Source: a virus. Taken from it: a stretch of DNA of 29,406 nt. The stretch is taken from the IMG/VR virus record IMGVR_UViG_3300042907_000027, positions 1-29,406 of that record; one strand, written 5' to 3'. Position 1 is the first letter of the stretch; every line of letters begins with the position of its first letter. The notes under the pieces were generated by a model. It ran no database searches, was not told the DNA's origin, and saw only the letters and a list, made by a program, of their open reading frames with translations. The translations under genes were made by a program, and so were the position numbers. Below, piece by piece: positions 1 through 29,406 of this stretch.

Positions 1-765
1 GGCAGGAGACATAGGCTTGTCTTTGTCTCGATCAGCCTTGGCTTCAGGAGCTATGTAGTTGAGCTTGTTCAGTCGCTGTTTTAAGATTGCCTTAGAAGAA
101 GCTGGTGTATTTGGATCATTGATCTTGTCAATGAGTTTTTCAACCTCAGTGGCCTTAGGTGCCGATGAGGGTCTAGTGGTCAAGTAAGTGATGCGGGATT
201 GCGCGTTGTCCTTGGCTTTCTGATTGGCCCTAGGATCATCGATAATCTCCTGCATCTTCTCAATCTCTGTCAGGCGATCCTTTGGAGTTGAACGAGCCAG
301 AGCGGACAATGCACCCACTTGGGTCTTGTACTTTTCGCCCTGGACGTCAGAAGCTGCCAGGTCATACTTGAGGGTCAGGTCTTCTAGTTCCTGTTTAGCC
401 TTGCGCTGTGAAGCTAGGCTTTCAGCAGTCGCTTCAGCAACATTACCGAGCGTCTCACCAAAGCCCCCAGTCCTAGTAGGCTTGCCGAAAGCAGCCGCAA
501 GACGAAACGCCATCTCTGCCGAGTCCGGACCAGCGGACCTAGCCATGATCCGCTCACGTGCCTTATCCAGCAAGGCCTGCTTATCAGTCGATGTTTTTTC
601 ACTGTTTTGAAGGTATTTAGTGAGCAGGGTTTGAAGCTGCCCGGTGTAAGGATTGGCCGCGCCCCTTGACGAGGTGTAACCAGTTGAAGAGACGACTTGG
701 CTGTTATTGCCGCCTTGTTCGTCTGCCGTGTCTAGGTCGTTGTCTGCGTCGTCTTCGAATGCCAT
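1..765 (-). CDS. Putative large internal virion protein, N-terminal 255 residues (cut by window edge)
   Basis: An open frame runs from an ATG at 765 to the left edge without a stop, so the gene continues outside the window. AAGGAT lies just upstream of the ATG. The visible 255 residues start with an acidic, disordered-looking stretch (MAFEDDADNDLDTADEQGG). Next comes a charged helical region with FRLAAAFGKPTRTGGFGETL at about residues 88-107, then a long K/E/A-rich, coiled-coil-like part with DLTLKYDLAASD and RLTEIEKMQEIIDD. The FxLAAAFxxPTRTGxFGE pattern resembles one I recall from large, unnamed phage structural or internal proteins. The gene directly follows two other internal-virion candidates. 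I infer an ejection or inner-core protein; catalytic domains such as a transglycosylase could lie in the unseen C-terminus. Confidence 0.75.
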   Translation of the reverse strand, partial: MAFEDDADNDLDTADEQGGNNSQVVSSTGYTSSRGAANPYTGQLQTLLTKYLQNSEKTSTDKQALLDKARERIMARSAGPDSAEMAFRLAAAFGKPTRTGGFGETLGNVAEATAESLASQRKAKQELEDLTLKYDLAASDVQGEKYKTQVGALSALARSTPKDRLTEIEKMQEIIDDPRANQKAKDNAQSRITYLTTRPSSAPKATEVEKLIDKINDPNTPASSKAILKQRLNKLNYIAPEAKADRDKDKPMSPA

Positions 766-774
766 GTTGTATCC

Positions 775-2193
775 TTATTTTCCGCCAAACATCTTGCTGA
801 GACCATAACCTGTTGCAACAGTTTGACCAAACTGAGCCAGTGGCGAGGGTTGATAGACGCTGGCAGGACCGCTTGATTCGGTGGTAGTTGATGTTGGTAC
901 CTGTAAACCTCTGATAGCCGCATTCAAATAGGCCGTGTTGCCACGTCCATAGTCGCGCTGGTTCAAGAAGTCTTGGTAGGCCTGATCCAAAGAACGCTGA
1001 GCTTGTTGCTGTTGTGTGGCACCAGCAGCTTCCAGACCTGCAATGTTTTGCATGCCCATCTGTTGGGTCTGTTGACCAAGGGCACCAAGGGCCTGACCAG
1101 ACTGCAGCATACGAGTAAAGTCCTGATTAGACAAGGCACCGACTTGCTGAGCCGCCTGCAGGTTTTGTGTGCCTGCTTGACCAGCCAGTTGTCCTTGCAT
1201 TTGACCAAGGGCTCCGATCTGGGCACCTGCTTGACCGTATCTTGCAAGGTCTGCACCTTCAAGACCAGCAGATGCTTGGCCCATAGCGGCTTGCTGTTGG
1301 GCACCAGCCAACATGCGTTGGTAGTCTGCGGCAGTTAAGCCGGCAGTCGTTTGACCAAGAGCCTGCTGCTGTTGAGCTGCTTGTAATTGACGACCACGAT
1401 CAGCTTGCAGCAACTGGCCAGCTTGTCCATAGCCTTGTTGAAGGGCTGCAGATTGTTGGGCCAGGGTAGATTCTTGGGTATCACGCAAAGCGCGTCCAAT
1501 AGCCTCGCCGCTGCGACTACCGCCAAAAGTACCTGCCTGAATGGCGCGGTCTTGGATATTGGGCAGCAGGTTTTCTTTTAAGTTGCGAGCACCAAGTTCC
1601 CCAATACGATTGACCACCTGATCGGTGTATGGGTTCATGTAGTCTTGGATGTTGCCAAGACCGGTTTGAGCTCCTTGCTGCGACAAGTCAGAAGCCTGTT
1701 GAAGGTAAGGCGTTGCCAGACCAGCTGCTGCTTGAGTTCCCTGGCTAGTCAGTTGACCAGCTTGCTGGAAGTACGGTTGGGCCAAGGCGCTGGTATCGCC
1801 AACTTGCTGACGCAAGAGGCCGGCTGACTCGCCTAGCATTGGCTGAGCCGTTGAGTATGGGTTGTAGCCTAGAGCCGTGTTGATATACGGTTGAGCCGCT
1901 CCCAACGTGCTGCCAGTTGATCCTTGAATGTTCTGCTGAGCCAGGTTCATAAAAGGAGAGTACTGGCTCTCAAGACTGGTTGCCTTGTCGTAAGCCGTCT
2001 CTTGCGCCGGATCAAGATTAGCAATCCGCTGCTGACCATACGCTTGATAAGGCTCGGCAGCAATGGCGTTTGCCCTGCTGATCAAGCCCTGCGTATAGTC
2101 GTTGTACCAAGCAGGAACGTTGGTCGTGGTCTCGCCATAAGTCGTGACCGACGGCGGAGGACTGCCCTGAAACAGGAAGTCGGTGAACGCCAT
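775..2193 (-). CDS. Gln/Ala-rich internal virion protein candidate
   Basis: A 472-residue protein with a clear Shine-Dalgarno (GGGAGCC) before its ATG. The N-terminus carries WYNDYTQGLISRA and YQAYGQQRIANLDPAQ. A conserved-looking core near residues 183-243 has YMNPYTDQVVNRIGELGARN followed by GTFGGSRSGEAIGRALRDTQ. The C-terminal half is dominated by Q, A and G in short heptad-like repeats (AGAQQQAAMGQASAGLEGAD and similar), probably long helices. I recall this core arrangement from unnamed phage structural proteins. It lies between a membrane-active protein candidate upstream and a long charged protein downstream, the position where podoviruses encode ejection proteins. The role is inferred from composition and order; no enzyme motif is visible. 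Confidence 0.75.
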   Translation of the reverse strand: MAFTDFLFQGSPPPSVTTYGETTTNVPAWYNDYTQGLISRANAIAAEPYQAYGQQRIANLDPAQETAYDKATSLESQYSPFMNLAQQNIQGSTGSTLGAAQPYINTALGYNPYSTAQPMLGESAGLLRQQVGDTSALAQPYFQQAGQLTSQGTQAAAGLATPYLQQASDLSQQGAQTGLGNIQDYMNPYTDQVVNRIGELGARNLKENLLPNIQDRAIQAGTFGGSRSGEAIGRALRDTQESTLAQQSAALQQGYGQAGQLLQADRGRQLQAAQQQQALGQTTAGLTAADYQRMLAGAQQQAAMGQASAGLEGADLARYGQAGAQIGALGQMQGQLAGQAGTQNLQAAQQVGALSNQDFTRMLQSGQALGALGQQTQQMGMQNIAGLEAAGATQQQQAQRSLDQAYQDFLNQRDYGRGNTAYLNAAIRGLQVPTSTTTESSGPASVYQPSPLAQFGQTVATGYGLSKMFGGK

Positions 2194-2194
2194 A

Positions 2195-4174
2195 TTAGGC
2201 TCCCTTCAAGTATGACAATGGGCTCTTAGCATCTGGGCTGATTTGGCCGCGTGACAGAGCTTGTCCTTTTTGCTTTCGCAAGTTGGCGCGCATTTGGTCA
2301 AGCTGGGCAGCCCCTGCCTTAGAGGATCCGTTTCCAAGCATTGCCACGGTCTCGGCGTCCATCACGTATTCGCCGTCAGACAAGACAGCATTCACGTCGT
2401 CTGAACGACCGTCTGCACCTCCACCAATCTTCATGCTGTGCACTTGGCTGAGACCCCCCATAGCTTTCGCTTGTGGTGGGTTGCCATATTGGTAGTAGGC
2501 CATCTTGGGGTCACGAGGACGCTGAGGCATTTGAGGACGCTGTGATTGTTGTGGAGGCATGCCTTGTTGGAGACCACCTTGAGGACCACCCTGAGGCGGC
2601 ATCATAGGAGGGCGTCCGCCTTGTGGGGGCATTGGACGACCGGTCTGGGGACCACCCATACCAGCAGGGCGTTGTTGCGCCATTGCAGCCATCATCTGGG
2701 CTCTGCGGGGATCTTGCATCTGACCGCCTTGGGCAAAATGCTTCATCTGAATCAAGCCACCCATTTTTGCAGCAATTGGAATCGGCACAAAGCGCTCATT
2801 TGCAAAGAAGTTCTGCTCACCACCTTGACCAGCTTGACCATACTTTGTCAAGTCGCCTTGATAGTCCTTGCGGTCTCGCAGATAAGAATACAAGTCAAGG
2901 CCCTTGTCGAAGCTCTTGTCACGAGTACCGCCGCTAGTTGGCTTTGGAGGCTCTGGAGGTTTGTTTGGATTCAGCAACTGGTCTGCAGCTACCACACCAG
3001 CAGCCGTGTACCAAGGATGCTCTTTGGCATAGTCCCAGGCAGATGTTCCAAGGTCCTTAGCCGTTCCCATAAGGTCGCCGCTTGTAAACTTGTCCCACGT
3101 GCCCATCTCACCAATGTTTTCACTACCGTAAGAGATGTTGGGTTGAGTAGGAGTTACGCCACTTGCACTGAGGGTGCCACTAGGAGATGGTTTTCCATAC
3201 AGAGGATCGTTAAACCGTTGCCAAGTCTCATTTACACCAGTCATTTCAGAACCAGCACCTGGTCCGTAAGTAAACTGGTCCATGCCTTGAACAGGGACTG
3301 TCACGCCCTGTGCTCCACCCATCCTGCTTAGGTAGGGTGAATCAGTTAGCTGCATGCCTGGACCTGATGTTACGTTAGGCGATCCTGACAAGCTGAAGTT
3401 AGGTTCACCGTAGATGTCAAAAGAATTTGCCGGTGTAAACGGATTGGCTTGGAGCCCTGGTCCCGATGGGAGTCCAGTGGTCAGGTCAATCTTAGGCACC
3501 GAGTAGTCCATTGACAACGGAGAAGAAGGAGTAATAGAGATTGACTCTCCTGGAAGTGTTATCTTCTTCGGTGTTACTCCTCTTAATGGGCTGTCTTGTA
3601 CAGGAACTTCAGGCGTTAACTCAGGAGCAGGTGCCGGCGCACTTGCTTCTAAAGGAGGAAGGTCAGTTCCTGTAGGGGGAGAGGTAAGATCAACTGGAGT
3701 TGACGAAGCCAACGGCTCTGTGAAATAAGAACCGCTTTCCATTGGGGGTCCAACGAAGTTTTCACCCAGGCCAGCAGGAGCAGGTGGTCCCATAGGACCT
3801 TCGCCCGCAGCACTAGGACCAAAAGCTGCTTGTGCAGCTCCGGCCGTTAAGCCAGCTATTGCACCGCCCTTGATCGCTTCGTCAAAGCTTTCGCCTTGAA
3901 CTAGGCCTGCTGCCGTATTTGCACCAGCAACAGCCAGACCTGTACCAACAGCTGCACTTGTTCCAAAGTAAGCGGCCGCGGCAGGTCCTAGATATACGGC
4001 AGCTGCAACGCTTGCAATAGCCGTAAGCGGATCGTCCAAGATAGGCTGAATGACATATTTGTCAACGGCTTGTCCAACGTCAGAGAGTGCATCTCCAACG
4101 CTTTCAACGACGTCTCCAACGGCTTCAACAACGCCACTAACGGCGCCAGTAACTGCTTCTACTACTGCACTCAT
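2195..4174 (-). CDS. Membrane-active internal virion (ejection) protein candidate
   Basis: A 659-residue protein whose ATG overlaps the upstream stop as TAATG, with AAGGAG upstream. Residues 1-40 are amphipathic V-x-EAV-type repeats. Residues 50-92 and about 103-118 are Ala/Gly-rich hydrophobic stretches that could enter a membrane. The middle (about 120-430) is rich in Pro, Gly and Ser and looks disordered. A Met/Pro/Gln/Gly-rich linker follows. The C-terminus, from about residue 586, carries GRSDDVNAVLSDGEYVMDAE and then MLGNGSSKAGAAQLDQM, a compact motif I recall at the ends of many phage structural proteins. The composition suits a protein packaged in the capsid and ejected into the host envelope. 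This role is inference; no catalytic residues are evident. Confidence 0.75.
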   Translation of the reverse strand: MSAVVEAVTGAVSGVVEAVGDVVESVGDALSDVGQAVDKYVIQPILDDPLTAIASVAAAVYLGPAAAAYFGTSAAVGTGLAVAGANTAAGLVQGESFDEAIKGGAIAGLTAGAAQAAFGPSAAGEGPMGPPAPAGLGENFVGPPMESGSYFTEPLASSTPVDLTSPPTGTDLPPLEASAPAPAPELTPEVPVQDSPLRGVTPKKITLPGESISITPSSPLSMDYSVPKIDLTTGLPSGPGLQANPFTPANSFDIYGEPNFSLSGSPNVTSGPGMQLTDSPYLSRMGGAQGVTVPVQGMDQFTYGPGAGSEMTGVNETWQRFNDPLYGKPSPSGTLSASGVTPTQPNISYGSENIGEMGTWDKFTSGDLMGTAKDLGTSAWDYAKEHPWYTAAGVVAADQLLNPNKPPEPPKPTSGGTRDKSFDKGLDLYSYLRDRKDYQGDLTKYGQAGQGGEQNFFANERFVPIPIAAKMGGLIQMKHFAQGGQMQDPRRAQMMAAMAQQRPAGMGGPQTGRPMPPQGGRPPMMPPQGGPQGGLQQGMPPQQSQRPQMPQRPRDPKMAYYQYGNPPQAKAMGGLSQVHSMKIGGGADGRSDDVNAVLSDGEYVMDAETVAMLGNGSSKAGAAQLDQMRANLRKQKGQALSRGQISPDAKSPLSYLKGA

Positions 4175-4629
4175 TATTGTGCTCCTTCGCGTTTTGTTCC
4201 CAGTTGCAAGGCGACTTGATATTCGCCATTGTCAAGCATCTGGACGTTGTAGCCCATGCCAGGATTAGGAGGATTCTTTGCAACATTGCGGAAGATATTC
4301 AAGAGACTCTGGTCGCTGAACTGGGTGACCAAGGTGTCAAAGCCATTTTTGTAGGCATCAACCACAAAGGCAAATCCAGAAGCCATAAAATTAGGAGCCG
4401 TGTCTGCATTCAGTGCTCTAAATGTGCCCTTGCTGGGAGTCTTTGGCGACGCATGCACAACGTAGACTGTGTTGCCATATCGATAGAACTTGCTATCAGG
4501 CATCTGCACTTCTTTGACGAAGGCGGCGTATACGAATTCAATCGGATACTCTGATTTTGTGTTCTCGGCGGCTACTTTAATTAGCTCACCAAGTTCAAGC
4601 ATTTGTTGTCTGCTGTCAACGACTGGCAT
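4174..4629 (-). CDS. Uncharacterised 151-aa phage protein
   Basis: A 151-residue protein beginning MPVVDSRQQMLELGELIKVA, with AGGA upstream of the ATG and a one-base stop/start overlap with the next gene. Its latter half has FVVDAYKNGFDTLVTQFSDQ and NPPNPGMGYNVQMLDNGEYQ, which suggests a compact alpha/beta fold ending in a beta hairpin. I do not recognise the family firmly. The size and place (just before the internal virion proteins) recall the small acetyltransferase-like internal protein gp13 of T7, but no acyl-CoA binding loop (R/Q-x-x-G-x-G/A) is present, so that is only a structural guess. It directly follows the ketosynthase gene, so a link with the acyl-carrier pair is also possible. 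The function is unknown. Confidence 0.85.
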   Translation of the reverse strand: MPVVDSRQQMLELGELIKVAAENTKSEYPIEFVYAAFVKEVQMPDSKFYRYGNTVYVVHASPKTPSKGTFRALNADTAPNFMASGFAFVVDAYKNGFDTLVTQFSDQSLLNIFRNVAKNPPNPGMGYNVQMLDNGEYQVALQLGTKREGAQ

Positions 4630-4631
4630 AG

Positions 4632-5753
4632 TTAGATCCTCATGTTGAAAAGCGCAGCACTGAACACGTTGCCCATGCCAGCACTCAAGCTTAACACTAT
4701 CCCTTCAGGAGCTTTAATCTCTTCTGAGAGGAACACATGATCCTCCTCACTTCGATTCAAGATCCCAGGGACAGTTCCCTTTTCTAAATCATTGAACAGC
4801 AAGAGGGTCTCTAACAGTCCGCTCGCTCCCATCGTATGGCCGATTCGCTGCTTGTACGATGTCGCTACAAAACCGCTCATGCACCTTTCAAGCGCAGCTT
4901 TTTCGGCCGCGTTGTTGGACTTAGTCCCAGTGCCATGAGTTTTCACGATTTTAATTTGTTCTGGGGAAATTTGACAAAGTTCTGCAGCGCCCTCGATCGC
5001 TCGTCTAAAACCTTGCCCATCCTCACGCTGCCCGATGGCATTCGTCGCCACTTCCGTAGCTGTCCAGGCCGATAAAAGCTCGGCTCTTGGCGTAAGCCCT
5101 GATCGTGTCAAGGCGTCCTCAGATTCGAATACGGCAAACGCGGCACCCTGGCCTATATAGAACCCAAAGTTGGTTGAATCGAAGGCACTGGGGACCACCT
5201 GGTGAGTCTCGGCCATGCTCTCGGTCAGGGTTGCCTTGGCTTCCCCGAAGAACTGGAGGGTCATATTATTGACCTGGTCCTCAACGGCTAGTACGATGAC
5301 CCGGTCAAAGCCGTAGAACTTTATCAGGGTCTGTACGTCCATCAGGGCCTTGAGGCTAGATGTACAGGCCGTGGCATCAGTTGCCGTGTGATCTATCTCT
5401 CCGCACTGCGCAGCAACGCGGCCAGCATAGATCTGGGTCAGTGACAGGGGAAGAATCTTGTAGTTGTAGGTCCAGTCATTTTCCCTGTTGAGCTTGGCAC
5501 CTTCATTTGCAAAGTTGCTGTTTCCTGAGGCCAATATGAATGCCGTCTTGCCGGGCTGGCTATCGCGCAGCAGTTTTAGCAGGTCGGCGTCTAAGACTTT
5601 TTCAGCTACCTTATGGGCTGGGTTGATCAATCCGGTCTTGACCCGGCTATAAGTCTCAGGAAACAGGTGTACTTTTTGGGGAAAGGTATGGTCTGAAATG
5701 AGTGTTGTATCTTCCGTGTAAGCTATTCGGCTTTCGGTCAGGAAGATCCTCAT
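4632..5753 (-). CDS. Beta-ketoacyl-ACP synthase (KAS I/II-type thiolase-fold enzyme)
   Basis: A 373-residue ketosynthase. Enzymes of this family condense an acyl chain held on the active-site cysteine with malonyl-ACP. The expected residues are in order: Cys130 in DATACTSSLKAL, His273 in KTHGTGTKSN, Lys301 in TSYKQRIGH and His306 in GHTMGASG. This is the Cys-His-His triad plus lysine of KAS I/II rather than the Cys-His-Asn of KAS III. The protein is shorter than typical FabB/FabF (about 410), with a reduced N-terminus. The C-terminal GFGG gating loop is replaced by SAGMGNVFSAALF (about 357-369). The start is fixed by an ATGA overlap with the ACP gene, so the two are translationally linked. 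No other fatty-acid genes are visible. The substrate and product are unknown. Confidence 0.88.
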   Translation of the reverse strand: MRIFLTESRIAYTEDTTLISDHTFPQKVHLFPETYSRVKTGLINPAHKVAEKVLDADLLKLLRDSQPGKTAFILASGNSNFANEGAKLNRENDWTYNYKILPLSLTQIYAGRVAAQCGEIDHTATDATACTSSLKALMDVQTLIKFYGFDRVIVLAVEDQVNNMTLQFFGEAKATLTESMAETHQVVPSAFDSTNFGFYIGQGAAFAVFESEDALTRSGLTPRAELLSAWTATEVATNAIGQREDGQGFRRAIEGAAELCQISPEQIKIVKTHGTGTKSNNAAEKAALERCMSGFVATSYKQRIGHTMGASGLLETLLLFNDLEKGTVPGILNRSEEDHVFLSEEIKAPEGIVLSLSAGMGNVFSAALFNMRI

Positions 5754-6046
5754 ACGAGCCAGCCCTTGGCTTCTTCGTAATTTGCTGGCTTTCTACGTCC
5801 CCATTCATTCAGGAAGTCAAGTAGCTGCTGCGGATTTTCGCCAAGCATCTCCTTGCTTTTTTCGTCTTCAACGTCGTAGATCTCACAGAGATAGACCGTG
5901 CACATCAGCATGTCTAAGCTATCAAGCCCGGTTTCCTTTAAGATCATCTCCATAGAGTCAATCTCTTTGACCCCACTATTGCTAAATGGCCTGGCTTTCT
6001 TAGCTACGTCGTTCAATAACTGTATAAATTCTTCATTTGTCATCAT
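5750..6046 (-). CDS. Acyl carrier protein-like protein
   Basis: A 98-residue acidic, helical protein carrying GLDSLDMLM at residues 40-48. This matches the 4'-phosphopantetheine attachment site of acyl carrier proteins (consensus G-x-DSL), with Ser43 the predicted attachment point. The preceding VKEIDSMEMILKETG and following VYLCEIYDVEDEK fit ACP helices I-III. About 25 residues beyond the usual 75-80-residue ACP form a Trp-containing C-terminal tail (FLNEWGRRKPANYEEAKGWL). The ATG overlaps the upstream stop (ATGA), and its own stop overlaps the ketosynthase start in the same way. No phosphopantetheinyl transferase is visible, so the host enzyme would be needed to make the holo form. Tandem Met codons leave a 3-nt uncertainty in the start. 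Confidence 0.85.
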   Translation of the reverse strand: MMTNEEFIQLLNDVAKKARPFSNSGVKEIDSMEMILKETGLDSLDMLMCTVYLCEIYDVEDEKSKEMLGENPQQLLDFLNEWGRRKPANYEEAKGWLV

Positions 6047-6270
6047 TCAGCTATCCCAACAAAAAGTTGTGCCCATTCACGCCAGTCGGTGTAAGCAAAA
6101 GGGTCGGGAACGTTCTTTTGGCTAAGTCCAGAGATTACGCAGAACTGTTGCCCCCACTCCTGCCATTTTGTTTCATCGTCTAGTCTTGAGAGTGCGCCAT
6201 AGGTTGACAGGTCCATTACGACCTGATCGGCCCAATCGCGCAAGCCCATTATAGCGGGTTGCGTGATCAC
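6043..6270 (-). CDS. Small Trp-rich phage protein of unknown function
   Basis: A 75-residue protein placed between the gp10-like hub gene and the ACP gene. It starts with GTG in a GTGA overlap with the upstream stop; an internal ATG at 6249, giving MGLRDWADQVV, is an alternative. It contains two similar Trp-centred segments, LRDWADQVVMDLSTYG near the N-terminus and YTDWREWAQLFVG near the C-terminus, linked by WQEWGQQF. I recall small proteins of this pattern (LRDW-x-x-QVV) beside phage tail genes, without a named function. The overlaps on both sides suggest production together with the tail hub and the ACP. A role in tail assembly is inferred only from position. Confidence 0.8.
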   Translation of the reverse strand: MITQPAIMGLRDWADQVVMDLSTYGALSRLDDETKWQEWGQQFCVISGLSQKNVPDPFAYTDWREWAQLFVGIAE

Positions 6271-7913
6271 GTGGAACTTTCTGCAACACCGCCGAGCATA
6301 GAGCCGTCGGCTTCACCAACGTGCGCAATGATCTGGCCCATCTGGTAATCGCCGTTGATGGTGTTAGAGGTAAACTTGAATCGAAGCTCGCGCCGTTCTT
6401 CTTTGAACCAGACGATCTGTTCGTAAGGGGTAGCTGGCTCTGCATAGATTGTGCGCTCAGGTCCTTGGACTTCTAGCGCCTTGGCGTTGGCTCGTCCTGT
6501 CAACTGGACAGTCATGTTTCCAGACTGCACAAAGTCAGGCTCAATGGCTTCAACCCGGATCCACTTGTTCTTAGAGCCTCCTGAAGGAACCAGCATACTC
6601 ATGTCTGCCGTCTCAAAGTAGGAAGGAACCGCCGTGATAAACTGGCCGTCAATCTCGTTGACGTCATGCTCGTGCTGCCAGACCTTATAGCCTTCCTCAG
6701 GGACCGTGACCCGCTGGTCACCTGCTTCCGTGATCCTAAGGTCACTTGCCTCGGTGATCCGGTTGTTTGACACAAAAGTGGACGCTTCTAGACCGCACAA
6801 TAATGGGGCCGCGTAAATAGGCGACCATTCGCCAGCTGTCCGCCCGTTGTTGGGCAATTCGGTGTCATACCAAGTATTCTCTCGAACGTTGTAGATGATG
6901 GCATGGGTGCATTCGGTTGCATCTCCGCGCGGATAGCACCACCAAATTTCGCCGTATCTGGGGACCTTGTAGGCCCACACACGTTGGGTAGCAGCCCTGT
7001 TTAGGCCGTCATAGAAGTAGTTGATGTTCAAGTTGTTGGGGATCTCTCGAACTACACCGTTAAACATCAGCATGCGGTCTGTGCCAAGCCAGTAGTAGAT
7101 GCCGTCATACTCGATGACCGAATTGGCTGACAAGATGCTGGAATAAGGGCTGATCGTGTCAAACTGGAAGATCTCAGTGCCTCCTACAAAAGAAGCGCGT
7201 ATGACTGCATCCGCACTCCAAAAGAGACCTGCTGGAGCGTTACCTGGACCGCCCCGAAGTGCCAAAGCTCTGACAATCTTTTGACCTGCCACGCGAGCAT
7301 TTCCTGAACCAACACCCGTCAAGTCGGTTGGGGCTCCGGCTACTGACCAACCAACAACACCGTCATTTCCAAAATACATCAGGTAGGGGTGCAAGGCAAC
7401 TACGCCTCCCGTGGCGCTGACGCCAGCAGGAAATGTTGTTATCTCAGTCAGGCGATCTGTACCGGTCATGCTGCCCATAAAAATCTGACCGCCAGCAGTG
7501 TTGCAAAGACATCCAGCATTTGGAGCTACTTGGGCAACAATCATGTTTGCAGCTGGTATGGACTGCGTGTCATAGATTACGTCAAACTGCCAAAGGTTGT
7601 CGTCGCTGACGTTGTAGGTCATCGGAGTGCGGTCTGTGATCAGGCTTGTATTGCCACTGGCGTCGATGGTAAAACGCTCAACAAAACCAGAACTGCCTGA
7701 ATGAAAGTAAGTCAGGCCGTTCTCTGTGAACGTCTTAACTCCTCGGCTTATCTCAGTCAAGTATCTGTTGATGACGGTGTAGCCTCCAACCTTACGAGGA
7801 AGGCCACGTTGCCAACGGACCCATTGTCCATCGACGTGGTAGTCGCCCTCGTACCTGGTACCGTCTCGCTTGATGCCGGGCAGCGACTTCAGGATGACTG
7901 GGGTTGTTGCCAT
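6267..7913 (-). CDS. P22 gp10-like tail hub / nozzle (packaged-DNA stabilisation) protein
   Basis: A 548-residue protein starting MATTPVILKSLPGIKRDGTR, with the ATG in a TGATG overlap with the preceding stop. The N-terminus (LPGIKRDGTRYEG, WVRWQRGLPRKVGGY) and the later beta-strand blades (PYLMYFGNDGVVGWS, DGIYYWLGTDRMLMFNGVV, IYNVRENTWYDTELPNNGR) match what I know of gp10-like tail hub proteins. In P22 gp10 plugs the head after packaging; in SU10-type phages the relative forms the nozzle. P22 gp10 is 472 residues, so this one is somewhat longer, with an extra beta-rich C-terminus (about 400-548). Its neighbours, a gp11-like adaptor and a beta-rich tail protein, support a tail-machine role. 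Confidence 0.8.
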   Translation of the reverse strand: MATTPVILKSLPGIKRDGTRYEGDYHVDGQWVRWQRGLPRKVGGYTVINRYLTEISRGVKTFTENGLTYFHSGSSGFVERFTIDASGNTSLITDRTPMTYNVSDDNLWQFDVIYDTQSIPAANMIVAQVAPNAGCLCNTAGGQIFMGSMTGTDRLTEITTFPAGVSATGGVVALHPYLMYFGNDGVVGWSVAGAPTDLTGVGSGNARVAGQKIVRALALRGGPGNAPAGLFWSADAVIRASFVGGTEIFQFDTISPYSSILSANSVIEYDGIYYWLGTDRMLMFNGVVREIPNNLNINYFYDGLNRAATQRVWAYKVPRYGEIWWCYPRGDATECTHAIIYNVRENTWYDTELPNNGRTAGEWSPIYAAPLLCGLEASTFVSNNRITEASDLRITEAGDQRVTVPEEGYKVWQHEHDVNEIDGQFITAVPSYFETADMSMLVPSGGSKNKWIRVEAIEPDFVQSGNMTVQLTGRANAKALEVQGPERTIYAEPATPYEQIVWFKEERRELRFKFTSNTINGDYQMGQIIAHVGEADGSMLGGVAESST

Positions 7914-9103
7914 CAGTAGGTTCCGCCCTGAATCGGATCGAGTCCAATAGCTACTTGTGCAGCCGCTTGCGTGGCGGCAGTAAAGATTGCAATACCTGTT
8001 GAGGTCCCGCCTAGGTTAATCAGTGCGTTTCCTGCCGTAGTGGCCCCGGTGCCTCCGTCAGAGACGCTGATAGGAACGGCCACGCCGCCGGTATCTGCAG
8101 CAACCACGTTGGTGCCGTCGGAATACAAGATGGCTCGTGAGCCTTGGTTGATAGCCGTACCTGCAGCAATAGAGGTCTTAATAGTTAGAGTATACGGGCC
8201 GGTCGTGCTGTTGGTCACCCAGTATTGCTGGACTGTTTGCGGCACGATGACCGTACGGTTGCCAGTCAAGGCGCCAGTGAAGTTGTAGGCAATGCGGTTT
8301 AGCTCGCTGCCAGACAAGACGTAGTTGCCTGTTCCAGCCACGCTGATTGACGTGTAGTCAAATGCAAAGACTGGTGACTGACCGTAGCCAAGGGTGTAGA
8401 AGTTGTTACCATCGGTAAAGATAATAGCAGAATCACCGGGCTGGAAGCTTAGGCTAGAAGAACCATTGATCGTCTGGGAGCCAGGAGGATCGACGACAAG
8501 TGCTCCGGTACCTTCATTGCGAAGCTGCAGGAACCAGTTGTCGCCAAGCGTACCGGCTGCGTCAGAAGTAAGGGTACCTGCTCCACCATTCCAGATGAAT
8601 GTCTTGGCACGATCATCGGTGCCCGCTGTGTAGTTGCTTCCAAAGAACGTGACAGGCATGGCCAAGGACAAGAGTGACCCAATGGCCACCAAACCAGTTC
8701 CAGCTAAAGACGCTGCATTCGCAGTTGATACGGCCGCCCCATATTGGAATGCAAGCCATGTGCCACCAGCCGTGGTGTTGTCAGTCAGGTAGATCTGCCA
8801 GACTTGGCCGGCAGTAGGAGCTGCAATTTGGGTGCCGCTGTTGTTCCTAATGATGAAGGAATTTGACCCAACGTTGTTGAACAGGATGGTCTGGCCTGTA
8901 GAAGCTTCCAGGGCGCTAGGCAGGGTCAAGCTCCAAGGACCTGAGGTGGCCGTGACATCCATGATGCCAGCAATCAAGTCAGTCGATGGGGCAGTCTCCA
9001 GGGCCCAGTCATACGTGGTGTTAGCTGTCAAGCTGACTGCAGCGTAGCTGATCTCTGCAGGAGAGATGTTGCTGCCGCCAAAGATGTTGGTGTAGACGGT
9101 CAT
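7913..9103 (-). CDS. Beta-rich virion/tail protein with repeated modules
   Basis: A 396-residue Thr/Gly/Ala-rich protein beginning MTVYTNIFGGSNISPAEISY, with GAGG upstream of its ATG. It is built from recurring beta modules: strands around GQTILFNNVGSNSFIIRN and GTGALVVDPPGSQTING are each followed by a W/F-containing closing element (GQVWQIYLTDNTTAGGTWLA; GDSAIIFTDGNNFYTLGYG). A later SRAILYSDGTNVVAADT resembles the same closing strand. The end carries ISVSDGGTGATTAGNALINL, typical of phage fibre or baseplate-attached proteins. I recall this architecture next to gp10-like genes in aquatic podoviruses, annotated only as structural. It probably decorates the tail or anchors fibres, which is inference from order and composition. 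Confidence 0.8.
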   Translation of the reverse strand: MTVYTNIFGGSNISPAEISYAAVSLTANTTYDWALETAPSTDLIAGIMDVTATSGPWSLTLPSALEASTGQTILFNNVGSNSFIIRNNSGTQIAAPTAGQVWQIYLTDNTTAGGTWLAFQYGAAVSTANAASLAGTGLVAIGSLLSLAMPVTFFGSNYTAGTDDRAKTFIWNGGAGTLTSDAAGTLGDNWFLQLRNEGTGALVVDPPGSQTINGSSSLSFQPGDSAIIFTDGNNFYTLGYGQSPVFAFDYTSISVAGTGNYVLSGSELNRIAYNFTGALTGNRTVIVPQTVQQYWVTNSTTGPYTLTIKTSIAAGTAINQGSRAILYSDGTNVVAADTGGVAVPISVSDGGTGATTAGNALINLGGTSTGIAIFTAATQAAAQVAIGLDPIQGGTY

Positions 9104-9104
9104 A

Positions 9105-9758
9105 TTAGGCCTCGTTTCTTACTGCACCACGGTCAAGGACCTTGCTCATGTCTTCACCTTGCAGCGCTTGTGCTGCCGATGCGTACATGGTTTGCCAGAC
9201 TGGGATGCGTTCGTCGTTCTTCAGGAATGGAGTAGCTTCCAACAAGGTAGCATAGAGCAACAAGTTTGGAGCATACTGGGTAAGCCAGTTGGTCTGAGTG
9301 TTCTCATCCAACAAGGCAGGCAATTCGTAGTACAGAATCTCAATTGGGTAAGCAGCGTCCGGAGTTGGTGCAATGATCCAATTGGTGTAGTTATAGTCGG
9401 CATAGAAGACAGGCTCGTCAACTTGCGTCTCGTCAGGCCAGTAGCTTCTGACGTATTCATATCCGCGCGTAAACAGTTGTTGTCTGGTATTGTTACCAGT
9501 CCCTGTTCCGATGTTCATTGAGATGGTGTCGCGCCAGCGGTCGGGCTTGGCAAGGACTGCTACGCCAGCTTGCAAGGTCGTGACAACAGCCACCTGAAAG
9601 CCCTGAATCTTGAGGTCGCGGCTGATGCGGCGTTCTGCAAAATTGATCAGGCTAGGAATCTGTGCAAAGACAAGCGGGTCCGTGACCAATGAAGCACCAC
9701 GTTCCAGGTAGCTGCGGACGTCGTTCTGCAGCGACGTAAAGGTCATTGCTTGTGGCAT
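9105..9758 (-). CDS. Head-tail adaptor protein (phage gp11 / SU10-adaptor-like)
   Basis: A 217-residue mainly helical protein. Near the N-terminus SLQNDVRSYLERG, then IPSLINFAERRISRDLKIQG, match the helical start of gp11-like adaptors, which form the ring joining portal and tail hub. The middle is beta-rich (YEYVRSYWPDETQVDEPVFY, IEILYYELPALLDENT). The C-terminal helix NLLLYATLLEATPFLKNDER is also typical. The ATG overlaps the endolysin stop (TAATG), with AGAGG upstream. The gene immediately precedes the beta-rich tail protein and the gp10-like hub, the expected neighbourhood. The family assignment is from motif memory. The window also holds a gp4-like neck protein at 18962-19948, so the two probably occupy different ring positions. 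Confidence 0.75.
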   Translation of the reverse strand: MPQAMTFTSLQNDVRSYLERGASLVTDPLVFAQIPSLINFAERRISRDLKIQGFQVAVVTTLQAGVAVLAKPDRWRDTISMNIGTGTGNNTRQQLFTRGYEYVRSYWPDETQVDEPVFYADYNYTNWIIAPTPDAAYPIEILYYELPALLDENTQTNWLTQYAPNLLLYATLLEATPFLKNDERIPVWQTMYASAAQALQGEDMSKVLDRGAVRNEA

Positions 9759-10096
9759 TAGACGTTCCTCTCAAAGTGCGGGCAGTCCACCAGGCTCTTG
9801 AAATTGCCGCCCCAACGGTTTTTGGGGTGCAGGCTTTCCCAATAAGCTCCTAATGGCGCCAAGATTGTTTTATCCCAGATGATCTTACCGTCTTTGAAGA
9901 AGTTTAGGTCAATTGCGCAGCGTTTTAAATGGATCGAGTCCATGGTCTTGCTGCGTCCGGTCTTGACATAGATGGCTTGCTGTTCAGGAGTGCGCTGCAA
10001 TTCTCCACCGGTCACCATGAAGCCTTGCTCCGTAGCGTACTGGATCAGCTTGCAGGCATCTAACAAGAATGCTGCTTGTTCTTGGCTCAGGCTCAT
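9758..10096 (-). CDS. Endolysin, peptidase M15 (VanY / L-alanyl-D-glutamate peptidase-like)
   Basis: A 112-residue zinc peptidase predicted to cut peptidoglycan stem peptides. The zinc ligands are His56 and Asp63 in SIHLKRCAIDL (pattern SxHxxxxAxD) and His107 in DCPHFE. Asp104, three residues before His107, matches the spacing of the catalytic aspartate in the T5 endolysin (D-x-PHFE). The N-terminal helix (QAAFLLDACKLIQYATEQG) and the substrate-side element TGGELQRTPEQQAIY are also standard for short phage M15 enzymes. There is no signal peptide or separate cell-wall-binding domain, so release would depend on the holin. The start overlaps the holin stop as ATGA, forming a holin-endolysin pair. 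Confidence 0.9.
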   Translation of the reverse strand: MSLSQEQAAFLLDACKLIQYATEQGFMVTGGELQRTPEQQAIYVKTGRSKTMDSIHLKRCAIDLNFFKDGKIIWDKTILAPLGAYWESLHPKNRWGGNFKSLVDCPHFERNV

Positions 10097-10602
10097 TTTT
10101 TCCTCATTTCTGCCAGCTTCTCAACTGTGCGTCCACCAAAATAAGCGCCCATGATCAACATTCCCCAATTGCCAAGCAAAGTGACGTAGGATTCGTTGGC
10201 GTTGTATCCAAAGGCAGACATCATGGCAAACAAGAAGTAGCCCAGGAAAATGGCTATGAGAGACATGGGGCGGATGTTCTTGGACAGCCAGGAGTCTGAC
10301 GACATGTCAGCTTCCCAGCGGTCTGTGATATTGTCGGCATCGTTTTGAGCTGCCTTGGCCAGTAAGTCAAGCTCTGCCAGCTCCATCTTGGCCTTTTCAA
10401 TGCCAAGCTCCAGGAGCCGCTCTTCATGGTCATATTGCAGCTGACGCAGCTTGGCCACGTCTTCAGGTGTGGGGCTGTCTGGAATCTTGACACCAAGGGT
10501 GTTTTCTACTACTTCCTTGCCTTTGGCTTGGATCGCAGATGACAAAAGACCCAGGCCATTTTGAGCCAGGGTCCCTAGTAAAGATGCAACTATTGGTATC
10601 AT
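10093..10602 (-). CDS. Holin, three-segment GTA-holin-like type
   Basis: A 169-residue membrane protein. The N-terminus (MIPIVASLLGTLAQNGLGLL) is hydrophobic or amphipathic. A long charged helix follows (about 45-100), then two membrane segments at about 113-132 (MSLIAIFLGYFLFAMMSAFG) and 141-157 (TLLGNWGMLIMGAYFGG). WxSKNIRPMS before the first segment and GAYFGGRTVEKL at the end are characteristic of the 3TM holin family known from gene transfer agents and phages. It would form the inner-membrane lesion that releases the endolysin encoded immediately downstream. The ATG has AAGGAT upstream and overlaps the stop of the preceding small membrane protein (ATGA). Confidence 0.88.
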   Translation of the reverse strand: MIPIVASLLGTLAQNGLGLLSSAIQAKGKEVVENTLGVKIPDSPTPEDVAKLRQLQYDHEERLLELGIEKAKMELAELDLLAKAAQNDADNITDRWEADMSSDSWLSKNIRPMSLIAIFLGYFLFAMMSAFGYNANESYVTLLGNWGMLIMGAYFGGRTVEKLAEMRKK

Positions 10603-10748
10603 TTTTTATCCTTTTCTTCCAGGTTTTTTAAGACCTTTTCAATTCGAGCCTGATCACGTTCGGCTTGTTTTTGCACCTTCAAGATGTCAAAATACAGCAT
10701 GGACATGATTGGAAGCAGCAGGCAAACAAGGAGCATCAACAAGGCCAC
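10599..10748 (-). CDS. Small single-pass membrane protein; start uncertain
   Basis: A frame ending at 10599 encodes one strong hydrophobic segment (LLMLLVCLLLPIMSMLYFDI) followed by a charged helix (VQKQAERDQARIEKVLKNLE). The frame is open back to an ATG at 10877, but that would overlap the preceding gene by over 120 bases and add a polar stretch that does not look genuine. More plausible starts are GTG at 10748 (used here, 49 residues), ATG at 10736, or an ATA at 10757 that forms an ATAG overlap with the preceding TAG. No good Shine-Dalgarno decides it. Lying directly before the holin, it could be a lysis accessory or antiholin-like protein. The function is not known. Confidence 0.65.
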   Translation of the reverse strand: MALLMLLVCLLLPIMSMLYFDILKVQKQAERDQARIEKVLKNLEEKDKK

Positions 10749-10753
10749 TGCAA

Positions 10754-11281
10754 CTATGTATCCCGATTCAGGTAGATTGCGTACATCAGGGCCCAGACCT
10801 CCAGAATCACCAGCAGCACGGCTCCAAGAACTAGTGCGTCGTGCTGCAATCTGTCTATCATTTGCTGTCGTTGCCATTTTCTCTTCCGTTCAGCTATCAC
10901 CTCTTGTTTGATCTCTTCATCATGCTTTTTAGCAAGCCTTGCAAATTCTTCCTCGTACCTTGACCAGACGGCGCCCAAGGCAGGGTCTGTATGGTAGATC
11001 AAGAATTCACGTAGCTCCACTGCCTGCCGCTCAAGTTCAATCTGGTTGAACACGTTTTCAAGAGCTTGCGCCTTGAGCGATTTTTCCTTTGGCGGGTTTA
11101 ACTTGTCGCGCTTGACTTCCTTTTTTACTTCTTCCTGCGCCTCAAAGAACTGCCCGATAAACCCTGAAATCTCCTTTGTTATCTTGTAAAGGTCTGACCC
11201 TGTAGCTTTTGCATCCTTGTAAAGAGCAATCCCTTGCTTGATACCTGCAATTGCGGTAAGGGCAAGGGTGATCGGCTCAAT
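10754..11281 (-). CDS. Coiled-coil/transmembrane phage protein, apparently with an ATT start
   Basis: The frame is open for 175 residues from immediately after the TAA of the preceding gene, with which it is in frame. The first codons read ATT GAG CCG ATC ACC. With ATT initiating, the product begins MEPITLALTAIAGIKQG, which looks like a true N-terminus and resembles a family I recall from phage genomes. The first ATG (11051-11053) would delete the first 76 residues, and no ATG, GTG or TTG occurs in frame earlier. Domains: N-terminal helical region (1-30), charged coiled coil (about 45-145) with ELREFLIYHTDPALGAVWSR, and one C-terminal membrane span at about 149-171. A lysis-related or virion-membrane role is possible. 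The alternatives, stop readthrough or a start at 11053, remain open. Confidence 0.7.
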   Translation of the reverse strand: MEPITLALTAIAGIKQGIALYKDAKATGSDLYKITKEISGFIGQFFEAQEEVKKEVKRDKLNPPKEKSLKAQALENVFNQIELERQAVELREFLIYHTDPALGAVWSRYEEEFARLAKKHDEEIKQEVIAERKRKWQRQQMIDRLQHDALVLGAVLLVILEVWALMYAIYLNRDT

Positions 11282-11506
11282 TTACAGCCCCAAGAGTTTC
11301 TTGACAAAGTCCGCAGCGACGCCTGGTCCAAGCAACACGGCAGCAATGACAAAGTACAAGAGGTATTCAACTCTAGTCATACGCTTGGAACCCTCATCAA
11401 AGCGGGTCTGAATGACCTCATACCGCTGGGCGCAAATGGCCTCATGAACACTCAAACGCTTGTCGGTCTCATTGGCTAACTCGTGAACCGCTTCCATGTC
11501 GTTCAT
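11282..11506 (-). CDS. Small membrane protein with a C-terminal transmembrane helix
   Basis: A 74-residue protein with a charged N-terminal helix (residues 1-46, including VHELANETDKRLSVHEA) and one membrane segment at about 47-64 (VEYLLYFVIAAVLLGPGV), then ADFVKKLLGL. The start is set by an ATGA overlap with the preceding 50-residue gene. Similar small phage proteins are known near lysis genes, but I cannot name a function. Its position ahead of another membrane protein, a short membrane peptide and the holin makes a lysis accessory role reasonable. Its stop is followed at once, in the same frame, by the next open reading frame, so a readthrough fusion is a formal possibility. Confidence 0.75.
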   Translation of the reverse strand: MNDMEAVHELANETDKRLSVHEAICAQRYEVIQTRFDEGSKRMTRVEYLLYFVIAAVLLGPGVAADFVKKLLGL

Positions 11507-11655
11507 TCCTGTACTGGTTGCTCAGGGGCAGCAGTCTGCGCTTGAGCTTCTTTTTGAATGGCGTCTACCAGCTGAAACACATCCGCATAGGGTCGCGTTC
11601 CAAGGTACTGCAAGATGCCGTTTACAAGGTTGGTTGAGAGTTTGATGTCGTTCAT
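11503..11655 (-). CDS. Small 50-aa phage protein between fibre and lysis genes
   Basis: A short gene that is easily missed. It encodes MNDIKLSTNLVNGILQYLGT, then RPYADVFQLVDAIQKEAQAQ and a short acidic tail, 50 residues in all. It is supported by perfect tiling: its ATG overlaps the upstream stop as ATGA (11652-11655) and its own TGA overlaps the next ATG as ATGA (11503-11506). The sequence predicts two amphipathic helices with the pattern LVNxILxYLGTRPYAxVFxLVxAI, which I recall from small proteins at the same place in other phages. The function is unknown. No membrane segment or catalytic motif is visible. Confidence 0.75.
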   Translation of the reverse strand: MNDIKLSTNLVNGILQYLGTRPYADVFQLVDAIQKEAQAQTAAPEQPVQE

Positions 11656-11996
11656 GCTGTCTCCAATGCGTTCCAAGATTGAGTTTCTTCATTCCATGCG
11701 TACGGGCCGCCCTCTGTCGGCATAGCCACAGGAGCCTCCCACAGGCAAGTGTCCTCATTAAGCAGCCAAGAGGCAAAAGGCTGTGGCGGAATAAACGCGT
11801 CACGTTGCTCGTCATAGGTGTATCCAATGCCTGCGTAGTTCTTACGCAAGGGCCTGTCTTCTGGGTGTTGACCGCCATGTGTGTTGTATGAAGTCTGCAC
11901 CCATCCATGACCAAAGATGCCACTATCTATGACATCTTGTTCGGCAACGATGACCTGAACTACTAACCCGTTTTCTACTTTTGCAAAGTGTGACAT
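11652..11996 (-). CDS. Conserved small phage protein associated with tail fibres
   Basis: A 114-residue protein with AAGGA upstream of its ATG. It begins MSHFAKVENGLVVQVIVAEQ and contains WVQTSYNTHGGQ, LRKNYAGIGYTYDEQRDAFI and PPQPFASWLLNEDTCLWEAP, ending in a Trp-containing segment. This string of motifs is one I recall as recurrent in aquatic phages, usually beside tail fibre genes and without assigned function. Short beta strands separated by aromatic residues suggest a small beta-domain, perhaps a fibre chaperone or cap. The gene sits directly after the glycine-rich adhesin and overlaps the next small gene by ATGA. The role is inferred from position only. Confidence 0.8.
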   Translation of the reverse strand: MSHFAKVENGLVVQVIVAEQDVIDSGIFGHGWVQTSYNTHGGQHPEDRPLRKNYAGIGYTYDEQRDAFIPPQPFASWLLNEDTCLWEAPVAMPTEGGPYAWNEETQSWNALETA

Positions 11997-12004
11997 GATT
12001 TTCC

Positions 12005-14410
12005 TTAAAAAGTAATTGTTCCAGATGAAGTGAATGTGTAAATGTAGTTACCACCACTTGTTGTAAATGTTGGTGAACCAGTTGTTGATTTTGCGGGAGC
12101 AAAAGAAGTTGAGTAGGAAATAATCACAATACCAGAACCGCCTGCTGGTGAAGTTACTGTTTGTGCGCCACCAGAGCCGCCACCTGTGTTGACACCACCA
12201 GCCGCTGAACCGGAGCCAGTAGACGAGCCAGTTCCGCCGCCACCAGAGCCGCCAGACACAGTTCCCGTTCCACAGCTACCGCCTCCGCCTCCTGCGTATG
12301 TTACCGATGAGCCTGAAATGCTTGACGCAGTACCGTTACCGCCAGCGCCGCCTGTAGTGCCAGATGCGTTACCGCCCGTTGCGCCAGCACCGCCACCTCC
12401 GCCACCACTTGCGGCACTGCCATTACCGCCGCTGTTGCCTTGGCTTGGCGATGTAGAGGGTGTGTTGCCAGCCGCACCAGCGCCACTGGCGTATGAACCA
12501 CCGCCACCAGAGCCGCCAGCATTAGCCGCACCAGCAACCGCACCCCCGCCGCCGCCTGCTGATGTAATGGTAGAAAATACAGAATCACTGCCGTTGGCGT
12601 TTGTAGCGCCGCCGCCTCCGACAGTTGCCGTGTAGGTCGTGCCAGATGCTACGGATAGCGTTCCCGTTCTAAAACCGCCCGCTCCTCCGCCACCGATATA
12701 AGCACCGCCGCCGCCAGCAACAACCAGATAACTGACCGATGAAGGTGCTTGACCTGACAAAGAACCGCTAGATGTAAACGTGTGAATTGTGTTGCCGCCA
12801 GAAGTAGTGACCGTTCCACCAGTAAACTTTTGCGGGGAGGTGTAAGAGATGATGACTACGCCAGAGCCGCCAGCACCGCCATTTTGGTTTGCGCCAGCAC
12901 CACGACCACCGCCACCGCCACCGCCTGTGTTGGCTGTGCCAGCACTTCCTACGGTGTCACCTGAAGCGCCGCCATTACCGCCGCCGCCAGAACCACCAGT
13001 GCCAGTTGGAAGGTTACTGTTTGTTCCGCCACCTCCACCACCTGCGTAAGTTCCACTGCCTAAAGCCGCAGATACAGTTGTACCAGCGCCACCATTACCA
13101 CCAGATGTGCTGGCTGTACCATTTGCACCTACAGCCCCTGCGCCGCCGCCGCCGCCACCAGTGTTGATAGCACCTGTGCCGCCCGTGTTTCCTTGACCAG
13201 AAGTTCCAGCCGCACCAGATGCGCCTGCACCACTGGCGCTACCTGTTCCGCCTCCACCTGAACCACCAGTAAGAGGCGCGGCGTTAGTGCCTGCGGTGCT
13301 TCCAGAGCCGCCGCCACCGCCGCCAACCGCTGAAGTGGAAACTGCGGTAAAAGATGAAGCAGTGCCACTTGTTCCAGCAACCGAAGCAGAAGTGCTACCC
13401 GCACCTCCAGCCCCTACCGTAACCGTATAAATTGAATTGGCATCTAGTACAAGTCCAGAGCCAGTAAGTAAGCCACCAGCACCGCCGCCGCCCGAACCGT
13501 TTGCAGTTCTACCTGCACCAGCACCACCAGCCACTACCAAGTAACTTGCCGTCACAGATGACAAGGGGCTAAGTGCGCCAGAAGATGTGAATGTGTGAAT
13601 GAAGTTACCGCCTGATTGGGTAACAGTTCCACCACCAAATAATTGTGTTGCGCTTGTGTAGGAAATGATGACGATGCCTGAGCCGCCTGCGCCAGAAGCT
13701 TGACTAAGTCCACCGCCACCTCCACCGCCACCAGTGTTTGCTGTTCCAGCAGTTCCAGCAGTTGAGCTATTGCTTCCAGTGCCACCCCCTCCTGTGCCAG
13801 CCGCTCCAGAAGTGGAGGTTGCCCCGCCGCCACCGCCGCCAGCGTAAGTTACAGAAGCGCCAGAGATGGAAGATGCCGTGCCTGCTCCACCAGCACCGCC
13901 AGCGGCGGCAGATGGAGCGGCGCTTCCTGCGCTTGTCGCACCACCTCCACCACCACCATTTGACTGTGAGCCGCCAGTTGGTTGAAAACTGTTTCCTCCA
14001 GAAGTTCCTTGACCGCTTGTGCCAGCTCCGCCAGAGTAAACGGTGGTTTGGTTATTGTTTACGCCGCCACCGCCGCCAGAGCCGCCAGAAAGGCCAACAG
14101 AGTTACTGCCCCCACCACCTCCACCGCCTACTGAGGCGGTTAAAGAACCAAATTGTGAATTGGAACCATTACCGCCTTGACTTCCGCTATTCGTTCCTGC
14201 AGCGCTACCGCCTGCGCCAACAGTCACTGTGTATGAGAGAGTTGGGTTAAGCGATGTAGTTCCAGTTAAGTACCCGCCAGCGCCGGCACCTCCACGCCAA
14301 CCACCTCCACCTCCACCAGCCACCACAAGGTAGCTAGCAGTGACGGACGATAAACCTGTCCACCCGAAAGCAGCTAATGCAGCAGCACCAATCTTGGATA
14401 AACGAGGCAT
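12005..14410 (-). CDS. Glycine-rich tail fibre adhesin with three tandem modules
   Basis: An 801-residue protein, extremely rich in Gly, Ser, Ala and Thr, with AAGGAT before its ATG. After a 20-residue leader (MPRLSKIGAAALAAFGWTGL) come three copies of a roughly 250-270-residue module. Each opens with SSV-(TA)-SYLVVAGG, passes through many GGGGGG and GGSGGGG runs and TVTVGAGG/YAGGGGG strands, and closes with GIVIISY followed by a beta hairpin ending HTFTSSG or YTFTSSG. This matches the phage glycine-rich domain and resembles the polyglycine-II sandwich of the T-even-like adhesin gp38. The likely role is receptor binding at the fibre tip. It follows two fibre genes. Its complement reads as Pro-rich frames, which are not genes. 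Confidence 0.85.
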   Translation of the reverse strand: MPRLSKIGAAALAAFGWTGLSSVTASYLVVAGGGGGGWRGGAGAGGYLTGTTSLNPTLSYTVTVGAGGSAAGTNSGSQGGNGSNSQFGSLTASVGGGGGGGSNSVGLSGGSGGGGGVNNNQTTVYSGGAGTSGQGTSGGNSFQPTGGSQSNGGGGGGATSAGSAAPSAAAGGAGGAGTASSISGASVTYAGGGGGGATSTSGAAGTGGGGTGSNSSTAGTAGTANTGGGGGGGGLSQASGAGGSGIVIISYTSATQLFGGGTVTQSGGNFIHTFTSSGALSPLSSVTASYLVVAGGAGAGRTANGSGGGGAGGLLTGSGLVLDANSIYTVTVGAGGAGSTSASVAGTSGTASSFTAVSTSAVGGGGGGSGSTAGTNAAPLTGGSGGGGTGSASGAGASGAAGTSGQGNTGGTGAINTGGGGGGAGAVGANGTASTSGGNGGAGTTVSAALGSGTYAGGGGGGTNSNLPTGTGGSGGGGNGGASGDTVGSAGTANTGGGGGGGRGAGANQNGGAGGSGVVIISYTSPQKFTGGTVTTSGGNTIHTFTSSGSLSGQAPSSVSYLVVAGGGGAYIGGGGAGGFRTGTLSVASGTTYTATVGGGGATNANGSDSVFSTITSAGGGGGAVAGAANAGGSGGGGSYASGAGAAGNTPSTSPSQGNSGGNGSAASGGGGGGAGATGGNASGTTGGAGGNGTASSISGSSVTYAGGGGGSCGTGTVSGGSGGGGTGSSTGSGSAAGGVNTGGGSGGAQTVTSPAGGSGIVIISYSTSFAPAKSTTGSPTFTTSGGNYIYTFTSSGTITF
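12008..12742 (-). repeat. Glycine-rich adhesin module 3 of 3
   Basis: Residues 557-801 of the adhesin. It opens with SSVSYLVVAGGGGAYIGG, lacks the TA pair seen in modules 1 and 2, contains a unique Cys in GGGGGSCGTG, and ends the protein with YTFTSSGTITF. It is the most divergent copy. Confidence 0.8.
12743..13561 (-). repeat. Glycine-rich adhesin module 2 of 3
   Basis: Residues 284-556 of the adhesin. It repeats the module 1 framework (SSVTASYLVVAGGAGAG at the start; GVVIISYTSPQKFTGG and HTFTSSGSLS at the end). The variable Gly-run linkers differ in length and residues, as expected for diversified binding loops. Confidence 0.8.
13562..14350 (-). repeat. Glycine-rich adhesin module 1 of 3
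   Basis: Residues 21-283 of the 801-aa adhesin. The module opens with SSVTASYLVVAGGGGGG and closes with GIVIISYTSATQLFGGG and HTFTSSGALS. It includes TVTVGAGG and YAGGGGGG strands separated by Gly runs. Boundaries are set by the recurrence of SSV...SYLVVAGG. Confidence 0.8.
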
Positions 14411-14419
14411 TTTTTATCC

Positions 14420-16417
14420 TTATGCGAACTTGGTTACGGAAGCCAGCACGGTGAACGTGGCGCTACCTGTCTTGATGATTACGTATGTGTAGCTATCAAT
14501 TGAGCTTGCATTTCCGCTTGTCGGTGCTGTTCCGCCTTGCCACTTTGGAGTGACAGATGAACCATCTACTTGAACAGCAGAGTTGTAGTAAGCCGTAGCC
14601 CCATTGGTCACCAAGAAGGTAGCCGAGATTGACTCACCAGTCTGCATGACCGTGTTCAACGATGTACCGCTTGAGCCTCTGAAGTTAACTGTGAAGTTAC
14701 CAGATGCGTTGGTCGTGTAGTACAGGACTGATTGCGTGGTGATGTCATAGTTGATAGTGCCCGTTGCTGCCGTTGCCGAGATGGTGTTCACCTCGGCGAT
14801 GTTTGGAGTCTTGAAGGCAGATATGGAAGACGAGCCATTAACCAGAAGCATGGAAGTTGATGTTGTGGTTCCAATGCTTAAATTACCCGCCATGTAATTT
14901 TGAGCAGTACCAGACGCGTAGAAGTTGTAGCGACCCGTGCCACTTGCAATGCCGCCAAAGAAACCGTAATTGTTTGTCGCGCCGGTTAAAGATGATTCAG
15001 CAATAAATCCATACTGATTAGTGACGGTAGAAGTAGCTCCAATAGTTGATTGGACTGCTTGGAAATGACGTAAATTTACTAAGGTAAAAGCTGCTGCTTG
15101 AGTTGAAGAATTAGATTGATACCCAATATAGCCAGATGTTACATCAGATTGAATGGTTCCAAATTGACGGAATCCGTACACGGTAGTTGCACCAGTTGGA
15201 TTGATGGCGCATGGCACGAGCGAATCAGTCAAACCTGTTGATCCAATGCCTAAGCGTCCAGCCATGTAGTTATTGGCCGTGCCATTCATGTACAGGTTCC
15301 ACTTGGTAGCGCCAGATGAGACAGAACCAAGGAAGCCATACACGTTTGTGGCTGTTGTTACATCGTCTTGAGCAAAGCCGTAGTAGTTAGTAATCGTCCC
15401 GCTTGCATTGCTTGGAGGAGTAGAAGCATAAGAATAAATGGTACCAATTGTTCCTGTACTACTATTTGTAAAAGAAGAACGGAACGCTTGGAAAGAACCG
15501 CTAATAGTTGTAGTAAGGCTATTATTTACTTCTGACAAAAAGCCAGTCAATATTCCTGTGCCGGCATAAGAAGCGCCAACAGTAACTCTGCCTCTTACAC
15601 CTGACTTAGTTGCCGTGCCAGATGCATTATTTGCCGTCAATATTGACCAAATGCCTTGTTCGGCACTGGCTGTATCTGTGACTGTATTGGTGACATACAA
15701 TTTGCTTTGAGCGTTTTGCGTTGTGCCAACAGAAACCAATTGGCCACTAGTGATCCGCATTGCTTCAGTAGGCGTACTTGCACCATCAGCAGTGGTGCTA
15801 AAGACAAGGCGACCGGGCATGTCGTTTGTGCCGGGTGTGCCGTCTACTGCGGCTTCAATTGCCGCACCACGTATAAAGTTTGTGCCATCGTCAAAGAAAA
15901 ATCTAATACTACTTGCGGCTCCAGAGGATACAACTCCATTTGTTCCAATTGTTCCTGATTGAGAACGGGCAAGATTGATTGCATTAGGTTGCGTAGCATT
16001 CCAGCCCGCAAACAAGGCCCCTGCGCCAGATATTGCAGCAACAGTTTGCACTTGAAGTTGTTGACCAGTAAGACCAAGGGTTGCGCTTGCTGTTGTTCCA
16101 AGAATAGCGGCTCCAGCAGAATCAATTACAAACGGACTTGAATCAGGATTAGTTGAATCCTCAACCAACAGAGCATTGCCAGTACCAAGTTGAGTGATAC
16201 GCAAAGCGGCATCAGTAGTTGTGCCTGAGATGATTACAGGGACGTCAAGTGAGCTTGGATTGGTACCAATCTCAACGACGTTGCCGCCACTGTCTTTGGT
16301 GTAAAGACGCTTGGTTGCCGTGTTGACAGCAAGCTCAGCACCTCCGGCTGCATTGGTCAGGTCACCCGCGACGGGGGCTCCGGCGGTGTCCTTTTTCTTA
16401 GTCAGAATTGTTGTCAT
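14420..16417 (-). CDS. Tail fibre / virion surface protein
   Basis: A 665-residue Thr/Ser/Gly/Ala-rich protein, with GGAGG eight bases before its ATG and a small overlap with the upstream stop. The N-terminus MTTILTKKKDTAGAPVAGDL and then GAELAVNTATKRLYTKDSGG is typical of phage fibres that open with a short anchor. The body repeats GFFG/GFLG-type beta elements and NYYGF or QYGF strands followed by NYMAG(R/N)L, which suggests a trimeric beta-structured shaft. The last 110 residues contain INYDITTQSVLYYTTNASGN, AFLV-like strands and TPKWQGGTAPTSGNASSIDS, ending TFTVLASVTKFA. I recall this C-terminal domain as widespread in aquatic phage fibres. It is probably one of two fibre components acting with the glycine-rich adhesin. 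Confidence 0.8.
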   Translation of the reverse strand: MTTILTKKKDTAGAPVAGDLTNAAGGAELAVNTATKRLYTKDSGGNVVEIGTNPSSLDVPVIISGTTTDAALRITQLGTGNALLVEDSTNPDSSPFVIDSAGAAILGTTASATLGLTGQQLQVQTVAAISGAGALFAGWNATQPNAINLARSQSGTIGTNGVVSSGAASSIRFFFDDGTNFIRGAAIEAAVDGTPGTNDMPGRLVFSTTADGASTPTEAMRITSGQLVSVGTTQNAQSKLYVTNTVTDTASAEQGIWSILTANNASGTATKSGVRGRVTVGASYAGTGILTGFLSEVNNSLTTTISGSFQAFRSSFTNSSTGTIGTIYSYASTPPSNASGTITNYYGFAQDDVTTATNVYGFLGSVSSGATKWNLYMNGTANNYMAGRLGIGSTGLTDSLVPCAINPTGATTVYGFRQFGTIQSDVTSGYIGYQSNSSTQAAAFTLVNLRHFQAVQSTIGATSTVTNQYGFIAESSLTGATNNYGFFGGIASGTGRYNFYASGTAQNYMAGNLSIGTTTSTSMLLVNGSSSISAFKTPNIAEVNTISATAATGTINYDITTQSVLYYTTNASGNFTVNFRGSSGTSLNTVMQTGESISATFLVTNGATAYYNSAVQVDGSSVTPKWQGGTAPTSGNASSIDSYTYVIIKTGSATFTVLASVTKFA

Positions 16418-18669
16418 GCGTAAGTTCCTCCAGAGATTGTACTAGTCCAGGTAGGTGAACCAGTACCACCTGAGATCAAAAAGTCGCCGGAAGTCCCGGC
16501 AGAACTGAAGCCGTAAGCCGTTCCAGTACCATAAGCCACTGCTCCAGAAGTTGGAGCTGTCGTGGCATTTGTGCCGCCATTTGCAATTGGCAAAGTTCCT
16601 GTCACGCCAGTCGTCAATGGCAAACCAGTTGCGTTGGTGAGCGTCCCAGACGTTGGGGTTCCAAGTGCCCCGTTGAAGAGCACAAAGGCTCCAGCTGAGC
16701 CTGTGTTGACGGCAAGCGCCGTAGCAACACCAGTACCCAAGCCGGTGATTGAGCCAACAGCCGGGGTGACTGTAGTGTTTCCAGCCAAGGTCAATTGGCC
16801 TTGCGCGTTTACCGTAAATGTGCCGACTTGCGTTGCGGAGCCGTAAGCGCCAGCAGTCACCGCCGTGTTACTGATTTTGAATTGCGTACCAGTCAGTGTC
16901 AGGCCTGTGCCAGCAGAATAGATCTGCGTCGCAGAGATTTGCGCAAAAGTGATTGCTGTCGTGCCGAAGGTAATGACCCCAACCGTGTTGCAGACGTAGG
17001 TCTCGCCAGCCCCAGTGTCCCCTGACGTGATGAAGAAAGCGTCGCCTTCTCCCAGAGCATTTGGACTCTTTAATCCATAGGTGTCTGCATCAGAGGCGCG
17101 AGTCAATACCCATGCAGTTGAACCATCACCAACCGTCGTGACAACGTAGACGCCGTTTTGAGCTTGGTTGGTCTGGTTATAAACCAGGATGCGGTCAGCG
17201 ACCGAAGCGACTGTACCGTCAGGAGTGAACGCAACCAGGGCGCCGGCGTTTGTCAGTGTAGCTCCAACACCCGCGGTTCCATTGTTGTAGGTCGCGTTTA
17301 GGTTGCCGGTGGTGTTGGGTACTTCGTACTTGACCGGAGTGTGGAAGGTGATGCCAGAAGACACAAGGGTGTCCACGTACTGCTTGGTGGCCAAGTCAAG
17401 GGCAGCAACCGGGTTTTGAGTCACCGTGACGCTAGTCAAGCCAGCTGGCGTTAAAGATGTCCCACCCAAAGCAATATTAGTGGTTCCAAGCGTGATTTGA
17501 CTGTTTGTCAAGCTTGAATTTGCAATATTGCTGAGTGTGTTGCTGCTGCCGTTGATCGTCTTATTGGTCAGGGTTTGAGAGCCCGTCAGGGTGGCCACTG
17601 TTGAATCAATTGCAATTGTCACGGCTGTCGAGCCGTTGTAGCTTGTACCAGACAAGCCGGTTCCAATGGTCAAGGCAGCTGTTGACGTTGCCGTAACAGT
17701 TATTGATCCGCCCAAAGAAACAGACGATCCGTTGATAGTGACCGCTGAATTGGTCAGGCTGGCATTTGGAAGGTTGGTAAACGTATTCGTGCTGCCGCTC
17801 ATTGACTTGCCAGTCAACGTGCTTGGAACGTCGTCGTTAACGAGCAAGCGAAAGCCAGTAGCTGCAGAAGGACCAGAAGCAGGACCGGCGTAGACAAAGT
17901 TAGCCGGCTGATCTGACACGATCAGGGCAGACCCCCATACCGGAGCTGAAGTGCCTCCTGAAACCAAGACTTGGCCGTTTGTACCCTGAACACTTTGCAA
18001 GAAACCGTTGCTGCCGTCGCTGTACCAAACTGCTCCAGCCGTTAGGCTGTTGACCTGCATACCCGTGCCGCCTCGTGTCAACGGCAGTAGACCAGTGTAT
18101 TCTGTCAGGTTTGCAAAGTTAAGGGCTGGATGGACGTGATCACCCCTGGCAGCGTTGTCTTCTATCCCTTCCGAAGCCGTACCCAAGGCAGCAGGAGTTG
18201 TAGACGAAAAAACCATCGATAGGGTCCGGTCGGCCTGTAAGTTACCACCTCCAGTCAATCCTGTCCCGGCAATGATCTGCCTGGTATCTGGAACGTATCC
18301 AGAAATGACTAGGGCTGTCTCTGTGACATTAGTGACCAGGCCCTTAGCATCTATAGTGACTACAGGAATCGATGAGCCAGAGCCATACGTTCCTGGTGTC
18401 GCGCCATTGTCTGCCAGTTTTGCATTGGTCACTCCGCCGTCTGCAATGCTCAAGGTGCGGTCTTGAGAAAGATCTCCACCGCCTTGCAGGCCGCCGCCAG
18501 TGTTGATCAGACGAGAAGCCGGGACAGAGACCGTCGATTGCAGATCGATGAACGGAACCTGGTACGTGACCCCTTGGATCACACAAACCATGGTTGCCGA
18601 TGATGTCGGGTTAGGAGCTACTGGAAGATCGGTGATCTTCGTTGGTACTAGGTTTGATGGTACTGTCAT
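16414..18669 (-). CDS. Tail fibre protein with ITDLP anchor and GTGLTGGG repeats
   Basis: A 751-residue fibre-like protein whose ATG overlaps the upstream stop (ATGA). The N-terminus has KITDLPVAPNPTSSATMVCV, an anchor motif shared with the 186-aa protein at 21190-21750. Tandem shaft motifs follow: GGGLQGGGDLSQDRTLSIA at about 58 and GTGLTGGGNLQADRTLSM near residue 145, then many LTNxxxSSNT-type repeats. DLATKQYVDTLVSSGITFH at about residue 423 begins a beta domain (VKYEVPNTTGNLNATYNNGT, RILVYNQTNQAQNGVYVVTT) common in phage fibres. The C-terminus repeats NGGTNATT and GDFLISGGTGSPTW. It probably forms the virion-proximal fibre; receptor specificity cannot be read. Confidence 0.82.
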   Translation of the reverse strand: MTVPSNLVPTKITDLPVAPNPTSSATMVCVIQGVTYQVPFIDLQSTVSVPASRLINTGGGLQGGGDLSQDRTLSIADGGVTNAKLADNGATPGTYGSGSSIPVVTIDAKGLVTNVTETALVISGYVPDTRQIIAGTGLTGGGNLQADRTLSMVFSSTTPAALGTASEGIEDNAARGDHVHPALNFANLTEYTGLLPLTRGGTGMQVNSLTAGAVWYSDGSNGFLQSVQGTNGQVLVSGGTSAPVWGSALIVSDQPANFVYAGPASGPSAATGFRLLVNDDVPSTLTGKSMSGSTNTFTNLPNASLTNSAVTINGSSVSLGGSITVTATSTAALTIGTGLSGTSYNGSTAVTIAIDSTVATLTGSQTLTNKTINGSSNTLSNIANSSLTNSQITLGTTNIALGGTSLTPAGLTSVTVTQNPVAALDLATKQYVDTLVSSGITFHTPVKYEVPNTTGNLNATYNNGTAGVGATLTNAGALVAFTPDGTVASVADRILVYNQTNQAQNGVYVVTTVGDGSTAWVLTRASDADTYGLKSPNALGEGDAFFITSGDTGAGETYVCNTVGVITFGTTAITFAQISATQIYSAGTGLTLTGTQFKISNTAVTAGAYGSATQVGTFTVNAQGQLTLAGNTTVTPAVGSITGLGTGVATALAVNTGSAGAFVLFNGALGTPTSGTLTNATGLPLTTGVTGTLPIANGGTNATTAPTSGAVAYGTGTAYGFSSAGTSGDFLISGGTGSPTWTSTISGGTYA

Positions 18670-18965
18670 GGGGTCATGTACTCGTCGTTTTGGCCGAGGA
18701 TAAAGCTGTTGTCATCTTCTGTGACCAAGCCAGCTGGATCGCTATACAAAGGAGCATCAGGCCGTACAAATGGCAGGGTGATAGTGTCAGGCTGACGAGG
18801 TGGCAGGCGATAAGGATCGAGTTGGTCGAGATCCTCACGGCAGACACGAAGGCCAGGTGAATTTGGGTCAGACATCAGCTGAGTCAGGCTCATCTTCCGG
18901 CTGCAACGGTCACAAAGACCAATGCCCAAAGTGCTGAGTCCGCGAGTGTCTAAGTAGATGCTCAT
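18666..18965 (-). CDS. Small phage protein with CxxC...C zinc-ribbon-like motif
   Basis: A 99-residue protein overlapping both neighbours by ATGA. It has Cys18 and Cys21 in CDRCSRKM and Cys43 in LRVCREDLDQLDPYRLPPRQ, a possible metal site with three cysteines and no obvious fourth ligand. The pattern CDxC...GLxVCxxDxDxxxP is one I recall in small proteins encoded beside phage neck genes. The C-terminal half (ITLPFVRPDAPLYSDPAGLV) is proline-rich and probably extended. The link to the gp4-like neck protein immediately upstream suggests a structural or assembly role, which is inference from position. I cannot name the family. Confidence 0.8.
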   Translation of the reverse strand: MSIYLDTRGLSTLGIGLCDRCSRKMSLTQLMSDPNSPGLRVCREDLDQLDPYRLPPRQPDTITLPFVRPDAPLYSDPAGLVTEDDNSFILGQNDEYMTP

Positions 18966-19948
18966 CTTGTGTAGACTGCAATATTTGGAGTCAGATAAAT
19001 CGGAGAGTCGTCGCGTTCTTCGTTCTCGGCCTCAAGCAGCGAACGTTGAGCCTTTTGGTCCAAGATGGCGATCATCTGGGGATCCACTGTTGGAGTCTCT
19101 TCTGCAATCCTGGCAGCCAAGACGTAGACAACAGCGTCATACCAACGCTGCGGTATCTCAATCTCTTCAGTCATTGTGCCTACATCCATGATGTATCGTT
19201 TGACCCATACAATCACTTGGGCCGTGATGAACTGGTCAGAAGGCACAGGCCAAAGATACAAGATAGGGTTGTTGAGCTGCCTGTTCACCCAGAATTGCAA
19301 TGGACGACCTTGAAATGCCTTGTTAGGCAGGTTGACGTAGTCGTCACGGTTTAAGCGAGCCATCGGAATCTCTGTCGGCGTATTGCCAAGAAAGATTACT
19401 GACTGATTAAGAACTCCAGTAGTAGCTCTAACTCTGAAATATAGGGTCGCTAGAGATCCTTGAATGTCAGTCCATGTGGTTTCATTGGCTGATGCGTTTG
19501 GGTTGGCTACGGTGGCCAGAGTGGTCCAGGTGGCACCATCGTCTGATGTCTCCAGGGCGTAGCTTGTTGAGGCTCCATTCCAATAGACACCGACGTTGGT
19601 GACTTGCGTTTCAGTAGGGAAGATTGTTTGGTAGATCGTAGACGTAGTGGTTGACGTACCTGTGACTTCTTGCAGGGTCCGCAAGTTAGTGTTGAGGATG
19701 TCAACGATACCGTTGGGCATCTCGATCAAGCCTTGCGCCTGATAGAGAGGCATGATGTATTTTTCAATGCACCACAGCTGCAAGCCACGATTGGCCAGCG
19801 CACTTAACACTAGATAGAGCGAGTCAAGAGCAAAGCTGATCTGCTCAGATGAGATGCCCTCAGGAGGGACACGGCAACGACGATACGCGTGGTCAATGAC
19901 CTTTCGCGTATTGAAGACTGTCGTGCTTACTGTGCCTGAAACTGCCAC
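18962..19948 (-). CDS. P22 gp4-like neck / tail accessory factor with inserted beta domain
   Basis: A 328-residue protein starting at GTG (19946-19948), supported by GGAG about eight bases upstream. The N-terminal helices (RKVIDHAYRRCRVPPEGISS; FALDSLYLVLSALANRGLQL) resemble gp4-type tail accessory factors, which bind the portal after packaging. P22 gp4 is only 166 residues. Here residues about 101-190 look like an inserted beta-sandwich (VTNVGVYWNGASTSYALETS, DDGATWTTLATV, TLYFRVRATTG), similar in style to discoidin-like carbohydrate-binding domains. The gp4-type fold resumes at IPMARLNRDDYVNLPNKAFQ and ends with a helix around RWYDAVVYVLAARIAEE. The assignment is by motif; the insert's role is unknown. 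Confidence 0.75.
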   Translation of the reverse strand: MAVSGTVSTTVFNTRKVIDHAYRRCRVPPEGISSEQISFALDSLYLVLSALANRGLQLWCIEKYIMPLYQAQGLIEMPNGIVDILNTNLRTLQEVTGTSTTTSTIYQTIFPTETQVTNVGVYWNGASTSYALETSDDGATWTTLATVANPNASANETTWTDIQGSLATLYFRVRATTGVLNQSVIFLGNTPTEIPMARLNRDDYVNLPNKAFQGRPLQFWVNRQLNNPILYLWPVPSDQFITAQVIVWVKRYIMDVGTMTEEIEIPQRWYDAVVYVLAARIAEETPTVDPQMIAILDQKAQRSLLEAENEERDDSPIYLTPNIAVYTR

Positions 19949-20015
19949 CGGATCTGCTCCTATTTGTAAAGTTGCGGCTTGCCGTCAGTGGCAGACCCAA
20001 GGTGTTGTTTGAATT
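19949..20015. other. Short intergenic gap with no convincing signal
   Basis: One of the few gaps in the window. It holds the GGAG ribosome site for the gp4-like gene and some weak inverted repeats (TGCC/GGCA, CGGC/GCCG). I see no T-tract terminator and no good -35/-10 pair. Confidence 0.5.
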
Positions 20016-20684
20016 TTATCTCATCTTGCCAATTTTTGGAACTTTTGAGAATGTTGGGACGCCACCTTTTGCCAATTTGTTACCAGCCCCTGGACCATGC
20101 GCCTTACCAGCAGGCATATTGGCATGCTTTTCAAGCTTTGCCTCAACAGCCCCACCTTTTGCGTATTTTTGGCTCTCGGTGCCAAACTTCTTGGCCAGCT
20201 TGTTACCGGCCTTGCCTTCGGCTGCCATTTTCTTGGGGGCTTCAGCAGCATATTGGCCGCCTTGAGCCATTCCGCCTTTTTTCATGCCCGTCGGCTCTTG
20301 CATTTCATGTTTAAGCATGGTCAGAGGCGCTTTTGCCTTGCGCATCATGCCCACCTCAGCCTTTTTGGTGGCCGGAGTGTCCATCTCGCCTGACATTTCA
20401 CGCACTTCGTGGCTTATCAAGGCCTTTGGAGCCCCAGACTTGCGCAAAAGAGCCACTTCTTTACGGACCATGGCTTCTGGTTCACGCTTTGCCTTGACTT
20501 TTGGACCGCCTTTGGCATATTTTGGTGCTGGGGCGCACATTCCGCCATTCTTCATGGCATGAGGCGCGTCATACATGGCCTTCGGGATGCCCTTTGTAGA
20601 CTTTGCAGTTGAGACCGAACGTCCGGTTGGCCTTGGAGGTGATGCAGCAAATTCAAATTCGCCGTATTTGATGTTTTTTCCCAT
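20016..20684 (-). CDS. Basic AKGG-repeat protein of unknown function
   Basis: A 222-residue, very Lys/Ala/Met/Gly-rich protein with AAGGA before the ATG. YAKGG occurs at residues 56-60 and 174-178, LAKGG at 204-208, and MKKGGMAQGG at 134-143. There is an internal duplication with a 34-residue period: E-V-x-x-(L/M)-R-K-x-x-A-P-x-x-(L/M)-x-x-HE at 76-93 and again at 110-127. AGNKLAK is also repeated, at 159-165 and 200-206. No membrane segment or enzyme motif is visible. The strong positive charge suggests nucleic-acid or capsid-interior binding, which is inference. The two genes before it encode similar basic proteins with the AKGG motif. Confidence 0.75.
   Translation of the reverse strand: MGKNIKYGEFEFAASPPRPTGRSVSTAKSTKGIPKAMYDAPHAMKNGGMCAPAPKYAKGGPKVKAKREPEAMVRKEVALLRKSGAPKALISHEVREMSGEMDTPATKKAEVGMMRKAKAPLTMLKHEMQEPTGMKKGGMAQGGQYAAEAPKKMAAEGKAGNKLAKKFGTESQKYAKGGAVEAKLEKHANMPAGKAHGPGAGNKLAKGGVPTFSKVPKIGKMR
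20286..20459 (-). repeat. Internal 34-residue-period duplication in the AKGG protein
   Basis: Residues 76-99 and 110-133 align without gaps at an offset of 34, with ten identical positions out of 24 including E, V, RK, AP, HE, E and G. This suggests a duplicated helix-hairpin unit. Confidence 0.6.
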
Positions 20685-20685
20685 A

Positions 20686-20883
20686 CTATTTCCTTTTTGC
20701 GGCTGCCCGCATGTTGTCTACAAGGTTGGGATAAGGGCGTCCGGCTGCTGCTGCGGCGGCCTTTGCGCTAGCTTTTGCAGCAGGCGCTAATTTTTTAGGC
20801 TTTGGCAGGTCCTTTGGCCTTGGCTTATCCCAAGGTGCTTTTACTTTGCCCCCTTTTGCGAAGGCCATTTTCTTTCCCATCAT
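20686..20883 (-). CDS. Small basic Lys/Ala-rich phage protein
   Basis: The product is 65 residues if the first of two tandem ATG codons (20883, 20880) is used; the first lies one base after the preceding stop. The frame is open further upstream, but that part overlaps the preceding gene and reads as unrelated sequence. The protein starts MMGKKMAFAKGGKVKAPWDK, continues with a Pro/Lys stretch (PRPKDLPKPKKLAPAAK) and an Ala-rich helix, and ends NLVDNMRAAAKRK. It is strongly basic and resembles the N-terminal style of its neighbours (FAKGG). A DNA-binding or capsid-packaged role is possible but unproven. Confidence 0.7.
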   Translation of the reverse strand: MMGKKMAFAKGGKVKAPWDKPRPKDLPKPKKLAPAAKASAKAAAAAAGRPYPNLVDNMRAAAKRK

Positions 20884-20884
20884 A

Positions 20885-21196
20885 TCAGCAGTCCCACTTG
20901 TTAAGGGCAAGAGCTTTCCTGGTCGGTCGTCCCTTGTCATCTTTCATTGGGCCCGGCATGCCAGACATTCGCGCACAAAAACTGTCACGACGTCCTGCAG
21001 ACTTGGGGCTCTTTGCAGCTTGCTTAGCTGAAACTGGAGGCTTTAAGTTGCCGCCTGTCTTACTGTTGTAAGCATCACGACCTTTTTGGTTTAACCCGCC
21101 TTTAGGATTTTGTCCTTCCTTGCGCGCCCAGACAGCTCCGCCCTTTGCAACAAACAAAGTGCCTCCGCCTTTACCAAACTTGTGATCGTTTACCAT
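20885..21196 (-). CDS. Small basic phage protein, DUF6321-like
   Basis: A 103-residue basic protein overlapping the previous gene by seven bases. It contains FVAKGGAVWARKEGQNPKGG, then LNQKGRDAYNSKTGGNLKPP and a Cys-containing block, RRDSFCARMSGMPGPMKDDK, ending ALALNKWDC. The combination GLNxKGRxxYNxxTGxNLKxPV...SFCARMxGM matches my memory of the DUF6321 family of small phage proteins, whose function is unknown. Here it is joined to an N-terminal AKGG stretch like those of the two genes that follow. Ribosome-site signals are weak, so expression may depend on coupling to the preceding gene. Confidence 0.75.
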   Translation of the reverse strand: MVNDHKFGKGGGTLFVAKGGAVWARKEGQNPKGGLNQKGRDAYNSKTGGNLKPPVSAKQAAKSPKSAGRRDSFCARMSGMPGPMKDDKGRPTRKALALNKWDC

Positions 21197-21750
21197 GTTG
21201 AGATCGCCGTACGTTTCCAGGTATCAGTTGCCACACAGACGTAGACATAGCTTGAATCCCAGCAAATGTCCCCAGTAGTACCAGTTGCCGAAGCGGAAGC
21301 TGGTGTCCTGGTGACGGGAATGTTGAGGGTGTTGCCAGTGATACCAAAATTGCCGTTGCTGTTAAAAGTTGCAACTGCTGTGGCCGTTGCTCCTGCAGCC
21401 ATCAACAAGACTTGCAAGTTAAAAGCTTCGGTGCCCGAACCAACGTTGGTGGTGACAGCAGAAAGCAAGGCACCAATCTCAACGTTACTGGCTGAAGTCT
21501 CACACTGGAAAGCAAGGCGTGTACCAATACCGGCAGCCGCCGTACCGGAAGTCTGATGACTTAAGGTTGCAGCCGTGGCTGGCGTGGCAGTATTAGCAGT
21601 TTCAACAAGCAGGGTTGGGGCTGAGTTGGCAAAAGCTTTGACCTGGTCTGATGTCAGCTTAACCGAAGTGGACGACTGGACAGACTCAAAAAGCTCGGTA
21701 CCAACAAGCGTGGTGCCTGCAGGTAAGTCCGTGATCTTTAGGTTTGCCAT
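21190..21750 (-). CDS. Beta-rich fibre- or head-associated protein with ITDLP N-terminus
   Basis: A 186-residue protein starting MANLKITDLPAGTTLVGTEL. The N-terminal KITDLP and the following strand-and-helix (FESVQSSTSVKLTSDQVKAF) resemble the anchor end of the 751-aa fibre protein. The middle is Thr/Ala-rich beta sequence (AGIGTRLAFQCETSASNVEI). The C-terminus GDICWDSSYVYVCVATDTWK is a motif seen at the ends of many phage fibre and spike proteins. It lies only three bases after the preceding gene, with a weak ribosome site. It could be a short fibre or a head decoration; the structural role is inferred from the motifs and position. Confidence 0.75.
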   Translation of the reverse strand: MANLKITDLPAGTTLVGTELFESVQSSTSVKLTSDQVKAFANSAPTLLVETANTATPATAATLSHQTSGTAAAGIGTRLAFQCETSASNVEIGALLSAVTTNVGSGTEAFNLQVLLMAAGATATAVATFNSNGNFGITGNTLNIPVTRTPASASATGTTGDICWDSSYVYVCVATDTWKRTAISTW

Positions 21751-21753
21751 GGC

Positions 21754-22533
21754 TTAGTCCGCGTTCTTGATATAGATGCCCTCAAACTCAGCAGACACGT
21801 TTGACGGGGACGTCGAAGCAACAGCCCTGACTTCAATGTCTGTCTTTTCGGCAAAAGCAAGAGGTGTATGCAAGTCAAGCACAAAATCACCATTGCCTGG
21901 AACCCGAGACGAGCTTTGCTGTCTAAACACGCCACCCAATGGGCGTTGGATCAACTGGAAGTTCGTCCATGCGTTTGCATTTGTATTGCCAGACGTATAG
22001 AACAAGCCTGTCAAATACAGGGTATAGCCCGCTGGCACAGTCCAAAACGCCATCTGCGTTTGGTTTGCATTAAGAGCAATCATGCCGTACACGGTTGCAG
22101 GTACACCAGAAGTGACGCTGCCTGTACCTGCATAGATAGTGCCTGCAGCAGTTGCTCCAGAACCAGCGGTGGTCACGTACATTCTAGAAATGCGCAAGTA
22201 ACTGTTGCCAGTATTGACTGCTGTTTGCCCATCTAAAAGAACAGATTCGCTAATTTCGTTGTAATTTGCGTCAAGACCAAAAATAGCAATTGATCTGGCG
22301 CCAGTTCCAGCAGAAGCATCGTCTGCGCTTGAACTGGAGATTTTCATTACAGTGGCTGCGGCAGGATATACATACGTACCCCCTTGAGCCCAAACTGTTT
22401 CAACGGACGTGCCGACATCACCGTTAATGCCAAACTTAAATAACGCCTTGTGCGCGTCAATCTGGCCTCTAGCTACTTGTAGCTCAAACGGCTCAAAGGT
22501 ACCTTGCCTTGATACTGAGGAATAAACTCCCAT
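21754..22533 (-). CDS. Virion structural protein, beta-rich, unnamed family
   Basis: A 259-residue protein with AGGAG upstream of the ATG. It starts MGVYSSVSRQGTFEPFELQV, then RGQIDAHKALFKFGINGDVG. The rest is mainly beta, with IAIFGLDANYNEISESVLLD, NTGNSYLRISRMYVTTAGSG and NQTQMAFWTVPAGYTLYLTG. The last part (DFVLDLHTPLAFAEKTDIEV, then VSAEFEGIYIKN) resembles a jelly-roll end. I recall similar proteins encoded shortly after capsid genes in aquatic podoviruses, without functional names. It is preceded by a UUCG-loop hairpin, so it may be expressed at a different level from the capsid genes. Fibre, spike or decoration protein are all possible. Confidence 0.75.
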   Translation of the reverse strand: MGVYSSVSRQGTFEPFELQVARGQIDAHKALFKFGINGDVGTSVETVWAQGGTYVYPAAATVMKISSSSADDASAGTGARSIAIFGLDANYNEISESVLLDGQTAVNTGNSYLRISRMYVTTAGSGATAAGTIYAGTGSVTSGVPATVYGMIALNANQTQMAFWTVPAGYTLYLTGLFYTSGNTNANAWTNFQLIQRPLGGVFRQQSSSRVPGNGDFVLDLHTPLAFAEKTDIEVRAVASTSPSNVSAEFEGIYIKNAD

Positions 22534-22552
22534 GATTCAATCTCCTAAAGAC

Positions 22553-22568
22553 GGGGGCCGAAGCCCCC
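22553..22568 (-). terminator. UUCG-loop hairpin between two structural genes (weak T-tract)
   Basis: On the minus strand the RNA would read GGGGGC-UUCG-GCCCCC: a perfect six-base-pair G/C stem closed by the extra-stable C(UUCG)G tetraloop. It lies 7 bases after the TAA of the 245-aa gene. It is followed by only GTCTTTA before the next gene's Shine-Dalgarno, so termination would be partial at best; mRNA 3'-end protection or processing is an alternative. Confidence 0.6.
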
Positions 22569-22575
22569 TGGTTAA

Positions 22576-23313
22576 TTAGGCCTGAGTCACGCCAAGAGCG
22601 CCGACGCGAGTTGCGTTAGGACCGGCTGCCAATGCAGGCAACAGGACCGCTACGACCAAGCGTTTAGCACCGTCAGCTGCCGACGAAGGAGCCACTGTGC
22701 CGCGAACGTCACCAGTAGTTGTCGTTGCTGTGGTAGTCACGGCAACAGCCACTGTAGCAGCGTCTTCTGCCAACGTATTGTCCCAACCCACGCGAGCCAA
22801 GTAGCCGCGGTTAGTGAAACGAATTGGGGAACCAAACACGTCGCCAGTGCCAACAGACACAGTCACGACTGGAGAGCCGCTGATTGTCGCGCTGGAAATC
22901 TGGTGGAAGGCTTTCTTGCCAGCAGTTGTAGTTGAAGCAACGGTGCCTGTGGCAATCACTTCGCTCATGGCCTGGCCGTAGATGTCAAAGCCAGACACGG
23001 TCACGTTGCGAGTTGTTGGTGAACCTGCACCAGTTGTCACTGTCACTACGCGGGGCACGTCCAATTGAAGGACGGTGGTTCCTGCAGCAGTGGTAGTCGA
23101 TGTGACGCCGGTTCCTGCAGTAAGAGTCACTGCGCTAGTCCATACGGAAGCAGCAGCAATGTTGGCAGCACCTTTAGTGAGTGGCACGGAGTCCCACACG
23201 TAGATACGGCCAAGAGGTCCAACGCCTTCTGACATAGGTGAGGGATCACCTAAGTTCATACCCATGTACGTAACGGCGGAACCTAAAAAGAGGTCATCTG
23301 AAAATTGAGGCAT
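22576..23313 (-). CDS. Head-associated beta-rich protein following the capsid gene
   Basis: The start is placed at ATG 23311-23313, because AAGGAGA lies exactly seven bases upstream and the longer frame would run back through the terminator hairpin into the capsid gene. The product is 245 residues: MPQFSDDLFLGSAVTYMGMN, then GPLGRIYVWDSVPLTKGAAN, followed by Thr/Val/Ala-rich beta sequence (TLTAGTGVTSTTTAAGTTVL; VVTVTTGAGSPTTRNVTVSG). A central FDIYGQAMSEVIATGTVAS and the HQISSATISGSPVVTVSVG strand suggest Ig-like or jelly-roll folds. Flanking UUCG hairpins make it a separately delimited unit. A decoration or minor head protein is the best guess. Confidence 0.8.
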   Translation of the reverse strand: MPQFSDDLFLGSAVTYMGMNLGDPSPMSEGVGPLGRIYVWDSVPLTKGAANIAAASVWTSAVTLTAGTGVTSTTTAAGTTVLQLDVPRVVTVTTGAGSPTTRNVTVSGFDIYGQAMSEVIATGTVASTTTAGKKAFHQISSATISGSPVVTVSVGTGDVFGSPIRFTNRGYLARVGWDNTLAEDAATVAVAVTTTATTTTGDVRGTVAPSSAADGAKRLVVAVLLPALAAGPNATRVGALGVTQA

Positions 23314-23320
23314 GTTGTCT

Positions 23321-23327
23321 TCTCCTT
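23321..23327 (-). promoter_or_regulatory. Shine-Dalgarno deciding the start at 23313
   Basis: Minus-strand AAGGAGA is spaced seven bases from the ATG at 23311-23313. It favours this start over the upstream in-frame ATG at 23424, which lies inside the capsid gene. Confidence 0.85.
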
Positions 23328-23344
23328 GAAAAGCTTGACAAATT

Positions 23345-23376
23345 AAAAAATGAAGAAAGGGACCGAAGCCCCTTTC
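23345..23376 (-). terminator. Rho-independent terminator after the major capsid gene
   Basis: On the minus strand GAAAGGGGC-UUCG-GUCCCUUUC forms a nine-pair stem (one G-U) with a C(UUCG)G tetraloop, followed by TTCA and six T residues. It begins five bases after the TAA of the capsid gene. The T-tract makes this the best terminator in the window; some readthrough must occur unless a promoter lies downstream. Confidence 0.8.
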
Positions 23377-23381
23377 CTTGA

Positions 23382-24296
23382 TTACAGACCGGCAGTACCG
23401 TAGATAGTACGGGGATCTGTCCAACCTGGAATATAACGCTCGGTTGCTTTGTAGCGCATAGAGTCGGTTTCGAAATCACCTTCCATGCTCTTCTCAAGCT
23501 TACGACGCATCATCAATTGCAAGCCGACCTTAGCGTCTGTCTGCACCCACCAAGCGGTAGTTGAAGTCAAACGTGACAAGTTAGCTTGGCCACCGTCGAT
23601 CATGCCCATCGAGTTGATCGGGTTGATGTCGTTGTTGCCAGTACCTGCGCGCAGGACGGACTTCAACAGCACTTCACCTTGGAACACGTTGCTAGGGCTC
23701 AACACCAACTTGGTAGGTGTCAAACGGATACGCTTACCATTGTTGTCAATGGCGTTGCGGATCTGGATGAGCATCTGCTCAAGCGATGTCTGCGACAAGT
23801 TAGCTGCAGTGGTCAACACATTGCTGAATGTGCCTGAGGCGATAGGGTGTGCGGAGTTAACCAACGACACGCCGTCACCGCCTGTATACGAGCTATTGAA
23901 AGCACGATTCAGGATGTTGGCACACAAAGTTTCTTTAGTCTCAATCAGGGACTGTGCCAAGTGTTTGGCGTAAGTCTGACCGATAGAGATGTGGTCGCCG
24001 TCTTCCACGAGGACCTTAGTCAAGGCGAAAGCCAGACCGTAGACCTTGTAGACGTAACGAGCATTGAACAGCACACCACCAGATTGGTAAGTGACTGGCA
24101 TGCCGTCAGGCAACTCAGGAGCCGCTCCGAAACCGTACAGAACGGGCTCTTCGTGGTAGTTACGTGGAATACCTTGACGCTCAGAGAAGACTTGCTTCCA
24201 CTCATCAGCGCGTTGGTTATACAAGCCATCAAACTCTTCGTTTAAGATGGGCTCAACGATGGACCGAAAGTCCGTACTTCGCATTGGGACAGCCAT
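23382..24296 (-). CDS. Major capsid protein (Mu gpT-like, HK97-fold)
   Basis: A 304-residue protein with AAGGAG upstream of the ATG. It starts MAVPMRSTDFRSIVEPILNE, then FDGLYNQRADEWKQVFSERQ. The long central helix region (IGQTYAKHLAQSLIETKETL, ANILNRAF) and NSAHPIASGTFSN, with LVLSPSNVFQGEVLLKSVLR, match the gpT-type major head subunit family. The C-terminus (DFETDSMRYKATERYIPGW) has the usual aromatic beta end. Size, place after the scaffold candidate and a strong terminator at its 3' end agree with a highly expressed shell protein. No N-terminal cleavage region is apparent, so it probably relies on the separate scaffold and perhaps on the phage GroES. Confidence 0.88.
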   Translation of the reverse strand: MAVPMRSTDFRSIVEPILNEEFDGLYNQRADEWKQVFSERQGIPRNYHEEPVLYGFGAAPELPDGMPVTYQSGGVLFNARYVYKVYGLAFALTKVLVEDGDHISIGQTYAKHLAQSLIETKETLCANILNRAFNSSYTGGDGVSLVNSAHPIASGTFSNVLTTAANLSQTSLEQMLIQIRNAIDNNGKRIRLTPTKLVLSPSNVFQGEVLLKSVLRAGTGNNDINPINSMGMIDGGQANLSRLTSTTAWWVQTDAKVGLQLMMRRKLEKSMEGDFETDSMRYKATERYIPGWTDPRTIYGTAGL

Positions 24297-24307
24297 TTTT
24301 TAGCTCC

Positions 24308-24874
24308 TTAGTAAGCGTTGATGGTGGCAACGTCCTGATGCTCAGAGATCTGAACTTGGACAATCGTATAAGCATCACCCCATGCATTGTCGGGACCGGG
24401 GGTAATTCCGATCACGCGCATTTGGGCAGTGCCGCCTGAAGCTACAAGAGATGCAGTGTCCAACACAGCAGTGCTAAGACCCACGACGGTAGAACCGGCG
24501 GTGATCGAACCAAAGTCATATTGGTTACCGATATTGCTAATGTTCACAGCGCCATTGGCTTGGATCTGATAAACGATAGCAGGATCGCGCGTGATGTACG
24601 CGGTCACATCTGTTGCAGGGGTGTTCGCAATGAACTTGTTGGAAACACGACGGCGACCATCGCTATCAGTGAATTCAACACCCATGAAAGTGCCGACAAA
24701 TGCATCGCCAGCAGCAGCCGGAGTTACAACACCAGTGGAAGTATTGATCTTCACAGGTTGGTATTGCAACAAGGTCACTGCAGCGTTGTCTGCCAGCGTA
24801 AAGGCTGCCGGGCGCACAAAACCACTTGCGTGGTAAATGGGCTGGAAGCCAAACGGTGTGCTAGTAGTAGACAT
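24308..24874 (-). CDS. Head protein, possible decoration protein
   Basis: A 188-residue Thr/Ala/Val-rich protein with an AGGA element nine bases before its ATG. It begins MSTTSTPFGFQPIYHASGFV and has a repeated beta pattern: ALTLADNAAVTLLQYQPVKI-like strands, DAFVGTFMGVEFTDSDGRRR, and a C-terminal RVIGITPGPDNAWGDAYTIV. Starting with TPFGF-x-P followed by small beta domains is typical of structural proteins encoded directly before phage capsid genes. It lies only 11 bases from the capsid ATG, which suggests joint expression. Trimeric decoration protein is a reasonable guess; no protease motif supports a maturation role. Confidence 0.75.
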   Translation of the reverse strand: MSTTSTPFGFQPIYHASGFVRPAAFTLADNAAVTLLQYQPVKINTSTGVVTPAAAGDAFVGTFMGVEFTDSDGRRRVSNKFIANTPATDVTAYITRDPAIVYQIQANGAVNISNIGNQYDFGSITAGSTVVGLSTAVLDTASLVASGGTAQMRVIGITPGPDNAWGDAYTIVQVQISEHQDVATINAY

Positions 24875-24906
24875 GTTTGCTTTTCCTCATTAGAGAAATT
24901 GATGGA

Positions 24907-25443
24907 TTAGTCGATCTCTTCAAATTTAGATCGACCAGGATTTTCACGCAATGCCGCAATACCATCACCTTCAATCACACGCCCGCCTGCAGCTGCTGCA
25001 GCTTCCTTGATGCCGTCCAAAACTGCTGTCAGTTTCTCGTCTTCGCGGGCAGGAGCCTCATGGTGAGCCTCGTGCATGAATCGCTTGTAGAGAGACAACG
25101 GCAACTTGAATGCGAGCATCTCGTTGACACCAAAAAACCCTTGCCATTCGCCTGTCTTAATGGTTACATATTCCCAGCCAGGCACGTCTTCGGCTTTAAT
25201 CGGTTCATAACCCAGCCGAATCCGTTGTTGAATCGAATCGCGGGGGTTAGTGGTGGTCAACCAGCATGTGTGAAAGCCAGGGATCCTTGGTAGATCTGGC
25301 AATGCTTCATTAAAAAATTGAGATCTAAACATCTCAACACGATCATCGTCGCTAATGGCACGTTCTTCAGTCACCTTGCGTTCGGCGGCTCCACGTGATT
25401 GGCGGGTCAGGTCAGGGGATTTTTTCAATCGTTCGTCGTTCAT
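24907..25443 (-). CDS. Uncharacterised phage protein between scaffold and head genes
   Basis: A 178-residue protein starting MNDERLKKSPDLTRQSRGAA. This start is chosen because AAAGGAG lies eight bases upstream; an in-frame GTG at 25452 overlaps that ribosome site. The N-terminus is charged. The core has PDLPRIPGFHTCWLTTTNPR, DSIQQRIRLGYEPIKAEDVP, GWEYVTIKTGEWQGFFGVNE and LPLSLYKRFMHEAHHEAPAR, then an Ala-rich acidic helix to the end. I recall proteins with the GFxxCWLTTTNxxDSIxxRxxxGYxPV pattern next to scaffold genes in many phages, unnamed. An assembly role is likely from location; nothing catalytic is evident. Confidence 0.8.
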   Translation of the reverse strand: MNDERLKKSPDLTRQSRGAAERKVTEERAISDDDRVEMFRSQFFNEALPDLPRIPGFHTCWLTTTNPRDSIQQRIRLGYEPIKAEDVPGWEYVTIKTGEWQGFFGVNEMLAFKLPLSLYKRFMHEAHHEAPAREDEKLTAVLDGIKEAAAAAGGRVIEGDGIAALRENPGRSKFEEID

Positions 25444-25451
25444 TTTCCTCA

Positions 25452-25458
25452 CTCCTTT
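25452..25458 (-). promoter_or_regulatory. Shine-Dalgarno deciding the start at 25443
   Basis: Minus-strand AAAGGAG, eight bases before the ATG at 25441-25443. It also overlaps the end of the scaffold gene, whose TGA is at 25458-25460. Confidence 0.8.
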
Positions 25459-26450
25459 CAGCGAGTTGAATTGTTTTCACGGTCCCACTTCGCGTACTGT
25501 TTCAAGTAGCGTTGGCGTAGGACGGGGTCTTCCCAAACTCCAGCATCAGTCATAGCTTGCTTTCGTTCTGGGGAGATATATACTTCACGGCGGGAAGACT
25601 GCGGGGCCTGGTCCCTGCTGGAACCAACTGGCGGACCTCTACGCTGTCCGCGGCGATCTTCATCTTGACTGTCGTCATAGTTACCGCTTCCTTTGGCCTC
25701 TGGCAATCGCTTGGCCACTCGCTTATCCAGCTCGCGCCAATATGCCTCTGTTTTTGGATTATAGCCAGATTCTACGAGCGACTGATCAATCGCCAGCACA
25801 ATTTTTGAGGCCTCATCCTTGCCGTTGGGATCGTACCAGCTGTTCTTAGACACCCAGTCTTGGGCAAAGCCCGCGATGTCGGGGTCAGGACCAGGGGCCT
25901 GGTTTTGAACCTGTTGGGCTTGCTGCTGAATATTCTGGGCGGCCTCATTATGCTGGTGCTTATGAATCTGGAGCTGTTGCACCTTCTTCATGGCCTCATC
26001 ACGGATACGAAGAGCCTTAGCAGCATCCTCCCCGTTGCCCGCCTCGATGGCGTGAGCCATGATGCGTTCAGCTGCCCGGACTTCTGCCACGGTGTCTGCA
26101 ATCCTGGAGTCAAGGCCAGAGATTGTATTGGCCGCTGTTGTCTTCTCGACTTGGAACACGCGCTTTTCGAGCGCCTCGTTCCGCTGCCTCAGGAAGTTAA
26201 GCTCGGTCTTATCTCGCTCAATTGCCTGTTTTCTACGCGCTGCGCGATCTACTTTCTCCTCGCGGCGTTTGCGTCTTATGTCCTCACGTTCCTCGTTGTC
26301 GTCTGAGAGACGCGAGTCCTCTTGGCGGTCATCATCGTCGTCTTCCTGGTCATCACCTTGTTTGGTGGTTACAGGGACAAACTCGACTTCCTGAGGCTTA
26401 CCGCCTTTTTGATCTTCATCTTCTTCGATGAGTAGTGTTTCTCCGGCCAT
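25458..26450 (-). CDS. Scaffolding protein candidate
   Basis: A 330-residue, highly charged protein with AAGGAG before its ATG. The N-terminus is acidic (about 30-56, with runs of D and E). A basic K/R-rich helix follows (57-80), then predicted coiled coil (about 80-165: TELNFLRQRNEALEKRVFQV and later) and a Gln-rich stretch (about 166-186). The C-terminal part holds FAQDWVSKNSWYDPNGKDEA and LVESGYNPKTEAYWRELDKR, ending SPERKQAMTDAGVWEDPVLR and a basic tail. This layout of acidic start, long helices and basic C-terminus fits scaffolds, where the basic end binds the capsid shell. It sits between the GroES-like gene and the head genes. No protease domain is seen. Confidence 0.78.
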   Translation of the reverse strand: MAGETLLIEEDEDQKGGKPQEVEFVPVTTKQGDDQEDDDDDRQEDSRLSDDNEEREDIRRKRREEKVDRAARRKQAIERDKTELNFLRQRNEALEKRVFQVEKTTAANTISGLDSRIADTVAEVRAAERIMAHAIEAGNGEDAAKALRIRDEAMKKVQQLQIHKHQHNEAAQNIQQQAQQVQNQAPGPDPDIAGFAQDWVSKNSWYDPNGKDEASKIVLAIDQSLVESGYNPKTEAYWRELDKRVAKRLPEAKGSGNYDDSQDEDRRGQRRGPPVGSSRDQAPQSSRREVYISPERKQAMTDAGVWEDPVLRQRYLKQYAKWDRENNSTR

Positions 26451-26469
26451 GACCTGCTCCTTTCAGCAG

Positions 26470-26889
26470 TTAGATGAATGCTCTGATCGCAGTGGGATCT
26501 CCAGTAACCTTGGCAAGAATGTCTAGGTCATTGAACATCACAAATTCGATCTCCTCGTCATCGGACCTTACAGTCCAACGATCTCCTCCGTATTTAGGTG
26601 CACGGACGTAGGCACCAACTTCACACCACGAACCTTCGGGCCACGGTTCCATAGTGTTTCGATTCTTGTAAGCTAAGCAGCCGACTGCCACAACCTTGGC
26701 GATCTGTGTATTGCTGGCTTCTGTCTTTCTTGCTTCTTCCGGGATGTAGATGCCGCCAGCCGTCTGATTCTTGGCCTTGCGGACCTGGACGATCACACGT
26801 GAACCCAAGGGCTCGTGACAGCAATCGACTGCTGGGAAGGCCTCGTCCAATGAGGCGTAGTTGAAGGACATGGGGGTTTCAAGTAGCAT
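26470..26889 (-). CDS. GroES-like co-chaperonin (Cpn10 family)
   Basis: A 139-residue protein with GGAG six bases upstream of its ATG. The Cpn10 core begins at about residue 26: EPLGSRVIVQVRKAKNQTAG, then the mobile-loop GroEL-binding element GGIYIPEEA (about 45-53), which parallels GGIVL in bacterial GroES. Later elements are TQIAKVVAVG (61-70), WPEGSWCEVGAYVRAPKYGG (83-102) and FVMFNDLDILAKV (116-128), the usual closing strand. An extra N-terminal 25 residues (MSFNYASLDEAFPAVDCC) and a short C-terminal tail (DPTAIRAFI) are not in standard GroES (about 97). T4 gp31 is a known phage precedent, used with host GroEL to fold its capsid protein. The position just before scaffold and capsid genes suggests the same job. 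Confidence 0.87.
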   Translation of the reverse strand: MLLETPMSFNYASLDEAFPAVDCCHEPLGSRVIVQVRKAKNQTAGGIYIPEEARKTEASNTQIAKVVAVGCLAYKNRNTMEPWPEGSWCEVGAYVRAPKYGGDRWTVRSDDEEIEFVMFNDLDILAKVTGDPTAIRAFI

Positions 26890-26910
26890 TCGCTTCTCCG
26901 TATGCTGGGG

Positions 26911-27111
26911 TTAAAGATCTCGGGTTTTTATTTCGACATCGCGGACGACGCTGTTGATCAGCTGGATGGCTTTATCAAGGCCGGCGTAGACGCCTTGACG
27001 GTGACCATATTCGAAGCTGATGTCCTTGCCTTCGCCTGGACGGACTCTGATGGCCTCTTCTGCCACCTTGTCCTTCTCGGCCTTAATGGCCGCGATGAAT
27101 TCTGCTAGCAT
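26911..27111 (-). CDS. Small helical phage protein
   Basis: A 66-residue protein whose ATG directly follows the TAG of the preceding gene. It reads as two helices: LAEFIAAIKAEKDKVAEEAI, then GHRQGVYAGLDKAIQLINSV, joined by a short RPGEGKDISFEYG linker, with a basic end (VEIKTRDL). The second helix pattern (GxxxGxxxGLxxAxxLIxxV) is common in small phage proteins encoded near portals. The ribosome site is weak, so translation may be coupled to the preceding gene. The function is unknown. Confidence 0.75.
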   Translation of the reverse strand: MLAEFIAAIKAEKDKVAEEAIRVRPGEGKDISFEYGHRQGVYAGLDKAIQLINSVVRDVEIKTRDL

Positions 27112-27345
27112 CTATCGGCGACCACCCATGACGGTAGAGATCTGGTTAGGACCTTTTCCGCGCTGGCTGTTTGTGCCGCCGTTGCCGCCGCCTTCGCCTG
27201 TGACCTTCTCGGTCTTCATCTTGGCCATGGTCTTGTAGTTTGCATCTGGCATGCCAGGTGTTGGTGAAGGATCGCTAGCGATCTTCTTGGCTTTTGGGTA
27301 ACCTTTACCCATGGCCATCTGTTTGTGTAAGCTGATTGCTACCAT
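27112..27345 (-). CDS. Small basic Gly-rich phage protein
   Basis: A 77-residue protein with a strong AAGGAG upstream. It begins MVAISLHKQMAMGKGYPKAK and contains KKIASDPSPTPGMPDANYKT, a Lys/Met stretch, then a Gly/Asn-rich region (EGGGNGGTNSQRGKGPNQIS) and VMGGRR at the end. It looks largely disordered and basic. It lies nine bases after the portal gene. The function is unknown; the basic, flexible composition is similar in style to the AKGG proteins near 20-21 kb, but I see no clear shared motif. Confidence 0.75.
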   Translation of the reverse strand: MVAISLHKQMAMGKGYPKAKKIASDPSPTPGMPDANYKTMAKMKTEKVTGEGGGNGGTNSQRGKGPNQISTVMGGRR

Positions 27346-27354
27346 AAATACTCC

Positions 27355-29397
27355 TTATGAGCGTGGATTGGGGTTTATTCCTGTCCCGGTCGAGACAGAA
27401 AATCTTTCGCCTGTTGTCACCTCTAAGGCGGCAAGCTGCTTGGCTGTTTGGTTGTCGGACTCGTTCATCTCCAAGCGAGCCTGGATCTGGGCGCGAACAC
27501 GTTCGTCCTCGGCCTGTTGGCGAGTCTGCTCGATTTGGAGCTGGACCTGCAACTCTTGGATGCGAGCCTGAATGTCGGCCTGTTTGTCTGTACTGCGTTG
27601 CTGCATGTCGGCTTGCTTGAGCTGGGCGTCTTGCTGCAACTTGGCCTGAGCTGTTTGGGCAGCTGCCTGATCCTTGGCTTGCTGATTCTGCAATTGCTGC
27701 TGAGCAATCTGGATGCTCGGATCCTGTGGAGGAGGCGGTTGCATCTGTTGCAGCATCTGGATCGTCTGCTCGAGGATCTGCGGGATCTGACCAAACGTCT
27801 CTTGGCTCTGCTTGGTAACGATCTGGCTGGTTGTTGCCAGCAGCTTGTCCAATGATTGCTTCTCTTCGTCTGTTGCGTCCTTTTGAATCTCACCGATGTC
27901 GACTTCAGCAGCATCTGAGGCTTCATGAAAGATCTGCGAGCCGTACCAAAGGATCATGTGTTCCTTGATGTGGTCCAAGATCATGGGAATGCAAGCAGGT
28001 CCAATGACCTTGTTGCCGCCAAACATTGGGTTGGTGATGAAGTCAAGGTGCACCTGCAAGTGAGCTAGGTGATCTTGCTCTGGGAACGCCACGATTGGAC
28101 GGCGCATACAAGCTGCAATGTTCTCGTTGACCGCATTCAGCTCCAATGGCTTAGGAGCCGGCACCAACAGGTCCTTGCCTTGCGGTATCTTGAGCCGCTG
28201 CAAGAACATCTCCTCAACCTTGCGGAGATCGTACAGCTGAGGCATCTCCTTGGCCCGCTGCATGACGGCTTGTACTTGAGCAAACCGCTGGGTCTCACTG
28301 AAGATGTTGGGGTCACTGACTGGCACGACATTCATCGGGCCTTCAAAGTCCTTGCGCTTGACCATCAACTCGCCGGTCTCGTCAAACACTTCCTCTTCTT
28401 CGAGGTAAGTCTTATTCAGCCTGAACAGCACTTGCAGCACACGACCCATGGAGTCATGTAGACGTGCATGGATGGCTGAGAACACTGTCATGCCCTGCTC
28501 AAGGCGGGCCAAGGTCGTACCGACTGGGGTGTTGGCGTTGCTGTCAGCCAGGTCTTCAAATGTGGTACGAACTACGCCTTGACCAGCATCGACTAAGAAG
28601 CCAAGCAGCTGGAACAACACAGCACTTGGCGGGTTGTAAGGCATTGGCATCAGCATCTTGCGGATGTCGTCCTGGCCAAATGATCCTTCGATCTCCTTGA
28701 CCTCGGTTGGATCCACACGGTCCGTCTGACCGCCGGTTCCTGACTTGAGCTTCAATAGTCCGGGGAAGTTGTTGATGTGGGCTGAGTCAAGCAAGGCTCG
28801 CAATGCGCCTGTAGCACCAGCTGACAAGCCGCCAATCATGTGCGTCAGGCCAATTGGATAAGCACCACGCCATGGCACGAATGGGAACTCAACGATCCAA
28901 ACCATTTCCTGCTTGGTATCGTCGTCTTCTTCCCAGTTGCGATAGATGGACAGGATGTTCTGAGTGCCCTTGTCAATGCTGATGATGTATGGTGCCAGGC
29001 CGTATTCATCGCCTAGGTCATGGATGATGTAGCACTCGAACACGGTGCGCAGACCATCAATGTTGTAGCTATCGGCCTGACGGCCTTCGATCTTGTTGTT
29101 TGCCTTTTCAGACTTGGACTCGTCTGGCGTCTGTGGACTGACAATGATGTCAACGTCCATGTACATGCCAGATTGAATGCGCTTCTGATACTCAATGCGA
29201 GTGATGTACTGCACATGAGTCTTGCGTTCGGCTGAGTAGAAGTTAGTGGCTGCAAACGGCAAGTAGACGTCATCGATTGCAACGAACTGGGAGATGGGAC
29301 GCTTCTTGTTTGTGTCCCAGTTCAACTTCAGATACTGGCCGCCACCCAATGGAAGCTGCGTTGACAGTTGCTCAAGCTCAGACCGGAACTCGGACAT
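27355..29397 (-). CDS. Portal protein (start may lie beyond the window)
   Basis: The ATG at 29395-29397 gives 680 residues, but no Shine-Dalgarno is visible in the nine bases before it. The frame stays open to the window edge, so the true start may be outside. The portal assignment rests on the core: GLTHMIGGLSAGATGALRAL, DSAHINNFPGLLKLKSGTGG, DDIRKMLMPMPYNPPSAVLF and LLGFLVDAGQGVVRTTFEDL, followed by VGTTLARLEQGMTVFSAIHA. The portal ring is the DNA entry channel and head-tail joint. The C-terminal 130 residues are Gln-rich helix (QQQLQNQQAKDQAAAQTAQA; IQARIQELQVQLQIEQTRQQ), which may form a barrel like that of P22. It heads the head-assembly genes here; terminase is expected further upstream, outside. 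Confidence 0.87.
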   Translation of the reverse strand: MSEFRSELEQLSTQLPLGGGQYLKLNWDTNKKRPISQFVAIDDVYLPFAATNFYSAERKTHVQYITRIEYQKRIQSGMYMDVDIIVSPQTPDESKSEKANNKIEGRQADSYNIDGLRTVFECYIIHDLGDEYGLAPYIISIDKGTQNILSIYRNWEEDDDTKQEMVWIVEFPFVPWRGAYPIGLTHMIGGLSAGATGALRALLDSAHINNFPGLLKLKSGTGGQTDRVDPTEVKEIEGSFGQDDIRKMLMPMPYNPPSAVLFQLLGFLVDAGQGVVRTTFEDLADSNANTPVGTTLARLEQGMTVFSAIHARLHDSMGRVLQVLFRLNKTYLEEEEVFDETGELMVKRKDFEGPMNVVPVSDPNIFSETQRFAQVQAVMQRAKEMPQLYDLRKVEEMFLQRLKIPQGKDLLVPAPKPLELNAVNENIAACMRRPIVAFPEQDHLAHLQVHLDFITNPMFGGNKVIGPACIPMILDHIKEHMILWYGSQIFHEASDAAEVDIGEIQKDATDEEKQSLDKLLATTSQIVTKQSQETFGQIPQILEQTIQMLQQMQPPPPQDPSIQIAQQQLQNQQAKDQAAAQTAQAKLQQDAQLKQADMQQRSTDKQADIQARIQELQVQLQIEQTRQQAEDERVRAQIQARLEMNESDNQTAKQLAALEVTTGERFSVSTGTGINPNPRS

Positions 29398-29406
29398 CTG
29401 CTTGGT

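What the first reader, a model, noticed from the sequence alone, without database searches (positions are those of the whole stretch)
4632..6046. Acyl carrier protein and ketosynthase pair inside a phage virion operon
Two consecutive genes encode an ACP (GLDSLDM, Ser43) and a KAS I/II-like enzyme with an intact Cys130-His273-Lys301-His306 set. They overlap by ATGA and follow the tail hub and a 75-aa protein with similar overlaps, so they look like a fixed part of the late operon rather than cargo at a boundary. No malonyl transferase, ketoreductase or phosphopantetheinyl transferase is visible. Possible roles (inference): a private condensing unit that draws on host malonyl-ACP to alter host lipids or to make an acyl group attached to a virion or ejection protein; or a decoy that titrates host fatty-acid enzymes. 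I do not know of a described function for such a pair.
Basis: partly seen in the sequence, partly recalled or inferred. Interest (0 to 1): 0.85.

Follow-up and report, generated by a model that had tools for sequence, protein, structure and literature searches.

The report
Phage acyl-carrier, ketosynthase and acyltransferase-fold cassette
A large group of uncultured short-tailed phages carries its own fatty-acid-type carrier protein and condensing enzyme, usually built into the virion gene cluster next to a protein with an acyltransferase fold and the genes for the proteins injected into the host, which suggests (but does not prove) that these phages make a private acyl group, perhaps to attach it to an injected protein.

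Summary
Window 5750-6046(-) is an acyl carrier protein (ACP) and 4632-5753(-) a FabF-like ketosynthase (KS). In 186 distinct ACPs the Asp-Ser is invariant; in 194 distinct KSs Cys130 is kept in 193 and His273, Lys301 and His306 in all. Both are under strong purifying selection, and more than 500 viral contigs encode the KS. It sits in the slot of P22 gp14 and T7 gp13, just before the ejection proteins. The cassette is not rigid: in about 40 loci of one subclade the pair lies in an early region beside a SNF2 helicase, and in one clade the KS is deleted while the ACP persists under selection. No malonyl transferase, ketoreductase or phosphopantetheinyl transferase was found in 16-19 related genomes. 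Best reading: a working, host-fed acyl-ACP module whose product goes to a dedicated acceptor, with d151 and the ejection proteins the leading candidates. An ordinary host-lipid role is nearly as likely. d151 lacks the CoA-binding loop; its catalysis is unproven.

The parts
5750..6046 (-). acyl carrier protein (ACP), 98 aa; phosphopantetheine Ser43 in GLDSLD; its end overlaps the KS start by 4 bases
   Evidence: Ser43 invariant 186/186; PDB profile hits are ACPs; AF2 model pLDDT 92, top matches carrier proteins; NG86 omega 0.078
4632..5753 (-). beta-ketoacyl-ACP synthase (FabF/FabB-like), 373 aa; C130, H273, K301, H306; Met360 at the FabF Phe400 gate position
   Evidence: Pfam PF00109/PF02801, PDB FabF E 8e-25, conservation 193-194/194, omega 0.072
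4174..4629 (-). d151: 151-aa GNAT-fold protein directly after the KS; no CoA pyrophosphate loop
   Evidence: AF2 pLDDT 90.6, order a-a-b-b-b-a-b-a-b-b; the 50 best PDB structural matches are all GNAT-type acyltransferases, best E 1.4e-5; next to the KS in 144/145 late-operon loci; loop motif in 1/148
6043..6270 (-). u75: conserved 75-aa protein between gp10 and ACP, function unknown
   Evidence: conserved in place in most late-operon relatives
6267..7913 (-). gp10-like tail hub / head-closure protein
   Evidence: phrog_3287 virion structural protein E 8e-31
2195..4174 (-). 659-aa protein at the position of an ejection protein (possible acceptor)
   Evidence: position after d151; weak phrog tape-measure match; function inferred
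775..2193 (-). 472-aa DNA-ejection-like protein (possible acceptor)
   Evidence: phrog_4287 DNA ejection protein E 6e-7

Best explanation
The pair is a working acyl-thioester module. Inferred steps: the host phosphopantetheinyl transferase activates Ser43; the phage KS loads an acyl chain on Cys130, condenses it with a malonyl unit made by the host, and leaves it on the phage ACP; the acyl-ACP then serves a dedicated acceptor reaction. The most likely next partner is d151, a GNAT-fold protein in the slot of P22 gp14 and T7 gp13, which would transfer the acyl group to a membrane-active ejection or internal protein before packaging. Shown: the identities, the intact and conserved active sites, selection, linkage and the GNAT fold (predicted). 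Inferred: catalysis by d151, the acceptor, and the acyl group.
For: Catalytic residues kept in 193-194/194 KS and 186/186 ACP; omega near 0.07 for KS, ACP and d151. d151 follows the KS directly in 144/145 late-operon loci, most often with a 4-base overlap, also where gp10 and its neighbours are no longer recognisable (L045, L067, L070, L087). d151 is GNAT-fold; matches include the AHL synthase TofI, whose family uses acyl-ACP (general knowledge). In one clade (5 contigs) the KS is deleted but the ACP keeps Ser and omega 0.10: the ACP serves something other than the KS, and d151 is still there. No locus was seen with KS but no ACP where the upstream sequence is present. No FabD, ketoreductase or PPTase in related genomes. 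Order in P22: 10-26-14-7-20-16; in T7: 12-13-14-15.
Against: d151 lacks the (Q/R)xxGx(G/A) CoA loop (1/148) and no catalytic base is identified. It also occurs after gp10 with no pair beside it (L194, L216), so it has a job of its own, probably assembly. In about 40 loci the pair is in an early region, away from d151; where the late region is on the contig d151 is still in the genome, but shared lineage alone could explain that. No sequence similarity of d151 to P22 gp14 or T7 gp13. No acylated virion protein has been observed.
Confidence: 0.33

Rival explanations
1. Host-lipid auxiliary metabolism: the pair plugs into the host type II fatty acid synthase, changing chain length, unsaturation or flux of host membrane lipids during infection; host FabD, FabG, FabZ and FabI supply the other steps. 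d151 is only a neighbour.
For: All other FAS enzymes looked for are missing and must come from the host. Relocation to an early, replication-linked region without d151 beside it fits a soluble metabolic role. Viral acpP and fabF have been reported as AMGs (PMC8224337; PMC11705849; PMC10653327).
Against: Does not explain why a private, very divergent ACP is always paired with the KS, the near-perfect ACP-KS-d151 adjacency in the late operon, or ACP retention after KS loss. The family does not look like a recent copy of host fabF (about 27% identity; one deep clade).
Confidence: 0.3
2. The GNAT-fold d151 is a non-catalytic assembly factor (as T7 gp13 is thought to be a scaffold), and ACP-KS makes an acyl-ACP used as a structural or regulatory ligand in assembly, as ACP is used in some other large complexes.
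For: d151 has no CoA loop; T7 gp13 is named 'probable scaffold protein' in Pfam and P22 gp14 'head morphogenesis'.
Against: A structural ACP would not obviously need the strictly conserved KS; early-region copies.
Confidence: 0.15
3. The pair makes a diffusible acyl product (signal or inhibitor), with d151 acting like a LuxI-type synthase.
For: TofI is among the structural matches of d151.
Against: Ordinary acetyltransferases match d151 better by E-value and TM-score; virion-operon position; LuxI signature residues were not compared.
Confidence: 0.07
4. Decoy that titrates host fatty-acid enzymes or phosphopantetheine.
For: Small acidic ACP; no complete pathway.
Against: A decoy KS would not need Cys, both His and Lys conserved in 193-194 of 194.
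Confidence: 0.05

Closest known systems
FabF / FabB (KAS II / KAS I) type II condensing enzymes
   Same: ketoacyl-synthase sequence match, Cys-His-His-Lys set, two conserved Thr after the first His
   Different: about 27% identity, shorter N-terminal region, Met instead of Phe at the FabF Phe400 gate, altered second loop (NAIGQREDG), own deep clade
AcpP acyl carrier proteins
   Same: carrier-protein fold, DSLD phosphopantetheine site, acidic helix II
   Different: below Pfam cut-off; extra C-terminal helix; no fabG or fabD beside it
Viral fatty-acid AMGs (acpP, or fabG-acpP-fabF in Rhodobacteraceae prophages, PMC8224337; acpP in Schitoviridae phage R22Y, PMC11705849)
   Same: ACP, and in some prophages ACP and KS, in phage genomes
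   Different: those prophage clusters have the host-like order fabG-acpP-fabF; here a phage-specific family without fabG, coupled to a GNAT-fold gene and ejection genes, in hundreds of contigs
P22 gp14 (DUF2824) and T7 gp13
   Same: size (151 and 138 aa) and slot between tail proteins and ejection genes; one DUF2824 phage protein matches d151 structurally (E 3e-3)
   Different: no sequence similarity; those phages have no ACP-KS between
PHROG 35856 and 28189 (unknown function)
   Same: match the KS (E 3e-42) and the ACP (E 6e-4; 5e-8 for the early-region copy)
   Different: no function assigned; d151 matches no PHROG clearly

Membership tests
KAS I/II ketosynthases | ketoacyl-synt N and C domains over curated cut-off | tested here: met
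   35.4 and 62.3 bits against 20.8
KAS I/II ketosynthases | catalytic Cys-His-His and Lys | tested here: met
   C130 193/194, H273, K301, H306 194/194
KAS I/II ketosynthases | decarboxylative condensation with malonyl-ACP | not testable with these tools
   needs enzyme assay
KAS I/II ketosynthases | GFGG gating loop with Phe400 (FabF) | tested here: not met
   G-Met360-G-N; Met in 194/194; mapped on the alignment to PDB 4ddo. This is a feature of the FabF type, not needed for the wider ketosynthase family
Acyl carrier proteins | phosphopantetheine Ser in DSL motif | tested here: met
   Ser 186/186
Acyl carrier proteins | carrier-protein helical fold | tested here: met
   AF2 pLDDT 92; top structural matches are carrier proteins, though E is only 0.06 at best
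Acyl carrier proteins | Pfam PF00550 over cut-off (a library threshold) | tested here: not met
   13 of 50 relatives match weakly, best E 0.0017; window copy no match; early-region copy 18.3 bits against 20.8
GNAT acyltransferases (d151) | GNAT fold | tested here: met
   predicted topology; all 50 best PDB matches are acyltransferases of this fold
GNAT acyltransferases (d151) | acyl-CoA pyrophosphate loop (Q/R)xxGx(G/A) | tested here: not met
   1/148 members
GNAT acyltransferases (d151) | acyl transfer activity | not testable with these tools
   needs assay
P22 gp14 / T7 gp13 families | sequence homology to DUF2824 or PF11090 | tested here: not met
   hhalign probability below 1%; only position, size and one structural match to a DUF2824 protein
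LuxI-type AHL synthases | LuxI signature residues | not tested
   only fold similarity to TofI seen
Viral fatty-acid AMG | recent host origin of the gene | tested here: inconclusive
   phage KSs form one deep clade, but the bacterial outgroup is sparse and long-branched

The most novel reading that the evidence does not exclude
A phage-encoded acylation pathway: a private ACP and ketosynthase build a specific acyl group which the GNAT-fold morphogenesis protein transfers from acyl-ACP to ejection proteins so that they can enter membranes. The GNAT-fold proteins in the same slot in P22-like and perhaps T7-like phages might then be acyltransferases fed by the host.
Probability: 0.22. Interest if true: 0.92.

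Novelty: new variant of a known kind. Interest (0 to 1): 0.72.

Why it matters
Viral fatty-acid genes are usually listed as metabolic cargo. Here an ACP-ketosynthase pair is an old, selected gene set of a large, uncultured phage group, coupled in most members to an acyltransferase-fold protein and the ejection genes. If acylation of ejected proteins is real, it would be a new way of preparing proteins to enter the host envelope and would offer a function for the poorly understood gp14/gp13-slot proteins. If it is lipid metabolism, it is a long-kept rather than a casual cargo case. Either way it can be tested with few proteins.

Tried and rejected
Chance or misread ORF: rejected (conservation, synteny, omega). 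Recent host cargo: not favoured (about 27% identity to bacterial FabF-like proteins; one deep clade). Decoy: disfavoured (invariant catalytic residues). Prophage carriage: only 1 close relative in the 84,980-species genome collection, a Balneolaceae MAG contig that may be a binned phage. Pfam, PHROG and PDB sequence searches of d151 gave nothing, so its fold rests on structure prediction. hhalign of d151 to P22 gp14 and T7 gp13 was negative. Promoter and terminator scan no better than shuffles. Literature searches on phage acyl carrier protein, acylated virion proteins and P22 gp14 as acetyltransferase returned no paper with such a system. The KS itself and the ACP-KS or ACP-d151 complexes were not folded (two monomer jobs only).

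Full report
WHAT IS THERE. On the minus strand of the window lies a late operon: adaptor 9105-9758 (SU10 adaptor, PF24175), 7913-9103, gp10-like hub 6267-7913 (phrog_3287), a 75-aa protein 6043-6270, ACP 5750-6046, KS 4632-5753, d151 4174-4629, then 2195-4174 and 775-2193 (DNA-ejection-like, phrog_4287). Starts and stops overlap by 4 bases at three junctions; KS to d151 is a 2-base gap. Gene set and order are those of a short-tailed phage (inference).

IDENTITY OF THE PAIR. The KS passes both Pfam ketoacyl-synthase models and aligns with FabF structures over residues 66-369 with all active-site motifs. The ACP is too divergent for Pfam alone, but relatives hit PP-binding weakly, the family profile finds ACPs among PDB chains (best E 3.6e-4, 59 of 60 listed), and the AF2 model is a confident helical bundle matching carrier proteins. 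In the phages of GenBank only one close relative was found, MW202545 (Manatee Spring; KS 56%), annotated 3-oxoacyl-ACP synthase, with the same gene order. In IMG/VR, 523 and, with another query, at least 540 stretches encode a relative. Among bacterial and archaeal genomes one contig gave a close relative, in a Balneolaceae MAG, so these are mostly not prophages of sequenced hosts.

CONSERVATION. Across 186 distinct ACPs Asp42-Ser43 never changes. Across 194 distinct KSs Cys130 changes once (to Arg, L288) and His273, Lys301, His306, Thr275, Thr277 and Met360 never. NG86 omega is about 0.07-0.08 for KS, ACP and d151 (dS is high, so values are rough). The last four bases of the ACP gene, which carry the KS start, are ATGA or GTGA in 268 of 276 loci counted (a contig can be counted more than once).

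THE THIRD GENE. Directly after the KS comes d151 in 144 of 145 distinct late-operon loci with enough sequence (exception L069), most often with a 4-base overlap. It stays there where gp10 and the adaptor are no longer recognisable (L045, L067, L070, L087). No sequence library identifies it, but the AF2 model (pLDDT 90.6) has GNAT topology and the 50 best PDB matches are all acyltransferases of that fold, among them TofI, an AHL synthase; that LuxI-type enzymes take acyl chains from acyl-ACP is general knowledge. The model also matches a phage protein of DUF2824, the P22 gp14 family (E 3e-3). P22 gp14 (151 aa) and T7 gp13 (138 aa) occupy the same slot, between tail proteins and ejection proteins. 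Sequence comparison with them is negative, so homology is not shown. d151 lacks the CoA-binding loop (1/148); this suits an acyl-ACP donor or a non-enzymatic role.

NATURAL EXPERIMENTS. (a) In five contigs (L142, L143, L146, L148, L161) most of the KS is deleted, leaving a short remnant before d151, while the ACP keeps DSLD and evolves at omega about 0.10. Their contigs (6-43 kb) hold no other KS but are incomplete. (b) L194 and L216 have gp10 followed by d151 without the pair; contigs are incomplete. (c) In about 40 loci of one KS subclade the pair, with the same overlap, lies between a SNF2 helicase gene and small early genes (DUF3310 and others). In G022 both positions are visible: d151 alone after gp10, the pair 15 kb away on the other strand. 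Records of this type in which d151 was found are G022, G023, G026, G031 and G032; the others tested are fragments, and the 38-kb one read, G024, lacks the gp10 region. The KS tree puts the early-region copies inside the late-operon ones, one or two moves (unrooted, weak outgroup). So the pair acts in trans and is movable; its usual place is the late operon.

WHAT IS MISSING. No PPTase (PF01648) in 16 related records, no malonyl transferase (PF00698) or ketoreductase-type SDR (PF13561) in 19, while control genomes rang. The module must be fed by the host.

INTERPRETATION. Shown: an intact, selected ACP-KS pair of a phage-specific family, normally coupled to a GNAT-fold protein and ejection genes. 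Inferred: acyl-ACP is made and used. Two readings compete. Acylation of ejection or internal proteins via d151 explains adjacency, fold, missing FAS enzymes and ACP retention after KS loss, but has no demonstrated catalysis and must accept early-region copies and pair-less d151. Host-lipid adjustment explains the early-region copies and the dependence on host FAS, but not the d151 linkage or the ACP retention. I put them at about 0.33 and 0.30.

NOVELTY. ACP and fabF genes in viruses are known as AMGs (PMC8224337; PMC11705849; PMC10653327), and PHROG families 35856 and 28189 match the two proteins without function. The coupled ACP-KS-GNAT-fold cassette, its spread, and its deletion and relocation series were not found described in the papers searched (open-access only). 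Hence a new variant of a known kind.

Noticed in passing
window 26470-26889 (-): GroES-like co-chaperonin gene (phrog_3188, E 6e-11) between portal and capsid genes, also in MW202545; no GroEL noticed in the window.
   Followed up: no
window 18962-19948 (-): Structural protein with an F5/8 type C (galactose-binding) domain (just below cut-off) inserted in an SU10-adaptor-like protein.
   Followed up: no
window 12005-14410 (-): 801-aa glycine-rich repetitive protein in the fibre region.
   Followed up: no
L288:5720-6829: Only KS with the active-site Cys changed (ASARASS); a real inactivation or a sequencing error.
   Followed up: partly
L040 (MW202545.1): Record is titled Siphoviridae but its gene set (gp10-like, SU10 adaptor, ejection proteins, transglycosylase) looks like a short-tailed phage.
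   Followed up: no
OR846615, OR846916, OR848703, OR849884 and similar phage records: Unannotated Listeria, Enterococcus and Staphylococcus 'phage' contigs with FabF-like matches (23-29% to the query); probably host DNA in the assemblies.
   Followed up: no
L087 (JAGYJQ010000016.1): Balneolaceae MAG contig with ACP-KS-d151; a possible hint at the host group, or a phage contig binned by chance.
   Followed up: partly
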